Assembly: GCA_027045875.1 (NCBI GenBank)
Contig: JALUAG010000074.1
Coordinates: 62,001-126,000, forward strand
Source: Alphaproteobacteria bacterium
GTDB lineage: Bacteria; Pseudomonadota; Alphaproteobacteria; Geminicoccales; Geminicoccaceae
Direction: 5' to 3'
DNA length: 64,000 nucleotides
Each line of letters begins with the position of its first letter. Within the stretch, counting starts at the first letter, position 1. The translations under genes and the position numbers were made by a program. Shown here piece after piece: positions 1-64,000 of the stretch. The notes beneath the pieces are model-generated. The model did not search any database and was not told the origin of the DNA. It saw only the letters and a program-made list of their open reading frames with translations.

Positions 1-413
1 ATCTGCGCCCGCTTGCCGGCGAAGGCCTCCTCCAGGGTGATGGTGATGTTGTAGCGGAGATCCGCACCGCGGTTGGAGGCCGAACGCCGCCGTCCGCCCA
101 TGAAATCGGCGAACAGATCCTCGAAGGCGTCGGCGAAGGAGGAGAAGTCGAAGCCGCCGGCGGCGCCGTGGCCGGACCCGGCGCCGGCCTCGAAGGCCTG
201 GTGCCCGAACTGGTCGTAGGCCGCCCGTTTCTGAGGGTCGCGCAGCACCTCGTAGGCCTCGTTGATCTCCTTGAAGCGCTGCTCGGCCGCCGGATCGTCG
301 GGGTTGCGATCGGGATGGTACTGCATCGCCAGCCGCCGGTAGGCGCGCTTGATCTCGACCTCGGTGGCGCTTCGCGACAGGCCCAGGATCTCGTAGTAAT
401 CGCGCTTCGCCAT
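1..413 (-). CDS. dnaJ: Chaperone protein DnaJ, 5' part (runs off left edge)
   Basis: Co-chaperone that stimulates DnaK ATPase activity and delivers unfolded clients in the cytoplasm. About 137 N-terminal residues are in the window. They hold a full J domain (residues 1-70) with the HPD motif at 33-35, then a Gly/Phe-rich linker (about 75-115), then the start of the first C-terminal beta domain. The zinc-finger and dimerisation parts lie beyond the left edge. The gene follows dnaK on the same strand after 89 bases, the usual dnaK-dnaJ order, so it is probably transcribed from the dnaK heat-shock promoter. Confidence 0.97.
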
Positions 414-451
414 GTCACCCCTTCGTCATCGGTCGGCCGGGAACGCGCAAA

Positions 452-473
452 GGACCGGGCAGGAGCCCGGTCC
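452..473 (-). terminator. Hairpin between dnaK and dnaJ
   Basis: A perfect 9-bp inverted repeat (ggaccgggc / gcccggtcc) with a 4-base loop lies in the 89-base dnaK-dnaJ gap. Read on the minus strand it is followed by only three T residues, so it is not a strong intrinsic terminator. It more likely acts as a partial terminator or mRNA 3' stabiliser that lowers dnaJ relative to dnaK. That role is inferred. Confidence 0.4.
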
Positions 474-502
474 CCGGCGGCGTTCCGGTCGGGCGCGCGT
501 GC

Positions 503-2428
<1,926 letters not shown>

Positions 2429-2554
2429 TCTTTGTCCCTCGCGGTGTACGCTCTCACGTCCCTCGTCACGAGCGCACCTGCCTCGAATTCGTCGCGCGCC
2501 GCAGACGTGCCAGCGCGTCCGTCGAACGCGGTGTCGGCGGATGGCGCAAGGCAC

Positions 2555-2583
2555 ATATATGAACGCGATCTTGCTCGTGCAAC
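2555..2583 (-). promoter_or_regulatory. Candidate RpoH (sigma-32) promoter of dnaK
   Basis: On the minus strand GTTG (2580-2583) is followed after 18 bases by CATATAT (2555-2561). This closely fits the alphaproteobacterial RpoH pattern CTTG-N17/18-CYTATNT, with one mismatch in each box. It lies in the 238-base fliS-dnaK gap, which holds no gene. The expected start site leaves a leader of about 120 bases before the dnaK ATG. The assignment rests on pattern and on the heat-shock target gene. Confidence 0.6.
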
Positions 2584-2666
2584 CGGCGGGCGAGCCCGAT
2601 TTTCGTCCCGCTCCGAGGCGGGGCCGGCGTCCGGGCACCCGCGCAAGGCGCCGCCGAGCCGGCGGT

Positions 2667-3062
2667 TCAGCCGGCGGCCCGCCTCTCCGCGTTCTCGAGA
2701 GCGGCCCAGCTCCCGCGCATCTCGCCGAGCCGGGCGATCAGCTCGTCGCAGATGGAGACGTCGTTGGCGATGTCGATCTGGCGGATGCGGAAGCTCACGT
2801 AGGTGTAGAACCGGTCGAGGTGGGTCGCCACCTCTCCCCCCGCCTCGAAATCGAGGCAGCCGTGCAGCGCGTCGACGATGGCCGCCGCCTTGGACACGGC
2901 GCGATGACGGTCCTCGATGCGGTCGTCGAGGATCGCCTGCCGCGCTTCCTGGAGACGCAGGATGGCCCCCTCGTAGAGCATCACGATCTGCCGCAGCGGC
3001 GGGATCGTCTGGGCGGCCTGGCCGTAGGCGGCCGCCGCCCGGTGGTGGATGTGGGCATTCAT
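2667..3062 (-). CDS. fliS: Flagellar export chaperone FliS
   Basis: Cytoplasmic chaperone that binds the flagellin C-terminus and keeps it unpolymerised before export. The product is 131 aa, all helical in character. The N-terminal AYGQ and the [10 protein letters not shown] segment match FliS, and a later stretch ([11 protein letters not shown]) fits its helical bundle. The ATG at 3062 is preferred over one nine codons upstream because AAGGAG lies 10 bases before it. The gene follows fliD after 23 bases and closes the flagellin-flaG-fliD-fliS block. Confidence 0.9.
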
Positions 3063-3085
3063 GCTCGCGGCACTCCTTGCCTGGA

Positions 3086-4822
3086 TCACCGGTCGTTGCC
3101 GAACATGGCCGCGGTGGTCGCCTCCACCTGCTGGAGCATGCTGTTGGCGACCGTGAGCGCGGTTTCCAGCGCCGCGAATTTCTCAATGAGAGATTGACGA
3201 AAGGTTTCCACCCGGCTGTCGATCTTGGCGATCTCGTCCGTCAGCCGGACATTTTCCTGCTCAACGCTGTCGATGGCGTTGGTGAGGGTCCCGTCCACCT
3301 CGTCGATGGCCGTCTGGAGTGAATTGTACAGCTTGTCGGCGACGCCCTGGGTGGCGGTGGCGGTGATGCTGGTGCTCCCGCTGCCGCTCCACAGGAGCAC
3401 CAGCCCCTCGTAGGGCGTGCCGTCGCGGCCGATGATGCGGCCGCCCGACACGTCCACCGCCACGCCGTCGATGTCCGCGCTCTCGATCACGCCGTCGCCG
3501 TCGGCGTCGACGATGTTGACGGTGAAGCTCGTGTCGGAGAGCGCGTTGGTGCGGGAATAGACGGCGAGATCGCCGGACGAGGCCTGGAAGCTGAACTCGA
3601 ACACCTTGCGGACGCCGTCGAGATCGGTGACCAGCTTGTCGTCGAGCGTGGCCTCGTCGACCACGAGCTTGTTGTCCCCGTCGAGGGTGATGCCGATCTC
3701 GGCGAGCGACGCCAGCTCGCCGGACGAGAGCCCCTCCACCTGGGAGGTGATGGCGTCGCTCACGGAGGATACGATGGAACGCAGGGTACCGTCGCCGAAC
3801 AGCACCGATTCCTCGTCGACCTCGCCGTCCTCGCCCACCTTCACCTGGGTGGCGGCGAAGTCGCGGAAGGCGTTGTAGGCGTCCACGAACGCCATGACCG
3901 CTTCCTTGACCGAGGTGGCGGAGCGCTCGACGTCGACGGTCACCGTGGTCCCGCTGTCGGCCTTGAAAAGGTTGAGGGTGATGCCCTCGAGTACGTCGTC
4001 GATGGTGTTGCTGCTGCGCTCGATGGTGACGCCGTCGAGGGTGATCTGGGCCGTCTGCGCGGCCTGGATCTCGTTCTTGACGGTGGTGCCACCACCGGTG
4101 GTGAGGCCGACGATGTCGAGGACGTTGTCGCCGCCCGCGGGCGAGAGCTGGACGCTCTTACCCGTCTCCTGGGCGGTCACCACCAGACGGTAGTCGGTAT
4201 CGGAGACCTTGAGCACACTGGCGGTGACGCCGCTGTCGCCGGTGGTGGCGTTGATCGCCTCCTCGAGATCGTAGATGTCCATCGTGCCGTCGACGGCGAT
4301 GGTCGCGGTGGTTCCGCTGCCCGCGAGACCGATGGTGAAGCTGCCGCTGAAGGCGGCGCCGCCGTTGAAGGCGTCGGCCAGGGTCTGGGTGGCGCTGCCG
4401 GCGCTGTCGCTCGAGAATTTGTGGGCCTTGGCCAGCCGGTCCACGGTCAGGGTGAAACTGCCCGGCTGAGCGGTATTGTCGGCGCTCACCGCCAGCAGCT
4501 CGGCGGGCGAGGTGGTGGTGTCGGAACTGTAGAAGACGTCCTTCTTCTCGAACAGATTCTCGTTGACGCCGAAGAAGCCTGGCGGGTTGCGGAGCCCCGC
4601 GACGGCGTCCCTGAGGTCGCCGAGCAGCCCGCGCAGCTCCTCGTAGGCGGCGAGCTTCGCCTCGTTCTCGGTGATCCGGTTCTCGAGCCGCACCGCCGGC
4701 AGCCGCTTGGCCTCGGCGAGGGCCTCGATCAGCGTTTCGGTATCGAGGTTGGAACTGGTACCGCTCAGGCGGGTGGTGCCACCGGTGATGCTGATGGTAC
4801 CGAAATCGATCGAGGAGGCCAT
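3086..4822 (-). CDS. fliD: Flagellar hook-associated protein 2 (filament cap) FliD
   Basis: Filament cap protein that assembles flagellin monomers at the growing tip. At 578 aa it has the expected conserved N-terminal helical region (about residues 20-110, with LSGTSSNLDTETLI), a variable beta-rich middle, and a C-terminal coiled region (about 500-570). It sits between flaG and fliS, the classical order. The start at 4822 gives MASSIDFG, which resembles other FliD N-termini. Export is by the flagellar type III system, so the lack of a signal peptide is expected. Confidence 0.95.
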   Translation of the reverse strand: MASSIDFGTISITGGTTRLSGTSSNLDTETLIEALAEAKRLPAVRLENRITENEAKLAAYEELRGLLGDLRDAVAGLRNPPGFFGVNENLFEKKDVFYSSDTTTSPAELLAVSADNTAQPGSFTLTVDRLAKAHKFSSDSAGSATQTLADAFNGGAAFSGSFTIGLAGSGTTATIAVDGTMDIYDLEEAINATTGDSGVTASVLKVSDTDYRLVVTAQETGKSVQLSPAGGDNVLDIVGLTTGGGTTVKNEIQAAQTAQITLDGVTIERSSNTIDDVLEGITLNLFKADSGTTVTVDVERSATSVKEAVMAFVDAYNAFRDFAATQVKVGEDGEVDEESVLFGDGTLRSIVSSVSDAITSQVEGLSSGELASLAEIGITLDGDNKLVVDEATLDDKLVTDLDGVRKVFEFSFQASSGDLAVYSRTNALSDTSFTVNIVDADGDGVIESADIDGVAVDVSGGRIIGRDGTPYEGLVLLWSGSGSTSITATATQGVADKLYNSLQTAIDEVDGTLTNAIDSVEQENVRLTDEIAKIDSRVETFRQSLIEKFAALETALTVANSMLQQVEATTAAMFGNDR

Positions 4823-4847
4823 CTCGCTTCTCCCGAGGTGCCGCCGT

Positions 4848-5192
4848 TCAGACGTCGACGCGCAGCAGTGGATCGTCGATGCCGCGGCTCATGGCGTAGA
4901 AGCGCAGCAGCTGGTCGGGCGGGCTCTGGAACAGCACCTCGCCGTTGCGGCTGTCGACCACGCGGTAGACCAGCCGATCGGTCACCGGATCGTGGAAGCC
5001 GCGCACGTCGACGGTGCGATCGTCGAACAGTCTCGTCGCCGCCTGCCGGACCGCCGCGTCGAGATCCGTCCGCCGGACTCCGTCGACTTCGCCACGGTGA
5101 ACCGCCGTCCGGGCCGCGTCGCGCGGGCCGGTCGCATGCGCCGGCGCCTCGAGGCGCGGCATGCGAAGGGCGGGCGTGATCTCGGTCGACAT
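4848..5192 (-). CDS. flaG: FlaG-family flagellar protein
   Basis: Small protein (114 aa) with a low-complexity N-terminus and a C-terminal FlaG-like module of about 55 residues. The module reads RLVYRVVDSRNGEVLFQSPPDQLLRF, shown here as RLVYRVVDSRNGEVLF then QSPPDQLLRF, and matches the V-x-D-x-x-[TN]-G-E-V-x-x-x-x-P-P-x-x-L pattern of the family. FlaG proteins influence filament length. It lies between flagellin and fliD on the same strand, which supports the call. Sequence similarity outside the C-terminal module is weak. Confidence 0.8.
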   Translation of the reverse strand: MSTEITPALRMPRLEAPAHATGPRDAARTAVHRGEVDGVRRTDLDAAVRQAATRLFDDRTVDVRGFHDPVTDRLVYRVVDSRNGEVLFQSPPDQLLRFYAMSRGIDDPLLRVDV

Positions 5193-5225
5193 GACGAACT
5201 CCCGTTGTCAGCGGTCGCCGGAGGC

Positions 5226-5257
5226 GCGGGTACGTCGCCCGCGGGCGACGTACCCGC
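5226..5257. terminator. 32-bp perfect palindrome downstream of flagellin
   Basis: A perfect palindrome with 15-bp arms (gcgggtacgtcgccc and its complement) around a central GC starts 12 bases past the flagellin stop. No T-run follows on the minus strand. A very stable RNA hairpin here would protect the abundant flagellin mRNA 3' end and reduce read-through into flaG-fliD-fliS. The structure is seen; the role is inferred. Confidence 0.55.
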
Positions 5258-5268
5258 TCCGGCGTTCC

Positions 5269-6420
5269 TTAGGCCAGAAGCCTTAACAAATTCTGAGGCA
5301 ACTGGTTGGCCTGGGCGAGCATCGCCACGCTCGCCTGGGTCATCACCTGGGCGGAGGTGAACTTGGTCATCTCGGCCGCCATGTCGACGTCGAGCAGGGT
5401 CGAGCGGGCGGCGTCCAGGTTCTCGATCGAGGTGGCGAGATTGGCCGAGGCGAACTCGAAACGCGACATCTTGGCGCCGAGATTGGCCCGCGCCTCGTTG
5501 ACCGTCTCGATCGCGGTGTCGATGGCCGTGCTCGCCGAAGTGGCGTTGCTCGCCGTGTCCACCGACGCGCTCGACAGACCCAGCGCCGCCAGATCCACGT
5601 CGGTGATGTCGACCGAAATCGTGTCGCTCGAGGAGACGCCGACCTGGAAGGTGAGCGTGCCGCTGCCGGAGACCGTGAACTCGCTGTTGGTGCCGGCGGT
5701 GATGGCGGTGGTGAAGTCGAAATTGTCGGTGGTCAGCTCGATGCCCAGGTTCTCGAAGCGGAAGTTGGCGTCGATCACCTTGTCGCCGGAGGCGTGGGTG
5801 AACTGCACCGTGTCGGATACGGTGCCGTTGGTGAGGGTGAACTGACCGAGGCTGCTGGACCCGGTGTAGGCGTAGGAGAGCTGGAAGGTGCCGGTGCTCG
5901 GCGTGTCACCGATCAGCCGCACGCTCAGCCCCCGGTCGCCCGAGCTGCCGCCGAACACCGTGGAGGCGGCGGTGGAAACGGTGATCTGCTTGCCCGCCGA
6001 ACCGTCCAGCAGCGTGTTGCCGTTGAACTTGGTCTGGCTGGTGATGGAGGTGATCTGGCTCTTGAGCTCGCTGAACTCCTCGTTGAGGAAGCCGCGCTCG
6101 GTGTCGGTGAGCGAGCCCGACTGGGCCTGCACCGCCAGCGCCTTCATGCGCTGCAGGATGTCCGAGATCTTGGCCATGCCGCCGTCCGCCACCTGCAGCA
6201 GGCTGGAGGCCTGGGAGGCGTTGACCGCCGCCTGCCGCAGCGAGTTGACGTCGGCCATCACCTTGGTGCCGACGGCGAGGGAGGCGGCGTCGTCGGAGGC
6301 CTTGACGATGCGCGAGCCGCTCGACAGCTTGGCGAGCGAGCTCGAGGCCGCGGACTGGTTCTGGGCGAGGTAGCGCAGCGCCGTGTTGGCCGCGGTGTTG
6401 GTGGTGCCGGTAAGAGGCAT
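5269..6420 (-). CDS. fliC: Flagellin
   Basis: Structural subunit of the flagellar filament, secreted through the flagellar export apparatus. The product is 383 aa. The conserved D0/D1 N-terminus includes ALRYLAQNQ, SSLAKLSSGSRI and ASDDAASLAVG. The C-terminal D1/D0 half includes SRFEFASANL, DVDMAAEMTKF and the terminal PQNLLRLL. The central D2/D3 part is variable and beta-rich. I prefer the ATG at 6420 because AAGGAG lies 7 bases upstream; the ATG at 6426 is only one base from that site. A sigma-54-type promoter about 100 bases upstream fits late flagellar control. Confidence 0.97.
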   Translation of the reverse strand: MPLTGTTNTAANTALRYLAQNQSAASSSLAKLSSGSRIVKASDDAASLAVGTKVMADVNSLRQAAVNASQASSLLQVADGGMAKISDILQRMKALAVQAQSGSLTDTERGFLNEEFSELKSQITSITSQTKFNGNTLLDGSAGKQITVSTAASTVFGGSSGDRGLSVRLIGDTPSTGTFQLSYAYTGSSSLGQFTLTNGTVSDTVQFTHASGDKVIDANFRFENLGIELTTDNFDFTTAITAGTNSEFTVSGSGTLTFQVGVSSSDTISVDITDVDLAALGLSSASVDTASNATSASTAIDTAIETVNEARANLGAKMSRFEFASANLATSIENLDAARSTLLDVDMAAEMTKFTSAQVMTQASVAMLAQANQLPQNLLRLLA

Positions 6421-6516
6421 GTGCATTCTCCTTCTACGTGAAGCGAGCGCCCCGTGGGGCCTTTTCCTCCGGGCTATGTGCCCGCGCCGGAGACAGTTCC
6501 GGCGGAAATTCGTGAT

Positions 6517-6531
6517 CCAAGAACCGTGCCA
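6517..6531 (-). promoter_or_regulatory. Candidate sigma-54 promoter of flagellin
   Basis: On the minus strand TGGCAC (6526-6531), a 5-base spacer and TTGG (6517-6520) match the RpoN -24/-12 consensus TGGCAC-N5-TTGC in all but the last base. The invariant -24 GG is kept; the -12 GC is GG. It points at flagellin with a leader of roughly 85 bases. Sigma-54 control of flagellin is known from other alphaproteobacteria. Confidence 0.5.
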
Positions 6532-6601
6532 ACCGGAGATAGCCGCGGATCCGCCCGCCTTCCGGCGGCGGCGCGGGACGGGGGGCGGCAGGATTTGCCG
6601 C

Positions 6602-7585
6602 ATGCGGCAGATTCTGCCGGCAGTTTCCGCCGCACTGGGCATTTTTTTCCTCCTGCCGGCCGGCGCCGAGGGACGGGCCGGGACGGGGCTCGCCTTTCCC
6701 CTCGCCTGCCAGCCGGGCCGCGACTGCTGGCCGGTGCGTTACGTGGACCGGGATCCCGGGCCGGGATGGCGCGACTATCGGGGCGGCGAGCGCAGCGAGG
6801 ACGGTCACGACGGCACCGACCTCGCCATCGGCGACCGCAGGCGGATGAGCGAGGGGGTGGCGGTCCTCGCCGCCGCCGATGGTGAGGTGCTGCGCAGCCG
6901 CGACGGGGAACCCGATTTCGCGCTGGTCGAGGAGGGACCGGAGACGGTGCGGGAGCGGCCATGCGGCAACGGCGTCCTGATCCGGCACGAGGGCGGTCTC
7001 GAGACCCAGTACTGCCACCTGCGTCGCGGCAGCATCATGGTCCGCCCGGGCGATCGCCTGCGCGCCGGCGCAATCCTGGGCTATGTCGGCATGTCCGGCG
7101 AGACCAGCTTTCCCCACCTCCACTTCACGGTGCGTCGCGACGGCCGGCCGATCGACCCCTTCGCCGCGCCCGCCGGCGAGGAGCAGGGCTGGGCGCCGGA
7201 TGCGGCCTCCGCACTCGCCTACCCGCCGGCGGTGCTGACCGGTCTCGGGCTCGCCGTGGGCCCGGTGGAGATGCGCGACCTCCAGGCGGGCTTTCACGAT
7301 TTCGCGAGCATCCCGGTCACCGCGCCGGCGCTCGTCATCTGGGTGCGAGGCTTCTGGTTCGAGGACGGCGATCGCCTGGAGCTTTCGATCCGAGGTCCCG
7401 ACGGCGCCCTGCTGGTCGCCGACACGCGGCGCCTGACGCGGTCGCGCACCTTCGCCTTCTACTTCGCGGGCAGGAAACGGCCGGACGGCGGCTGGGCCCC
7501 GGGCGACTACCGCTTGCGCGCCCTGCTGCGCCGCGGCCAGGCGCGCGTAGCCCTCGAGCGCACCGTCGTCCTCCACCCTCAGTAG
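6602..7585 (+). CDS. Secreted M23-family metallopeptidase (LytM-like)
   Basis: Probable periplasmic murein hydrolase or hydrolase activator, 327 aa. A signal peptide covers about residues 1-25. The M23 domain carries the zinc set: H69 and D73 (HDGTD), H139 (QYCHL), and H172/H174 (PHLHF). All catalytic residues are present, so activity is plausible. A C-terminal beta-rich domain of about 110 residues follows. The ATG at 6602 directly precedes the signal peptide. The gene is divergent from flagellin, and its stop overlaps the convergent csaA-like gene by 7 bases. Confidence 0.85.
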
Positions 7586-7923
7586 AGGCGCCCGCCCTCC
7601 GGCACCGGACGTTCGGGAACCACCAGCACCACCCCTCCCGCGGCGTCGGGAAAGCCGAGCACCAGCACCTCGGAGCGGACGCCGGCGATCCGGCGCGGCG
7701 GAAAGTTGACCACCGCCGCCACCTGCCTGCCGAGGAGATCCTCGGGCGTGTAGTTCTCCGTGATCTGCGCCGAGCTCGTGCGGATGCCGAGCTCGGGCCC
7801 GAAATCGATCTCCAGCCGGTAGGCGGGCTTGCGCGCCCGTCGGTTGGGCTCGGCGGCGACGATCCGCCCCACGCGTATGTCCACCTTGAGGAAATCCTCG
7901 AAGGCGATCGGTGGCGCCACCAC
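7579..7923 (-). CDS. CsaA-like tRNA-binding domain protein
   Basis: A 114-aa protein made of a single tRNA-binding OB fold, as in CsaA and the C-terminal domain of MetRS. Residues 8-35 ([12 protein letters not shown]) begin the fold, and SSAQITENY and [13 protein letters not shown] match CsaA core positions. CsaA has been described as a secretion-linked chaperone, but most homologues are uncharacterised. It is last in the minus-strand run ybjN-proC-TetR-csaA, 13 bases after the TetR-like gene. Confidence 0.85.
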
Positions 7924-7936
7924 GCCCCGCCCCTCC

Positions 7937-8560
7937 TCAGGCGGTGGCCGGTTCGGCGGCGGGGGGCGGACGGCGGGCCGACGGCCGCCGCGAAACCCAG
8001 CCCGCGAGGCGCTCGAGGCGATCCAGGTCGCGATCCAGCGCCGCCAGGGTGCGCGCGAGGTCGGGACTGTCGTCGGTCAGCCAGACGTCGAAGGCCCGAA
8101 CATAGACGGCGATCAGCGCCGGCCCCGCGAGCCACGCCAGCGCGCCGCCGCGACGGATGCCCGCCCCTTCGATCAGCCAGCCGACCAGACGGTCGAGATT
8201 GCACAGGCTCTCCAGCAGGAGCCCCGGCTCGCGACGGCTCTCGCGGGCGAGGCGGCGCAGCCCCTCGCGATAGGGGCCCATCGCCTCGAGGCGGCGCATG
8301 ATGAGTTCGAACAGCCGCTCCCGCACGGTCATGCCGTCGAGCTCGGCGGGATCGATCGCCAGCATCGCCCGGTCGAGCCGGCGGCCGAGCGCCGCCAGCA
8401 CCGCCGTCCGCCGCGGAAACTCCTCGTAAACCTCGGCCAGCTTGCGCCCGCTGCCACGGGCCAGCGCCACCCGGGAGAAACCGGCGAGCCCCTCCTCGGC
8501 GATCTGCTGGAAGGCCAGATCGAGAAGATCCGGCCTTGTGGCCGCGCTTCGCTTCGCCAT
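7937..8560 (-). CDS. TetR/COQ9-like regulator or lipid-binding protein
   Basis: A 207-aa helical protein. The N-terminal 60 residues look like a TetR-type helix-turn-helix ([15 protein letters not shown], then [16 protein letters not shown]), and the rest is a TetR/COQ9-like helical bundle ending in an Arg/Pro-rich tail. COQ9 is a TetR-fold protein of ubiquinone synthesis, and the ubiquinone factor gene ubiK lies 1.5 kb away, so a COQ9-like lipid role is as likely as DNA binding. It lies 30 bases downstream of proC. The fold is reasonably sure, the function is not. Confidence 0.6.
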
Positions 8561-8590
8561 CTCTCGCCCTCCCCGTTCGAGGCCTCGGGC

Positions 8591-9412
8591 TCAGGCCAGC
8601 TCCCGCGAACGCCGCGCGGCGGCGGCCACGGCGTCGCTCAGCAGCCTTTCGAGCCCTTCGGGCCCCATCAATACCCGAAGTGCCGCCTCGGTGGTACCGC
8701 CGGGGCTGGTCACCGCCCGTCGCAGCTCCGACGCCGGGCTGTCGCTGCGATGGAGGAGCTCGCCGGCGCCGCTGACCGTGCGCCGGGCGAGCCGCTCGGC
8801 GAGCGGCGGCGGCAGCCCGAGCCGGGCGCCGGCGGCGGCCATCGCTTCGGCCAGAAGGAAGACGTAGGCGGGACCGCTGCCGGAAAGCGCGGTCACCGCG
8901 TGCATCAGCTCCTCGTCCTCGATCCAGGCGACATCGCCCACCGCCGCCATCAGGGCCTCCGCGCCGCGCCGGATCCCGGCGCCGCAGGCGGCGTTGGCGC
9001 AGAGCACCGTCATGCCGCGTCCCACCGCCGCCGGCGTGTTGGGCATCGCCCGCACGATCGGGCGATCCCCGCCGAGGGCCCGCTCGAAGGCCACGATCTC
9101 CTTGCCGGCCGCAATGGACAGGACGAAGCCGCTGCGCCCCGCCACTTCGGCCACCTCGGCCAGCACCGTCTCCATCACCTGCGGCTTGACCGCCAGCACC
9201 AGCGCCGCCGGCCGCAGATCCGCGGGCAGCCCGGCGACGGAGGTATGGAGCCCCACCGGGCCGAACCTGGCGAGCGCCGCCCGTCTCTCGGCGTCGGGCT
9301 CGACGATGTGGGCCTCGGCGGCCGGCAGGCCGCGCGCGAGCCAGCCCTCGAGCAGGGCGCCCCCCATCTTGCCTCCGCCGACGAGCAGCACCGGCCGCGG
9401 CAGATCCGACAT
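8591..9412 (-). CDS. proC: Pyrroline-5-carboxylate reductase
   Basis: Final step of proline synthesis: reduces 1-pyrroline-5-carboxylate with NAD(P)H in the cytoplasm. At 273 aa it has normal length. The Rossmann motif VGGGKMGGAL is at residues 11-20, VLAVKPQ and MPNTPA mark the middle, and the C-terminal substrate domain carries ALSGSGPAYVF and the T-S-P-G-G-T-T segment. It starts 3 bases after ybjN ends, so the two are probably co-transcribed. Confidence 0.97.
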   Translation of the reverse strand: MSDLPRPVLLVGGGKMGGALLEGWLARGLPAAEAHIVEPDAERRAALARFGPVGLHTSVAGLPADLRPAALVLAVKPQVMETVLAEVAEVAGRSGFVLSIAAGKEIVAFERALGGDRPIVRAMPNTPAAVGRGMTVLCANAACGAGIRRGAEALMAAVGDVAWIEDEELMHAVTALSGSGPAYVFLLAEAMAAAGARLGLPPPLAERLARRTVSGAGELLHRSDSPASELRRAVTSPGGTTEAALRVLMGPEGLERLLSDAVAAAARRSRELA

Positions 9413-9415
9413 CGC

Positions 9416-9934
9416 TCAGGCCTCGCCCTCGGTCTCGAGGAGCGCCGCCATCAGCGCCTCCTCGGGTGCCTTGCCGCCCCAGATCACGAACTGGAAGGCG
9501 GGATAGAAGCGGTCGCACTCGTTGAGCGCGATCTCCACCAGATCCTCGATCAGTTCGCGGCTGGCCGTGACACCTTCCCGGAACAGCACCGAATGGCGGA
9601 ACACCGGCAGCCGCTCCTCCGACCAGAGCTCGAAATGACCGAGCCACAGCTTCTCGTTGGCCAGCGCCAGCAGGGTGTGGATCGGCCGCTGCTTGGCGAA
9701 GGGCACCTTGAGGTCGAGGGTGCAGGAGAGATGCAGCACTCCCACCTCGGGATGCCAGGAGGACCACAGCCGGTAGCCGGCCCATTGGCCCGGGATCTCG
9801 GCCATGAACTCGTCCTCGCTCTGGCGCTGGCAGGGCCATTCGTGGGCCGCCGCCATCTGCTCCAGCAGATCGAGGGGATTGTTCACGGCTTCGGGGGTTT
9901 CGGTCAAAAGCGAGGACACGCGATCCTCCTCCAT
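9416..9934 (-). CDS. YbjN domain-containing protein
   Basis: A 172-aa cytoplasmic protein of the YbjN family, whose fold resembles type III secretion chaperones. Family members act as regulators or sensors of unknown mechanism. Recognisable parts are [15 protein letters not shown] near the N-terminus, [13 protein letters not shown] in the middle and [18 protein letters not shown] near the C-terminus. In many alphaproteobacteria it directly precedes proC, as here. The 127 bases upstream (9935-10061) hold no gene and should contain the promoter of the ybjN-proC-TetR-csaA run. Confidence 0.85.
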
Positions 9935-10061
9935 GCCTGGACGCGGCCGCCCGGCGCGGCGGACGCGGCCGCCGGCCCTCCGTCGCGGATCCCGACGGTG
10001 GCCGACAGCGCGGAAGCCTGCCAGATCGGCGCGAAGGTTACAAGCGAGGGCGCGGGCCGGC

Positions 10062-10421
10062 CTAGGACGTCTCCGTCGCCCCGGTCTTCCCGCTCCTTTC
10101 GGTCCTTTCGGTCTTCCCGGTCTTTTCCGTCTTCCTGCGGGTCCGCCGTACGGTGCGCGCGGGCGTCCGTTCGAGGGCCGCCACCCGCTCCTCGAGCGCC
10201 GCCACGCGGGCGGCCAGCGCCTCCTGCTCCTCGCGGGCCTTGGCCGCCATCGCCTTGACGGCGTCGAACTCCTCGCGGGTCACGAGATTGACTTCGCCGG
10301 CGAAGCGCTCGAAGCGCTCCTTGACCCGCATCTCGATCTCCTCGCGCAGACCGGCCAGAGTACTGAGCGCGCCGCTGGCGACGCGCGCGAGATCGTCGAA
10401 CAGGCGATTGTCGGTCTGCAT
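10062..10421 (-). CDS. ubiK: Ubiquinone biosynthesis accessory factor UbiK
   Basis: Accessory factor of the Ubi metabolon that supports aerobic ubiquinone synthesis. The 119-aa product has the BMFP/UbiK layout: an N-terminal amphipathic helix ([18 protein letters not shown]), a coiled coil ending in [20 protein letters not shown], and a long Lys/Arg/Thr-rich tail (about 95-119) unusually rich in [13 protein letters not shown]-type repeats. The ATG at 10421 has GAGGAG 6 bases upstream and is preferred over one 15 codons earlier. It is divergent from lgt. Confidence 0.85.
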
Positions 10422-10464
10422 CGCGGACTCCTCGAAAAAACGCTGTTCTCGTCTTCCAATCCCC

Positions 10465-10507
10465 ATATCGGGCGATATTTCGGAAACGGCAAGAGCGGGG
10501 CTTGCCG
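10465..10507. repeat. Palindrome and hairpin in the ubiK/lgt divergent region
   Basis: Two inverted repeats sit in the 156-base divergent gap. The first is atatcg-gg-cgatat (10465-10478), a likely protein-binding site. The second is cggcaag / cttgccg with a 7-base loop (10487-10507), which would lie in or near the lgt leader. Neither has a T-run. Roles are unknown. Confidence 0.45.
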
Positions 10508-10577
10508 TGATCCTCGATGCCCCCTACTCACCCGCCGGGGTCCTTCGCCCCGCGACGGTCCGGAGGTTCTCTTCCCG

Positions 10578-11387
10578 ATGCTGTTCGCGATTCCCTTCCC
10601 TGCCTTCGATCCGGTGGCCATCGAGCTCGGCCCGCTCGTCATCCGCTGGTATGCGCTGGCCTACATCGCAGGCCTCCTGATCGGCTGGCGTCTGGCCCGC
10701 CGCCTCGTGGCCCGCCCCGGCTGGACCGTCACCCGGGAAGGTGTCGACGATCTCCTCTTCTACGTCACGCTGGGTGTCATCCTGGGCGGCCGGCTCGGTT
10801 ACGTGCTGTTCTACCAGCCCGGCTACTACGCCGCCAATCCGCTCGAGATCCTCTACGTCTGGCGGGGCGGCATGTCCTTCCACGGCGGGCTGATCGGGGT
10901 CCTGGTGGCGGCCGTCTATTTCGCCCGCCGCACCGGCGCCCATCCCCTCGAAGTCGCCGATCTGCTGGCCGCGGTGGCGCCCATCGGTCTCTTCTTCGGC
11001 CGCATCGCCAACTTCATCAACGGCGAGCTCTGGGGACGGGTGACGGATGTGCCCTGGGCCGTCGTCTTCCCCATGGCCGGCCCCGAACCGCGCCATCCGA
11101 GCCAGATCTACGAGGCCCTGCTCGAGGGGCTCTTGCTGTTCGTCGTCCTCCAGGTCCTGGCCTGGCGGCCACGGCGGCCGGAGCAGCAGGGCATCCTCAC
11201 CGGCGTCTTCCTGCTCGGCTACGGGCTCGCCCGCAGCTTCGCCGAGCTCTATCGCGAACCCGATGCCCAGCTCGGCTATCTTTGGGGCGGGCTGACGATG
11301 GGGCAGATCCTGTCGATTCCGCTGGTGCTGGCGGGTCTCTATCTGCTGCTGCGCGCGTTGCGCAGCGTCCAGCCGGCGACCCGGTGA
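10578..11387 (+). CDS. lgt: Prolipoprotein diacylglyceryl transferase
   Basis: Inner-membrane enzyme that moves diacylglycerol from phosphatidylglycerol to the lipobox cysteine of prolipoproteins. The product is 269 aa with about seven hydrophobic segments. Signature motifs are FHGGLIG (H102) and [14 protein letters not shown] (141-154). The ATG at 10578 opens the conserved [14 protein letters not shown]-terminus. Its stop overlaps the GTG start of the next gene, so lgt-midA-pgeF is a translationally coupled unit. Confidence 0.98.
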
Positions 11388-12487
11388 GCAGACTGGCCGA
11401 CATCCTGCGACGCCTCGTCGACTGCAACGGCCCGCTCGACGTCGGCCAGTTCATGGCCCTCTGCGCCGCCCATCGCGGCGCCGGCTACTACCATCGCCGC
11501 GAGACCATCGGGCTCGCCGGCGATTTCGTCACCGCACCGGAGATCTCCCAGACCTTCGGCGAGCTGCTGGGACTGGCGCTCGCCGCCTTCTGGCAGGAGA
11601 CGCATCCCGGGCGGGCGATCGCCCTCGTCGAGCTGGGTCCCGGCCGCGGCACCCTGATGGCCGATCTGTGGCGGGCCACCGCCCACGTGCCCGGCTTCCA
11701 CCGGGCGGTGCGCGGGATCCATCTGGTCGAGATCAGCAGCAGCCTGCGCCAGCTCCAGCAGCGGACGCTGCGCGGGCTGCCGCTCGTCTTCCACGAGGAC
11801 CTCGCCGAGCTCCCCCGCGATCTGCCGCTCTATCTGGTCGCCAACGAGTTCCTCGACAGCCTGCCGATGCGGCAGTTCGTGCGCACCCCCCGCGGCCTGC
11901 AGGAGCGCCGGGTGGCGGCCGACGAGGCGGGACGGCTGGTGTTCGTGCTCGATCCGCGCCCCCTGCCGCTGTCGGCCCTCGGCGAGCTCGAACTGCCGGC
12001 AGCGGAAGACGGGGCGGTGCTGGAGATCGCGCCCGCGCGGGAGGCCCTGGTCGCCGACCTCGCCGCCCGTCTCGCCGCCCAGGGCGGCCTCGCCTATCTC
12101 GTGGACTACGGCTTCGCGCGGCCGCAGTGGGCCGATACGCTGCAGGCGGTGGCCCGCCACCGCCGGGTCGATCCGCTGGCCATGCCGGGGGAGGCCGATC
12201 TCTCGAGCCACGTCGATTTCGCCGCCCTGCTGCGGGCCACCCGCGGCACCGGCACGCGCCGCTTCGGTCCCGTGGACCAGGGCGTCTTCCTGCGGCGACT
12301 GGGAATCGAGACGCGGCTCGCGATACTCAGCGCCCGCGCCGGCCCCGAGCAGGCCGCCGAACTCGAGGCCGGGGTGCGGCGGCTGGTCGATCCCGGGGCG
12401 ATGGGGGCGCTGTTCAAGGTGCTGGCGGTGAGCGGACCGGACGGTGCCGTGCCGCCGGGTTTCGACGGCGGGGAGGAGGCGGCGTGA
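11384..12487 (+). CDS. Class I SAM-dependent methyltransferase, MidA/NDUFAF7 family
   Basis: A 367-aa protein of the family that includes mitochondrial NDUFAF7/MidA, an arginine methyltransferase needed for complex I assembly. The bacterial substrate is not established. The SAM-binding motif [15 protein letters not shown] lies near residues 85-100, preceded by [15 protein letters not shown] and followed by [15 protein letters not shown], all diagnostic for the family. The start is a GTG inside the GTGA overlap with lgt, and the gene overlaps pgeF in the same way. Confidence 0.9.
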
Positions 12488-13260
12488 GGATCGAGAGCCG
12501 GCTCTTGGCCCAGCTCGAAGGCATCCGCCACGGCTTCTTCACCCGCCGCGGCGGCGTCAGCGAGGGCCCCTTCGCCTCCCTCAACGTCGGCCCCTCCTCG
12601 GGCGATCGGCCGGAGCGGATCGCCGCCAACCGGGCCCGCATCGCCGCCTCGCTCGGGATCCCGCCGGAGCGGCTGGTCAGTGCCCGGCAGGTGCACGGCG
12701 ACGGCTGCCTCACGGCCGAGGAACCCTGGCCGCTCGCGGAACGGCCGGAAGGGGACGCCATCCTCTGCCGCCGCGCCGGCCTCGCCGTCGGGGTGATGAC
12801 CGCCGACTGTGCGCCGGTTCTCCTCGCCGATCCCGTGGGCCGGCGGGTGGCGGCGGTCCATGCCGGCTGGCGCGGCCTCCTCGCCGGCATCCTCGAGACG
12901 GTGGTGCGCCGGCTCGCGGATCTCGGCAGCCGGCCCGGGGATCTGCGGGCCGCCGTCGGTCCCTGCATCGGCGCCGCTTCCTACGAGGTGGGGCCCGAGC
13001 TGCGCGACGCCTTCCTCGCCGCCGATCCGTCGCATGCGGCCTTCTTCTCTCCCCGCCCGGAGGACGACCGGCTGCTGTTCGATCTCGCGGGCTGCTGCCG
13101 CCGCGCCCTGCTGCGGGCCGGCCTGCCCGCCGGCCAGGTGGAGGTGCTGGCCCACGACACCTTCGCCGAGGAGGAACGCTTCTTCAGCTACCGGCGCAGC
13201 TGCCGGCGCGGCGAACGCCGTTTCGGGGTGCAGCTGTCGGCGATCCTGCTCGCCGGCTGA
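12484..13260 (+). CDS. pgeF: Peptidoglycan editing factor PgeF (laccase-domain protein)
   Basis: Enzyme of the YfiH/PgeF family, which removes mis-incorporated residues during peptidoglycan precursor synthesis and has purine nucleoside activity in related proteins. The 258-aa product keeps the metal triad: H71 (QVHGD), C109 (TADC) and H126 (VHAGWRG). RRSCRRGERRFG near the C-terminus is also typical. It begins with GTG in a GTGA overlap with the methyltransferase gene. Two bases separate its stop from the convergent ABC permease gene. Confidence 0.94.
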   Translation: MRIESRLLAQLEGIRHGFFTRRGGVSEGPFASLNVGPSSGDRPERIAANRARIAASLGIPPERLVSARQVHGDGCLTAEEPWPLAERPEGDAILCRRAGLAVGVMTADCAPVLLADPVGRRVAAVHAGWRGLLAGILETVVRRLADLGSRPGDLRAAVGPCIGAASYEVGPELRDAFLAADPSHAAFFSPRPEDDRLLFDLAGCCRRALLRAGLPAGQVEVLAHDTFAEEERFFSYRRSCRRGERRFGVQLSAILLAG

Positions 13261-13262
13261 AT

Positions 13263-14090
13263 CTATTCGCCGACCTGGAGCAGGAGCCCGAGACGGCGGG
13301 CGCTGCGCAGGAGTAGCACGAACACCGTGCCGGCCACCGCCATCCAGCCGAGATTGAGGAGCAGGGCCCGCGCCAGCCTCGCGGTGTCGAACACGCCCTT
13401 CGTCAGGAGCCCCCGCATGCCCTCGAACACCTGCGCCGGCGGCAGCACGGCCGCCACCCACGGCAGCGGCTCCGGCAGCACGGCCACCGGATAGTAGACG
13501 GCGCTCACCGGCTGGACGAGGAACACGAGGGCCCAGGCGAGGCTCTCCGCACCCAGCCCCAGCCGCAGCACCAGCGCGCTGACGACGAGCCCCAGCGACC
13601 AGCCGAAGAGGAGGTTGTTGACGAAGAAGAGGGCGAGCGGCGGGCCCAGCTCGGCCACCACGTTGAAGCCGTGGATGGGGATCGCCAGCGTCGCCGCCCC
13701 GCCGACCCCGATCAGGGTGCGCAGGAGACTCATGGCGAACATCGACAGCACGAGCTCGAAGGGCCGCAGCGGGCTCACGAAGAGATGCCCCAGATTGCGC
13801 GCCCACATCTCCTCCATGAAGGACAGCGAGACCCCGAGCTGGCTGCGGAAGAAGGTGTCCCACAGCAGCACCGCCGACAGGAATGCCGCCGCGAGGCCGG
13901 CGAGCCCGCCGCCCCGGCCGGCCAGATAGAGGGCGATGAAGCCCCAGAGGGTGATCTGCACGGTGGGCCAGTAGATGAGCTCCAGCACCCGCGGCCAGGA
14001 GCTGGTCATGAGGTAGAGGTGGCGCAGCATCATCGCCCGGATGCGGCCGAGGGAGGCCCCGACCGCCCGGTGCGCGGGGGGCTCAGCCAT
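13263..14090 (-). CDS. ABC-2 type transporter permease
   Basis: A 275-aa integral membrane protein with six predicted hydrophobic segments and the ABC-2 membrane fold. Recognisable stretches are YWPTVQITLWGFIALY, FFRSQLGVSLSFMEEMWARNLG and LVFLVQPVSAVYYPVAVLP. It is the last gene of the five-gene minus-strand run and overlaps the ATPase gene by 8 bases, so the two form one transporter. The substrate is unknown; ABC-2 systems are mostly exporters of lipids, polysaccharides or drugs. Confidence 0.9.
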   Translation of the reverse strand: MAEPPAHRAVGASLGRIRAMMLRHLYLMTSSWPRVLELIYWPTVQITLWGFIALYLAGRGGGLAGLAAAFLSAVLLWDTFFRSQLGVSLSFMEEMWARNLGHLFVSPLRPFELVLSMFAMSLLRTLIGVGGAATLAIPIHGFNVVAELGPPLALFFVNNLLFGWSLGLVVSALVLRLGLGAESLAWALVFLVQPVSAVYYPVAVLPEPLPWVAAVLPPAQVFEGMRGLLTKGVFDTARLARALLLNLGWMAVAGTVFVLLLRSARRLGLLLQVGE

Positions 14091-14865
14091 CCCCGTCCGT
14101 CCCCTCGCGGGCGATCTCGAGGAACACCTCCTCGAGGTCGCGGCGGCCGAAGCGCGCCACCAGCTCCGCCGGCCGGCCGCGGGCGGCGAGCCGGCCCCCC
14201 TTGAGCAGCAGTACCTCGTCGCACAGCCGTTCCACCTCGGCCATGTTGTGCGAGGCGAGAAAGAGGGTGGCGCCGCTGTCGGCCGCATAGCGGTCGAGAT
14301 AGCTGCGCAGCCGGTCGGCGTTGTCGGGATCGAGGGAGGCGGTGGGCTCGTCGAGGATCAGGAGCTCGGGCCGGTTCACCAGTGCCTTGGCCAGCATCAC
14401 CCGCGTCTTCTGTCCCGCCGACAGCCGCCCCGTGGGCCGGTCGAGAAAAGGCTCGAGGCGCAGCTCGGCCGCCAGTTCCCGCAGCCGCGCGCCCGGATCG
14501 CGCACGCCGTAGAGCCGGGCGTAGACGGCGAGGTTCTGGCGCACGGTGAGACGCGCCGGCAGATCCACATAGGGGCTCGAGAAGTTGACCCGGGCGAGGG
14601 CCCGGTAGCGCTGGCCGGGCATCTCCGCCCCGAGGACGCGGATGGACCCCCGGCTGGGCTCCAGCAGCCCCAGGATCATGGCGATGGTGGTGGTCTTGCC
14701 GGCGCCGTTGGCGCCGAGCAGGGCCACCCGGCCGCCGCGCCGGACGGTGAAGGACAGCTCCCGTACCGCCCAGCCCCTGCCGAAACGCTTGGCGAGGCCG
14801 GAGACGGCGATGGCCGGCTCAGGGCAGGGCGCCGATCTCACGGTAGTAGCGCTCGGCCCCGGCAT
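14083..14865 (-). CDS. ABC transporter ATP-binding protein
   Basis: ATPase partner of the downstream ABC-2 permease, up to 260 aa. The Walker A motif is GANGAGKTT, the signature is the variant LSAGQ, Walker B is LLILDEPTASLD, and the switch His follows in ASHN. The LSAGQ signature replaces the usual LSGGQ. The N-terminus is uncertain: the ATG at 14865 overlaps the TAXI gene by 47 bases, while a GTG at 14841 would overlap by 23, and neither has a clear SD site. Overlaps on both sides imply translational coupling. Confidence 0.9.
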   Translation of the reverse strand: MPGPSATTVRSAPCPEPAIAVSGLAKRFGRGWAVRELSFTVRRGGRVALLGANGAGKTTTIAMILGLLEPSRGSIRVLGAEMPGQRYRALARVNFSSPYVDLPARLTVRQNLAVYARLYGVRDPGARLRELAAELRLEPFLDRPTGRLSAGQKTRVMLAKALVNRPELLILDEPTASLDPDNADRLRSYLDRYAADSGATLFLASHNMAEVERLCDEVLLLKGGRLAARGRPAELVARFGRRDLEEVFLEIAREGTDGDG

Positions 14866-15850
14866 GGAGGGGGACGGTCAGCGATTCGAGGGCGGTCTCG
14901 AGCCGGATCTCCCGCCCCTTGGGATGCCCGCTGTCGAGCAGGCGGCGGGCGAAGGGCGCCCACAGCGCCCGGGTGATTCCGTAGACGAGCTCCTCGTCGA
15001 GATCGGCCGAGACCAGCCACAGGGCGCCGACGCCGATAGTCTCGATGGTGGGCTGCCTCGGATAGACCCCGAAGGGGATGAGGTCGTAGGTGAAGAACGG
15101 ATGCTCGCGAATGAGCCGATCCACCGGCTCGCCCTTGATGGGCACGAGGCGGGCGCCGAGCTCGGCGGTGGCCTCCATGACCGAGGAGGTGGGATAGCCG
15201 GCGACCACGAAGAAGCCGTCGAGCCGGTCCTTGCGCATCATCGAGACCGCCACGTCCGCTTTGACGTAGACCGCCTGCAGGCGGCTTTCGGCGATCCCGA
15301 AGGCCTCGAGCACGAGACGTGCATCCACGAGGGTGCCGGAGCCCGGCTCGTCGAGGGAGATGCGCTGGCCCACGAGGTCCGGCACCCCCCGCACCGGGCT
15401 GTCGCCCCGCACCAGCAGATGCGTGCTCTCGTTGTAGAGCTTGGCGATGGCCCGCAGCCCGGTGGCCGGCTGGCCGGCGAAGGCGCCCAGCCCGTGAAAG
15501 GCCTTGAAGGCCACGTCCGCCTGCACGAAGCCGCTGTCGAGGCTGCCGTCGAGAATGCCGCGGACGTTGGCGATCGAGCCTTCGGAGGACTGCACGGTGG
15601 CGACCAGGCCCGGAACCCCGCAGGCCCCGCCCTTGTCGCAGGGACGGGCGCCGGGCGGACTGCTGATGATGCCGGCGATGAGATTGCCGATGGGATAGTA
15701 GGTGCCGGCCACACCGCCGGTGCCGATGCGGAAGAAGCGCAGTTCCTGGCCCCGTGCCCGTTCCCCCGGACGCAGGAGCGCGAGGGCGGCGAGCCCGGCG
15801 AGGAGCGGACGCCGGGACCAGCCGCCCGCCCTATTCGGTGCGCACGGCAT
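14819..15850 (-). CDS. TAXI-family solute-binding protein
   Basis: Periplasmic receptor of the TAXI (TRAP-associated extracytoplasmic immunogenic) family, 343 aa, with a twin-Arg-like signal peptide (about 1-34). Family marks are FRIGTGGVAGTYYPIGN near the N-terminus, VQSSEGSIANV, and SLDEPGSGTLVDARL near the middle. TAXI proteins normally feed a fused TRAP permease. None is nearby; instead the gene overlaps an ABC ATPase gene and the upstream secreted-protein gene (20 bases). The ligand is unknown. Confidence 0.9.
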   Translation of the reverse strand: MPCAPNRAGGWSRRPLLAGLAALALLRPGERARGQELRFFRIGTGGVAGTYYPIGNLIAGIISSPPGARPCDKGGACGVPGLVATVQSSEGSIANVRGILDGSLDSGFVQADVAFKAFHGLGAFAGQPATGLRAIAKLYNESTHLLVRGDSPVRGVPDLVGQRISLDEPGSGTLVDARLVLEAFGIAESRLQAVYVKADVAVSMMRKDRLDGFFVVAGYPTSSVMEATAELGARLVPIKGEPVDRLIREHPFFTYDLIPFGVYPRQPTIETIGVGALWLVSADLDEELVYGITRALWAPFARRLLDSGHPKGREIRLETALESLTVPLHAGAERYYREIGALP

Positions 15851-16391
15851 AGCCGGTGATCCGCTTGACGACGGTGCCGTCGAGGATGCGCTCGTAGAGG
15901 AGCCCGATCCCCTCCCGTTCGGGAAAACGCCGGTACATCTGCAGCTCGTAGCGACCGTCCAGGAGAACCACGAAGGAGTAGATGTAGAGGCCGCTGTCGT
16001 CCAGCACCGCCCAGCGGATCGGATCGCCTTCCAGCGGCTGGATTTCCTCCTTGCGCCGGAACGGGTTGTATTCGGGAGCCTCGACGAAGTAGCTGCCGTC
16101 CGGCGCCGGCTTGAAGGCCACCGCCATCTCGCGACGCTTCACCCCCGGCACGTCGCGCCGCCCGTCCACCAGGCTGACGTTGGTCCAGCGCACCCGGAAG
16201 CCGCGGCGCTGGTAGCGCTCGATCACGACGTCCATCTCCCGCCGTTCCCGCTCGCCGGTCACCAGATCGACCACCTCGGCGTAGCCGGTGTAGCTGCCGA
16301 ACAGTTCCTCGAGGCTCGGCACCGCCGCGGAAGCGGCGCCGGGAACGCTCAGCAGCAGCAGCAGGAGGAGGGTGAGCCAGCGCAATCTCAC
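15831..16391 (-). CDS. Secreted protein of unknown function, paralogue of the next gene
   Basis: A 186-aa protein with a clear signal peptide (LRWLTLLLLLLLSVPGAASA). The rest is beta-rich, beginning LEELFGSYTGYAEVVD and ending in a long strand-rich module with GLYIYSFVVLLDGRYELQ. The GTG at 16391 is preferred over an ATG at 16430 because an AAGGTG-type site lies just upstream and the longer form overlaps the upstream gene. The C-terminal half aligns with that of the protein encoded at 16405-16905, so the two are diverged tandem copies. Function is unknown; a lipocalin-like barrel is possible. Confidence 0.75.
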   Translation of the reverse strand: MRLRWLTLLLLLLLSVPGAASAAVPSLEELFGSYTGYAEVVDLVTGERERREMDVVIERYQRRGFRVRWTNVSLVDGRRDVPGVKRREMAVAFKPAPDGSYFVEAPEYNPFRRKEEIQPLEGDPIRWAVLDDSGLYIYSFVVLLDGRYELQMYRRFPEREGIGLLYERILDGTVVKRITGYAVRTE

Positions 16392-16404
16392 GACACCTTT
16401 CCCC

Positions 16405-16905
16405 TCATCCCGCCGGCTCCAGACGGACATGGGTCTCGATCGGCGCCCGGGGATGGCGGCGGCGCTGCAGGGTCACGGCGAGCGCCGGCCCCTCGCGCCG
16501 GATCGCGAGCCGGTCGAGGAGGAAACTGCCGTCGGCGGCGATCCGGAGGCGATAGAGATAGAGCGTTCCGGCCGACAGGCGCGCCCAGTCGAACTGCCCT
16601 CTCTCGAGCGGGCTCTCCGGTGCCGACAGGGAGAACATGTCGAACAGGCCGCGCGAACGCACCGCCGCGAACACCTCCGGCCGTTCGGCCGGCTCGAAAC
16701 GGAGGTCGAGCTCTTCCCCGTCGCCGAAGCGCAGCCGCGCCCGGAAGCCCTCGTCCGTACGCAGGAGCGTCACCTCGACGACGGGTCCACCGGCGGCCCG
16801 CCAGCTTCCGAAGAGCCCGTCCGGAAGTGTCGTGGCGCCGACAATGCCGGTCGCGAGCAGAAGGAACAGCCCGGCGAGAGCCGCACAGACTGTCGCCCGT
16901 CTCAT
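16405..16905 (-). CDS. Secreted protein of unknown function, first gene of the TAXI/ABC run
   Basis: A 166-aa protein with a signal peptide (RRATVCAALAGLFLLLATGIVGA) and a beta-rich mature part beginning LPDGLFGSWRAAGG. The tail (GTLYLYRLRIAADGSFLLD followed by a charged strand) lines up with the downstream paralogue: both read W-A-x-L-x-x-x-x-L-Y-[IL]-Y then D-G-x-[YF]. The ATG at 16905 directly precedes the signal peptide. It heads a minus-strand run through to the ABC permease and is divergent from ald (113-base gap). I do not recognise the family. Confidence 0.72.
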   Translation of the reverse strand: MRRATVCAALAGLFLLLATGIVGATTLPDGLFGSWRAAGGPVVEVTLLRTDEGFRARLRFGDGEELDLRFEPAERPEVFAAVRSRGLFDMFSLSAPESPLERGQFDWARLSAGTLYLYRLRIAADGSFLLDRLAIRREGPALAVTLQRRRHPRAPIETHVRLEPAG

Positions 16906-17018
16906 GGCGAGGAAGCCCCCGGTCGATCGCAGATGGTCCCGCACGCTCCCCTTGGCCTCCGCTGGCAGACCGCATATCGATGCGACACGAAAGCACGAAA
17001 ACACGGAGGGCGCCAGAC

Positions 17019-18137
17019 ATGCTGATAGGGGTACCGAAGGAGATCAAGACGCACGAGTACCGGGTCGGGCTGGTTCCCTCGAGCGTGCGCGAACTGGTCC
17101 ACCACGGCCACCGTGTGCTGGTGGAGACCGAGGCGGGCGCCGGCATCGGCTGCGGCGACGAGGCCTACCGGGCGGCCGGCGCCGAGATCGTCGACAGCGC
17201 CGACGAGGTGTTCGAGCGCGCGGAGATGATCGTCAAGGTGAAGGAGCCGCAGGCCAGCGAATGGCCGCGGCTGCGCGAGGGACAGATCCTCTTCACCTAT
17301 CTGCACCTGGCGGCGGAGAAGGCGCTCACCGAGGGGCTGATGGCGCGCGGCTGCGTGGCCATCGCCTACGAGACGGTGACCGACGCGCGCGGCCGCCTGC
17401 CCCTCCTCGCACCGATGAGCGAGGTGGCGGGGCGCATGAGCATCCAGGTGGGCGCCCACTATCTCGAGAAGATGCAGGGCGGTCGCGGCATTCTGCTGGG
17501 CGGGGTGCCCGGGGTCCACGCCGCCAAGGTGGTGGTCTTGGGGGGCGGCGTCGCCGGCACCAACGCCATCCGGGTGGCGATGGGCATGGAGGCCCAGTGC
17601 TACGTGATCGACAAGGCGCTGTCGCGGCTCTACGAGCTCGATCTCCAGTTCGGCGCCATGCTCAACACGATATACTCGACCGTGGACGCCATCGAGACCC
17701 ATGTGGTGGACGCCGATCTCGTCGTCGGCGCCGTGCTGCTGCCCGGTCACGCCGCCCCCAAGCTCATCACCCGCGAGATGATCGCCGCCATGCGGCCGGG
17801 CTCGGTGTTCGTGGACATCGCCATCGACCAGGGCGGCTGCAGCGAGACCTCGCGCCCCACCACCCATGCCGACCCGGTCTACGTCACCGAAGGGGTCATC
17901 CACTACTGCGTGACCAACATGCCGGGCGCCGTGCCGCGTACCTCCACCTTCGCCCTCAACAACGCCACCCTGCCCTTCGTCCTCGCGCTCGCCGACAAGG
18001 GCTGGAAACGGGCGGTGCTGGAGGATCCCCATCTCGCGGACGGTCTCAACGTGTGCCTCGGCAAGCTCGTCTACGAGCCGGTGGCGCAGGATCTGGGGCT
18101 GCCCTACACGCCGCGCGAGCGGGTGGTGAGCCGCTGA
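17019..18137 (+). CDS. ald: Alanine dehydrogenase
   Basis: Reversible oxidative deamination of L-alanine to pyruvate and ammonia with NAD. The 372-aa product matches the family length. [18 protein letters not shown] is the signature N-terminus, K75 (VKVKEPQ) and H96 (YLHLA) are the catalytic pair, and [18 protein letters not shown] is the NAD-binding motif. The ATG at 17019 has a GGAGGG site about 10 bases upstream. It is a single-gene unit, divergent from the secreted-protein/TAXI run. The 124-base gap after it contains a 6-bp aatcgc/gcgatt inverted repeat but no clear terminator. Confidence 0.98.
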
Positions 18138-18261
18138 GGTCGTCCGACTCCCGGTTGCAATCGCTTCGACGGCGATTCCTCCGGCGTTGAAACGTCTTGG
18201 CAGAAGATGTTAAGGTGACGTCCGATCGATTCGGACAGCAGCCCCTTTTCGGCCGGAACGG

Positions 18262-19470
18262 ATGGACAACCCGCGTCTCGACCGCCTCGACGCCTTTCCC
18301 TTCAGACGGCTGGCCGCCCTCCTCGAAGGGCTGGCCCCGGCGCCCGGCCGCCGCGTGCTCGACATGTCGATCGGCGAACCCCGTCACGCGCCGCCGCCGC
18401 TGCTCGCCGAGACGGTGGCGGCCCATGCCGACGCCTGGAACCGCTATCCGCCGCCGGGCGGCACCGCCGAGTTCCGCGCCTGCTGCTGCCGCTGGCTGGA
18501 GCGGCGCAATCGCCTGCCCGCGGGCACCCTCGACCCCGACCGCCATCTGCTGCCCCTGGCCGGCACCAAGGAGGGGCTCTACCTTCTGGCCCAGCTCGTG
18601 CCGCCGGTGAGCGCCGACGGCCGGCCGGCCTTCGTACTGATGCCGGATCCCCTCTACGCGGTCTACTACGGGGCGGCGGTGATGGCCGGCGCCGAACCGC
18701 GGCCGCTGCCGGCGACCGCCGCCAGCGGCTTCCTGCCCGATCTCGACGCCCTCGATCGCGAGCTCCTCGCCCGCACCGCCCTCGTCTACCTGTGCTCGCC
18801 CTCCAATCCCCAGGGTGCGGTGGCCGATGCCGCCTATCTGCGCCGGCTGGCCGGCTGGGCGCGGGACTACGGCTTCGTGCTGGCGGTGGACGAGTGCTAC
18901 GCCGAGATCTACGACCGCGAGCCGCCCCCCGGCGCGCTGGAGGCGACCTTCGCCGACGATCCCGGCTTCACCAACCTGCTCGTCTTCCATTCCCTTTCCA
19001 AGCGCTCCAACGCCCCCGGGCTGCGCTCCGGCTTCGTCGCCGGCGACCCCCGCCTGCTGCGGCGCTTTCTCCATTTGCGCGCCTATGCGGCGGCGGTGCA
19101 GCCGCTGCCGCTGATGGCCGCCGCCGTCGCGCTGTGGAACGAGGAGGCGCACGTGCAGGAGAACCGGGCCCTCTATCGCCGCAAGTTCGATCTCGCCGCC
19201 GCCAGGCTGGGCGACCGCTTCGGCTTCTACCGTCCCGCCGGGGGGTTCTTTCTGTGGCTCGACGTCGGCGACGGGGTGGCGGCCGCCCGCCGCCTCTGGA
19301 CCGAAGCCGCGCTCAAGGTGCTGCCCGGCACCTTCCTGAGTGCCACAGACGGCCCGCGAAGTCCGGGCCACCGCTACATTCGCCTTGCGATGGTGCACGA
19401 CGAGGCGACAATAGGCGAGGCTCTCGACCGCCTGATCGGCGTCGCCGAGCGCCGGGACCTGCGACAGTAA
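18262..19470 (+). CDS. Class I/II aminotransferase, DapC-like
   Basis: PLP-dependent aminotransferase of 402 aa that resembles N-succinyldiaminopimelate aminotransferases (lysine/peptidoglycan precursor pathway). The PLP lysine is K247 in HSLSKRSNAPGLRSGF; YLCSPSNPQG and VDECYAEIYD are the other cofactor-site segments. The R-S-N-x-P-G-L-R-S-G-F form is typical of DapC-like enzymes. Followed after 23 bases by ftsK on the same strand. The family is sure; the exact substrate is inferred. Confidence 0.85.
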   Translation: MDNPRLDRLDAFPFRRLAALLEGLAPAPGRRVLDMSIGEPRHAPPPLLAETVAAHADAWNRYPPPGGTAEFRACCCRWLERRNRLPAGTLDPDRHLLPLAGTKEGLYLLAQLVPPVSADGRPAFVLMPDPLYAVYYGAAVMAGAEPRPLPATAASGFLPDLDALDRELLARTALVYLCSPSNPQGAVADAAYLRRLAGWARDYGFVLAVDECYAEIYDREPPPGALEATFADDPGFTNLLVFHSLSKRSNAPGLRSGFVAGDPRLLRRFLHLRAYAAAVQPLPLMAAAVALWNEEAHVQENRALYRRKFDLAAARLGDRFGFYRPAGGFFLWLDVGDGVAAARRLWTEAALKVLPGTFLSATDGPRSPGHRYIRLAMVHDEATIGEALDRLIGVAERRDLRQ

Positions 19471-19493
19471 GACCAAGACGAGGAACGGATCGT

Positions 19494-22007
19494 ATGGCGT
19501 CTTCGACGGTGCGACTCTCCTTGCCCGCCCCCGCGCTGAGCTGGCTCGTGGCCCTGCTGTGGCGGCTCGGCGGCCTCGCGCTCGTCGCCGGCGGCGTCTT
19601 CCTCGCCGTGGCCCTGGCCGGCTTCGATCCCGCCGATCCCTCCTTCAACAGTCTCGGCGAGGGCGCGCCCGCCAATCCCGCCGGTCTCGCGGGCGCCTAT
19701 CTGGCCGATGCCGTCTATCAGGTGGTGGGGCTGAGCGGCTGGCTGCTGCCCCTCGTCCTCTGCTCCTGGGGTCTGCGGCTCCTGCTCGCGAGCCCCCTGC
19801 GCTGGCCCTGGTTGCCCCTCGTCGCCCTGCCGCCGGCGCTCCTGGCCATTTCGGCCCTGCTCGCCTCCTTCCCGATCGGCGCCGATGGCGGATGGCCGTT
19901 CCGGGTCGGCCTCGGCGGCGTGGTCGGCGATTTCGTGCTCTGGCGCCTGCAGCCGCGACTCGGCGCCGAGGCCTATTTCTGGAGCACGCTGGCGGCGGCG
20001 GTGGTGCTCGGCACCACCGCGCTGGGCCTGCGCTGGCGCGAATCCTGGCGGGCCGCGGGCCGGGTCGGCAGCGCCTCCCTGTGGCTGGGCCGCCACGTGA
20101 GCCGGGCGGCGAGCTCGGCGGGCGAGGTTCCCGGCCGCATCCTCCGCCCCGGGCCGCGGCCCACCGATCCGCGCCCGCGCACGGTGGCCGAAGACGTCGA
20201 GGCGTTCGCCGAGGAGGAGGAGGTTCCGGACGCCCCCCGCCGCGGCCTGCTCGCCCGCATCACCGCCTGGCTGCAGCCGGAGGAGCGGGACATCGCGAGC
20301 GCGCCCCTCCGCCTGCGCCGACCGGCGCCGCCGATCGTCGATCCCGAAGCGGAGCCGGAAGCGCCCGCACCGACGCCGGAGAGCCGCCGGCCGGCCCGCA
20401 GGCCCGCCCGCCGGCGACGCGAGAAGCCGGTGCCGGAGGCGCCGCCGCCGGTGCCGGCCGAGAGGGACGGGCACGGCTTCGTGCTGCCCGGCCTCGACCT
20501 CCTCGCCGTCCCCCGCCACCATAAGCAGGTCGCCCTCACCAAGAACGCTCTCGCCGAGACCGCGCGCCGGCTGGAGAGCGTGCTCGACGATTTCGGCGTG
20601 CGGGGCGAGATCGTCGACGCCAAGCCGGGGCCCGTCGTCACCCTGTTCGAGCTCGAGCCGGCGCCGGGTACCCGTGCGCAGCGGGTCATCAACCTCGCCG
20701 ACGACATCGCCCGCAGCCTGTGCGCCCTGTCGGTCCGCGTGGCGACCATTCCGGGGCGCAACGTGATCGGCATCGAACTGCCCAATCCGCGGCGGGAGAC
20801 GGTCTACCTGCGCGAGCTCCTCGAAAGCGAGGTCTACCGGGAGACGGAGGCGCGGCTGCCGCTGGCCCTCGGCAAGGACATCGGCGGCGAGCCGGTGGTG
20901 GTGGATCTCGCCCGCATGCCGCATCTGCTGATCGCCGGCACCACCGGCGCCGGCAAGTCGGTGGCCATCAATGCCATGATCCTGTCGCTGCTCTACCGGC
21001 TGACCCCGGAGCAGTGCCGCATCATCCTGATCGATCCCAAGGTGATCGAACTCTCGGTCTACGAGGACATCCCGCATCTTCTGGCGCCGGTGGTGACCGA
21101 ACCCCACAAGGCGGTGGTGGCCCTCAAATGGGTGGTGCGGCAGATGGACGAGCGCTACCGCCTGATGTCGCACATGAACGTGCGCGACATCTTCTCCTAC
21201 AACCGCCGCCTGATGCAGGCCCGGGCGCGCGGCCAGCGCCTGACCCGGCGGGTGCGGGTGGGCTTCGAGGCGGGCACCGGCGCCCCCATCTTTGAGGAGC
21301 AGGAGATCGACATGACGCCGCTGCCGCTGATCGTGGTGGTGGTGGACGAGGTGGCCGATCTCATGCTCACCGCCGGCAAGGAGATCGAGGGCTGCATCCA
21401 GCGCCTGTCGCAGAAGGCGCGCGCCGCCGGCATCCATCTCGTGGTCGCCACCCAGCGCCCCTCGGTGGACGTGCTGACCGGCGTCATCAAGGCCAACCTG
21501 CCCTCGCGCATCAGCTTCCGGGTGAGCTCCAAGATCGACAGCCGCACCATCCTCAACGAGCCGGGCGCGGAGCAGCTCCTCGGCCAGGGCGATATGCTCT
21601 ATCTGATGCCCGGCGACCGCATCACCCGGATCCACGGTCCGCTGGTCACCGACCAGGAGGTCGAGGGGGTGGTGGCCCATCTCAAGGCCCAGGGCGAACC
21701 CGACTATCTCGAGGACATCACCAGCGAGGCGCCGCTCGATCCCGGACCCGCGGGGCCGGCCGCCAACGGCGAGGCGGGCGGCCAGGACGGGCTCTATGAA
21801 CAGGCGGTGCAGATCGTCGCCCGCGACGGCAAGGCCTCGACCAGCTATCTGCAGCGCAAGCTGTCGATCGGCTACAACACCGCGGCGCGGCTGATCGAGC
21901 GCATGGAGGCGGAGGGGCTGATCAGCGAGGCGGATCACGTCGGCCGCCGGCGCATCCTCATGAAGCGGGGCGACCTCGACGAGGCCGAAGGCGGCGACTA
22001 TCTCTAG
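19494..22007 (+). CDS. ftsK: DNA translocase FtsK
   Basis: Septum-anchored DNA motor that clears and aligns chromosome termini for XerCD recombination. The 837-aa product has four N-terminal membrane segments (about 15-190), a Pro/Arg/Glu-rich linker (about 200-330), the RecA-like motor with Walker A GTTGAGKS at 482-489 and Walker B VVVVDEVADLM, and a C-terminal winged-helix gamma domain (about 770-837). The ATG at 19494 places the first membrane segment correctly and has AGGA upstream. lolA follows after 3 bases. Confidence 0.98.
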   Translation: MASSTVRLSLPAPALSWLVALLWRLGGLALVAGGVFLAVALAGFDPADPSFNSLGEGAPANPAGLAGAYLADAVYQVVGLSGWLLPLVLCSWGLRLLLASPLRWPWLPLVALPPALLAISALLASFPIGADGGWPFRVGLGGVVGDFVLWRLQPRLGAEAYFWSTLAAAVVLGTTALGLRWRESWRAAGRVGSASLWLGRHVSRAASSAGEVPGRILRPGPRPTDPRPRTVAEDVEAFAEEEEVPDAPRRGLLARITAWLQPEERDIASAPLRLRRPAPPIVDPEAEPEAPAPTPESRRPARRPARRRREKPVPEAPPPVPAERDGHGFVLPGLDLLAVPRHHKQVALTKNALAETARRLESVLDDFGVRGEIVDAKPGPVVTLFELEPAPGTRAQRVINLADDIARSLCALSVRVATIPGRNVIGIELPNPRRETVYLRELLESEVYRETEARLPLALGKDIGGEPVVVDLARMPHLLIAGTTGAGKSVAINAMILSLLYRLTPEQCRIILIDPKVIELSVYEDIPHLLAPVVTEPHKAVVALKWVVRQMDERYRLMSHMNVRDIFSYNRRLMQARARGQRLTRRVRVGFEAGTGAPIFEEQEIDMTPLPLIVVVVDEVADLMLTAGKEIEGCIQRLSQKARAAGIHLVVATQRPSVDVLTGVIKANLPSRISFRVSSKIDSRTILNEPGAEQLLGQGDMLYLMPGDRITRIHGPLVTDQEVEGVVAHLKAQGEPDYLEDITSEAPLDPGPAGPAANGEAGGQDGLYEQAVQIVARDGKASTSYLQRKLSIGYNTAARLIERMEAEGLISEADHVGRRRILMKRGDLDEAEGGDYL

Positions 22008-22010
22008 CCC

Positions 22011-22646
22011 ATGCCCCATCGCCGCACCTTGCTTCTGCATCTGTCCGCCCTCGCGGGTCTCGGTCTGCTGGGCCGTGTCGGCGGCGCCCGCGCGCTGGTG
22101 CCGAGCCGGGGCGAGCTGCTCTCCGCCGTCACCGACTACCTCGAGGGGCTGCGCTATCTCGAGGCCCGCTTCAGCCAGATCGGGCCCTACGGCGATCTCG
22201 CCACCGGCACCGTCTATCTGTGGCGGCCGGGACGGCTGCGGATCGAGTACGATCCGCCGTCCGAGGTGCTGCTGCTGGCCACCGACTGGCGCCTCATCTT
22301 CTACGACGGCAGCATCGACCAGGTGACCACCATCCCGCTTGCGCAGACCCCGCTCGGTTTCCTCCTGGAGGAGAAGGTGGATCTCGAGAAGGAGGTGGAG
22401 GTGCGCGATCTGCGGGCGGGCGAGGACGAGATCACGCTCACCGTGGTGCGGCGGCAGGCGCCCGATCAGGGCAGCGTGACGCTCGTCTTCGCGCGCCGGC
22501 CGATGGAGCTGCGTCGCTGGACGGTGGTCGATCCCCAGGGCCTCGCCACCCGCGTCATCCTCGAGGGCATCCGCACCGACGTGCCCATCGATCCCGACCT
22601 CTTCCACTGGCGGGATCCGCGGATCTTCGGTTCGCCCTCGGACTGA
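22011..22646 (+). CDS. lolA: Outer-membrane lipoprotein carrier LolA
   Basis: Periplasmic chaperone that ferries lipoproteins from LolCDE to the outer membrane. The 211-aa product has an N-terminal signal sequence with an Arg-rich start (PHRRTLLLHLSALAGLGLLG) and the LolA beta-sheet core: EARFSQIGP, GTVYLWRPGRLRIEYDPP and VLLLATDWRLIFYD. ftsK-lolA adjacency is widespread in alphaproteobacteria. Four bases separate its stop from the convergent RidA gene. Confidence 0.93.
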   Translation: MPHRRTLLLHLSALAGLGLLGRVGGARALVPSRGELLSAVTDYLEGLRYLEARFSQIGPYGDLATGTVYLWRPGRLRIEYDPPSEVLLLATDWRLIFYDGSIDQVTTIPLAQTPLGFLLEEKVDLEKEVEVRDLRAGEDEITLTVVRRQAPDQGSVTLVFARRPMELRRWTVVDPQGLATRVILEGIRTDVPIDPDLFHWRDPRIFGSPSD

Positions 22647-22650
22647 TCCC

Positions 22651-23040
22651 TCAGACGACGGCGGTGGCCTCGATCTCGACGAGGGCCTCGGGTTCGACGA
22701 GGGCGTCCACGGCGACCAGGGTCATGGCCGGGAAGTACCGGCCGATGGTCTCCCGGTAGACCTCCCCGAGCGCCCGGCGGCTCTGCCGGTAGGCCTCGAT
22801 GTCGGTGACGTACCAGGTGAGGCGGACGAGATGTTCGGGGCCGCCGCCCGCCTCCGCCAGCACGGCCAGGACGTTGGCGAGGGCCTGGCGGGTCTGGGCC
22901 ACGAGATCGGCGCCGGGAAAGCGCCCCTCGGCGTCCCAGCCGACCTGGCCGGCGACGAACACCATGCGCCCCTCGGCGGCGATACCGTTGGCGTAGCCCC
23001 TGGGTGCCGGCCAGTGCGGCGGCTGGAGGATGCGCCGCAT
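22651..23040 (-). CDS. RidA-family protein lacking the canonical arginine
   Basis: A 129-aa RidA/YjgF-fold protein. Family positions visible are [15 protein letters not shown] and [10 protein letters not shown]. In imine-hydrolysing RidA the segment before the last strands reads P-A-R-[ST] with the catalytic Arg; here it is PAMT, so the Arg is missing and the usual imine deaminase activity is doubtful. It is the last gene of the MarR-controlled operon and shares one base with the upstream ligase stop (TGATG). Confidence 0.85.
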
Positions 23041-24665
23041 CACGCCTCCTCCCGCGCCAGCTCCCGCAGCCGGTAGCGCTGCAGCTTGCCGGTCGCGGTC
23101 TTCGGCAGCTCGGGGAGGAAGACGACGGCCCGCGGATACTTGTAGGGGGCGATGGTGGCCTTGACGTGGTCCTGGAGCTCCCTGGCGAGCTCCGACCCCG
23201 GCCGGTAGCCCGGCGCGAGCACCACGAAGGCCTTGACGATCTGCCCGCGCTCGGGATCGGGGGCGCCGACGACCCCGCATTCGGCGACCGCCGGATGGCC
23301 GAGCAGCGCCACCTCCACCTCCGGCCCGGCGATGTTGTAGCCGGCGGAGACGATCATGTCGTCGGAACGGGCCCGGAAGAAGAAGTAGCCGTCCTCGTCC
23401 CGGACGTAGGTATCGCCGGTGATGTTCCAACCCCGCTGCACGTAGTCCCGCTGACGGGGATCGGCCAGGTAGCGACAGCCCGTCGGCCCCTTGACCGCGA
23501 GCCTGCCGGGCACGCCGGGCGGGCACTCCTCGAGGTTATCGTCGAGCACGGTCGCGACGTAGCCGGGCACCGGCCGGCCGGTGGCACCGGGGCGGATCTC
23601 GTCGTCGGCGGCGGAGATGAAGATGTGGATCATCTCGGTGGCGCCGATGCCGTCGATGAGGCGGATGCCGGTGGCCTCGCGGAAGGCCTCCCAGGTGGGC
23701 TTCGGCAGGGCCTCGCCGGCCGAGACGCAGCGCCGCAGGCTGCCGAGATCGTGCGTGTCTGAAAGCCCCAGGAGCGCCCGGTAGGCGGTGGGAGCGGTGA
23801 ACAGGCAGCGTACGCGGTAGCGCTCGATGGCCTCCGCCAGCCGCGGCGGGCTTCCCTGTTCGAGGAGCAGGGTGGAAGCCCCGATCCGGAGCGGGAAGCA
23901 CAGCAGCCCCCCGAGCCCGAAGGTGAACCCCAGGGGCGGGCTGCCCGAGAACAGATCCTCCGGCTCGCCGCGCAGGATGTGGCGGGCGAAGCTGTCGCAC
24001 ATGGCCAGCACGTCGCGATGGAAGTGGACGCAGGCCTTGGGCACGCCGGTGGTGCCGGAGGTGAAGGCGAGCAACGCCGGATCGTCGGCCGCCGTGGGAC
24101 AGGGCGTGAAGTCGTCCGTCTTGCGTGCGATCCGGGCTTCGAGCCCGTCCGCCGCCTCGGTGGCGAAGTAGACGATGCGGGAGAGGGAGGGCACCCGCCC
24201 GCGGCAGCCCTCGACTTCCGCCGCCAGACGGGCGTCGCACAGGGCGTGGCGGATCTCCGCCTTGCGCACCACCTTCTCGAGCTCGCCCGCCCGCAGCAGC
24301 GGCATGGTCGTCACCGCCACCGCGCCGGCCCGCATCACCGCCAGCCAGCAGGCGGCGAGCCAGGGCGTGTTGGGGCCGTGCAGCAGCACCCGGTTGCCCG
24401 GCACCACCCCCATCTCCTCGGTCAGCAGGCGGGCGATGCGGTTCACCCTGGACAGGGTCTCGCCGTAGCTCCAGCTCGTCTCCGGCGAGCGCAGGCAGGG
24501 ACGTTCGCCGTCGCCCTCCGCCACCCTGCGGTCGAGGAGCTCCACCCCACAGTTGAGACGCGCGGGATAGCGGAGCTCCGGCAGCGTGAACAGCAGCTCG
24601 GGCCACTCCTCGGGCGGCGGCAGATTGTCCCGCACGAACCCGTCGACATGGGCCGTTTCCGCCAT
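23040..24665 (-). CDS. Acyl/aryl-CoA ligase, 2-aminobenzoate- or benzoate-CoA ligase type
   Basis: AMP-forming ligase of 541 aa that activates a carboxylic acid to its CoA thioester. The ATP-binding P-loop [10 protein letters not shown] is at 191-200; [12 protein letters not shown], the hinge region [20 protein letters not shown] and the catalytic lysine K527 in TATGKLQR are all present. The sequence most resembles benzoate and 2-aminobenzoate-CoA ligases. Neighbours (acyl-CoA dehydrogenase, enoyl-CoA hydratase, RidA, MarR) match 2-aminobenzoate gene clusters. The substrate is inferred from context. Confidence 0.88.
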
Positions 24666-24682
24666 CTCCCTTCTCCCCGCCT

Positions 24683-25867
24683 TCAGCCTGCCGTCTTCAG
24701 GAGCTGCCGGGCGATGACCACCCGCTGGATCTCGGATGCCCCCTCGTAGATCCTGAGCGCCCGGATCTCGCGATAGAGCTCCTCCACCCGGCTCCCGAGC
24801 GTGACCCCGAGCCCGCCCCAGATCTGCACCGCCTCGTCGATCACCCGCTGCGCCGCCTCGGTGGCAAAGAGCTTCGCCATGCTGGCCTCGCGGGAGATGC
24901 GCGGCGTGCCGCGGTCCTTCTCCCAGGCCGCCCGGTAGACCAGGAGCGCCGCGGCGTCGATCGCCGTCGCCATGTCGGCGAGCTTGGCCTGCACCATCTG
25001 CAGATCGCCGAGCGGCGCCCCGAACAGCCGCCGCTCGCGGGCGCGGACGAGAGCCGCGTCGAGCGCGGCGCGCGCCATGCCGAGGGCCGCCGCACCGACC
25101 GTGGGACGGAACACGTCGAGGGTCGCCATCGCCACCTCGAACCCCTGCCCGGGCTCGCCCACCAGCCGGTCGGCGGGTACCCGGCAGCCGCGCAACCCCA
25201 GCCGTGCCAGGGGATGCGGCGCCATGGTGGCGATGCGCTCGGCGATCTCGAGCCCGGGGGTGTCGGCCTCCACCAGGAAGGCCGAAAGACCGCGGTGGCC
25301 GGGGCCTTCGCCGGTGCGGGCGAAGACGATGTAGTGGTCGGCGATGCCGCCGTTGCTGATCCAGGTCTTCTCGCCCTCGATCACGAACCCGTCGCCGTCG
25401 CGGGTGGCGGTGGTGGCGACGGCCGCCACGTCCGATCCCGCCTCGGGTTCGGAGAGGGCGAAGGCGGCGATGCGCTCGCCCCGCGCCACCGCCGGCAGGG
25501 CGCGGCTCCGGAGGTCCTCGCCGCCGAACAGGCTCACCGGGCCGCTGCCCAGGCCCTGCATGGCGAAGGCGAAATCGGCCAGCGCCGAGTGGCGGGCCAG
25601 CGTCTCGCGGACGAGGCACAGGCTGCGCACCTCGAGCTCCCGGCCGGCGCCGCCCCACGCCGCCGGTACGCAATGGCGCAACCAGCCGTCCGCCCCCAGC
25701 CGCACGACCAGCTCCCGGCAGAGGGCGTCGGCGGCGGTGGCCTCGAGGCTCGCCGGCCGCGCCGCGAGCAGGTCGCGGTTGGCCGCGCACCAGGCCTCGA
25801 GGGCCTCCGCCAGGCGACGGTGCCGGTCCTCGAAGAAGGGCCAGTCGAGGAACCCGCGATCGCCCAT
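24683..25867 (-). CDS. Acyl-CoA dehydrogenase family protein
   Basis: FAD-dependent dehydrogenase of 394 aa that introduces a double bond beside a CoA thioester. [12 protein letters not shown] and [14 protein letters not shown] are the acyl-CoA dehydrogenase signatures, and E375 ([11 protein letters not shown]) is the catalytic base. The ATG at 25867 shares one base with the stop of the hydratase gene (TGATG); a longer frame upstream is not dehydrogenase-like. It probably acts on ring-cleaved or ring-reduced CoA intermediates of the operon's substrate. Confidence 0.93.
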
Positions 25868-26676
25868 CAGTCGCCCTCGAACCGCGGCCGCCGCTTGGCG
25901 ACGAAGGCCTCGTAGGCGCGCCGGAAATCCCGCGTCGCCATGCAGATGGCCTGGGCCTGGGCCTCGGCCTCCACCGCCTCCTCGATGCCCATCGCCCACT
26001 CCTGGTGAAGCTGGGTCTTGGTGATGCCGTGGGCGAAGGTGGGTCCGTCGGCGAGCTGCCGCGCGAACGCCCGTGCCTCGGCCAGCAGCGCCGACGGCTC
26101 GACGAGGCGGTTGAAGAAGCCCCAGCGTTCGGCCTCCTCGCCCTCCATCGCACGGCCGGTGAACAGGAGCTCGGCCGCCCGGCCCTGGCCGACGATGCGG
26201 GGCAGGATGGCGCAGGCCCCCATGTCGCAGCCGGCGAGCCCCACCCGGGTGAACAGGAACGCCACCCGGCTGCGGGCGGTGCCGAAGCGGATGTCGCTGG
26301 CCATGGCCAGAATGGCCCCGGCGCCGGCGCAGACCCCGTCCACGGCGGCGATCACGGGCTGCGGGCAGCGCCGCATGGCCACCACCAGATCCCCGGTCAT
26401 GCGCGTGAACGCAAGGAGGCCCGGCAGGTCGCGCTCGGTCAGGGGGCCGATGATCTCGTGGACGTCGCCGCCCGAACAGAAATTCTCCTCGGCGCCGGTC
26501 AGCACCACCGCCTTGATGTCGGGGTCGGTGCGCAGGTCGCGGAAGAAGTCCCGCAGCTCGGCGTAGGAATCGAAGGTGAGCGGGTTCTTGCGGGCGGGCC
26601 GGTCGAGGGTGACGGTCGCCACCTTCCCCTCCACCTCCAGGCGGAAGCGGCGGGCCTCGCGATCACGCCGTGCCAC
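25867..26676 (-). CDS. Enoyl-CoA hydratase/isomerase family protein
   Basis: Crotonase-fold protein of 269 aa. The oxyanion-hole segments are [12 protein letters not shown] and [22 protein letters not shown], and the catalytic region follows with [22 protein letters not shown]. The C-terminal helices with [18 protein letters not shown] are typical. The combination of GLAGCDMGA and [18 protein letters not shown] is common in hydratases of aromatic-CoA clusters. The gene overlaps marR by 14 bases and the dehydrogenase gene by 1 base, so it is part of one operon. Confidence 0.92.
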
Positions 26677-27157
26677 GGTCGTCCGTCCCCTGCATGGCCG
26701 CCGCCTTGACCCTCGCGAGGAGGGCCGACAGCGCGCGTCGTTCCTCGGGGCCGAGATCGCCCAGCAGCTCGGTGACCCAGCGGCCGTGCACCACCGCCAT
26801 GCGTCCGAACAGGGCGAGCCCGTCGGCGGTGAGACGGACCCGTTGCAGGCGCCGGTCGTCCGGATCGCTCTCCCGCACGACGAGCCCCTCCTCGACCAGC
26901 CGGCGGACGAGGCCGGTGACGTTGCCGTTGGTGACCATCAGCCGCCGCGACAGTTCGCCCATGGTCAGCCCGTCACGGCTCTTCGCGAGCTGCGCCATGA
27001 GATCGAACCGGGCGAGGGAGCAGCCGAAGCGCTGGCGCATGCGCTGGGCCAGCTCGCGCTCGATGGCCGTCGTGGTGCCGAGCAGCCGCAGCCACAGCCG
27101 CAGCAGCTCGGCGGTACGCTCGTCGTGCGGTGAACTCGTGATCTCGGCCTCGGTCAT
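26663..27157 (-). CDS. MarR-family transcriptional regulator
   Basis: A 164-aa winged-helix regulator, first gene of the CoA-ester operon. The DNA-binding core is [30 protein letters not shown] followed by the wing [14 protein letters not shown] (quoted here in parts: [40 protein letters not shown]). MarR proteins of aromatic-catabolic clusters typically repress and are released by the CoA-ester product. A candidate operator lies about 82-93 bases upstream. It overlaps the hydratase gene by 14 bases. Confidence 0.93.
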
Positions 27158-27238
27158 GTTCCCACCTGCTCGACCTCGCGGAATCGTGCCGCCGACCCTC
27201 CGTGGCGCCCGCCCGGTCGCCGGCCCGGAGGAGATTGC

Positions 27239-27250
27239 TTTACATCTAAA
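27239..27250. promoter_or_regulatory. Candidate MarR operator
   Basis: The only AT-rich stretch in the 158-base gap 27158-27315 holds tttacatctaaa, an inverted repeat with TTTA/TAAA arms; read on the minus strand, TTTAGATGTAAA. Sites of this look occur upstream of MarR-controlled catabolic operons. Its position upstream of marR suggests autorepression. No footprint evidence is available here. Confidence 0.45.
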
Positions 27251-27315
27251 CTACCTGCGCCCGGGAGCCCCGTAAAGGGGCCGGGAAACGCGCCGCGCCG
27301 CCCCGGCGGCGCCCT

Positions 27316-28077
27316 TCACTGGCAGACGTTGTAGCGGAGTATGCCGTATTCCTCGCCCGAGTCGGGATCCCGGGCCACTTCCAGCTCGTGGCACGCGTCC
27401 GCCGGCGGCGGGTCGGACTCGGTATAGAGCTCGGGATTGGGCGTGCCGAGGAGCTCGACCTGCGCATCGCCCAGCGGATCGTAGCGGATCGGGAGGCCGC
27501 CCCGATCGGAGCCGACGCAGCGCCAGACGCGCCCGGCGGCATCACGCAGCACGATGTCGATCACGCCGAAGGACAGCTTGCGCGCGATCAGCACCACCGC
27601 AGGACGGGCCGAGCTCGCGTTCACGCAGCCGCGGATGGCGGGCATCATCTCCGGCAGTCGCGCCGCCCAGTCGAAGGCGGGCCGGCGCTTGCGCGGTTCG
27701 GGACGGTCGGCCGGTCGGTCCGGCGCCGGCACCTCCGCCGCCGGGGGCTCGGCGGGCGGCGGCTCCACCACCGGCAGCAGGCGCAGGAGATCGCCGCGGA
27801 TCCATCCGGTGAAGCCGCCCGCCGGATCGCGCACCCGATACCAGACGTAGGGACCCCGCCGCTCGCTGCCCAGGATCTCCACCTCCTGGCCGCCCATCGC
27901 CTTGCCGACGATGTTGCCGCTGCGGACCTCGGGGGTCGCGCGCACGTTGACGCGGCTGCCCGGCGCCACGGTCACGAGCGCCCTGCCGACCGCTTCCGGT
28001 TCCTGCCCGTGGCCGAGGGGGACGAAGGCCGCAACCCAAAGGAGTGCCGCGAACAGCGGCGGAAACAGGCGACGCAT
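27316..28077 (-). CDS. Secreted SH3-domain protein
   Basis: A 253-aa exported protein. A signal peptide (about 1-25) is followed by a bacterial SH3 domain (about 32-100; SRVNVRATPEVRSGNIVGK, VWYRVRD, GWIRGDLLRLL), a Pro/Glu/Ala linker with PPAEPPAAEVPAPDRP, and a C-terminal domain of about 115 residues with four cysteines (GCVNAS, WRCVGSD, DACHELE, final NVCQ), likely disulphide-bonded. The ATG at 28077 has GGGAGAAAGGG upstream. The C-terminal domain is not recognised. A cell-wall or periplasmic role is a guess from the SH3 domain. Confidence 0.8.
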   Translation of the reverse strand: MRRLFPPLFAALLWVAAFVPLGHGQEPEAVGRALVTVAPGSRVNVRATPEVRSGNIVGKAMGGQEVEILGSERRGPYVWYRVRDPAGGFTGWIRGDLLRLLPVVEPPPAEPPAAEVPAPDRPADRPEPRKRRPAFDWAARLPEMMPAIRGCVNASSARPAVVLIARKLSFGVIDIVLRDAAGRVWRCVGSDRGGLPIRYDPLGDAQVELLGTPNPELYTESDPPPADACHELEVARDPDSGEEYGILRYNVCQ

Positions 28078-28182
28078 CCCTTTCTCCCGCTGGACCACCG
28101 GTCGACGGCCGAGGCCCGGCCTTCCGGCCCCTCACATATCCGCTACCCGGAATCTTCGCAATCGGCCCGTCCCGTACAACCG

Positions 28183-29127
28183 TCAGACGACACGGTGGAG
28201 GAGCGGCCGCCCGTCGGCCAGGCGCCGGCAGTTCTCCACCGCGACCTCGAGACTGCGCGCGACGGTGCCGGTGGTGAACCAGGCGATGTGCGGCGCGCAG
28301 ACGACGGTCTCCATCGCCAGCAGCGGGTGGTCCGGGGCGACCGGCTCCTCGGCGAAGACATCGAGGCCGGCGGCCGCGATTCGCCCGCTGTCGAGGTTCC
28401 GCAGCAGTGCCGCCTCATCCACGAGCCCGCCGCGGGCGGTGTTGATCAAGATGGCTCCGGGGCGCATGGCGGCCATCGCCCGCCCGTCGAGCCAGCCCGC
28501 GGTCTCCGGCGTGAGCGGCAGGTGCAAGGAGAGGATCTCCGCCCGCGCCAGCAGTTCCCCCTTTTCGCACCAGCGCCAGGGAACGTCCTCATGGCGGTGG
28601 CGGGCGGTGTAGATCACCTCGGCGCCCATCGCATCCAGGACCGGCGCCAGCAGGCGCGGCACCGCCCCCATCCCGGCGAGCCCCACCGTGCGCCCGGCGA
28701 GCTCGCCGAGTTCGCCCTCGAGCGACAGCGGCCAGTCCCACCCCTCGCCGCGCCGGGTCAGGCTGTCGAAGACCACCAGCCGGCGCAGGCAGGCCAGCAT
28801 CAGCAACAGGGTCATCTCGGCCACCGCGCGGCTGTTGGTGCCCGGCATGTTGCACACGGCGATGCCGCGGGCGGCCGCCGCCTCGAGGTCGATGGTGTTG
28901 ACCCCGACCCCGATCTTCTGCACGAGGCGCAGCCGCGGCGCCGCCGCGAGATGGTCCGCGGTCACCGGCGTCAGCACGTGCCACAGCACCTCGGTATCGG
29001 CCAGCAGGCGACGGAAGCCCGCCTCGTCCCCGCCGTCGCAGACGGCGACCTCGAGGCCCTCGGCACCGAGTTCCGCGAAGCGCCGCCGCAGCCAGTCGCC
29101 GCATCGGTAATGAAACAGCACCTTCAC
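28183..29127 (-). CDS. D-2-hydroxyacid dehydrogenase family protein
   Basis: NAD(P)-dependent dehydrogenase of 314 aa that interconverts 2-hydroxy and 2-oxo acids. The active-site triad is visible: R in NTARGGLVDE, E in FAEEPVAP and H in CAPHIAWFT. The cofactor loop is GLAGMGAVPRLL, where the third Gly of GxGxxG is replaced by Pro, so cofactor preference may differ. The start is a GTG in a GTGA overlap with the enolase-like gene. It is the last gene of a four-gene coupled operon, so it probably handles the same carbon skeleton. Confidence 0.88.
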   Translation of the reverse strand: MKVLFHYRCGDWLRRRFAELGAEGLEVAVCDGGDEAGFRRLLADTEVLWHVLTPVTADHLAAAPRLRLVQKIGVGVNTIDLEAAAARGIAVCNMPGTNSRAVAEMTLLLMLACLRRLVVFDSLTRRGEGWDWPLSLEGELGELAGRTVGLAGMGAVPRLLAPVLDAMGAEVIYTARHRHEDVPWRWCEKGELLARAEILSLHLPLTPETAGWLDGRAMAAMRPGAILINTARGGLVDEAALLRNLDSGRIAAAGLDVFAEEPVAPDHPLLAMETVVCAPHIAWFTTGTVARSLEVAVENCRRLADGRPLLHRVV

Positions 29128-30413
29128 GACCGCCCCCAGGGAAAGCACGAAGGCGACGGCAGCGCAGCGCCCGCGGGCAGCGCCTCGGCGATCCGCAGCC
29201 CCTCGTTCCACTTGGCGGTGCGCTCGCCCCGCATCATCGCCCCCACCTTGAGCTGCGGAACCCGCCAGCCGACGGCGAGATGGACAATGGTGGCATCCTC
29301 GGTCTCGCCGGAGCGCGCCGAGACGATGGCGTTCCAGCCCAGCCGCCGGGCGGCCTCGAGAGCGGCCGCGGTCTCGCTCAGCGTCCCCGCCTGGTTGGGC
29401 TTCAGGAGCACCGTGTTGCCGGCACCGCGGGCCGCCGCCTCCCGCACACGCCCGGCCGAGCTGACCGCGAGATCGTCCGCCACCACCTGCACCCGCGGCC
29501 CGGCGGCCCGGGTGAAGGCGGCGAAGGTCGCGGCATCGTCCTCGGCCAGCGGATCCTCGATCGAGACGATCGGATAGCGCCGCAGCCAGTCGAGCAGGAG
29601 GGTGCACAACCCGTCGCCGTCCATTTCGCGCCCCTCGCGGCGCAACCGGTAGCGCCCGCCGCGGCCGAATTCGCTCGCCGCCACATCGAGGGCGATCGCC
29701 ACCTCCTCGCCGGGCACCCGGCCCGCCGCCTCGATCGCCCGCACCAGCGCCTCGAGGGCCTGCTCGTTGGTATCGAAGGCGGGCCACCAGCCGCCCTCGT
29801 CGGCGACGCCGCACAGCCGTCCCCGTTCGGCCATCGCCTCGCCGGCCCGACGGTGGATCTCGGCCGTCCAGTCGAGGGCGGTCGGATAGTCCGGCGCGCC
29901 GATCGCGATCGCCATCACGTCCTGGATATCGAGGCGCCCGCCGGCGTGCGCGCCACCGCCGAAGACCTGGATCTCCGGCAGCGGCAGCCGCAGCTCCCCG
30001 CCGCCGCCGGCGAGCCGGCGCCAGAGGGGAAGTCCGGTGGCGGCGGCCGCCGCCCGCGCCACCGCCATCGAGGTGGCGACGAGGGCATTGGCGCCGAGAC
30101 GGCTCCGGTCGGCGGTGCCGTCGAGGGCGACGAGCAGCCCGTCCACCGCCTCCTGGTCCGCGGCATCGCGCCCGACGAGTGCCGGCGCGATCTCCTCCTC
30201 GATGCCGCACAGCGCCCGCCGCACGTCGCGGCCGCCGAAGGCCGCACCGCCGTCCCGCAGGTCCACCGCCTCGCCGCTTCCGGTGGAAGCGCCGGCCGGC
30301 GCCGCCGCCCGGCCGACCGCGCCACCCGCCGTCGTCACCTCCACCTCAAGCGTGGGGCGTCCCCGCGAATCCCAGATGCGGCGGCCATGGACCCGGATGA
30401 TGCGCGTCGTCAC
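29124..30413 (-). CDS. Enolase-superfamily protein with altered active site
   Basis: A 429-aa protein clearly homologous to enolase over its full length. Kept residues are H156 (GGAHAGG), E206 (ADEGGW), metal ligands D243 (LDVAASEF), E286 (SIEDPL) and the D313/D314 pair (VADDL), and K338 (LLKPNQ). Two key sites differ: the phosphate-loop His of SHRSGE is Ala (A366 in SARSGE), and the catalytic Glu of IQEFM is Asp (D165). Glycolytic enolase keeps both, so this is unlikely to be the housekeeping enzyme. GTG start; GTGA overlaps on both sides. Confidence 0.85.
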   Translation of the reverse strand: MTTRIIRVHGRRIWDSRGRPTLEVEVTTAGGAVGRAAAPAGASTGSGEAVDLRDGGAAFGGRDVRRALCGIEEEIAPALVGRDAADQEAVDGLLVALDGTADRSRLGANALVATSMAVARAAAAATGLPLWRRLAGGGGELRLPLPEIQVFGGGAHAGGRLDIQDVMAIAIGAPDYPTALDWTAEIHRRAGEAMAERGRLCGVADEGGWWPAFDTNEQALEALVRAIEAAGRVPGEEVAIALDVAASEFGRGGRYRLRREGREMDGDGLCTLLLDWLRRYPIVSIEDPLAEDDAATFAAFTRAAGPRVQVVADDLAVSSAGRVREAAARGAGNTVLLKPNQAGTLSETAAALEAARRLGWNAIVSARSGETEDATIVHLAVGWRVPQLKVGAMMRGERTAKWNEGLRIAEALPAGAALPSPSCFPWGRS

Positions 30414-31408
30414 GCGGCGAGCTCCCTGCGCCAGAGGGCGGCGATCGCCTCCGCCCGCGCCGGCGGTTCCCGCAACAATCGGATCGCGATCCCGCGGACG
30501 AAATCCCGTTGCTCCTCGCGGTCCAGATACTCGACCGGCGACTTGCCGTCGATGCGCGCGAGCAGCAGGGCCGGCAGGAGGGCCGCGGTCCGCGCCGCCG
30601 TCTCCTCGGCGGCGATGCGGTCGAGGCCGGCCGCGTGAGCGTGGAGCAGGGCCTCGAAACAGGCGAGCAGCGGCAGGAGCCGATCCGGCCGATGGACCGC
30701 TTTCAGGAGCAGATGGTTGAGGCAGAAGGCGAGATCGAAGGCGGGATCGCCGTACCAGGCGCATTCGGCGTCGAGGAACACGGGACCGGCCGGACCGAGC
30801 AGGATGTTCTTGGGGCTGACGTCGCCGTGCACGAGCGCCCGCCGGGTGGCCGCGGTGATCTCGGCGAGGCGCAGGAGCCGGTCCGCGACCGCGGGATGCG
30901 CCCGGGCCGTGGCCTCGAGATAGGGTTCGAGGCGCAACGCGTGGAACAGCCGGTCGCTGGCGAACCGCCGGGCGATATCGGTGCGTCCCGCCGACTCGCG
31001 GTGGATGCGGGCGAGTGCGGCGCCCACCGCGGCACCGACCTCCGGGTCGATGCGGCCGGCCATGAGTTCGGCCTTCCAGAGCGGAAAGCGCGCCGGATCG
31101 AGCCAAGCCATGGCGAACAGACCGGCCTCGCGGTCCTCACCCAGGAGTTCCGGCACCGCGTCCGGCAGGATCGCCGCCACCGTCCGCATCCAGGCGGCCT
31201 CGAAGCGGTTGCGCTCGACGGGCGCCCGCCAGTCGGCGGCCACCCTGAGGCGCGGCAGCGCCCGCTTGACGCAGAACCGCCGGTCTCCGACCTCCACCCG
31301 CCGGATGTCCGAGGAGACCCCGCCGGCGAGGGGCCGGAAGCGGGCCGGCTCGCCGGGGCGGAGGAGTCCCATGCGTTCGAGGGCGGCGCGGATCTCCGCG
31401 TCAGCCAT
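30410..31408 (-). CDS. Phosphotransferase, aminoglycoside/choline kinase fold
   Basis: A 332-aa small-molecule kinase of the APH family. The catalytic loop is VHGDVSPKNIL (HGD and downstream Asn) and the metal-binding segment is FLDAECAWYGDPAFDLAF, where the usual I-D-[WF]-E is D-A-E. The N-terminal ATP lobe includes FCVKRALPRLRV with the conserved Lys. The substrate is unknown. Because the next gene is an enolase-like enzyme, a phosphorylated hydroxy acid is a reasonable product. It overlaps the upstream gene by 8 bases and the downstream gene by 4. Confidence 0.85.
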   Translation of the reverse strand: MADAEIRAALERMGLLRPGEPARFRPLAGGVSSDIRRVEVGDRRFCVKRALPRLRVAADWRAPVERNRFEAAWMRTVAAILPDAVPELLGEDREAGLFAMAWLDPARFPLWKAELMAGRIDPEVGAAVGAALARIHRESAGRTDIARRFASDRLFHALRLEPYLEATARAHPAVADRLLRLAEITAATRRALVHGDVSPKNILLGPAGPVFLDAECAWYGDPAFDLAFCLNHLLLKAVHRPDRLLPLLACFEALLHAHAAGLDRIAAEETAARTAALLPALLLARIDGKSPVEYLDREEQRDFVRGIAIRLLREPPARAEAIAALWRRELAA

Positions 31409-32147
31409 CGCCCCGCTCGAGGCGGGCTTCCAGCGCCTCGATCTGCCGTTCGACGGAAATCGGCATGATCGAGGTCACGTCCAGCTCCCGGTCCTCGAAC
31501 ACGTCGCGGTCGGGGTACCGCCGCTGCCAGTCGGCGACCACCCGGTCGCGTTCCCGCAGCAGATGGGCGATCTGCGGCTTGAACAGGGTCAGCATGGCGG
31601 TGATCCAGCGGTTGGTCGCCCAGGAGGGCCAGGCGTGGTCGATGATGAAGTGGTCGATCATGCGCACCACGTCCTCGGCCCGGTACCAGGTCTCGGCGGT
31701 GACCCAGCGATTGGTGGTGAAGAGATGGGTGGGGTAGCCCTGCGCATCCATCGAGATGGCGACGAGGTGGGAGACCGCGTCCTTGCCGAGGGGCCGCGGG
31801 GCGTCGCCCTCGTAGGGCGCCGGCCGGATGTCCCGGGGCATGCCCGCGGCCCGCAGGAAGGTGTGGAAATGGCCGTGCTCCCCCGATTCCGGGCGGTGGG
31901 CGTGATAGTAGTACTGGGCGTGGGTCTCCATGTCGTAGACGTCGCCCTTGGGATAGTGCTGGAGCTCGTAGAAGGTCCCCTGGTCCTTGAGGATCTCGCC
32001 CACCACGTTGAGCCCCACCTTGTCGAGCACGCGGAAGCACTCCCGCACCTCGTAGCCGGCCTGCAGCATCACCTCGCATTCCTCGGGCCCGAAGGCCCGG
32101 AGCAGATCGGCAATCCGGGGCTCGGTCGCCGCTTCGAGCTGGTTCAT
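31401..32147 (-). CDS. Conserved protein of unknown function (DUF6969-like)
   Basis: A 248-aa cytoplasmic protein, first gene of the operon. It is rich in His and aromatic residues: HAQYYYHAHRPESGEHGHFHTF contains five His (written here as HAQYYYHAHRPES and GEHGHFHTFLR), followed by DAVSHLVAISMDAQGYP and HLFTTNRWVTAETW. It resembles a family I recall as DUF6969; no enzymatic role is known to me. The clustered His could bind metal. A strong SD (GGAGGG, 7 bases) precedes the ATG. Its stop overlaps the kinase start. Confidence 0.7.
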   Translation of the reverse strand: MNQLEAATEPRIADLLRAFGPEECEVMLQAGYEVRECFRVLDKVGLNVVGEILKDQGTFYELQHYPKGDVYDMETHAQYYYHAHRPESGEHGHFHTFLRAAGMPRDIRPAPYEGDAPRPLGKDAVSHLVAISMDAQGYPTHLFTTNRWVTAETWYRAEDVVRMIDHFIIDHAWPSWATNRWITAMLTLFKPQIAHLLRERDRVVADWQRRYPDRDVFEDRELDVTSIMPISVERQIEALEARLERGDG

Positions 32148-32444
32148 CTACCGTCCCTCCTCGGCGGGGCGCGGCCGCCGGTCGCGGCCGCGACCGACGC
32201 GCCGGCGTCTCTCGATCACATATAGGGCCACGCACCCTCGACTGTCGCCTCCCCGCGACCCGGAACCCCCGCCTCCGCCGCCGGCTTGCCGCCGATCCTG
32301 CCGTTCAAACCTTCGTGAGCAGACGTGAGTGGCACGGGTCCGCGATCGGGGTACCATGGCGCAGGCTCGGTCGAGCGGATGGAACCGTGGGCCACGTCGG
32401 GCCGCCGTGTCGAAGCGGGTGAACAGGTTCCGGGAGGATTTCGC
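32148..32444. other. Divergent intergenic region, about 300 bases
   Basis: No gene is seen. The gap must hold divergent promoters for the enolase-like operon (minus) and the P460 gene (plus). An AT-rich CTATATGTGATC stretch near 32212-32224 (minus strand) is a possible -10 for the operon. The plus-side has a TGGCACGG near 32332 but lacks the sigma-54 -12 box. No convincing operator is visible. Confidence 0.5.
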
Positions 32445-33332
32445 ATGCGAAGATTGCGTACCACATTGCTGTCCAGCTCCGCCGTGGGACTGCTGTTCGG
32501 CGGTGGCCTGCTCGTGGGCACCACCGCACTCGGCCTCTCGGGCCCCGCCGCGGCCGCACCCGCCGTTCCGGAGACCCGCGCGCCGGCCAATCCGGCCGCG
32601 CGTCCCGCCGGCATGCTGCGCCTCGCCGCCGCCGACAATCCGTGCAACCCCTGCAATCCCTGCGCGCCCGCCATCAAGAAGAAAAAGAAGATGATGAACC
32701 CCTGCGCGGCGGCCAATCCCTGTGCACCGGTCAATCCCTGTGCCGCGGCCAACCCGTGTGCGGTCGCCAACCCCTGTGCACCGGCGAACCCCTGTGCGGC
32801 CGCCAATCCCTGCGCGCCCGCCAGCCCCTGCGCCGCCGCCCAGCCGGGCGAGCTGAGCGAGGCCAAGGCGCGGGAGATCTACGAGGGGCTGATGGCAAAG
32901 ATGCGGGAGGCCTACGGTGCCTCCGGGGATCCGGTGGCCACCGAATACCAAGGCTGGCCACGCTTTTCGACCGCGCCCTACCAGTCGGCCACCCACGGCA
33001 ACCGCTACGTGCAGAACTACGCCGATCCCAAGGCCGCCGGTGCCTACGGCAAGTACGAGGAGGTCGGGCGGGTTCCCGCGGGCGGCATCGTCGCCAAGGA
33101 CAGCTTCGTCGTCAAACCGGACGGTTCGGTGGCCCTCGGGCCGCTGTTCGTGATGGAGAAGCTGGCGGCGGGCAGCAGCCCGGACACGGACGACTGGAAG
33201 TACACGCTGATCATGCCCAACGGGCAGACCATGGGCGGCGACCAGACCCAGTTCTGCGCGCAGTGCCACAAGCTCGCCGCCGAGACCGACAGTCTCTACT
33301 TCCTTCCGGAGGAGTTCCGCGTCTCCCCCTGA
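32445..33332 (+). CDS. Secreted P460-type c-heme protein with NPC repeats
   Basis: A 295-aa exported protein. A signal peptide covers about 1-38. Residues 65-132 are a Cys-Pro repeat tract: three NPC units, a KKKKK patch, then eight hexapeptides of the form [NS]PCAxx. Residues 136-295 are a cytochrome P460-like domain with [20 protein letters not shown] and [12 protein letters not shown], and a single c-heme site CAQCH at 271-275. P460 proteins oxidise hydroxylamine or detoxify small nitrogen compounds; many homologues are uncharacterised. The ATG has GGGAGGA 6 bases upstream. Confidence 0.85.
32637..32840 (+). repeat. Coding tandem repeat: 11 Pro-Cys units
   Basis: Within the P460-like gene, residues 65-132 contain ten NPC and one SPC motif. 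From residue 85 the spacing is exactly six residues (18 bases) for eight units, alternating AA- and AP-type spacers. The array is interrupted at 74-84 by [13 protein letters not shown] copies are similar but not identical, so length variation by slippage is possible. Confidence 0.95.
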
Positions 33333-33356
33333 TCCCGGGAGCCGGGCCATCGCGAC

Positions 33357-33386
33357 CGGCGGGCGGGCCTCCGGGCCCGCCCGTCG
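33357..33386. terminator. Strong hairpin between convergent genes
   Basis: A stem of 13 pairs (one G-U) around a 4-base loop, with core gggcgggcc / ggcccgccc, lies between the P460 gene (plus) and ltaE (minus). There is no T-run on either side. Its position suggests a bidirectional terminator or mRNA 3'-end stabiliser for both genes. Confidence 0.6.
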
Positions 33387-33390
33387 CCCT

Positions 33391-34428
33391 TCAGGAAGAC
33401 AGGACCTCGCGGAAGACGGTGATCGCACGGTCCACCGCCGTCCGCGAAACGTCGAGATGGGTGACGAGGCGCACGGTATCGACACCGATCGCCAGCACCC
33501 GCACGCCGCGCGCTTCGCAGGCCTCCCCGAACTTCGCCGCCGCCATGCCGCGGAGGCGGAAGTAGAGGATGTTGGTCTCGACCGAGGCGGGATCGATGGA
33601 GACCCCCGGCAGCTCCGCCAGCGCCGCGGCCAGGATCCGCGCGTGCGCATGGTCCTCGGCGAGGCGCCCACGGTTGTGGTCGAGGGCGTGGAGCGCGGCG
33701 GCGGCGAGCACGCCCGCCTGGCGCATGCCACCGCCGAACATGCCGCGGAAGCGGCGGGCACGGTCGATGAAGGCGCGATCGCCGGCCAGCAGCGATCCCA
33801 CCGGCGCCCCGAGCCCCTTGGAAAAGCACACCGCTACGCTGTCGCAGTAGTCGGCATAGGCCCGCTCCGGCACCCCGGCCGCCACCGCCGCGTTCCACAG
33901 TCGCGCGCCGTCGCAGTGGACCCGAAGGCCGTGGCGGCGGGCCTCCCGCACGGTGGCGGCGAACTGCGGCAGCGGCCAGACGCTGCCGCCGCCGGCGTTG
34001 TGGGTGTTCTCGAGACAGAGCAGCCGTGTGGGCGGGAACAGCCCGGCCGGCATGCCCGGCAGCGGTCCGTGGACGAGGCCCCGCACCGCCTCGCCGTCGA
34101 AGACGCCGCGCTCGCTGTGCACGAGACGCGGCATGACCCCCGACAGTGCGGTGGGCGCCGCCCGCTCGTAGAGCAGGATGTGCGAGCGGGCGTCGGCGAC
34201 GATCTCGTCGCCGGGTTCGGTATGGGTGCGGATGGCGATCTGGTTGGCCATGGTGCCGGAAGGCACGAACAGCCCCGCCTCCTTGCCGAGGAGCTCGGCC
34301 GTCCGTTCCTCGAGGGCGCGCACCGTCGGATCCTCGCCGTAGACGTCGTCGCCCACCTCCGCGGCGGCCATCGCCGCCCGCATCTCGGGACCGGGCCTGG
34401 TCACCGTGTCGCTGCGCAGATCGATCAT
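33391..34428 (-). CDS. ltaE: Low-specificity L-threonine aldolase
   Basis: PLP enzyme that cleaves L-threonine and L-allo-threonine to glycine and acetaldehyde. The 345-aa product has the family N-terminus [12 protein letters not shown], the PLP-stacking H83 (RSH), D173 ([10 protein letters not shown]) and the PLP lysine K204 ([12 protein letters not shown]). It lies 26 bases downstream of the asmA stop on the same strand, but an operon link is uncertain. It converges with the P460 gene across a strong hairpin. Confidence 0.96.
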
Positions 34429-34454
34429 GCCTCCCCCCGGCTCCGACCGCCGCC

Positions 34455-36575
34455 TCAGCGGCCGAGGAGTCCCTCGAACAGCTTGCGCGCCGGTGCGAGC
34501 GGCGTCGCCGGCGCCCCGCCTTCGGATCCCGCCGGCGCCGGCGGCTGCTCGCCCCCACCGCCACCGAGCACGTCGCCCACGAGCCCGCCGACGCCTTCGA
34601 CGGCGCCGCCGACCGTCCCGCCGACGGCCTCGCCGAGATCCACGCCGAGCTTGCCCAGCATCGCCGGATCGGCCCTGAGCTCACCCACGAGCTCGCCGAC
34701 CCGGGCGGGATCGGCGATCGCCTCGGTCAGCGTGCCGCCGATGTCGAACCGCCACTCGACCGCGTCCCAGGGCCCGGAGAGCACGATCGGCACCCCCGCC
34801 TTCAGTACCGGTTCGCGGCTCGCCCCCTGCCCTTCGAGGGTGGCGGCGAGAGCCGGGCGGATGCGGTAGTCGAGGGTGCGCTGGGGGAGGTTCACCGTGC
34901 CCTCGCCGTCGAGTCGCAGGAGCGGCGCCTTGAGCAGCAGATCGCGGTTCTCCACGATCCCGTCGGTGACGGTGAAGCTGCCTCCGAGCTCCGCGAAATC
35001 GGTCCTCGGCGGCGCGTTCCCGCCTTCCTTGCTGAGGGTCATCACCTGCCGCACCATGGCGGCGATGTTCACACCGACGATGGCGCCGTCGCGCATCGTC
35101 ACCCGACCCTGGCCGCCGAGCGCCGCCACCATCTCGCGGACCGAGGAGCCCCGCGTGCGGAGGTCGAGGTCGAGCTCGCCCCGGCCCTCGAGCTTCTCGA
35201 ACCCGGCCGTCGCCGCGAGGAGCGGCCGCATCTCGAGGCCGCTGGCGCGCCCCGCGAGTCGCAGCTCGTGCGGCGTACCGGCGGTGAGATCGAGCTCCAG
35301 CGTCGCCTCGCCGCCGTAGGCCGCGAGCTCCACCACCTCGAGCCCGGCGGCGGCGCCCTCGACGGCCAGGCGCACGCGCCCCTTGCCGAGTTCGACGCCG
35401 CGCGCGGCGAGGCTCTCGAACGCGAGGTCGAGGTCGGCGTCGAGCGGCAGCGGAAGCGGCAGCACGAGCGGATCCTCCGGCCAGCCCTCCGCCTGCGCCG
35501 GCGCTTCGGGAGCGGCCTCTTCCTCGCCCCCTTTCCCGGCCTCGGCCGCGGGCGGCAGATAGGAATCGAGCGCCAGCGGGCCGAACGCGAGTTCGGCCGA
35601 CAGCCGGGGGCGGGCGTCGAGTCCGGTGACGCCGATCCGTCCGGTGGCCGTGATGTCGTCGAGGGCGAGCTCGATCTCCTGCAGCGCCGCCGCCCGGGGA
35701 CTCGCGTTGAGAACGGCGGTCAGCGCCAGCTCGCGCAGCGCTCCCTCCGCCGTCGCCGGGGCGAGGCCGAACCGGTCGAGGGTGCCGCGCAGGTCCGAGA
35801 CGGCGATGTCGAGATTGCCGGCGATCTCGGGGGTCCGGCCGTCGACGGTGCCGGCGAAGGCCAGCGCCCCCTCCGGCAGTTCGAGGCGCGCCCGCAGCTC
35901 GCCGCGGCCGCCGGTGGCCAGCTCCCGGGGCGAAGCGAGCTCGCCCGACAGGCGCAGCGGGGCGCCGTCGAGATCGAGGCCGCCTTCGACCGACAGCCGG
36001 CGCGCGACCGGATCCTCGACCGCGGTCAGGGTGATGTCGTCGAGGCTGCGCTCGGTTCCCGCGGCCCGGTCCAGATACCGGAGCCGCCCTTCCAGGATGC
36101 GCAGTTCGCGGATCTCCGGGAGCCCGCCCGAGTCGTCACCCGTGTCCCCGTTCCGCCCGGCGGTGGACGATGCCCCCTCGGCACCGGCGCCGCCGAACCG
36201 CCAGTTGACGCGACCGTCGGCACCCCGGACGAGCAGGATCTCCGGTCGCTCGAGGACGAAGCGCAGGACCACGAGCCGGCCGGAGAGCAGTCCCCAACCG
36301 TCGACGTCCATCTCGAGGCGGGCGATCCGCGCCATTTCCTCCTCGCCGGTCCAGTCGGCGTCGGCGAGCCGGATGTCGCTCGCCTCCACCGCCAGAGGCG
36401 GCCAGCGGCGGACCGCGAAATCGCCGCCGATGACGAGTTCGCGCCCGAGGGCGTCGCTCGCCATGGCCTCGATGCGGCTCTTGATGAAGCTGTCGGGAAC
36501 CGCGAGGAACAGGCCCACGGCGGCCAGCAGAACGACCAGCAGCAGCCCGAAAACGACGGCGAATATGCGGCGCAT
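34455..36575 (-). CDS. AsmA family protein
   Basis: A 706-aa inner-membrane-anchored periplasmic protein of the AsmA family, which is linked to phospholipid transport to the outer membrane. One N-terminal membrane helix ([19 protein letters not shown]) is followed by the AsmA core beginning [20 protein letters not shown]. The rest is long repeating beta structure, and the C-terminal part has the conserved [18 protein letters not shown]. The tail after about residue 650 is Gly/Pro-rich and low-complexity. It is divergent from the chorismate mutase gene. Confidence 0.92.
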
Positions 36576-36754
36576 GAGATCCCTTTCCCGATCCGGTGAG
36601 GCGAAGGCGATGACGGGCGCGGAGTATCGTACAGGAAGGCGCCGTTTCCAACCGCATTCCGCGTCTCCCCGGGTGCCGGGCGCGGCGGCCGGCTTTACCT
36701 GCCGCGGGACGGCGTGATAGGTGGCCGCGGCGTCGGGGAACGTTCGGGGGACAC

Positions 36755-37609
36755 GTGGAGGAAACCACCCGGCTCGCCGGGTTACGGGCGAAGATCGACG
36801 AGATCGACGACCGGCTGCTCGACCTCATGGTCGCGCGCATGGAGACGGTCGCCCGCATCGCCGCCCACAAGGGCGATCGGGAGAAGAACCGTCTCGCCCT
36901 GCGGCCCGCCCGCGAGGCCGCCATTCTCCGGCGCCTGGTAGGGCGGGCGGGGGAACGCTTTCCGCACGACACCCTCGTACGTCTGTGGCGCGAGCTGTTC
37001 GCCGCCGCCACCCGCCTCCAGACGCCCTTCTCCCTCGCCCTCTGCCACGGACCGGAGGATCTGCGGCTGGTGGCCCGCGATCACTTCGGGGCCGTCACGC
37101 CGGTGCTCGACGCTACCAGCCCCGCGCACGCCCTGCGCCTCCTCGACGAGGGGCGGGCCCAGCTCGCGCTGCTGCCGCTGCCGGGGCCGGAGGACCGCTG
37201 GTGGATCGACCTCGCCGCCGCCGAGCCCGAGCGCTTCCGGGTGCTCGCCCGGCTGCCCTTCGTGCGCCTCGCCGGCGTGGCGGCGGACAGCAGCGCCCTG
37301 CTGGTCGGCGATCTGCCGCTCCAGGCGAGCGGCGAGGACCGCAGCCTGCTGGTGCTGCGGACGCGCGAGGATCTGAGCCGCTCGCGCCTCCGGGCGCTGT
37401 TGAAGGAGCCGGGCCTCGATCCCATCTGGCTCGCCGTCGCCTACGAACGGGAGCAGGGCGCGACGGTCCATCTCGTCGAGATCGCGGGGTTCCACGACCG
37501 TCACAGCGGCGCCGTCCACGGCGCACTGGCCGGCTCCCGCGAGCAGCTGATCGGCCTGTCCGTCATCGGCGCCTATCCCCGTCCCCTCGCCGCGGACGAC
37601 GGGGACTGA
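36755..37609 (+). CDS. Chorismate mutase (AroQ) fused to a degenerate prephenate dehydratase-like region
   Basis: Converts chorismate to prephenate for phenylalanine/tyrosine synthesis. Residues 1-90 are an AroQ domain with IDEIDDRLLDLMVARM, K39 (AAHKGD) and RPAREAAIL, so the active site looks intact. Residues 91-284 resemble a prephenate dehydratase/ACT arrangement and end in the ACT-like IGAYPRPL, but the catalytic T-R-F motif of dehydratase is not visible. The start is GTG (GGGGGA upstream). It precedes hisC by 28 bases and forms an aromatic-synthesis operon with it and the dehydrogenase. Confidence 0.85.
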   Translation: MEETTRLAGLRAKIDEIDDRLLDLMVARMETVARIAAHKGDREKNRLALRPAREAAILRRLVGRAGERFPHDTLVRLWRELFAAATRLQTPFSLALCHGPEDLRLVARDHFGAVTPVLDATSPAHALRLLDEGRAQLALLPLPGPEDRWWIDLAAAEPERFRVLARLPFVRLAGVAADSSALLVGDLPLQASGEDRSLLVLRTREDLSRSRLRALLKEPGLDPIWLAVAYEREQGATVHLVEIAGFHDRHSGAVHGALAGSREQLIGLSVIGAYPRPLAADDGD

Positions 37610-37637
37610 ACGGACCGATGCTTTCGGAGAACCGACG

Positions 37638-38735
37638 ATGAACCTCCCCCGCCCGCGACCGGGCATCCTCGAGATCACCCCCTACGTCGGCGGCAAGGCC
37701 GCTCTCGAGGGCGAGGGTCCGGCGATCAAGCTTTCCTCCAACGAGAACGCGCTGGGTGCCAGCCCCCGGGCGATCGAGGCCTTCCGCGCGGCGGCCGCCG
37801 CCATCCACCGCTATCCCGACGGCGGCTGCACGCGGCTGCGCCGGACCATCGGCCGACGCTGCAACATCGATCCCGAGCGGATCGTCTGCGGCGCCGGTTC
37901 GGACGAGCTCATCACCCTCCTCGTGCGGGCCTACGTGGGCCCCGGCGACGAGGTGCTGATGAGCGAGCACGGCTTTCTCATGTACCGCCTCGCGGCACTG
38001 GCCGCCGGCGCCCATGTGGTGGCGGCCCCCGAACGGGAGCTGTGCGCCGACGTCGATGCGCTGCTGGCCCGGGTGACCAGCCGCACCCGCATCCTGTTCC
38101 TGGCCAATCCCAACAACCCCACCGGCAGCTACCTGCCGGCGGCCGAGCTCGAACGGCTGCGGGCCGGGCTGCCCGACGAGGTGCTGCTCGTGATCGATTC
38201 CGCCTATGCGGAGTTCGTCGGCGCCGAGGACTACGAATCCGGCCTCGCGATGGCCGGGCGTCACGACAACGTGGTGGTCACCCGCACCTTCTCGAAGATC
38301 CACGGTCTCGCGGCGCTGCGGCTCGGCTGGATGTTCGCCGACCCCGCCGTGGTCGATGTCGTGAACCGCATCCGCGGCCCCTTCAACGTCTCACAGCCGG
38401 CGCAGGAGGCCGGTGTGGCCGCCCTCCTCGACCTCGAGCACGAGCAGCGCTCGCGGGCGCACAACGACCGCTGGCTGCCCTGGCTCAAGCGGGAGATGGA
38501 GGCGCTCGGGCTCGTCGTCCATCCGAGCGTCGCCAATTTCCTGCTGGTCGATTTCCCGCGCCGTCCCGGTCGCGACGCGGCGGCCGCCAACGCGTTCCTG
38601 GAGGCGGCCGGGGTGATCCCGCGCCGGATGGAGGCCTACGGCCTGCCCGACAGCCTGCGCTTCACCGTCGGCACCGAGGAGGAGAACCGGCGACTGGTGA
38701 CGGCGCTCGCGCGTTTCGTCGAGGGGGCGGCGTGA
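37638..38735 (+). CDS. hisC: Histidinol-phosphate aminotransferase
   Basis: PLP aminotransferase of 365 aa for histidine synthesis; in alphaproteobacteria the same enzyme often also transaminates aromatic keto acids. KLSSNENALGASP is the N-terminal signature, ANPNNPTGSY binds the cofactor region, and K220 in TRTFSKIHGLAALRLG is the PLP lysine. It sits between chorismate mutase and the cyclohexadienyl dehydrogenase, which supports an additional role in tyrosine/phenylalanine synthesis. Its stop shares a base with the next start (TGATG). Confidence 0.95.
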   Translation: MNLPRPRPGILEITPYVGGKAALEGEGPAIKLSSNENALGASPRAIEAFRAAAAAIHRYPDGGCTRLRRTIGRRCNIDPERIVCGAGSDELITLLVRAYVGPGDEVLMSEHGFLMYRLAALAAGAHVVAAPERELCADVDALLARVTSRTRILFLANPNNPTGSYLPAAELERLRAGLPDEVLLVIDSAYAEFVGAEDYESGLAMAGRHDNVVVTRTFSKIHGLAALRLGWMFADPAVVDVVNRIRGPFNVSQPAQEAGVAALLDLEHEQRSRAHNDRWLPWLKREMEALGLVVHPSVANFLLVDFPRRPGRDAAAANAFLEAAGVIPRRMEAYGLPDSLRFTVGTEEENRRLVTALARFVEGAA

Positions 38736-39673
38736 TGGTCCCCTTCCGCCGGATCGCCCTCCTCGGCATCGGGCTCATCAACGGCTCGCTCGCTCTCGCC
38801 CTCAGGGAACGGAACGGGGTGGAGGAGATCGTCGCCTGCGCCCGCCGGGCGGAGACCCGCGAGCGCGCCCTCGAGCTCGGGCTCTGCGACCGGGCGCTGA
38901 CCGATCCCGCCCAGGCGGTGGAGGGGGCCGATCTCGTGGTGCTGGGGGTGCCGCCCGGCGCCATGGGACCGGTCGCCCAGGCGATGGCGCCCGGGCTCGA
39001 TCCCGGGGCGGTGATCACCGACGTCGGTTCGGTCAAGACCCAGATCGTCCACGATGTGATGCCCCACCTGCCGGTGCCCGGGCTGTTCGTGCCCGGCCAT
39101 CCGGTGGCCGGCACCGAGCGCTCGGGTCCGGATGCGGCCTTCGCCACCCTGTTCGTCAACCGCCGCGTGATCCTGACCCCGATCGAGGACACCGATCCCG
39201 AGGCCACGGCCCGGGTGCGGGCGCTCTGGGAGACGACCGGCGCCTCGGTCGATCTGATGACCCCCGAGCATCACGACCGCATCCTCGCCATCACCTCCCA
39301 TCTGCCGCATCTGATCGCCTACACCATCGTCGGCACGGTGGCCGATCTCGAGACCCAGACCCGGAGCGAGGTGTTCAAATACGCCGCCGGCGGCTTCACC
39401 GACTTCACCCGCATCGCCGCCTCCGATCCCACCATGTGGCGGGACGTGTTCCTCACCAACCGCGAGGCGGTGCTGGAGATGCTGGGGCGCTTCACCGAGG
39501 ATCTGGTGCGGCTGCAACGGGCCATCCGCTGGGGCGACGGCGACACCCTGTTCGAGCTCTTCTCCCGCACCCGTGCCATCCGCCGGGCGGTGATCGAGGC
39601 CGGCCAGGCCTTCGAGCGCACGCCGGTGCCGGGGCCGACCGCCGCCGAGCGCTCCCCGGACGGCGAGGACTGA
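38735..39673 (+). CDS. tyrC: Prephenate/arogenate (cyclohexadienyl) dehydrogenase
   Basis: NAD(P)-dependent dehydrogenase of 312 aa for the tyrosine branch. The Rossmann motif is LLGIGLINGSLALALR (residues 9-24), VTDVGSVKTQIV-type sequence (ITDVGSVKTQIV) and GHPVAGTERSGPDAAF are family marks, and ITSHLPHLIAYT and AAGGFTDFTRIAASDP surround the active site. The ATG at 38735 overlaps the hisC stop. Whether prephenate or arogenate is preferred cannot be read from sequence by eye. Confidence 0.95.
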   Translation: MVPFRRIALLGIGLINGSLALALRERNGVEEIVACARRAETRERALELGLCDRALTDPAQAVEGADLVVLGVPPGAMGPVAQAMAPGLDPGAVITDVGSVKTQIVHDVMPHLPVPGLFVPGHPVAGTERSGPDAAFATLFVNRRVILTPIEDTDPEATARVRALWETTGASVDLMTPEHHDRILAITSHLPHLIAYTIVGTVADLETQTRSEVFKYAAGGFTDFTRIAASDPTMWRDVFLTNREAVLEMLGRFTEDLVRLQRAIRWGDGDTLFELFSRTRAIRRAVIEAGQAFERTPVPGPTAAERSPDGED

Positions 39674-39689
39674 GCCCACGCGGGAAGGA

Positions 39690-40214
39690 ATGGCGGATCT
39701 CGTCTGGCTGTTCGCCTACGGCTCGCTGATGTGGCGGCCGGGTTTCGTCTTCGAGGCCTCCGAGCGGGCGGTGCTCGAGGGCTACCATCGGGCCCTCTGC
39801 GTGTCCTCCTGGGTCCACCGCGGCACCCGCCAGCAGCCGGGCCTCGTGCTCGGCCTCGACCGCGGCGGCCGCTGCCTCGGCTGCGCGATCGGCATCGCCC
39901 CGAGCCGCGAGCCCGAGGTCCTCGCCTATCTCGACGAGCGGGAACTGGTGACCGACGTCTACGAGCGCCGCCGCCTGCCGGTGACGCTCGCCTCGGGACC
40001 GACCGTCCCGGCCTGGTGCTACGTGGTCCGCCGCGATCACGAGCAGTACGTCGGCGATCTCGCAGAGGAGGAGCGGCTGCGGCGCATCCGCCGGGCGCAC
40101 GGAGTCTCGGGCCCCTGCGCCGAGTATCTCCGCAACACCGTCGCCCATCTGCGGGCGTTGGGCATCCGCGAACCCGAGCTCGAACGCCTCGCCGCGCGCA
40201 TCGCCGGGGACTGA
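39690..40214 (+). CDS. Gamma-glutamylcyclotransferase, ChaC family
   Basis: Releases 5-oxoproline from glutathione or related gamma-glutamyl compounds. The 174-aa product has the substrate-binding loop FAYGSLMWRPGF at residues 8-19 and the catalytic Glu in LDERELVTDVYERR. SWVHRGTRQQPGLVLGL and CAEYLRNTVAHL also match ChaC. It lies 16 bases after the dehydrogenase gene and may be read through from it, though it has no biosynthetic link. Ten bases separate it from the convergent membrane-protein gene. Confidence 0.92.
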   Translation: MADLVWLFAYGSLMWRPGFVFEASERAVLEGYHRALCVSSWVHRGTRQQPGLVLGLDRGGRCLGCAIGIAPSREPEVLAYLDERELVTDVYERRRLPVTLASGPTVPAWCYVVRRDHEQYVGDLAEEERLRRIRRAHGVSGPCAEYLRNTVAHLRALGIREPELERLAARIAGD

Positions 40215-40223
40215 CCGCCCGCT

Positions 40224-40466
40224 TCAGTACTCCTTGGGCAGCAGGAAGATGGCCGTCCCCATGGCCAGGCTGCCGAAGGTGACGGCGAAGCCGGCCGCCG
40301 CCATCAGCAGGGCCAGCCAGCGATCGGCGGCGTTGAACAGCACCGTCCCGAAACCCGCGACGTCGAAGTAGAGCATCCCCGCCAGCACCGACCAGCCGAC
40401 CAGGATTCCGAGGACGCAGTTGCGCGCCAGGAACCGCAGCAGGCGCGTGTCGAACCCCTTCCGCAC
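40224..40466 (-). CDS. Small two-helix membrane protein
   Basis: An 80-aa protein with two hydrophobic helices (FLARNCVLGILVGWSVLAGML and ALLMAAAGFAVTFGSLAMGTA, each shown only in part by position: about 12-33 and 50-72) and a short polar tail ending in LLPKEY. The GTG at 40466 with AGAAGGA upstream is preferred over a longer frame starting at 40541, which would overlap the S41-like gene end. No function is known to me; similar small proteins occur in other alphaproteobacteria. Confidence 0.7.
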   Translation of the reverse strand: MRKGFDTRLLRFLARNCVLGILVGWSVLAGMLYFDVAGFGTVLFNAADRWLALLMAAAGFAVTFGSLAMGTAIFLLPKEY

Positions 40467-40533
40467 CGTCCTTCTCCCGCACCTCTCCCCCAGTATATGG
40501 GAGCGGCGGCGGCCTCGTGGAGCTCCCCCGTGC

Positions 40534-41367
40534 TCAGCCACCGGCCGCGGCGAGGCAGCGCGCCGCGGCGCGCTGCGGCCGGAGCCCGCCGGTCAGCGTC
40601 ACGCCGGGCACCAGCAGGCGCCCTCGTCGGACCAGGAGCTGCCAGCCCTGGCGTACCGGCACCACCTCCTCGAGCCAGTCCTTGCCGCGGCTGCGGGCAC
40701 CGCACAGCGGCACGCCGGCCCTGTTCGCGAGCGCCGCCAGCACCTCGGCGCTGCTCGCCGTCCGCGGGCCGATCAGCACCCCTTCGAGTTGCAGTTTCAT
40801 CGCCGCACCCCCGGGCAGCCGGAAGGGGGTCGTGCCGGTCTCCGTTTCGAGGAGCGGCGGTTCGAGCCGGGCTCCGAGGAGCGCCCGGGCGAGCCGGAGC
40901 ATGCGCCCGAAATCGCCGCCCCGGCTGCCGCGCAGGTCGAGCAGGATCCGCGACCCCGCCGGCACGCGCTCTCCGAGTTCCCCGAGCAGCCGCCGACCGA
41001 AACGGTCCACGCGGACGCGCAGGCGGCCGTCCCCGAGCGGTTCGACGCCGGTGATCGAAGGGCGGGTGCGCACCCAGCGGATGGTGTCGGTGTCGGGTGT
41101 CTCCACCTTCACCAGGCGATAGCGCGCGGGATCGGCGGCAGCCAGGAGACGTGCCGCGCACAGGCGATCCTCCCCGCAGCGCGCCAGGACCTCCGGCTGC
41201 CGGTCGGGACCCACGCCGAGGCGGTCGAGAAAGGGCTCGGCCCGCCCCGACGCCACCGGCGCCGCGAGCAGGCCGAGCAGGAGAGCGAGCCGCGCGACCG
41301 GCGCGCGATCAGTGGCAGTAATTGAGCGCCCCGACCATGAAGGTCCCCCAGGGCTCCTCCCCGACAT
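40534..41367 (-). CDS. S41-like (C-terminal processing peptidase) catalytic-domain protein
   Basis: An exported protein of up to 277 aa with a signal sequence (VARLALLLGLLAAPVASG). It carries the S41 core without a PDZ domain: RILLDLRGSRGGDFG, then GVLIGPRTASSAEVLAAL with the nucleophile Ser and a Lys 24 residues later in SRGKDW, the spacing of the S41 Ser-Lys dyad. The start is uncertain: the ATG at 41367 overlaps the YVTN gene by 59 bases, and no ATG lies closer to the signal peptide. It is coupled to the B12-riboswitch gene upstream. Confidence 0.72.
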   Translation of the reverse strand: MSGRSPGGPSWSGRSITATDRAPVARLALLLGLLAAPVASGRAEPFLDRLGVGPDRQPEVLARCGEDRLCAARLLAAADPARYRLVKVETPDTDTIRWVRTRPSITGVEPLGDGRLRVRVDRFGRRLLGELGERVPAGSRILLDLRGSRGGDFGRMLRLARALLGARLEPPLLETETGTTPFRLPGGAAMKLQLEGVLIGPRTASSAEVLAALANRAGVPLCGARSRGKDWLEEVVPVRQGWQLLVRRGRLLVPGVTLTGGLRPQRAAARCLAAAGG

Positions 41368-42460
41368 CGTCGATGAGCTCCACGAGCTCGCGCTTGCGGG
41401 TATCGATCACCGCCACCTGGTTCGTGCTGCTGATGGCGACGTAGAGCCGGGTCCCGTCGGGCGAGGTGACGCCCGTCTCCGGCGTGCCCGGCAGGGCGAT
41501 CTCGCCGGCGTTCTCCATCGTCTCGAGATCGATCACGACGAGCTTCTCCTCGGCGTTGCTGATCACGAAGGCGGTGGTCTCGAACCAGCCGGTGTTGACC
41601 CCGGTCATGCCGTTCGCGCCCGGCAGACGCGCCACCTCCTCGAGACTGGCGGTGGAGATGATGGACACTGTCTCGTCGCCGTTGTTGGGCACGATCATGA
41701 AACGACCGTCGGCCGTCGTGTAGGCCCGCCACGGCAGCTCGCCGAGCTCCAGGGTCTTCTTCTTGCGGCCGTTGCGCAGATCGAGCACCGCGAGGCGGTT
41801 GCCCTCGCCGAAGGCGGCGAAGCCGAGCCGCCCGTCCGGGGTCGCGGTGACGTTGATGACCCCCTGATACTCCCGATCACCGCCGCCGGCATAGGCCACC
41901 GCCTGGCCCTCGCCGACCGGGATCTCCTCGATCACCTCGGCGCTGGCGACGTCGATCACGCTCACGAAGTCGGCCCCCAGATTGCCGACGTAGAGCCGCG
42001 TGCCGTCGGGGCTGAAGGTCAGGTTGTGGGGTTCGTAGAGACCGTCCACCCGGGCGATCTCGCGCATCTCGCCGAGATCCACCAGCGACACCGTGCCGGC
42101 ACCGATGTTGCCCACCGCGAGCAGGGCGCCGTTCGGCGCGAGCTGCATGTGCTCCGGCTCGATGTCGAGGGCGATGTTCACGGCCGGAGCGTCGCTGCCG
42201 AGGTCGATCACCGAAATGGTGTTGTCGGCCGTGTTGCTGGAGGCGAGCTTGCCCAGCGTGTCGGACACCGCCACCTGATGCGGCACGTTGCCCACCGGCA
42301 GGCGCGCCACCACGCGATTGTCCCGGGTGTCGATCACCGCGACGTCGGCGGAATTGCGGTTGGGCACGAACAGATAGCGCTCGATATCGCTGAAATCGCG
42401 GGCCTGCGCGACACCGGCCATGGCCGCCACGGCCATCCCCGACAGGATCCATTTCCGCAT
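41309..42460 (-). CDS. Periplasmic YVTN/YncE-type beta-propeller protein
   Basis: A 383-aa protein with a signal peptide (about 1-21) and a seven-bladed propeller of YVTN-type repeats. Blade motifs include YLFVPNRNSADVAVID, LTFSPDGTRLYVGNLGADFVSVID and TSPDGTRLYVAISSTNQVAVID (each shown under 24 residues by its core). It ends in NYCH. The ATG at 42460 has AAGGAG 10 bases upstream. A cobalamin riboswitch fills the leader, so expression should fall when B12 is plentiful. A role in cobalamin or cobalt handling is inferred only from that. Confidence 0.88.
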   Translation of the reverse strand: MRKWILSGMAVAAMAGVAQARDFSDIERYLFVPNRNSADVAVIDTRDNRVVARLPVGNVPHQVAVSDTLGKLASSNTADNTISVIDLGSDAPAVNIALDIEPEHMQLAPNGALLAVGNIGAGTVSLVDLGEMREIARVDGLYEPHNLTFSPDGTRLYVGNLGADFVSVIDVASAEVIEEIPVGEGQAVAYAGGGDREYQGVINVTATPDGRLGFAAFGEGNRLAVLDLRNGRKKKTLELGELPWRAYTTADGRFMIVPNNGDETVSIISTASLEEVARLPGANGMTGVNTGWFETTAFVISNAEEKLVVIDLETMENAGEIALPGTPETGVTSPDGTRLYVAISSTNQVAVIDTRKRELVELIDDVGEEPWGTFMVGALNYCH

Positions 42461-42511
42461 GAATGGATACTCCTTACGTTCGGGACACCCCGTCCCTCGG
42501 TTGTGGTTCGC

Positions 42512-42682
42512 GATGGCAGGTCTCCTGGCTCGCGGGTCGTCGCCTCGATCGGCCTTCCCGGAGCGTCGCTCCAGTGGCATCGCGGATCTCGGCTCGCCGC
42601 CTACAGTTGCGGGGGCAGCTCCGGCTTTGCCCGGCGGGCGCACCGGATTCCCTTTTCATCCCCGAAGGGAACCATCACCCGC
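42512..42682 (-). promoter_or_regulatory. Cobalamin (AdoCbl) riboswitch
   Basis: Read on the minus strand the region carries the conserved riboswitch elements in order: AAAAGGGAA and CCGGTGCG near 42638-42655, GCTGCCCCCGCAACTGT (42603-42619), GATGCCACTG, GGGAAGGC (42551-42558) and GCCAGGAGACCTGCC (42515-42529). It lies in the 317-base gap 42461-42777, whose remainder holds no gene. A gggac/gtccc hairpin near 42482-42496, between the aptamer and the SD, may be part of the expression platform. It controls the YVTN gene, not the plus-strand kinase gene. Confidence 0.95.
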
Positions 42683-42777
42683 AACCTCCGCCAAGCGCGA
42701 GACAGCGTCAAGCGCGAGTTGCTTGCGGCCCGCCCGGCCATCGCCTAAGCCGACATCGATCACCGGGAATGCGACCC

Positions 42778-43452
42778 ATGGACCAGCCGGCCACCCTGGT
42801 CGTCGACATCGGCGGCAACAAGATCAAGCTCGCCCTCGCCGGCCGGGAGGAGCGCCGCAAGGCCCCGTCGGCGCCCGATCTCACGCCGGAGCGGGCGATG
42901 GAGGCGATCCGCGAGCTGGCCGCCGACTGGCATTACGACCGGGTCACCCTGGGCTGCCCGGGGCCGGTGCGGGACGGACGGCTCGTGGGGGAACCCGTCA
43001 ATCTCGGCCCCGGCTGGGTGGGCTTCGACTTCGCCGCCGCCTTCGAGCGGCCCGTGAAGCTCGTCAACGACGCGCTGCTGCAGGCGATCGGTTCCTGGGA
43101 AGGCGGCAAGATGCTGTTCCTGGGCCTCGGCACCGGTCTCGGCAGCGCCATGGTGGCGCCGGGTGTCGCGCTGGCGCTCGAGCTCGCCCATCTTCCCTAC
43201 AAGCGCAAATGGACCTATGAGGACTGCCTCGGCCGGCGCGGGCTGCAGCGCATGGGCCGCAAGCGGTGGGAACGGATGGTGTGGGACGTGGTGGCCCGCT
43301 TCCGCGACGCCTTCCTGGTGGACGAGGTCGTGCTCGGCGGGGGCAACGCCAAGCGGCTGCGCCAGCTTCCGGAGGGCTGCCGGCTCGGCAGCAACGCCCT
43401 CGCCGTCCGGGGCGGGCTCAGGGTGTGGACCGAGCCCTTCCGGTTCCTCTAG
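42778..43452 (+). CDS. ROK-like sugar kinase (polyphosphate glucokinase type)
   Basis: A 224-aa ASKHA-fold kinase. The phosphate-1 motif is VVDIGGNKIKLAL, LGCPGPVRDGRLVGEP and FLGLGTGLGSAM follow, and VDEVVLGGGNAKRL is the adenosine motif. It is shorter than typical ROK kinases and lacks their CxCGxxGC zinc site, as in polyphosphate glucokinase-like proteins. An upstream in-frame ATG at 42769 is possible; GGGA suits the 42778 start better. It is divergent from the riboswitch-YVTN unit. The sugar and phosphoryl donor are not known. Confidence 0.75.
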   Translation: MDQPATLVVDIGGNKIKLALAGREERRKAPSAPDLTPERAMEAIRELAADWHYDRVTLGCPGPVRDGRLVGEPVNLGPGWVGFDFAAAFERPVKLVNDALLQAIGSWEGGKMLFLGLGTGLGSAMVAPGVALALELAHLPYKRKWTYEDCLGRRGLQRMGRKRWERMVWDVVARFRDAFLVDEVVLGGGNAKRLRQLPEGCRLGSNALAVRGGLRVWTEPFRFL

Positions 43453-43460
43453 CCGCCTCT

Positions 43461-43709
43461 TCAGCCCGCGAAGGGCTGGCCGCGGCGGCGGATCTCCTCC
43501 ACTTCGGGACGGGTGACGTGGACGAAGCGACGGTCGCAGTACTTGCAGACGGCCTCCCCGCCCTTCTCAAGGGTGAGGAATTCGACGGGATGGCCCAGCG
43601 CACCCCCGCCGCCGTCGCAGCTCACCTCGAGACGCGGCGTGATCACGACCTCCTCGCCGTCGAGCAGGAAATGTTCCTCGGTCTCGGTGGTCTCGGTCCT
43701 CGGGCTCAT
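43461..43709 (-). CDS. CHCC-type zinc-finger protein (NDUFS6-like)
   Basis: An 82-aa protein whose C-terminal half is the CHCC zinc finger of mitochondrial complex I subunit NDUFS6: a Cys in VSCDGGG, His in LGHPVEFL and the pair CKYC followed by DRRFVH. The ATG at 43709 has GGAG 6 bases upstream; a GTG four codons earlier is possible. Alphaproteobacterial homologues are thought to join complex I assembly. Only 8 bases separate it from the convergent kinase gene. Confidence 0.85.
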   Translation of the reverse strand: MSPRTETTETEEHFLLDGEEVVITPRLEVSCDGGGGALGHPVEFLTLEKGGEAVCKYCDRRFVHVTRPEVEEIRRRGQPFAG

Positions 43710-43756
43710 CCTCGTCTCCACCAGCGGGGCGCGTCGCCGGCCGCGGCGGGCGGGTC

Positions 43757-44749
43757 ATGAACACGCGTGCTCGGCCCGCCGTCGCCACCGCCGCCCCGCA
43801 CTTGCCAGCGAACGCGATCGAACTCAAGGGGCTGCGCAAGATCTACCGCCGGTCGCACGGCCAACCGCCGGTGGAAGCCCTCAAGGGAATCGACCTCGCC
43901 GTACCGTGCGGCTCCTTCTTCGGGCTGCTCGGACCCAACGGGGCCGGCAAATCGACCCTGATCAACATCCTCGCCGGCCTCGTCGTGAAGAGCGGCGGCA
44001 GCGCCGCGGTCTGCGGGGTGGACATCGACCGCCATCCGCGGCGGGCACGGCGGGCGATCGGGGTGGTACCCCAGGAGCTCAACCTCGACGCCTTCTTCAC
44101 CCCCCGCGAGACGCTGGAGTTCCAGGCCGGCCTCTACGGCGTGCCGCCGCGCGAGCGCCGCACCGACGAACTGCTGGAGGCGGTGGGTCTCGGCGACAAG
44201 GCCGATGCCTACGCCCGCTCCCTCTCGGGCGGCATGCGACGGCGTCTGCTGGTGGCCAAGGCCCTCGTCCACGACCCGCCGGTCGTGATCCTCGACGAGC
44301 CGACGGCCGGCGTCGACGTGGAACTCCGCCGCTCCCTCTGGGAATACATGAAGCGTCTCAACGCCCGCGGCCGGACGATCGTGCTGACCACCCACTATCT
44401 CGAGGAGGCCGAGCGGCTGTGCGACCGCATCGCCATCATCGACCGCGGCACGGTGGTGGCGTGCGACGAAAAGTCCAGGCTGATGCGGCGCCTCGACGAG
44501 AAGGAGCTCATCGTCTCGGTGACCCCGGCCCCGGGGGAGCTGCCCGGGGAGCTGCGGCGGGCGGGCGTCGAGCGCGATGCCGAGGGTCGGCTGCGCATCC
44601 GCTACCGCCCCAGCCGCACCCGCGTCATCGACCTCCTGGACGCGGTGCGCGCCGCCGGTTTCACGGTCGTCGACCTCGTCACCCGCGAGCCGGATCTCGA
44701 GGAGCTGTTCCTGCGCCTCACCGGCAGGGGTACCGAGACCGGGCGCTGA
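43757..44749 (+). CDS. ABC transporter ATP-binding protein, without adjacent permease
   Basis: A 330-aa ATPase of the multidrug/ABC-2 export type. Walker A is GPNGAGKST, the Q-loop PQELNLD, the signature LSGGMRRRLL, Walker B VVILDEPTAGVD, and the switch His TTHYLEEAERLC. A C-terminal extension of about 90 residues (from SVTPAPGELP) matches ABC-2 ATPases such as YadG. In YadG systems the permease gene is adjacent; here a tRNA and a TRAP operon follow, so the partner must lie elsewhere. Confidence 0.9.
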   Translation: MNTRARPAVATAAPHLPANAIELKGLRKIYRRSHGQPPVEALKGIDLAVPCGSFFGLLGPNGAGKSTLINILAGLVVKSGGSAAVCGVDIDRHPRRARRAIGVVPQELNLDAFFTPRETLEFQAGLYGVPPRERRTDELLEAVGLGDKADAYARSLSGGMRRRLLVAKALVHDPPVVILDEPTAGVDVELRRSLWEYMKRLNARGRTIVLTTHYLEEAERLCDRIAIIDRGTVVACDEKSRLMRRLDEKELIVSVTPAPGELPGELRRAGVERDAEGRLRIRYRPSRTRVIDLLDAVRAAGFTVVDLVTREPDLEELFLRLTGRGTETGR

Positions 44750-44798
44750 ACACCGCCCCTTTCACCGCTCCGGCGGATGCGCTAGATAGGGCGCGCGG

Positions 44799-44875
44799 GC
44801 GCCCGTAGCTCAGTCGGATAGAGCGTCGGCCTCCGGAGCCGAAGGTCAGAGGTTCGAGTCCTCTCGGGCGCGCCA
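44799..44875 (+). tRNA. tRNA-Arg (anticodon CCG)
   Basis: A 77-base cloverleaf with encoded CCA. The acceptor stem is GCGCCCG/CGGGCGC, the D arm GCTC-GAGC, the anticodon stem TCGGC/GCCGA with loop CTCCGGA (anticodon CCG, reads CGG), and the T arm AGAGG-TTCGAGT-CCTCT. The discriminator is G. It stands alone between an ABC ATPase and a TRAP operon. No integrase or partial tRNA copy is seen next to it. Confidence 0.98.
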
Positions 44876-44980
44876 CCCCCCGGACATCCGTACCTTCCGC
44901 GGCGGGTTTGCATCCGCACGCAGGTTCCTCTATGCCGGATGCGCCCGAAGGCAAGGACACCGCGATCCGGGAGGGAAACC

Positions 44981-46033
44981 ATGGAAACATCGAGAATTCT
45001 GGGACTTGCCACGGCGGCGATGGCGCTGACCGCGGTCGCGCTGGCGCCCGCCGACGCCGACGCGCAGCGGGTGCGCTGGAAGATGGCGAGCGCGTTTCCC
45101 AGCAGTCTCGTGCAGCTGGGCACGCTCGGCAAGAACATCGAGAAAAAGATCGAAGCCGTTTCCGGGGGCGAGTTCCGGATCCGCTTCTACGAGCCCAAGG
45201 CGCTGGTGCCGCCGCTCGAGACCTGGGACGCGGTCTCGCAGGGTTCCATCGACGCCGCCTGGACGGCCGCCGGCTACTGGGCGGGCAAGATCAAGGCCTC
45301 GCCCCTGTTCACGGCGGTACCCTTCGGTCCCGCGGCGCCGGAGTATCTCGCCTGGATGTACTACGGCGGCGGGCTCGAGCTGTGGCGGGAGATCGCCCAT
45401 CGCTCCAACATCCATCCCATCCCCTGCGGCATCATCGCGCCCGAGGCTTCCGGCTGGTTCCGCGAGGAGATCAAGTCGGTCGAGGATCTCAAGGGTCTGA
45501 AGATGCGCTTCTTCGGCCTCGGCGCCCGGGTGATGGAGAAGATCGGGGTGTCGACCCAGCTGATCGCCGGTGGCGACATCTATCCCGCCCTCGAGCTCGG
45601 CTCCATCGATGCCACCGAATTCTCGATGCCGGCCATCGATCTCAATCTCGGCTTCTACCAGGTGGCCAAGCATTACTACTTCCCCGGCTGGCACCAGCAG
45701 TCCTCGATCCTCGAGATCGAGGTCAATCTGGACAAGTGGAAGGCCCTCACCGACCAGCAGCGGGCCCAGCTCGAGATGGTCTGCGGCGACAACATGCGCG
45801 AGGGCCTGGCCGAGGGCGAGGCCATCCAGTGGAAGGCGATCCAGACCCTGCAGGAAAAGGGGGTGCAGATCCACCGCTGGCCGGACGAGGTGCTGGACGC
45901 CCTCGAGAAGGCCTGGGGGGAGGTGGTCGAGGAACTCGTTCAGGAGGACGAGGACTTCGCCCGTGTCTGGCAGTCGCTTTCGACCTTCCGCGCCAACTAC
46001 GCGACCTGGAAGGAACTCGCCTATCTGAAGTGA
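44981..46033 (+). CDS. dctP: TRAP transporter solute-binding protein (DctP family)
   Basis: Periplasmic receptor of a DctPQM transporter, 350 aa with a signal peptide (about 1-28). KMASAFPSS, GGEFRIRFYEPKALVPP, GLKMRFFGLGARVMEKIG and HYYFPGWHQQSS are characteristic of the subgroup that includes alpha-keto-acid binding TakP. The conserved Arg in LKMRFFG should bind the ligand carboxylate. The ATG at 44981 has GGGAGGG 6-7 bases upstream. Ligand: a carboxylate, probably a keto or hydroxy acid, by family. Confidence 0.92.
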   Translation: METSRILGLATAAMALTAVALAPADADAQRVRWKMASAFPSSLVQLGTLGKNIEKKIEAVSGGEFRIRFYEPKALVPPLETWDAVSQGSIDAAWTAAGYWAGKIKASPLFTAVPFGPAAPEYLAWMYYGGGLELWREIAHRSNIHPIPCGIIAPEASGWFREEIKSVEDLKGLKMRFFGLGARVMEKIGVSTQLIAGGDIYPALELGSIDATEFSMPAIDLNLGFYQVAKHYYFPGWHQQSSILEIEVNLDKWKALTDQQRAQLEMVCGDNMREGLAEGEAIQWKAIQTLQEKGVQIHRWPDEVLDALEKAWGEVVEELVQEDEDFARVWQSLSTFRANYATWKELAYLK

Positions 46034-46127
46034 CGCCACGGCGACTCCGCCGTCCGCCGTGCAGGGGACCGGCGCCGGGCCGGCGCCGGGCCCCGTCCGC
46101 ATCCCTCCGTCCCGACAGGCGTCGCCC

Positions 46128-46661
46128 ATGGACAAGGCCCTCCGCTTCGCGCGCGCTCTCGAGCGGCTGGTTTCGACGATCGGCCGCATCTTCGCCTGGC
46201 TGTCGCTGCCACTGGCCGCGGTGATCGTCTTCGACGTCGTCACCCGGCGCTTCTTCGTGCTCGGCTCGACCCGGCTGCAGGAACTCGAATGGCATCTCCA
46301 TGCCGCCCTCTTCCTGATGCTCCTCGGCTACGCCTATCTCCGCGACGCCCATGTGCGCATCGACGTGCTGCGCGAGCGGATGTCGCCGCGCACCCGGGCC
46401 TGGGTCGAGGTCGTCGGCTGCCTCCTGTTCCTGATCCCCTACAGCCTCCTCCTGCTCTACTACTCGGCCAACTTCTGGGAGCGTTCCTTCCTGCTCGGCG
46501 AGGCCTCGGCGGCGACCACCGGCCTGCCCCACCGCTGGATCGTCAAGGCGGCGATGCCGCTCGGCTTCGCCCTGCTGTTCCTGGCCGGATTGAGCGTGCT
46601 GCTGAACCGCCTGCGAGATCTGCTGGGCGGTGACGAGCCGCCGACCGAAGCGCGGCGCTAG
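46128..46661 (+). CDS. dctQ: TRAP transporter small permease (DctQ)
   Basis: Small membrane subunit of the TRAP transporter, 177 aa with four hydrophobic segments. VIVFDVVTRRFFVLGSTRLQELEWHLHAALF (shown in part: VTRRFF and LQELEWHLH) is the family signature and LRDAHVRIDVL follows. The ATG at 46128 gives a correct N-terminus; the 94 bases before it are GC-rich with no gene. It connects the binding protein and large permease genes in the usual order. Confidence 0.92.
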   Translation: MDKALRFARALERLVSTIGRIFAWLSLPLAAVIVFDVVTRRFFVLGSTRLQELEWHLHAALFLMLLGYAYLRDAHVRIDVLRERMSPRTRAWVEVVGCLLFLIPYSLLLLYYSANFWERSFLLGEASAATTGLPHRWIVKAAMPLGFALLFLAGLSVLLNRLRDLLGGDEPPTEARR

Positions 46662-46673
46662 GAGACGCGGGCG

Positions 46674-48044
46674 ATGTATTTCGAGGACGCGCTGCCTCTC
46701 CTCATGTTCGCCACCCTCGCGGTGCTGCTGTTCTGCGGCTACCCGGTGGCCTTCGTGCTGGGGGGCGTGGGTTTCGGCTTCGGGCTGATCGGCTGGTACT
46801 TCGACGTCTTCAACCTCGTCGAGTTCTTCAATCTGGCGCCGCGCATCTGGGGCGGCACGGCCGAGAACCTGGTGCTGGTCGCGGTGCCCATGTTCGTCTT
46901 CATGGGCACCATGCTGGAGCGCAGCGGGGTGGCCAAGGACCTGCTCGAATGCCTCGAGGTGCTCTTGCGCCGGGTGGCCGGCGGCCTCGCCCTGTCGGTC
47001 ACCCTGATGGGCACCATCATGGCCGCCACCACGGGCATCATCGGCGCCTCGGTGGTGATGATGAGCATCCTCGCCCTGCCGGTGATGGTGCGGAGCGGCT
47101 ACAGCCACGCGCTGGCCACCGGCACCATCTGCGCCTCGGGCACGCTCGGCATTCTCATCCCGCCCTCCATCATGCTGGTGCTGATGGCGGATCTGCTTCA
47201 GGTCTCGGTCGGCACCCTGTTCATGGCCGCGGTGGTGCCGGGACTGCTCCTCTCCGGCCTCTACTACCTCTACATCAACGTCCTGTGCCGCATCCGCCCG
47301 GAGATGGCGCCGCCGCTGCCCGAGGACGCCGGCCCGGAGGGAACCCTCGAACTGCTGGTCATGGTGCTGCGCAGCTTCCTGCCGCCGGTGATCCTCATCT
47401 TCCTCGTGCTGGGCTCGATCTTCTTCGGCTGGGCGACCCCCACCGAGGCCTCGGGGGTCGGTGCCGCGGGCGCCGTCCTGCTGGCGCTCGCCAAGCGCAA
47501 CCTCACCCTCGCGGTGCTGCGCGAGGTGGTGGAGCGTACCGCCCTCACCAACGCCATGATCTTCGGCATCTTCGTCGGCGCCACCGCCTTCTCCTACGTC
47601 TTCCGCTCCCTCGGCGGCGACTTCGTGGTCGAGGATCTGATCCTCGGCTCCGGCCTCCACGACTGGGGCATCCTGATCGTCATCATGGCGGTCGTGTTCG
47701 TGCTCGGCTTTTTCTTCGACTGGCTGGAGATCACCCTCATCGTGCTGCCCATCTTCGCCCCCATCCTGCGGCAGCTCGGGGCGATGGCCGATCACGTGGG
47801 CGGTGCGGAGCTGATCGTGCCCTGGTTCGCCATCCTGGTGGCGGTCAACCTGCAGACCAGCTTTCTGACCCCGCCCTTCGGCTTCGCCCTCTTCTATCTC
47901 AAGGGGGTGGCGCCCAGAGAGATCAAAATCCAGGAGATCTACCTCGGGATCGTGCCCTTCGTGCTGCTGCAGCTGGTGGGCCTCGGCATCGTCATGGCCT
48001 TTCCCCAGGTCGCGCTGTGGCTGCCCGGCGTGCTGCTGGACTGA
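46674..48044 (+). CDS. dctM: TRAP transporter large permease (DctM)
   Basis: Large transport subunit, 456 aa with about twelve hydrophobic segments; it drives import with a sodium or proton gradient. ENLVLVAVPMFVFMGTMLERSG, SGTLGILIPPSIMLVL and FFGWATPTEASGVGAAGA are diagnostic (shown as VAVPMFVFMG, GTLGILIPPS and ATPTEASGVGA). It lies 12 bases after dctQ and completes the operon. The C-terminus contains the FLTPPFGFALFYL motif. Confidence 0.96.
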   Translation: MYFEDALPLLMFATLAVLLFCGYPVAFVLGGVGFGFGLIGWYFDVFNLVEFFNLAPRIWGGTAENLVLVAVPMFVFMGTMLERSGVAKDLLECLEVLLRRVAGGLALSVTLMGTIMAATTGIIGASVVMMSILALPVMVRSGYSHALATGTICASGTLGILIPPSIMLVLMADLLQVSVGTLFMAAVVPGLLLSGLYYLYINVLCRIRPEMAPPLPEDAGPEGTLELLVMVLRSFLPPVILIFLVLGSIFFGWATPTEASGVGAAGAVLLALAKRNLTLAVLREVVERTALTNAMIFGIFVGATAFSYVFRSLGGDFVVEDLILGSGLHDWGILIVIMAVVFVLGFFFDWLEITLIVLPIFAPILRQLGAMADHVGGAELIVPWFAILVAVNLQTSFLTPPFGFALFYLKGVAPREIKIQEIYLGIVPFVLLQLVGLGIVMAFPQVALWLPGVLLD

Positions 48045-48055
48045 GACGACCGCGG

Positions 48056-48130
48056 CCGGTTCCGTTAACCATATGTTCGCGATTGCCTGCTAGGGCTGCT
48101 ACCCGGGCGTTACCGAAACCGGTGGCAGCC
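48056..48130 (+). promoter_or_regulatory. Competing inverted repeats upstream of NAD-glutamate dehydrogenase
   Basis: Arms at 48056-48069 and 48109-48122 are complementary in 12 of 14 positions (ccggttccgttaac / gttaccgaaaccgg). A second pair, 48094-48103 and 48121-48130, matches in 9 of 10. They share 48121-48122, so both stems cannot fully form together. The region is the 150-base dctM-gdh gap. It may act as a terminator for the TRAP operon or as a leader switch for gdh; this is inferred. Confidence 0.35.
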
Positions 48131-48194
48131 TCTATTGTCGCGCGCGCCCGCATGTGATTGCATCCCGGCGCGGGGCGATCTGGAGAAAAGGCCG

Positions 48195-51100
48195 ATGACA
48201 CCGCGCGGCGAAGACCGCAAGACCGAGATCATCGAGGCGCTGGCAGCGCTGGTGCGCGAGAAGCTGCCGCCGGCCGAGGCCCCCCGCGCCGAGGCCTTCC
48301 TGCGCCGCTTCTACCGCAACGTGGCGCCCTTCGACCTCGAGAACCGCGAACTCCTGGACCTCTACGGGGCCGCCCTTTCCCACTACCGCTTCGGACAGCA
48401 GCGCAAGCCCGGCGAGCCCAAGCTCAGGGCCTACAATCCGCGCATCGAGCAGCACGGCTGGCAGTCGACCCACACCATCGTCGAGGTGGTCAACGACGAC
48501 ATGCCGTTCCTGGTCGACAGCACCAGCATGGCGCTGAGCCGCCACGGCCTCGGCATCCATCTCGTCATCCATCCCCTGCTGACCGTGCGCCGGGATGCCC
48601 GCGGGCGCCTCACCGACATCCTCGACCGGCCCACCGGCAAGCGCGCCTTCACCGAAAGCTGGATGCATTTCGAGGTCGACCGGCACAGCGACCGCGCCTT
48701 CCTCGCCAAGCTCGAGGAGGACATCACCCGCACCCTGGGCGACGTCCGCCGCGCGGTCGAGGACTGGAAGCGGATGTGCGCCCGCATCGACGCCGCGATC
48801 GCCGGGCTGCCGGCCGCCGCCCGTCATCTCGATCCCGCCGATCTCGAGGAGATCGAGGCCTTTTTGCGCTGGCTCGCCGACGATCATTTCATCCTCCTCG
48901 GCTACGCCGCCTATCTGCTCGAGAAGGATCCGGAGAAGGGCGTGCGGCTGCGCCGCGAGGCGGATTCGGCGCTCGGCATCCTGCGCGGCTACGGCCCGAG
49001 CGAATACTCGCGCAGCTTCGAGGCGATGCCGCCCGAGATGCGCGAACGCGCCTGCGAGCCGCTGCCGGTGATCGTGGTCACCAAGGCCAACACCAAGAGC
49101 ACGGTGCATCGCCCCGCCTATCTCGACTACGTGGGGATCAAGCGCTACGACGCCCAGGGGCGGGTGATCGGCGAGCACCGCTTCCTCGGCCTCTTCACTT
49201 CCGCCGCCTACAACCGCAGCCCGCTCAGCATCCCCCTGCTGCGCCGCAAGATCGAGCGGGTGGTGGCGCGGGCCGGGCTCGATCGCCGCAGCCACGCCGG
49301 CAAGGCGCTCCTCAACATCCTCGAGACCTATCCCCGGGACGAGCTGTTCCAGATCGACGAGCGGGAACTGCTCGAGATCGCGACCAACATCCTCTACCTG
49401 CAGGACCGCCTGCAGATCCGCCTGTTCCTGCGCCGCGATCCCTACGGCCGCTTCGTCTCCTGCCTCGTCTACGTGCCCCGCGAGCGCTACAACACGGCGC
49501 TCAGGAAGCGCTTCCAGGGGATCCTCTGCGAGGCCCTCGGGAGCGAGGACGCCGAGTTCCAGGCCCAGGTCTCCGAGGCCCTGCTGGCGCGCATCCTGTT
49601 CGTGATCCGCACGCCGCGGGGCATCCCGGCGGAGCTCGATCCCGAGGCACTCGAGCGGCGCCTCGTCGAGGCCGCCCACGACTGGAGCGACCGCCTCTAC
49701 ACCACGCTCCTCGACGTCGAGGGGGAGGAGCACGGCAATCTCCTCTTCCGCCGCTACGGCCACGGTTTTCCCACCGCCTATCAGGAGGCGGTGCCGGCGC
49801 GGGCGGCGGTGGCCGATCTGATCGCCATCCACCGCCTCGCCGAGGGGGAGGAGGGGCCGCTCGCGCTGCGCCTCTACCGGCGTCTCGAGGATTCCGAGGA
49901 CCTGCTGCACTTCCGGATCATCCGGCCGCAACGGCCGGTGCATCTCTCGGATGCCCTGCCGATCCTCGAGAACATGGGCGTGCGGGTGCTCTCCGAGCAG
50001 CCCTTCGAGGTGCGCAGCGCCGAGGGCGAGGTGTTCTGGATCCACGACTTCCTGGTCCAGATCGCCTCCGGCGAGAGCGTCGCGGTCGACGACATCCGCG
50101 ACAAGTTCCAGAGCACCTTCCTCGCGGTGTGGAACGGGGACAGCGAGAACGACGGCTTCAACCGGCTGGTGCTGGCGGCCGGCCTCGACGTCGCCGGGAT
50201 CACCGTGCTGCGGGCCTACTGCAAGTACATGCTGCAGATCGGCTCGCCCTTCAGTCAGGCCTACATCGAACGCACCTTCGCCGCCAACGGCGGCATCGCC
50301 CGCCGCCTCGCGGCCCTGTTCGCGGCCCGCTTCGATCCCGGTCTGTCGGCCGCCCAGCGCGAACGCCGCTCGGCCGAGCTGGTGGACCAGATCCTGGCCC
50401 GTCTTGAGCAGGTGGCGGTGCTCGACGAGGACCGCATCCTGCGCACCTACCTGGGCCTCCTGCAGGCGACCCTGCGCACCAACGCCTTCCAGGAGGCCGA
50501 AGGCGGCGGTCGCAAGCCCTACGTCTCCCTCAAGTTCGATCCCACCCGCGTGCCGCGCATGCCGCAGCCGCGCCCGGCCTTCGAGATCTTCGTCTACGCG
50601 CCCACCGTGGAGGCGGTGCATCTGCGGGGCGGCAAGGTGGCCCGCGGCGGCATCCGCTGGTCCGACCGGCGGGAGGATTTCCGCACCGAAATCCTGGGTC
50701 TCATGAAGGCCCAGATGGTCAAGAACGCCATCATCGTCCCGGTCGGCGCCAAGGGCGGCTTCGTCGTCAAGCGACCGCCCGCGGGGGGCGACCGTCAGGC
50801 GCTGCTCGAGGAGGGCATCCGCTGCTACCGCACCTTCCTGCGCGGCATGCTGGACATCACCGACAACCAGAAGGGCGGCGAGGTGATACCGCCGCCGCGG
50901 GTGGTGCGCTACGACGACGACGATCCCTATCTCGTGGTCGCCGCCGACAAGGGCACCGCCACCTTCTCCGACATCGCCAACGCCATCAGCCGCGAGTACG
51001 GCTTCTGGCTCGACGACGCCTTCGCCTCCGGGGGCTCGGCCGGCTACGACCACAAGAAGATGGGGATCACCGCCCGCGGTGCCTGGGAATCGGTGAAGCG

Positions 51101-53105
51101 CCACTTCCGCGAGCTCGGCATCGATCCCGCCAACGACCCCTTCACCGTGGTCGGCATCGGCGACATGTCGGGCGACGTGTTCGGCAACGGCATGCTGCTC
51201 TCCGACCGGATCCGGCTGATCGCCGCCTTCGACCACCGCCACGTCTTCGTCGATCCCGATCCCGATCCCGCCACTTCCTTCGCCGAGCGCAAGCGCCTCT
51301 TCGCGCTGCCGCGCTCGAGCTGGGAGGACTACGACAAGGCGCTGATCAGCCGCGGCGGCGGGGTCTGGCGACGCACCGCCAAGCGCATTCCGGTCTCGCC
51401 CGAGATGCGCGAGGCGCTGGGCATCGAGGGAGACGTCGACCATCTGACGCCCAACGAACTCGTGAGCGCCATCCTGCGGGCACCGGTGGACCTCTTGTGG
51501 AACGGCGGCGTCGGCACCTTCGTCAAGGCGCGGGCGGAAAGCCACGCCGAGGCCCAGGACCGCAGCAACGACGCGGTGCGGGTGGACGCCGAGGAGCTGC
51601 GCTGCAAGGTCGTCGGCGAGGGCGGCAATCTGGGCTTCACCCAGCGCGCCCGGATCGCCTTCGCCCGCGCCGGTGGCCGCATCAACACCGATTTCATCGA
51701 CAATTCGGCCGGCGTCTCCTGCTCCGACCACGAGGTCAACATCAAGATCCTGCTGCGCGAGGTGATGGAGGCCGGAGAGATCACCCTCAAGCAGCGGGAC
51801 GCGCTGCTGGCCGAGATGACCGACGAGGTGGCGGAGCTGGTGCTGCGCGACAACGTGCTGCAGAACCTGGCCCTGAGCGTCGGCCAGACCATGGCGGTCG
51901 AACTGTCGGACGCCCAGCAGCGGCTGATGCGCAAGCTCGAGGACCGCGGCCGGCTCGACCGTGCCCTCGAGTTCCTGCCCTCGGATCAGGAGATCGAGGC
52001 CCGCCGGCGCCGGGGTGCGGGCCTCACCCGCCCGGAGGCGGCGGTACTGCTGGCCTACGCCAAGATGGTCCTGTTCGAGGATCTCCTGGAGAGCCCGATA
52101 CCCGAGCGTCCCTACTTCCTGGTTGATCTGCGCAAGTACTTCCCCCGCCAGCTCCGGCGCCGCTTCCCCGAACAGATCGCCGCGCACCGGCTGCGCCGGG
52201 AGATCATCGCCACCTGGATCGCCAACAGCCTCATCAACCGCGGGCTCGAGGTGTTCGTCAGCGAGATGGAGGACGAGACCGGGGCCGATCTCACGGACAT
52301 CACCCTCGCCTTCGTCATCGCCCGCGACGCCTTCGCCCTGCTGCCCGTGTGGGGCGAGGTGGAGACCCTGGGCTACGAGGTCGCGGCCGAGCACCAGCTC
52401 GCCATCCTGGCCGCCCTGCGCGACACGCTCGCCGCCGGCACCCGCTGGTTCCTCGCCCACGCCCCGCGCCCCCTCGGCATCCGCGAGGCGGTGGGTCGCT
52501 TCCGTCCCGGTATCGCCCGGGTGATCGACGCCCTCGAGGAGGTGCTGGCTCCGACCCAGACCATCACCTTCAGCGGCACCGTCGCCGCCTATGCCGAGGC
52601 GGGGCTGCCGCGTCCCCTCGCCCGGCAGGTGAGTGCCCTGCCCCTCTTCCTGCCGGCCGCCGACATCGTCGCGGCCGCCCAGAGCTGGCAGTCCGACGCC
52701 GCGGTCGAGGATGTCGACTATCTGGCGGTGGCCCGCATCTACTTCGCGCTGAGCGCGGTGCTGGACATCGCCTGGCTGTCGGCGCGGCTCCGCCGCGCGC
52801 CGACGGAAAGCCGCTGGGACCGGCTGGCGCTGACCGGGCTCGAGGAGGAGCTCTCCAACGTCCTGCGCCGCCTGACCCTGGCCTGCGTCGGCGAGCTCGG
52901 GGTGGTGCAGGATCCGGAGGAGGTCCGCGCGCGGGTGGAGAGCTGGCTCGAAACCCGGCTCCACGGCCTCGTCCGCTACCGCCGCCTGCTGGCCGATCTC
53001 AAGGGCGCCACGACACCGGCCCTGGCCATGCTGAGCGTGGCCGTGCGCAGCCTCTCCGATCTCAGGGTGGTGCGCGCCGTCGAGGGGGCTCAGGGCTCCG
53101 CGTAG
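48195..53105 (+). CDS. gdhB: NAD-specific glutamate dehydrogenase, large (180-kDa) type
   Basis: Oxidative deamination of glutamate to 2-oxoglutarate with NAD; catabolic. The 1636-aa product belongs to the L_GDH family. The N-terminal 650 residues hold ACT-like regulatory modules, the catalytic domain has the active-site lysine K853 in PVGAKGGFVVK, and the nucleotide-binding part includes GIGDMSGDVFGNGML and VVGEGGNLGFTQ. The ATG at 48195 has GGAGAAAAGG upstream. The 3' end overlaps a convergent lipoprotein gene by 44 bases, and the leader contains competing inverted repeats. Confidence 0.97.
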   Translation: MTPRGEDRKTEIIEALAALVREKLPPAEAPRAEAFLRRFYRNVAPFDLENRELLDLYGAALSHYRFGQQRKPGEPKLRAYNPRIEQHGWQSTHTIVEVVNDDMPFLVDSTSMALSRHGLGIHLVIHPLLTVRRDARGRLTDILDRPTGKRAFTESWMHFEVDRHSDRAFLAKLEEDITRTLGDVRRAVEDWKRMCARIDAAIAGLPAAARHLDPADLEEIEAFLRWLADDHFILLGYAAYLLEKDPEKGVRLRREADSALGILRGYGPSEYSRSFEAMPPEMRERACEPLPVIVVTKANTKSTVHRPAYLDYVGIKRYDAQGRVIGEHRFLGLFTSAAYNRSPLSIPLLRRKIERVVARAGLDRRSHAGKALLNILETYPRDELFQIDERELLEIATNILYLQDRLQIRLFLRRDPYGRFVSCLVYVPRERYNTALRKRFQGILCEALGSEDAEFQAQVSEALLARILFVIRTPRGIPAELDPEALERRLVEAAHDWSDRLYTTLLDVEGEEHGNLLFRRYGHGFPTAYQEAVPARAAVADLIAIHRLAEGEEGPLALRLYRRLEDSEDLLHFRIIRPQRPVHLSDALPILENMGVRVLSEQPFEVRSAEGEVFWIHDFLVQIASGESVAVDDIRDKFQSTFLAVWNGDSENDGFNRLVLAAGLDVAGITVLRAYCKYMLQIGSPFSQAYIERTFAANGGIARRLAALFAARFDPGLSAAQRERRSAELVDQILARLEQVAVLDEDRILRTYLGLLQATLRTNAFQEAEGGGRKPYVSLKFDPTRVPRMPQPRPAFEIFVYAPTVEAVHLRGGKVARGGIRWSDRREDFRTEILGLMKAQMVKNAIIVPVGAKGGFVVKRPPAGGDRQALLEEGIRCYRTFLRGMLDITDNQKGGEVIPPPRVVRYDDDDPYLVVAADKGTATFSDIANAISREYGFWLDDAFASGGSAGYDHKKMGITARGAWESVKRHFRELGIDPANDPFTVVGIGDMSGDVFGNGMLLSDRIRLIAAFDHRHVFVDPDPDPATSFAERKRLFALPRSSWEDYDKALISRGGGVWRRTAKRIPVSPEMREALGIEGDVDHLTPNELVSAILRAPVDLLWNGGVGTFVKARAESHAEAQDRSNDAVRVDAEELRCKVVGEGGNLGFTQRARIAFARAGGRINTDFIDNSAGVSCSDHEVNIKILLREVMEAGEITLKQRDALLAEMTDEVAELVLRDNVLQNLALSVGQTMAVELSDAQQRLMRKLEDRGRLDRALEFLPSDQEIEARRRRGAGLTRPEAAVLLAYAKMVLFEDLLESPIPERPYFLVDLRKYFPRQLRRRFPEQIAAHRLRREIIATWIANSLINRGLEVFVSEMEDETGADLTDITLAFVIARDAFALLPVWGEVETLGYEVAAEHQLAILAALRDTLAAGTRWFLAHAPRPLGIREAVGRFRPGIARVIDALEEVLAPTQTITFSGTVAAYAEAGLPRPLARQVSALPLFLPAADIVAAAQSWQSDAAVEDVDYLAVARIYFALSAVLDIAWLSARLRRAPTESRWDRLALTGLEEELSNVLRRLTLACVGELGVVQDPEEVRARVESWLETRLHGLVRYRRLLADLKGATTPALAMLSVAVRSLSDLRVVRAVEGAQGSA

Positions 53106-53355
53106 CCGGCCGTTGCGCCGGCGGCAGCCCCTCGGCGGGCCCGGCGGTGTTCCGGCTCTCGTCGGACCGGCCGCCGAGGCCGATCGTGAGGGCGCCGGTC
53201 TCGCCGCTGAACAGGCCGGGTCCGGGCGGGATCTCGCGCTCCGAGCGGTAGTCGAACGCCTGGCCGCCGCAGCCGGCGAGCAGGGCCATCAGACCGAGCG
53301 CCGGGACCAGCAGACGCAGGCGCCGGACCGCTATCTCAGAACTTGACCCGGGCAC
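53062..53355 (-). CDS. Small lipoprotein
   Basis: A 97-aa protein with a lipoprotein signal: a hydrophobic stretch LRLLVPALGLMALLAGC with lipobox LLAGC (Cys29). The mature part is short, Gly/Pro/Arg-rich and of unknown function. The start is a GTG at 53355 inside the porin C-terminus, overlapping it by 20 bases, so it is coupled to the porin. Its 3' end lies 44 bases inside the convergent glutamate dehydrogenase gene. Confidence 0.65.
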   Translation of the reverse strand: MPGSSSEIAVRRLRLLVPALGLMALLAGCGGQAFDYRSEREIPPGPGLFSGETGALTIGLGGRSDESRNTAGPAEGLPPAQRPATRSPEPPRRRAPP

Positions 53356-54598
53356 CGGTCATCACCGCGTTGATCGGATCGAGATCGAGCCCGTCGCGAT
53401 CGAGCTCGTAGTAACGATAGCCGAGATAGAGCTGGGTCGCGATGGCGTCGAGGTTCTGGACCGCGAAGGCCCCGATGGAGAGCGAATCGTCGCCGTCGGC
53501 GGCGATGTCGCGGCCGCTGTAGACGTCCACCGCGAGCGCCGTGCGACCGATCTCGAACATCTCCATCAGGTAGCCGATCTTCGCGTAGAGGAAGGTGGGA
53601 TCGTCCCGCCCCGCCTGGTCCGGGTCGTCACGCCCGGCGGCGGCGGTGAGATTGACGCCGTTGCCGAACAGCACCGACACCGAGCCGTCGATCCGCTCCT
53701 GGGCACCGGGCGCGTCGCCGTAGGCGACGGCGGCGGCCAGCTTGGCGTCGCCGTATTCCCGGCTGTAGCGCAGCGCCACGTCCCAGCGCTCGTCGGCGAT
53801 CGCCGAGGCGGAAGCGGTGAAGCCCGCGAAACCCGGCGTGTCGTAGCGGATGCGGTCGTCGCGGCTGAGCCCGTCCAGATTGCTGAAGGCGGCGCCCACC
53901 CGGATCGCCGTGCGGCCGGTGTCGTCGTCCACGAACAGGATGCCGCCGGCCATGTCGCCCACGCTCGAATAGCCCACCACCGAGGTGCCCGAGAGATCGA
54001 CCTCGGAGGCGCCGTTGGAGGCCGTGTCGCCCTGCCCGAGACTGAGCCTGCCGTAACGCGCATGATCGACGAACAGGTCGAGATGGCGCTCGTCGAAATC
54101 GCCGCTGCCGACCCCGCGCTCGTTGTCCTGGTTCACGAGATTGCTGGGATTGCTCTGGAACTCGACCTCGAACAGCGTCCCCACCGTCAGCTCCCCGCTC
54201 GCCCGCACCCGGCCGACCAGGCGCACACGGGTCGAGGAATTGTCGTTGTCGACGAAGAACAGATCCCGCCGCCCGCCGTCGTCGCTGAACAGCAGCGCCC
54301 GGTTGACCTGGCCGGAGACGGTGAGCTGCACCTCGTCGTTGCCGGAGCGGGCGACGCCGGCCGGCACCTCGGGCCGCTCCACCACCCGCTGCACCCGCTC
54401 GCCGGTCTCCCGCTGCTGGCGCTGGAGCTCCCCGAGCTGCTCCTGCACCTTTTCCAGCCGACGCTGCAGGATCTCGATCTGCTGCTGGAGCTCCTCGGCG
54501 CTCTGGGCACGGGCCGGCGAGGGCGCGGCCAGCGCCAGGGAGAGGACACCTGCTGCCGACAGGAACAAACCCCGACCGATGCGATCGCCACGATGCAT
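53336..54598 (-). CDS. Gram-negative porin
   Basis: An outer-membrane beta-barrel of 420 aa. A signal peptide (about 1-31) is followed by a periplasmic coiled coil (about 33-75; EELQQQIEILQRRLEKVQEQ) and then the barrel, beginning VQLTVSGQVNRALLFSDDG and ending in the outer-membrane C-terminal signature VKF. SSTRVRLVGRVRAS, LGQGDTASNGASEVD and GYRYYELDRDG are typical of alphaproteobacterial porins. The ATG at 54598 has GAGAGG upstream. The coiled-coil N-terminus probably touches peptidoglycan. Confidence 0.88.
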   Translation of the reverse strand: MHRGDRIGRGLFLSAAGVLSLALAAPSPARAQSAEELQQQIEILQRRLEKVQEQLGELQRQQRETGERVQRVVERPEVPAGVARSGNDEVQLTVSGQVNRALLFSDDGGRRDLFFVDNDNSSTRVRLVGRVRASGELTVGTLFEVEFQSNPSNLVNQDNERGVGSGDFDERHLDLFVDHARYGRLSLGQGDTASNGASEVDLSGTSVVGYSSVGDMAGGILFVDDDTGRTAIRVGAAFSNLDGLSRDDRIRYDTPGFAGFTASASAIADERWDVALRYSREYGDAKLAAAVAYGDAPGAQERIDGSVSVLFGNGVNLTAAAGRDDPDQAGRDDPTFLYAKIGYLMEMFEIGRTALAVDVYSGRDIAADGDDSLSIGAFAVQNLDAIATQLYLGYRYYELDRDGLDLDPINAVMTGARVKF

Positions 54599-54952
54599 GT
54601 CCACCTCTCCCCCGGTTCCGCGGCCGCCGGAACGCGGCCGTCGAATGCCCGAGCATAGCCGACTTCTCTCCGCCGCCGGCACCAATCGCTCCCGCGTACC
54701 GCCGCAGCTGGTGTTTTCCCGACCCTGTTGCAGTACGGTCACGCCGGCGAGCGGCCGATCCGCTCCGGAAACGGCGGCGGTCCGCTTTACCGGCGGCCCT
54801 CTTTGCGCCTATCATGCGAACCGTATATTGCAGCGCGGGTGGAACCGAGGGACCGGCAGGGTTCCCGGCGGGGTAGTTGCGTGGCGGTCGTTTTTGGGCC
54901 ACAAGCCGCCGCGGGGTGGGCATGCGAGACGCGGCGGTCGGAGGAACGGCTT
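54599..54952. other. Divergent intergenic region, 354 bases
   Basis: No gene is supported. It must carry promoters for the porin (minus) and the PmtA-like gene (plus). A ttccg/cggaa inverted repeat around a CGGCCG core lies at 54616-54632 in the porin leader. An AT-rich TATATT at 54824-54829 with TTGCGC 15 bases before it is a weak plus-strand promoter candidate. Little else stands out. Confidence 0.5.
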
Positions 54953-55567
54953 ATGCAGGCTGGCAAGGTACTCAAGGAAGGAGGTCTCTTCTTCCGGCAG
55001 TGGCTGCGGTCACCCAAATCGATGGGTTCCATGATCCCTTCCTCCCGCGCTCTCGGCCGGGCGATGGCGCGGGCGGTGCGCTGGCAGCCGGGACAGACCG
55101 TGGTCGAGCTCGGCGGCGGCACCGGGGCCATCTCCAAGGGGCTCATGGAGGCCGGCCTCCCCAAGGAGGCCCTTCTCGTGATCGAGCTCGACGGCGAGCT
55201 TTACCGCTTCCTGCGCGAGGAGCTGCGCGGCGTGGCGGTGGTGCAGGGCGATGCCACCCGCCTCGACGAGATTCTCGACCGCCAAGGGGTCCGCGAGGTC
55301 GGCACCGTGATATCCGGTCTGCCGATGGTGGGCATGCCGCTGGACTTCAAGCGGACCATCGTCGAGCAGAGCTTCCGCGCCACCGGCGAGGACGGCGTTC
55401 TCGTCCAGTACACCTACGCGCCCTTCCCCTCGATCCCGCCGCGCCCCTTCGGGCTCCGCGCCGAACTGGCCGCCTACGTGCTGCGCAACGTTCCGCCCGC
55501 CGCCGTCTGGCGCTACACCCGCGACGTCGCGGCGCGGCCGGAGAGCCGCTTGGAACGCGCCGCCTGA
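54953..55567 (+). CDS. PmtA-like SAM-dependent methyltransferase
   Basis: A 204-aa class I methyltransferase resembling phospholipid N-methyltransferase PmtA, which makes phosphatidylcholine from phosphatidylethanolamine. The N-terminus FFRQWLRSPKSMGSMIPSS is the membrane-contact helix of PmtA-type proteins, motif I is VVELGGGTGAISKGL, and SGLPMVGMPL is a later family mark. The ATG at 54953 has GGAGGA 7-8 bases upstream. Related proteins without proven PC synthesis exist, so the substrate is tentative. Confidence 0.8.
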   Translation: MQAGKVLKEGGLFFRQWLRSPKSMGSMIPSSRALGRAMARAVRWQPGQTVVELGGGTGAISKGLMEAGLPKEALLVIELDGELYRFLREELRGVAVVQGDATRLDEILDRQGVREVGTVISGLPMVGMPLDFKRTIVEQSFRATGEDGVLVQYTYAPFPSIPPRPFGLRAELAAYVLRNVPPAAVWRYTRDVAARPESRLERAA

Positions 55568-55593
55568 CCCGCCTTCCCGATCCCGCGCCCGGC

Positions 55594-55628
55594 CACCTGC
55601 CACGTTTGCCTCCACCGGCGGGCAGGTG
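55594..55628. terminator. Inverted repeat after the PmtA-like gene
   Basis: A perfect 8-bp repeat cacctgcc / ggcaggtg separated by 19 bases lies 26 bases past the PmtA-like stop and about 70 bases before the Liv-type operon. It may be a terminator for the first or an operator for the second. No T-run follows. Confidence 0.35.
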
Positions 55629-55691
55629 CTATCGGTGGCTCGGCCCGACGGTTCGGGTCCTTGGTTTCGACTGGCCGCAAGCACGGGAGGC

Positions 55692-56849
55692 ATGTCGGTG
55701 AGCGGAAGAATGCGCAAGGCTTTTCCGGTGGTGGCGGGTGCGCTCGCCTTCGCTCTGGCAGGCGTCGGGCAGGCCGCCGAGCCGATCAAGATCGGCTCGT
55801 TCCTGGCCGTGACGGGGCCGGCCGCCTTCCTCGGTGACCCCGAGAAGAAGACGCTCGAACTCTACGTCGAGAAGATCAACGCCGAGGGCGGTGTGCTCGG
55901 TCATCCCCTCGAGCTCGTGCTCTACGATACCGGCACCAGCGCCAAGAACGCCGTCACCTACGTCAAGCGCCTGCTCGAGCAGGACGAGGTGGACGCCATC
56001 GTCGGCGGCACCACCACCGGCGAGACGATGGCGGTGATCAAGCTGGTGGAGAAGGCGGAACGGCCGTTCATCTCCCTGGCCGGCGCCTCGGTGATCATCG
56101 ATCCGGTCAAGAAGTGGGTGTTCAAGACTCCGCACACCGACCGCATGGCGGTGGAGAAGGTCTACGCCGACATGAAGAAGGAGGGCATCACCGAGATCGG
56201 CCTGATCGGCGGCTCCGGCGGTTTCGACAAGAGCTGCCTCAAGAACGCCGAGGAGCTCGCCGGCTCCTACGGCCTCACCATCAAGGCGGCGGAGCAGTAC
56301 GGCAAGGGCGACACCGACATGACGCCCCAGCTCACCAAGATCCGCAACGCCGGGGTCGAGGCGGTCCTGTTCTGCGGCTTCGGCGCCGCCTCCGCCATCG
56401 TCACCAAGAACTACGCCCAGCTGGGCATCGAGGGGCGCCTCTACCACAACCACGGCTCCTGCTCGAAGCGGTTCATCGAGGGCGCCGGCGAGGCGGCGGA
56501 AGGCGTGCGCCTGCCCTGCGCGGCGCTGGTGGTCGCCGATCAGCTGCCGGAGGACGATCCGCAGCGGGAAGTCGGTCTCGCTTACATCAAGGCCTACGAG
56601 GAAGCCTATGGCGAGGACGTCTCGACCTTCGGCGGCCACGCCTACGACGCCCTGTTCCTGCTGGTCGACGCCATGGAGCGGGCGGGCACGGCCGATCCGG
56701 CCAAGGTCCGGGACGCCCTCGAACAGACCAGGAACTTCATCGGAGTGGACGGTATTTTCAACATGAGTCCCGAGGACCATCTGGGTCTCGGCCCGGAAGC
56801 GTTCAAAATGCTCGAGGTTCGGGGTGGAACCTGGAAATATCTCTACTGA
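55692..56849 (+). CDS. livJ: Branched-chain amino-acid-type ABC transporter binding protein
   Basis: Periplasmic receptor of a Liv-type transporter, 385 aa from the ATG at 55692. A signal peptide ends near QAAEP; IKIGSFLAVTGPAAFLGDPEKK is the family start, ITEIGLIGGSGGFDKSC lies mid-chain and FGGHAYDALFLLVDAM is the C-terminal signature (each shown under 24 residues). A GTG at 55698 has better SD spacing (GGGAGG, 7 bases) and may be the true start. The ligand may be a branched-chain amino acid, amide or aromatic compound. The permease genes follow after a diguanylate cyclase gene. Confidence 0.9.
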   Translation: MSVSGRMRKAFPVVAGALAFALAGVGQAAEPIKIGSFLAVTGPAAFLGDPEKKTLELYVEKINAEGGVLGHPLELVLYDTGTSAKNAVTYVKRLLEQDEVDAIVGGTTTGETMAVIKLVEKAERPFISLAGASVIIDPVKKWVFKTPHTDRMAVEKVYADMKKEGITEIGLIGGSGGFDKSCLKNAEELAGSYGLTIKAAEQYGKGDTDMTPQLTKIRNAGVEAVLFCGFGAASAIVTKNYAQLGIEGRLYHNHGSCSKRFIEGAGEAAEGVRLPCAALVVADQLPEDDPQREVGLAYIKAYEEAYGEDVSTFGGHAYDALFLLVDAMERAGTADPAKVRDALEQTRNFIGVDGIFNMSPEDHLGLGPEAFKMLEVRGGTWKYLY

Positions 56850-56917
56850 TCACACGCCGCGGGACGTGCACCGCTCGGTCACCGGCCCGGTAGCGCGCGT
56901 CCCCCTCGTGATCGACC

Positions 56918-57829
56918 ATGGCGGCCGGCTTCGAACTTCCCGGTGACAGGACCGGGGAGGGCGGCGAGCCGGTCGCCGAGCTCCGCAGCGCGTTGCTGCC
57001 GCGCCCTCTCCTCCATCTGGCAGCATTCCTCCATGCCTACGGCTGGCGCCTGGCGACGGTGGCGGCCGCCCTGCTCAGCGCCCTCGTCGGCGCCACGGTG
57101 GCGTTGCTGATCTTCGGCATCGGTGCCGTTCACGCCAGCGAAGCCCTGCGCGCGGCCCTGATCACCGGGCTCGTCACCGGCGCGCTGACCGCCCTGCCGG
57201 TCGGCGCCCTGCTCCACATCGTCGACGAGCTCAGCCGCGCGCGGGCGCGGCTCGAAGAGGAGATCCGCCGTCGCGAGATCGCCGAACGCCGCCTGCGCCA
57301 GCTCGCCGGCACCGACGAACTCACCGGCCTCTGCAATCGCCGTGCCTTCTTCGACCGCGCCCGCGAACTCGTCGCACTGGCCCGCCGCTACGAGCAGCCG
57401 ATCGCCATCCTCACCATCGACGTCGACCGCTTCAAGGAGATCAACGACGCCCTCGGTCATGCCGAGGGGGACCGCGCCCTCCAACGTCTCGCCGCCATCC
57501 TGCGCCGCAACCTCCGGGCCACCGACATTCCCGCCCGCTTCGGCGGCGACGAGTTCGTGGTCATCATGCCTCACACCCGCCTCGACGCGGCCCTCCTGGT
57601 GGCCGAACGGATCCGTCGCGAGGTGGCCGCCGGCGACGGCTCCGCGGCCTCGGGCACGAGCGTCAGTATCGGGGCGGCCGCGGCGGCCGGCCGGCAGGCC
57701 GATCTCGAAAGCCTGCTCGCCCGTTCCGACCGCGCCCTCTACGCCGCCAAGCGCATGGGCCGCAACCGGGTCTGCACCGAGCCGCCGGGGTCCGCTCCCG
57801 ACGGCGACCGGTCGCGGCCCTCCTCCTGA
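56918..57829 (+). CDS. Membrane diguanylate cyclase (GGDEF)
   Basis: Makes the second messenger c-di-GMP from two GTP. The 303-aa product has two N-terminal hydrophobic segments (about 44-68 and 78-101), a short coiled linker (about 103-130) and one GGDEF domain. The active site GGDEF is at 209-213 with an intact inhibitory I-site RATD at 200-203. No separate sensor domain is seen. It sits between the binding-protein gene and the permease genes of a Liv-type operon (68- and 120-base gaps). Confidence 0.93.
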   Translation: MAAGFELPGDRTGEGGEPVAELRSALLPRPLLHLAAFLHAYGWRLATVAAALLSALVGATVALLIFGIGAVHASEALRAALITGLVTGALTALPVGALLHIVDELSRARARLEEEIRRREIAERRLRQLAGTDELTGLCNRRAFFDRARELVALARRYEQPIAILTIDVDRFKEINDALGHAEGDRALQRLAAILRRNLRATDIPARFGGDEFVVIMPHTRLDAALLVAERIRREVAAGDGSAASGTSVSIGAAAAAGRQADLESLLARSDRALYAAKRMGRNRVCTEPPGSAPDGDRSRPSS

Positions 57830-57949
57830 ACCGGTACCGAAGACACCCCGGGGGGGCCGTCCGCTCCCAGACCATTGGCTAATCCGTCGGCGCGTGCTAG
57901 GCGACGGGCCCGCCTGGCAGCATACGGAAGGGAGTGCCTCGGGTCGACG

Positions 57950-58822
57950 ATGGCCGAGTTTCTGCAGTTCCTGTTCTCCGGCCTCACGGTGGGCGCCATC
58001 TACGCCCTCATCGCGCTCGGATTCTCGCTGATCTACAACGCGAGCCACCTGATCAACTTCGCCCAGGGCGAATTCGTGATGATCGGCGGCATGGCGACCG
58101 TGTTCCTCGCCGCCGCCGGCATCGAACTGCCGCTGGCGGCGCTGCTCGCCGTCCTGCTCGCGGTGGCGGTGGCCATCGCCATCGAACGGCTCGGCATCGC
58201 ACCCGCCAAGGGGGCCTCGGTGGTGGGGCTGATCATCGTCACCATCGGCGCCTCGATCCTCATCCGCGGCCTCGCCGGCATCGTCTGGGACCGCAACTTC
58301 CACTCCCTGCCGGCGATTTCGGGCGAGGAGCCGCTGGTGGTCATGGGCGCCACCCTGCTCCCCCAGTCGCTGTGGATCTTCGGCGTCACCGGCCTGACCG
58401 CCCTGCTGCTGTGGTTCTTCTTCGCCAAGACCCTGTGGGGCAAGGCGATGATGGCGGCCGCCTACAATCCGCTGGCGGCCCAGCTCGTGGGCATCGACAC
58501 GCGCCGGGTGGTACTGGTGAGCTTCGCCCTCGCCGGCGCCCTCGGGGCACTCGCCGGGGTACTGATCACGCCCCTCGCTCCGACCCATTTCCAGGTCGGC
58601 GTGATGCTCGGACTCAAGGGTTTCGCGGCGGCCATCGTGGGCGGCCTCGGCTCCGGTCTCGGCGCCATCGTGGGCGGCCTCGTGATCGGCATCGCCGAGG
58701 CGATGGCGGCGGGATACCTCGCCTCCGCCTACAAGGACGCGGTGGCCTTCGTGATCATCCTGCTGTTCTTGGTGCTGTGGCCGAGCGGGCTGTTCGGCCT
58801 GCGCGGGATCGAGCGGGTCTGA
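57950..58822 (+). CDS. livH: Branched-chain amino acid ABC transporter permease LivH
   Basis: Inner-membrane permease of 290 aa with about eight hydrophobic segments. Family marks are GLTVGAIYALIALGFSLIYN, HLINFAQGEFVMIGGM and GGLGSGLGAIVGGLVIGIAE (shown by their cores). The ATG at 57950 gives the standard length; a longer frame from 57875 adds an Arg-rich stretch not found in the family. It pairs with LivM and the two ATPases that follow. Confidence 0.95.
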   Translation: MAEFLQFLFSGLTVGAIYALIALGFSLIYNASHLINFAQGEFVMIGGMATVFLAAAGIELPLAALLAVLLAVAVAIAIERLGIAPAKGASVVGLIIVTIGASILIRGLAGIVWDRNFHSLPAISGEEPLVVMGATLLPQSLWIFGVTGLTALLLWFFFAKTLWGKAMMAAAYNPLAAQLVGIDTRRVVLVSFALAGALGALAGVLITPLAPTHFQVGVMLGLKGFAAAIVGGLGSGLGAIVGGLVIGIAEAMAAGYLASAYKDAVAFVIILLFLVLWPSGLFGLRGIERV

Positions 58823-58826
58823 GGGC

Positions 58827-59771
58827 ATGCGGCGTCTGCTCGGGTCCCAACACGGCGGGCTGGCCGTCCTCGTCCTCGTGGTCGTCCTCATGCCCTTCGC
58901 CTTTCCCAACAACTTCTACTTCGACGTCGCCATCAACGTCGGTATCGCCGCCATCGTCTGCATCGGGCTCAACCTGCTGATCGGCTACGCCGGGCAGATC
59001 AGCCTCGGCCATGCCGGCTTCTTCGGTATCGGCGCCTACGCCTCGGCCATCCTCACCACCACCCACGGCTGGCCGCCCCTCCTCGCGCTGCTCGCGGGAA
59101 TCGCGATCTCGGGAAGCCTCGCCTTCGTCGTCGCGCGCCCGATCCTGGCCCTCAAGGGGCACTATCTGGCGATGGCCACGCTCGGCCTCGGCATCATCAT
59201 CTCCATCGTGCTGTCGCAGGAGGTGGAGCTCACCGGCGGTCCCGACGGCATGCCGGTCGACCCGCTCACCCTGTTCGGCTTCGAGATCAGCGGCCCCTGG
59301 ACCTGGTACTGGCTGGTGGGCGGCACCCTGATCCTGGTCACCTGGCTCGCCCTCAACCTCGTCGACAGCCCCATCGGCCGGGCGCTGCAGGCGGTGCACG
59401 GCTCCGAGATCGCGGCCCGCGTCTGCGGCGTCGATACGACAGCCTACAAGGTGCTGGTGTTCGTGCTCTCGGCGGTGATCGCCAGCCTCGCGGGGTCCCT
59501 GTTCGCCCATTTCTCGGGCTGGCTCACCCCGGACGAGGCCGACTTCTTGCGCTCGATCCAGTTCGTGACCATGGTGGTGCTGGGCGGCATGGCCTCCACC
59601 TTCGGCGCCATCGTCGGCGCCGCCCTGCTCACCGCCCTGCCCCAGTTCCTGACCGTGTTCCAGAACTACGAGCACGTCATGCTCGGGCTCGTCATGGTGC
59701 TCACCATGATCTTCATGCCGCGGGGGCTGGTCCCTACCCTGGCGCTGCGGCTGCGCGGAGAACGGCGTTGA
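58827..59771 (+). CDS. livM: Branched-chain amino acid ABC transporter permease LivM
   Basis: Second membrane subunit, 314 aa, about nine hydrophobic segments. The signature LNLLIGYAGQISLGHAGFFGIGAYAS is present around residues 48-73 (quoted by core GYAGQISLGHAGFFGIGAY), as is GGMASTFGAIVGA. It lies 4 bases after livH. Its stop overlaps the TTG start of livG by 4 bases (TTGA), showing tight coupling. Confidence 0.95.
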   Translation: MRRLLGSQHGGLAVLVLVVVLMPFAFPNNFYFDVAINVGIAAIVCIGLNLLIGYAGQISLGHAGFFGIGAYASAILTTTHGWPPLLALLAGIAISGSLAFVVARPILALKGHYLAMATLGLGIIISIVLSQEVELTGGPDGMPVDPLTLFGFEISGPWTWYWLVGGTLILVTWLALNLVDSPIGRALQAVHGSEIAARVCGVDTTAYKVLVFVLSAVIASLAGSLFAHFSGWLTPDEADFLRSIQFVTMVVLGGMASTFGAIVGAALLTALPQFLTVFQNYEHVMLGLVMVLTMIFMPRGLVPTLALRLRGERR

Positions 59772-60550
59772 GCCTGCTCGCGGTGGAACGGCTCACCCGC
59801 AGCTTCGGCGGCGTGCGGGCGGTGCAGGATCTGAGCTTCGTCATTCCGGCCGGCGGCATGCATTCCATCATCGGTCCCAACGGTGCCGGCAAGACGACGC
59901 TCTTCAACCTCGTGACCGGGGTGCTGCGTCCCACCCGCGGGTCGATCCGTTTCAAGGGCGAGGAGATCGCCGGCCTGCCCCCCGAGCGGCTCGCCGCCCG
60001 CGGTATCTCGCGCACCTTCCAGAACCTGCAGATCTTCTTCAACATGAGTGTCCTGGACAACGTGCTGGTGGGCAGTCATCTCGCCCTCGACCGCAACGTC
60101 CTGCGCGCCCTCCTGCGGTTGCCGCGGCTGCGCCACTCGGAGCGGCGGGTGCGCCGGGACGCGGAGGCGCTGCTCGAACGGGTGGGCCTCGCCGAATGGC
60201 GGGACGCTCCCGCCGACAGCCTGCCCTACGGCGCCCTCAAGCGGCTGGAGATCGCCCGGGCGATGGCCGGTCGCCCCGAGCTGCTGCTGCTGGACGAGCC
60301 GGCGGCCGGCTGCAACGAGCGGGAGACCCAGGAGATCGAGCAGCTGCTCCGCGGCCTGGTCGAGGACGGCGTCACCATCGTGCTGGTGGAGCACGACATG
60401 CGCCTCGTGATGAACGTCTCCGACCACATCATCGTGCTCGACCACGGCCAGATGCTGGCCGAAGGGGACGCCGAGACGGTGCGCAACGATCCGGCGGTGG
60501 TCGAGGCCTACCTCGGCCAGGCGGGGCGGACGGCCGGTCATGCTCCTTGA
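59768..60550 (+). CDS. livG: Branched-chain amino acid ABC transporter ATPase LivG
   Basis: ATP-binding subunit, 260 aa. Walker A is GPNGAGKTT, the family segment GISRTFQNLQIF contains the Q-loop, the signature is a variant LPYGALKRLEIARAM, and Walker B is LLLLDEPAAG. In most LivG proteins the D-loop reads AGMNPxE; here it is AGCNERE. The TTG start at 59768 overlaps livM. It overlaps livF by 11 bases. Confidence 0.95.
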   Translation: MSLLAVERLTRSFGGVRAVQDLSFVIPAGGMHSIIGPNGAGKTTLFNLVTGVLRPTRGSIRFKGEEIAGLPPERLAARGISRTFQNLQIFFNMSVLDNVLVGSHLALDRNVLRALLRLPRLRHSERRVRRDAEALLERVGLAEWRDAPADSLPYGALKRLEIARAMAGRPELLLLDEPAAGCNERETQEIEQLLRGLVEDGVTIVLVEHDMRLVMNVSDHIIVLDHGQMLAEGDAETVRNDPAVVEAYLGQAGRTAGHAP

Positions 60551-61244
60551 GATCACCGGCCTCTGTTCGCACTACGGGCGCATCCGCGCCCTCGACGGCG
60601 TCGATCTTTCCGTCGGCGACAGCGAGCTGGTGGCCATCGTCGGTGCCAACGGCGCCGGCAAGACGACGCTTCTGCGCACCATCTCCGGGGTCCAGCCGGC
60701 GAGCGACGGCTCGATCCGCTTCCGTGGCGCCGACATCACCCGTACCCCGCCGGCGAAGCGGGTGCGGCTCGGCATCGCCCAGGTCCCCGAGGGGCGGCAG
60801 ATGTTCGCGCCGATGAGCGTCGAAGACAATCTGATACTCGGCGGCTTCACCCGCCCGCGACACGAGATCGACTCGAGCCTCGAAACGGTCTACGGCCTGT
60901 TCCCGCGTCTCAAGGAGCGGCGGCGCCAGCCGGCCGGCACGCTTTCCGGCGGCGAGCAGCAGATGCTGGCCATCGCCCGGGCGCTGATGGCCAAGCCCGA
61001 TCTGCTGCTGATGGACGAGCCGAGCATGGGCCTCGCCCCGCGCATCGTCGAGCGCATCTTCGACACCATCCGCGAGCTGCGCTCCACCGGCGTCACCATG
61101 CTGCTCGTGGAACAGAACGCCTTCGCCGCCCTCTCGGTGGCCGACCGCGGCTACGTGCTCGAATCGGGACGCATCGTGCTCGCGGGCCGGGCCGCGGAGC
61201 TGCTGGCCGACGACCGGGTGAAGGCCGCCTATCTCGGTCTCTAG
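60540..61244 (+). CDS. livF: Branched-chain amino acid ABC transporter ATPase LivF
   Basis: Second ATP-binding subunit, 234 aa. Walker A is GANGAGKTT, the signature LSGGEQQMLAIARAL, and Walker B LLLMDEPSMGLAP, with TMLLVEQN carrying the switch region of LivF. It begins 11 bases inside livG. Its stop overlaps the convergent hemW stop by 4 bases, leaving no room for a conventional terminator. Confidence 0.95.
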   Translation: MLLEITGLCSHYGRIRALDGVDLSVGDSELVAIVGANGAGKTTLLRTISGVQPASDGSIRFRGADITRTPPAKRVRLGIAQVPEGRQMFAPMSVEDNLILGGFTRPRHEIDSSLETVYGLFPRLKERRRQPAGTLSGGEQQMLAIARALMAKPDLLLMDEPSMGLAPRIVERIFDTIRELRSTGVTMLLVEQNAFAALSVADRGYVLESGRIVLAGRAAELLADDRVKAAYLGL

Positions 61245-62434
61245 CGCAGGATCCCGCGGAGAAGCGCGTCGAGGCACCGCCGGCCGGCGGCGGTGGCCCG
61301 CAGGACTTCCCCCTCGAGGCGGAGCAGCCCCTCCTCCTCCAACCTCCGCACCGCTTCCGCGTCCAGCACCGCGCGCCAGTCGCGGCCGGCGAGCGCCTCG
61401 AGCCGCCCGAGCCGGGCGCCCTCGGTGAGGCGCATCGCCATCAGGAGGTATTCGGTCGCCTGCTCGGCAGGGGTCAGTTCCTCGGCCGGCAGCTGGCCGT
61501 GTCCCCGGCGTTCCACCGCCTCGAGCCAGCGCTCGGGCAGCCTTCGGGCGCGGGTCGCCAGCCGTCGCGACCCGAGGGTGAGCCGGCCGTGGGCGCCGGG
61601 GCCGATGCCCAGGTAGTCGCCGTAGCGCCAGTAGACGAGATTGTGCCGGCTCTCCTCCCCGGGGCGGGCGTGGTTGCTGATCTCGTAGGCGGGAAGGCCG
61701 GCCGCTTCGCAGAGCTCCTGGGTGAGATCGAACAGCGCCGCGCCGAGCGCCTCGTCGGGCGGATCGAGCCGGCCCTGCCGTTGCAGGGTGAAGAAACGCG
61801 TGCCCGGCTCGATGGTGAGCTGGTAGAGGGAGAGATGGCCGACCGCGAGCTCGAGGGCGCGCTGCAGCTCGTCCCTCCAGGCGGCCGGACGCTGCCCCGG
61901 CCGGGCGTAGATGAGATCGAAGCTCACCCGCGGAAAGACCTTCCGGGCGAGCTCGAGGGCCCGCAGCGCCTCGGTAACCCCGTGCTGCCGGCCGAGGGCC
62001 CGCAGCGCCTCCTCCTCGAGCGCCTGCACGCCCAGCGACAGCCGGCCGACGCCGGCCTCGGCGAAGGCGGCGAAGCGTGCCGCCTCCGCCGAGGTGGGAT
62101 TGGCCTCGAGGGTGATCTCGATGCCGGACTCGAACCGCCACCAGTGGCGCGCCCGCGCGATCACCGCCGCCACCGTCTCCGGCGGCATCAGCGAGGGGGT
62201 GCCGCCGCCGAAGAAGATCGACCCGAGCGACCGCCCCCGCGTAGCCGCGCCGAAATGGTCGAGCTCGGCCAGGAGGGCGCGGCGCCAGCGTGCCTGGTCC
62301 ACTTCCGCCCGCACGTGACTGTTGAAGTCGCAGTAGGGGCATTTGTGCCGGCAGAAGGGCCAGTGAACGTAGAGGGCGAAGCCGGGATCGCGCGGCGGTT
62401 CGACCGGGACGGAGCGCGAGGGGGTGGCGGACAT
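61241..62434 (-). CDS. hemW: Radical SAM heme chaperone HemW
   Basis: Radical SAM family protein of 397 aa that delivers heme to membrane enzymes; formerly annotated as coproporphyrinogen III oxidase. The 4Fe-4S motif is C28-x3-C32-x2-C35 (FCRHKCPYCDF). FFGGGTPSLM, EANPTSAE and GVGRLSLGVQAL are family marks, and the C-terminal HemN-type domain follows. It has the short N-terminus of HemW, without the extension found in true HemN. It is divergent from the dehydrogenase gene at 62576. Confidence 0.95.
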   Translation of the reverse strand: MSATPSRSVPVEPPRDPGFALYVHWPFCRHKCPYCDFNSHVRAEVDQARWRRALLAELDHFGAATRGRSLGSIFFGGGTPSLMPPETVAAVIARARHWWRFESGIEITLEANPTSAEAARFAAFAEAGVGRLSLGVQALEEEALRALGRQHGVTEALRALELARKVFPRVSFDLIYARPGQRPAAWRDELQRALELAVGHLSLYQLTIEPGTRFFTLQRQGRLDPPDEALGAALFDLTQELCEAAGLPAYEISNHARPGEESRHNLVYWRYGDYLGIGPGAHGRLTLGSRRLATRARRLPERWLEAVERRGHGQLPAEELTPAEQATEYLLMAMRLTEGARLGRLEALAGRDWRAVLDAEAVRRLEEEGLLRLEGEVLRATAAGRRCLDALLRGILR

Positions 62435-62575
62435 GGAGGCGGATCACCGGCGGCTGGTTCGGGCCCCGATATTCGCGCGCCGGCGGTCGCCGGCAAGGGT
62501 GCCGGGCGCTTGTGCGGGGCGCCGCCCCCGACTAGCTTGCGGCGCCGTGGAACCGAGGAGGGGGAGACGGCAGCC

Positions 62576-63460
62576 ATGGCACGCACGGCATTCGTCGGTC
62601 TCGGCGTGATGGGCTATCCGATGGCCGGCCATCTGGCCTCGGCCGGACACGAGGTCACGGTCTTCAACCGCACCCGCGCCAAGGCCGAACGCTGGCGCGA
62701 GCAGCACGGCGGACGCGTGGCGGCGACCCCGCGCGAGGCGGCCGAGGGGGCGGCCTTCGTCTTCACCTGCGTCGGCAACGACGAGGATCTGCGCAGCGTG
62801 GTCTACGGCGAGCGGGGCATCCTGGCCGGCCTCGCCGCCGGCGCGGTGCTGGTCGACCACACCACCGCCTCGGCCGACATCGCCCGCGAGCTCGCCGCCG
62901 CCTGCCGCGAGAAGGGCGCCGACTTCCTCGACGCCCCCGTCTCGGGCGGCCAGTCGGGGGCGGAGAACGGCCAGCTCACCATCATGTGCGGCGGCGCCGA
63001 GGAGGCCTTCGCCCGCGCCGAACCGGTGATGCGGGCCTACGGCCGGGCGGTCACCCTGATGGGACCGGCGGGCGCCGGCCAGCTCACCAAGATGGTCAAC
63101 CAGATCGCCATCGCCGGGCTGCTGCAGGCGCTCTCCGAGGCCGCCAATTTCGCCCTCCGCGCGGGGCTCGACACCGACCGGGTGCTGGAGGTGATCTCCA
63201 AGGGTGCCGCCCAGTCCTGGCAGATGGACAACCGCTGGCGGACCATGCTGCGGGGCGAGTTCGACTTCGGCTTCGCCGTCGACTGGATGCGCAAGGACCT
63301 CGCGATCGCCATCGACGAGGCCCGCCGCAACGGGGCACCCCTGCCCGTGACCGCTCTCGTCGATCAGTTCTACCGCCTGATCCAGCAGGCGGGCGGCGGC
63401 CGCTGGGACACCTCCAGCCTGATTCACAATCTCGTCGAAAAACCCGCCCGGACGGGGTAG
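62576..63460 (+). CDS. 3-hydroxyisobutyrate dehydrogenase family protein
   Basis: NAD(P)-dependent beta-hydroxyacid dehydrogenase of 294 aa. The Rossmann motif is VGLGVMGYPM (GxGxxG), the substrate loop DAPVSGGQSGAENGQL is at 119-134, and the catalytic lysine is K172 in LTKMVNQ. The family includes 3-hydroxyisobutyrate, tartronate semialdehyde and succinic semialdehyde reductases, so the exact substrate is open. The ATG at 62576 has GAGGGGGAG upstream. The hspQ promoter begins just after its stop. Confidence 0.93.
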   Translation: MARTAFVGLGVMGYPMAGHLASAGHEVTVFNRTRAKAERWREQHGGRVAATPREAAEGAAFVFTCVGNDEDLRSVVYGERGILAGLAAGAVLVDHTTASADIARELAAACREKGADFLDAPVSGGQSGAENGQLTIMCGGAEEAFARAEPVMRAYGRAVTLMGPAGAGQLTKMVNQIAIAGLLQALSEAANFALRAGLDTDRVLEVISKGAAQSWQMDNRWRTMLRGEFDFGFAVDWMRKDLAIAIDEARRNGAPLPVTALVDQFYRLIQQAGGGRWDTSSLIHNLVEKPARTG

Positions 63461-63461
63461 T

Positions 63462-63490
63462 CTTGGAGCCGCGCGGGCGGGCGCCCATAT
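63462..63490 (+). promoter_or_regulatory. Candidate RpoH promoter of hspQ
   Basis: CTTGGAG (63462-63468) and CCCATAT (63484-63490) are separated by 15 bases, matching the sigma-32 pattern CTTGAAA-N11-16-CCCCAT-N-T well. It starts two bases after the upstream stop codon and leaves a leader of about 70 bases before hspQ. HspQ is a heat-shock protein in E. coli, which supports the call. Confidence 0.55.
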
Positions 63491-63565
63491 CACGCCATGT
63501 CCGCCCGCGCCGGGCGAGCGCCCTTGCCGTCGGCGCGCCGGGCGGGTGATCCTGCGAGGTAGGTC

Positions 63566-63895
63566 ATGCAGCAGCGAAGCGCCAAATACGCGATCGGACA
63601 GATCGTCCGCCACCGGTTCTTTCCCTTCCGTGGCGTGGTGATCGACGTCGATCCCGTCTACAGCAACACCGAGGAGTGGTACCAGTCGATCCCCGAGGAG
63701 GTGCGGCCCAGCAAGGACCAGCCCTTCTACCATCTGCTGGCGGAGAACGAGGACTCTTACTACGTCGCCTACGTCTCCGAGCAGAACCTGCAGCCCGATA
63801 CCAGCGGCGAGCCCGTGGGCCATCCGCAGATCGGCGAGTTCTTCAACGAGCTGCGCGACGGCATGTACGTGCCGCGGCAGCAGGCACGACACTGA
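63566..63895 (+). CDS. hspQ: Heat shock protein HspQ
   Basis: A 109-aa protein of the HspQ / hemimethylated-DNA-binding fold; in E. coli it is a specificity factor for Lon protease. IGQIVRHRFFPFRGVVIDVDP (core quoted as GQIVRHRFFPFRGVVID), EEWYQSIPEEVRPSKDQPFYH and YVAYVSEQNLQPD are characteristic (each shown in part). A candidate RpoH promoter precedes it. The next gene starts 48 bases downstream. Confidence 0.95.
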   Translation: MQQRSAKYAIGQIVRHRFFPFRGVVIDVDPVYSNTEEWYQSIPEEVRPSKDQPFYHLLAENEDSYYVAYVSEQNLQPDTSGEPVGHPQIGEFFNELRDGMYVPRQQARH

Positions 63896-63943
63896 ACGCT
63901 TCGGGCCATCGCGTCGACGAGACCTCGTGAAGGGACCCCATCG

Positions 63944-64000
63944 ATGAAGTTCTTCCTGGATACGGCGGACGTGGCGGAGATCGCCGACCTGGCCTCCGCC
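63944..64000 (+). CDS. Transaldolase / fructose-6-phosphate aldolase, 5' fragment
   Basis: Only the first 19 codons are in the window: MKFFLDTADVAEIADLASA. The MKFFLDTA start with the conserved Asp is the signature of the small transaldolase/FSA family of sugar-phosphate enzymes. The gene runs off the right edge. It may be co-transcribed with hspQ. Confidence 0.85.
   Translation, partial: MKFFLDTADVAEIADLASA

Follow-up and report, generated by a model that had tools for sequence, protein, structure and literature searches.

The window analysed here, a stretch of 64,000 nucleotides from a genome of the family Geminicoccaceae, carries on its reverse strand a complete cobalamin riboswitch, a gene encoding a YVTN/YncE-type beta-propeller protein and an open reading frame (ORF) for a small peptidase of family S41. 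These elements and the codons discussed below are collected in Table 1. The aptamer was detected by Rfam cmscan over model positions 1-189 with 126.7 bits (E 1.8e-31, gathering score 31.5); the gap between this match and the ATG of the propeller gene is 37 bases, and the propeller gene and the S41 ORF overlap by 59 bases. An earlier note, made from the sequence alone, had claimed a complete riboswitch directed at a periplasmic YVTN gene followed by an overlapping S41-like gene, all within positions 40534-42682. The riboswitch and the gene order held, and the span was right except that the riboswitch extends to 42691. A signal peptide read by eye agrees with the periplasmic location.

Table 1. 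Features of the riboswitch, propeller and S41 module, in window positions. Residue counts are alignment rows.
Feature	Position	Strand	Basis or conservation
Cobalamin riboswitch aptamer RF00174, complete	42498..42691	(-)	Rfam cmscan
Short hairpin GGGAC-GGGGU-GUCCC, between aptamer and ribosome-binding site	42482..42496	(-)	leader fold
Shine-Dalgarno AAGGAG	42470..42475	(-)	sequence; 9 nt 5' of the YVTN start codon
YVTN/YncE-type beta-propeller gene, 383 aa	41309..42460	(-)	ATG start, Pfam, TIGR02276, AlphaFold, fold matches
His61 codon, inner-strand start, repeat 1	42278..42280	(-)	28/28 rows; strand E60-66
His104 codon, inner-strand start, repeat 2	42149..42151	(-)	28/28 rows; strand E102-107
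His145 codon, inner-strand start, repeat 3	42026..42028	(-)	28/28 rows; strand E144-149
C-terminal Cys382-His383 codons	41312..41317	(-)	Cys 27/27 rows, His 26/27 rows
Mini S41 peptidase ORF, up to 277 aa (first ATG)	40534..41367	(-)	Pfam, PDB CTP matches, AlphaFold
Predicted nucleophile Ser codon, S191 of the 263-aa stretch, S205 of the full ORF	40753..40755	(-)	H. pylori CtpA alignment
Predicted catalytic Lys codon, K215 of the 263-aa stretch	40681..40683	(-)	H. pylori CtpA alignment

Control of both genes by B12 is inferred from the riboswitch family, and no B12 response was measured. The short hairpin that follows the aptamer might be a piece of the expression platform, which we offer as a suggestion only; the fold computed for the leader RNA was uninformative, being no better than that of shuffled sequences (z -0.12) and failing to reproduce the aptamer. 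The window's own genome (3.5 Mb) contains two RF00174 matches. Behind the other one come a short ORF that matches no Pfam family, a gene for a CobW protein and one for a TauE/SafE permease. The other riboswitch of G017, also of this genus, is followed by the same three genes, and in a third genome (G016) the contig stops after CobW. Across these three genomes of the genus, CobW always stands behind the other riboswitch, and the permease does so in two.

The signal peptide of the propeller protein, MRKWILSGMAVAAMAGVAQA, was read by eye and contains no cysteine, and so no lipobox cysteine. The assignment of the protein is supported by Pfam (YNCE PF21783, 65.7 bits against a cut-off of 27.1; Cytochrom_D1, 53.4 bits, also above its cut-off) and by TIGR02276 repeats (131.6 bits, cut-off 27.85). 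Its fold is predicted by an AlphaFold model with a pLDDT of 83.8, and eight repeats are inferred. The best structural alignment was obtained with the propeller of cytochrome cd1 (Z 38.4); NirF and the WD40 protein ODA16 both reached Z 33.6, NirN reached 33.0, and eight-bladed designed propellers up to 30. By Foldseek E-value, the best match was the YVTN surface-layer protein 1l0q, and BtuG (PDB 3DSM) was outside the 50 top structural-match rows of Foldseek and the Z-ranked comparison. The protein thus resembles the heme d1 propellers (cytochrome cd1, NirF and NirN) in its high Z scores and its Cytochrom_D1 match, but identity is 14-18%, and the B12 context belongs to the window propeller. Since ODA16 equals NirF and 1l0q tops the Foldseek list, we read this match as more one of fold than of function. 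The propeller of cytochrome cd1 carries heme d1, a modified tetrapyrrole; because the best-standing solved fold holds such a ligand, a corrin ligand of the window propeller is not excluded.

The S41 ORF meets the cut-off of Peptidase_S41 PF03572 (29.2 bits against 24) and matches CTPs of the PDB with a best E of 6.4e-17. Its AlphaFold model (pLDDT 89.3) aligns with CtpA and CtpB at a structural Z of about 17 and weakly with tricorn (Z 10.2 over 206 residues, rmsd 6.2). The predicted nucleophile and catalytic lysine correspond, by spacing count, to S300 and K325 of H. pylori CtpA. Each of them is present in 24 of 24 S41 alignment rows. These rows are the window's and those of 23 loci; of the 25 loci where an S41 match was obtained, L056 was omitted because a contig end truncates it and L073 because its match is split. 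The third triad position, Q329 in H. pylori CtpA, is Gln in three of the 24. Compared with CtpA, CtpB and the D1 protease, the window protein shares the S41 core and the aligned Ser and Lys; it differs in its length of 263-277 aa, in a third residue that is mostly not Gln, in two invariant N-terminal cysteines, and in the lack of any PDZ match in Pfam even at E values up to 1. The score against the model for C-terminal processing peptidases, TIGR00225, stayed below its cut-off (14.6 bits, cut-off 218.6). The peptidase would probably process or turn over the propeller or another envelope protein, an inference that is weak, and its target is not shown.

The linkage of riboswitch, propeller and peptidase is conserved. 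The pair was found in eight of the 31 genomes of the order, the window's own included, all of them in one family, and in each of the seven others the riboswitch precedes the propeller gene. Scanning the genome_contigs collection, described as covering 84,980 species, for sequence patterns yielded 29 loci; seven of the genomes are those same family members, and L076 and L077 are halves of one locus. By title, the taxa are alphaproteobacterial groups, Proteobacteria (L079), Bacterium HR39 (L055) and Thermopetrobacter (L064), the last being Thermopetrobacter sp. TC1, a named isolate bearing the module. An RF00174 match lies upstream in 23 of the 29 loci, or in 24 of 27 assessable loci when the window is included. 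The upstream DNA was too short to judge in L069, L074 and L077; no riboswitch was seen upstream in L068, L070 and L081, and a search for weaker riboswitches (E up to 1) added none in the six loci lacking RF00174. An S41 partner is present in 25 of the 29 (26 of 27 assessable, with the window). L058, L068 and L076 stop at a contig edge and could not be assessed for S41, and in L079 the propeller gene runs to CobU with no space for a peptidase. The propeller is the better conserved partner, with 64-86% identity to the window protein against 35-71% for the protease. The genes flanking the pair vary between genera, as judged by eye from ORF starts, which suggests that the parts travel as a unit. 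With two RF00174 matches in 3.5 Mb of the window's own genome and the same adjacency recurring in other genera, the linkage is not a product of chance.

Several related copies adjoin genes of cobalamin synthesis or cobalt transport. In 11 of the 29 scan loci the operon runs on into cob genes: CobU-CobW-CobN in nine (L057, L060, L063, L065, L066, L067, L071, L073 and L079), CobU and CobW in L080, and CobU followed by the contig end in L078. Pfam supports CobU and CobW in L057 and CobN in L060; the 129-aa CobN fragment of L057 has no Pfam match of its own. L059 has the order riboswitch, CbiM (a cobalt permease), propeller, S41 and DUF2000, and L069, cut at the contig start, shares this gene set from CbiM onward, with CbiM adjoining the YVTN gene. 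This brings loci with cob or CbiM neighbours to 13 of 29. Furthermore, a HupE/UreJ gene is convergent to the pair in L050 and L061. The window copy itself adjoins no cob gene. More distant relatives, 38-39% identical, were found on three plasmids of Candidatus Manganitrophus (Nitrospirota), where RF00174, a porin and the propeller stand in this order at the end of a cobalamin-synthesis cluster. The porin is OprB by Pfam in L130 and L131 and is annotated as a carbohydrate porin in L132. There is no S41 in L130, and the plasmid search with the S41 protein gave no match. Relatives combine a riboswitch with linkage to genes of cobalt insertion or transport, and the window has the riboswitch only.

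PCu(A)C genes lie 3' of the module in L081 and 3' of a paralogue in L051. Such neighbours suggest metal handling in the envelope, and they could indicate copper, against a cobalt reading.

A role of either protein as a B12-independent isozyme was rejected: in profile searches neither resembles a metabolic enzyme, and related loci lie beside cob genes. Another candidate is a tricorn-like two-subunit envelope protease, in which the S41 subunit would receive substrates gated or presented by the propeller, with B12 control reflecting the degradation of a B12- or metal-related envelope protein. It is supported by the overlap of the two genes, the invariant Ser and Lys and the weak structural match to tricorn; the missing PDZ match also makes a separate adaptor for the peptidase plausible. 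Against it, L130 has riboswitch and propeller without a peptidase, L079 leaves no room for one, and it is the propeller that is better conserved. We consider this explanation very unlikely.

Residue conservation in the propeller was counted over rows with a residue at the position, of 30 rows, with the paralogues L011 and L012 excluded. The three histidines that open the inner strands of the first three repeats are invariant, as are Arg35, Gln62, Glu103 and Arg245 (28 of 28 rows each). The locus scan used two patterns, one including Glu103-His104 (PEHM) and one including Trp244-Arg245, so that the invariance of these four residues is partly by construction. His61, His145 and the C-terminus lie outside the patterns and are kept, as are His104 and Arg245, in the pattern-free plasmid relative L130. 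This protein also keeps Arg35, Glu103, Glu328, Trp371 and the equivalents of the C-terminal Asn-Tyr-Cys-His, and has lost Gln62, Asn146, Gln199 and others.

This arrangement recalls AztD, the periplasmic zinc metallochaperone of AztABCD, which is also a propeller. AztD binds zinc in its pore by three histidines, His124/167/218, and its C-terminal histidine is part of a second site (PMC6689063). The His61/104/145 pattern resembles the pore histidines, although coordinates were unmeasured, and the window propeller ends in Cys-His; the context is zinc in one case and B12 in the other. The propeller does not meet the AztD model NF038015 (12.5 bits, cut-off 400). Matches to that model were obtained in ten genomes, three of them above the curated cut-off, and the six best proteins were compared as profiles with 25 of the 32 propeller rows (L011, L012, L069 and L076-L079 excluded). 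The best alignment had 54% probability over 57 columns; the alignments were short, with alternative registers, and none paired His61, His104 or His145 with a histidine of these six proteins. A search for AztD in 142 genomes of the class returned three weak matches, none usable, and a solute-binding-type protein of the AztABC kind was absent among the seven scanned proteins of the locus. Homology to AztD was rejected on account of the short alignments, the alternative registers and the lack of histidine pairing, and for the same reasons AztD serves as an analogy only.

The relation of the module to known cobalt importers was assessed at the genome level. CobN is present in all eight family genomes with the module, in 20 of 21 propeller genomes from other loci (28 of 29 propeller genomes overall) and in 17 of 23 module-less family genomes. 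Among CobN-bearing members of the family, CbiM, CbtA or HupE was found in 16 of 17 genomes without the module versus one of eight with it (Fisher p 1.3e-4). This inverse relation is shown within the family; it is weakened by relatedness, since by genus the contrast is 11 of 12 versus one of three (p 0.08). In 10 of the 17, and in none of the eight, such an importer gene is encoded on the strand of a riboswitch and no more than 1.5 kb downstream of it. Of the 20 CobN-bearing propeller genomes outside the family, 11 match none of CbiM, CbtA and HupE, and nine match one, some of them weakly.

Several choices define these counts. The importer count covers CbiM, CbtA and HupE only, leaving CbtC-G, CbtX and CbtJKL outside it, and CbtA matches under the cut-off (G005 and G041) were excluded. 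NicO includes RcnA-like efflux proteins and was left out because the family mixes these with importers; a full-length, single-piece NicO match was seen in one genome (G001). Including NicO matches above the cut-off would change the contrast within the family to 17 of 17 versus one of eight; beyond the family, it would give 13 of 20 propeller genomes a candidate importer. G018 and G025 have propeller relatives of 33-39% without S41 and were counted as module-less. For the 21 genomes outside the family, the propeller was the sole criterion: S41 was not assessable in G032 and G040 and absent in G049, and no riboswitch was seen at the module in G040, G041, G042, G046 and G051, the upstream DNA being short in G041 and G046.

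Nickel and cobalt transporters comprise CbiMNQO, NiCoT, UreH, HupE/UreJ and CbtAB-CbtX (PMC2667541), and the types of cobalt transporter are interchangeable across species (PMC545781). In 10 of the 17 module-less relatives, CbiMNQO, CbtAB or HupE fill the riboswitch-controlled slot that the module fills here. They are, however, inner-membrane permeases, whereas the module of the window lies in the periplasm and needs such a permease as its partner.

Receptors of the BtuB type were also sought. The model TIGR01779 had no match in the eight family genomes with the module (at E 0.001 in the window's own genome); the 21 other propeller genomes gave three full-length and four partial matches. As none of 52 genomes passes the curated cut-off of this model, it may miss BtuBs.

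These data bear on the main rival reading, corrinoid capture, in which the propeller would bind cobalamin or a precursor in the periplasm in a BtuG-like manner and the protease would free corrinoid from proteins. It ranks first among the rivals because the top structural match, cytochrome cd1, binds a modified tetrapyrrole. In its favour, BtuG is itself a propeller encoded in riboswitch-linked operons, with femtomolar affinity for B12 (PMC6143338), and CobU is also a salvage enzyme. On the other side stand the signal peptide without a lipobox cysteine, the lack of a BtuB-model match in the eight genomes (with the reservation just given), the near-universal CobN, and neighbours (CobN, CobW, CbiM and porin) that suit an ion better. 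Moreover, BtuG has seven blades against the eight repeats inferred here. Corrinoid capture remains possible, though rather unlikely. As for kinship with BtuG of Bacteroides (PMC6143338; PMC10404256), both are exported beta-propellers from operons linked to cobalamin riboswitches, but BtuG is a surface lipoprotein beside BtuB, confined to Bacteroidetes among the gut genomes searched (PMC6143338), while relatives of the window propeller stand beside cobalt-insertion genes. Membership of the BtuG group was rejected for want of a lipobox and of a BtuB-model match in the window's own genome.

A further rival is a periplasmic chaperone that would carry copper, zinc or nickel and would have been drawn into the B12 regulon to guard cobalt insertion against mis-metalation. 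It agrees with the PCu(A)C genes next to the L081 module and the L051 paralogue, with the zinc carried by AztD, likewise a propeller, and with the ability of zinc to mis-metalate CobW (PMC7689651). Two counts oppose it: a riboswitch in 24 of 27 loci, and adjoining cob genes or CbiM in 13 of 29. In addition, seven of the eight family genomes with the module have no CbiM, CbtA or HupE, which argues for supply rather than protection. We regard this chaperone as unlikely.

The reading that we favour, with confidence only modestly above doubt, is that of a B12-repressed periplasmic module that captures cobalt for B12 synthesis; metal binding, transfer and regulation are all inferred. Cobalt is preferred over B12 uptake because of the missing lipobox, the lack of a BtuB-model match in the eight family genomes and the few known importers there. 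When cobalamin is scarce, the riboswitch would permit expression of the YVTN-S41 pair, and both proteins, by signal peptides read from their sequences, would reach the periplasm. There, the propeller may bind Co(II) in its central channel through the three histidines of successive blades, possibly together with the C-terminal Cys-His, and would hand it to an inner-membrane importer. Where CbiM is encoded, it would be this importer; for the window's genus, the TauE/SafE permease linked to the other riboswitch is a possible candidate, and elsewhere none is identified. Insertion of the cobalt into the corrin ring by CobW and CobNST would follow, as in the established pathway. The porin of Nitrospirota may represent the step before capture and CbiM of L059 the step after. 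The peptidase would be an accessory and is the least explained part of the module. CobU, as a late-acting enzyme that also serves salvage, counts against the cobalt reading.

A bolder version of cobalt capture can be formulated as one joint claim, which we consider unlikely: the propeller would found a new class of periplasmic cobalt metallochaperones, eight-bladed, with a three-histidine channel and a C-terminal Cys-His lid, made only at low B12; a dedicated C-terminal peptidase would trigger the release of the metal, and cobalt handover would thereby be driven by proteolysis instead of an ABC-type binding protein.

The earlier note had raised the possibility that the pair contributes a new periplasmic component to the acquisition of cobalamin or cobalt, and had asked that the arrangement, and nearby btuB genes, be sought in other genomes. 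The arrangement is conserved at the frequencies given above for assessable loci; the BtuB model found nothing in the eight family genomes, and related operons are joined by cobU-cobW-cobN, CbiM or a porin. The proposal is supported, and the evidence favours cobalt, with metal binding and the B12 response remaining inferences. No description of the riboswitch-propeller-S41 arrangement was found in the literature searched, which covered titles and abstract starts and left most subscription papers outside its scope. Cobalt-specific TonB receptors have been predicted but none confirmed, according to a 2021 review on cobalt in B12, which also notes the importer CbtJKL and does not contain the word propeller (PMC7689651). 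Cobalt is scarce and is required mainly for B12. The module is thus a candidate envelope component under riboswitch control, inferred to respond to B12 and with named candidate residues, and it could explain the source of cobalt in CobN-bearing genomes without matches to CbiM, CbtA or HupE.

Upstream of the module in the window, the ROK-family gene encodes a protein whose best NCBIfam resemblance, to a polyphosphate-glucose phosphotransferase, falls under the cut-off, and the TRAP transporter operon adjoins the tRNA gene, lying beyond it.

Coordinates of genes and regions near the module and its relatives
Feature	Location	Remark
ROK-family protein	window 42760-43452	divergent from cobalamin riboswitch
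tRNA gene	window 44799-44872	
TRAP transporter operon	window 44939-48044	DctP, DctQ, DctM (Pfam)
DUF2000 gene	L059 7940-8398	after S41
DUF2000 gene	L069 2623-3126	after S41
PCu(A)C gene	L081 8040-8558	downstream of module
PCu(A)C gene	L051 6660-7139	downstream of propeller paralogue without S41
Second cobalamin riboswitch region of the window's own genome	L043 6430-8950, contig C8	gene order in text

At the other loci compared, a DUF2000 gene downstream of S41 is common to both CbiM-containing operons (L059 and L069). A divergent HupE/UreJ gene was also observed at L050 (4330-4953), oriented convergently to the propeller-S41 pair. Of the loci with a PCu(A)C gene, L081 carries its module without a riboswitch, and at L051 a DUF2946 gene separates the propeller paralogue from the PCu(A)C gene.

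Some reading frames are split. In the Candidatus Manganitrophus plasmid loci, the OprB porin upstream of the propeller consists of two overlapping ORFs in isolate GAC2 (L130 5615-6854) and of a single ORF in GAC4 (L131 3616-4854), and two ORFs are annotated for the propeller in GAC1 (L132). The propeller is likewise spread over two frames in the assemblies of L078 and L079, the latter also lacking S41; either assembly error or decay could account for these two cases. Distant propeller relatives on Paracoccus plasmids (matches H8, H10 and H11; 32-34% identity over ~62-65% of the query) belong to genes annotated as DUF305 proteins.

The second cobalamin riboswitch of the window's own genome is followed first by a short ORF that matches no Pfam family, then by CobW and a permease of the TauE/SafE family. 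The same three genes stand behind the other, non-module riboswitch of congeneric genome G017 (L133); in G016 (L134), also of this genus, only the short ORF and CobW are visible before the contig stops. The permease is a candidate for the inner-membrane partner of the module.
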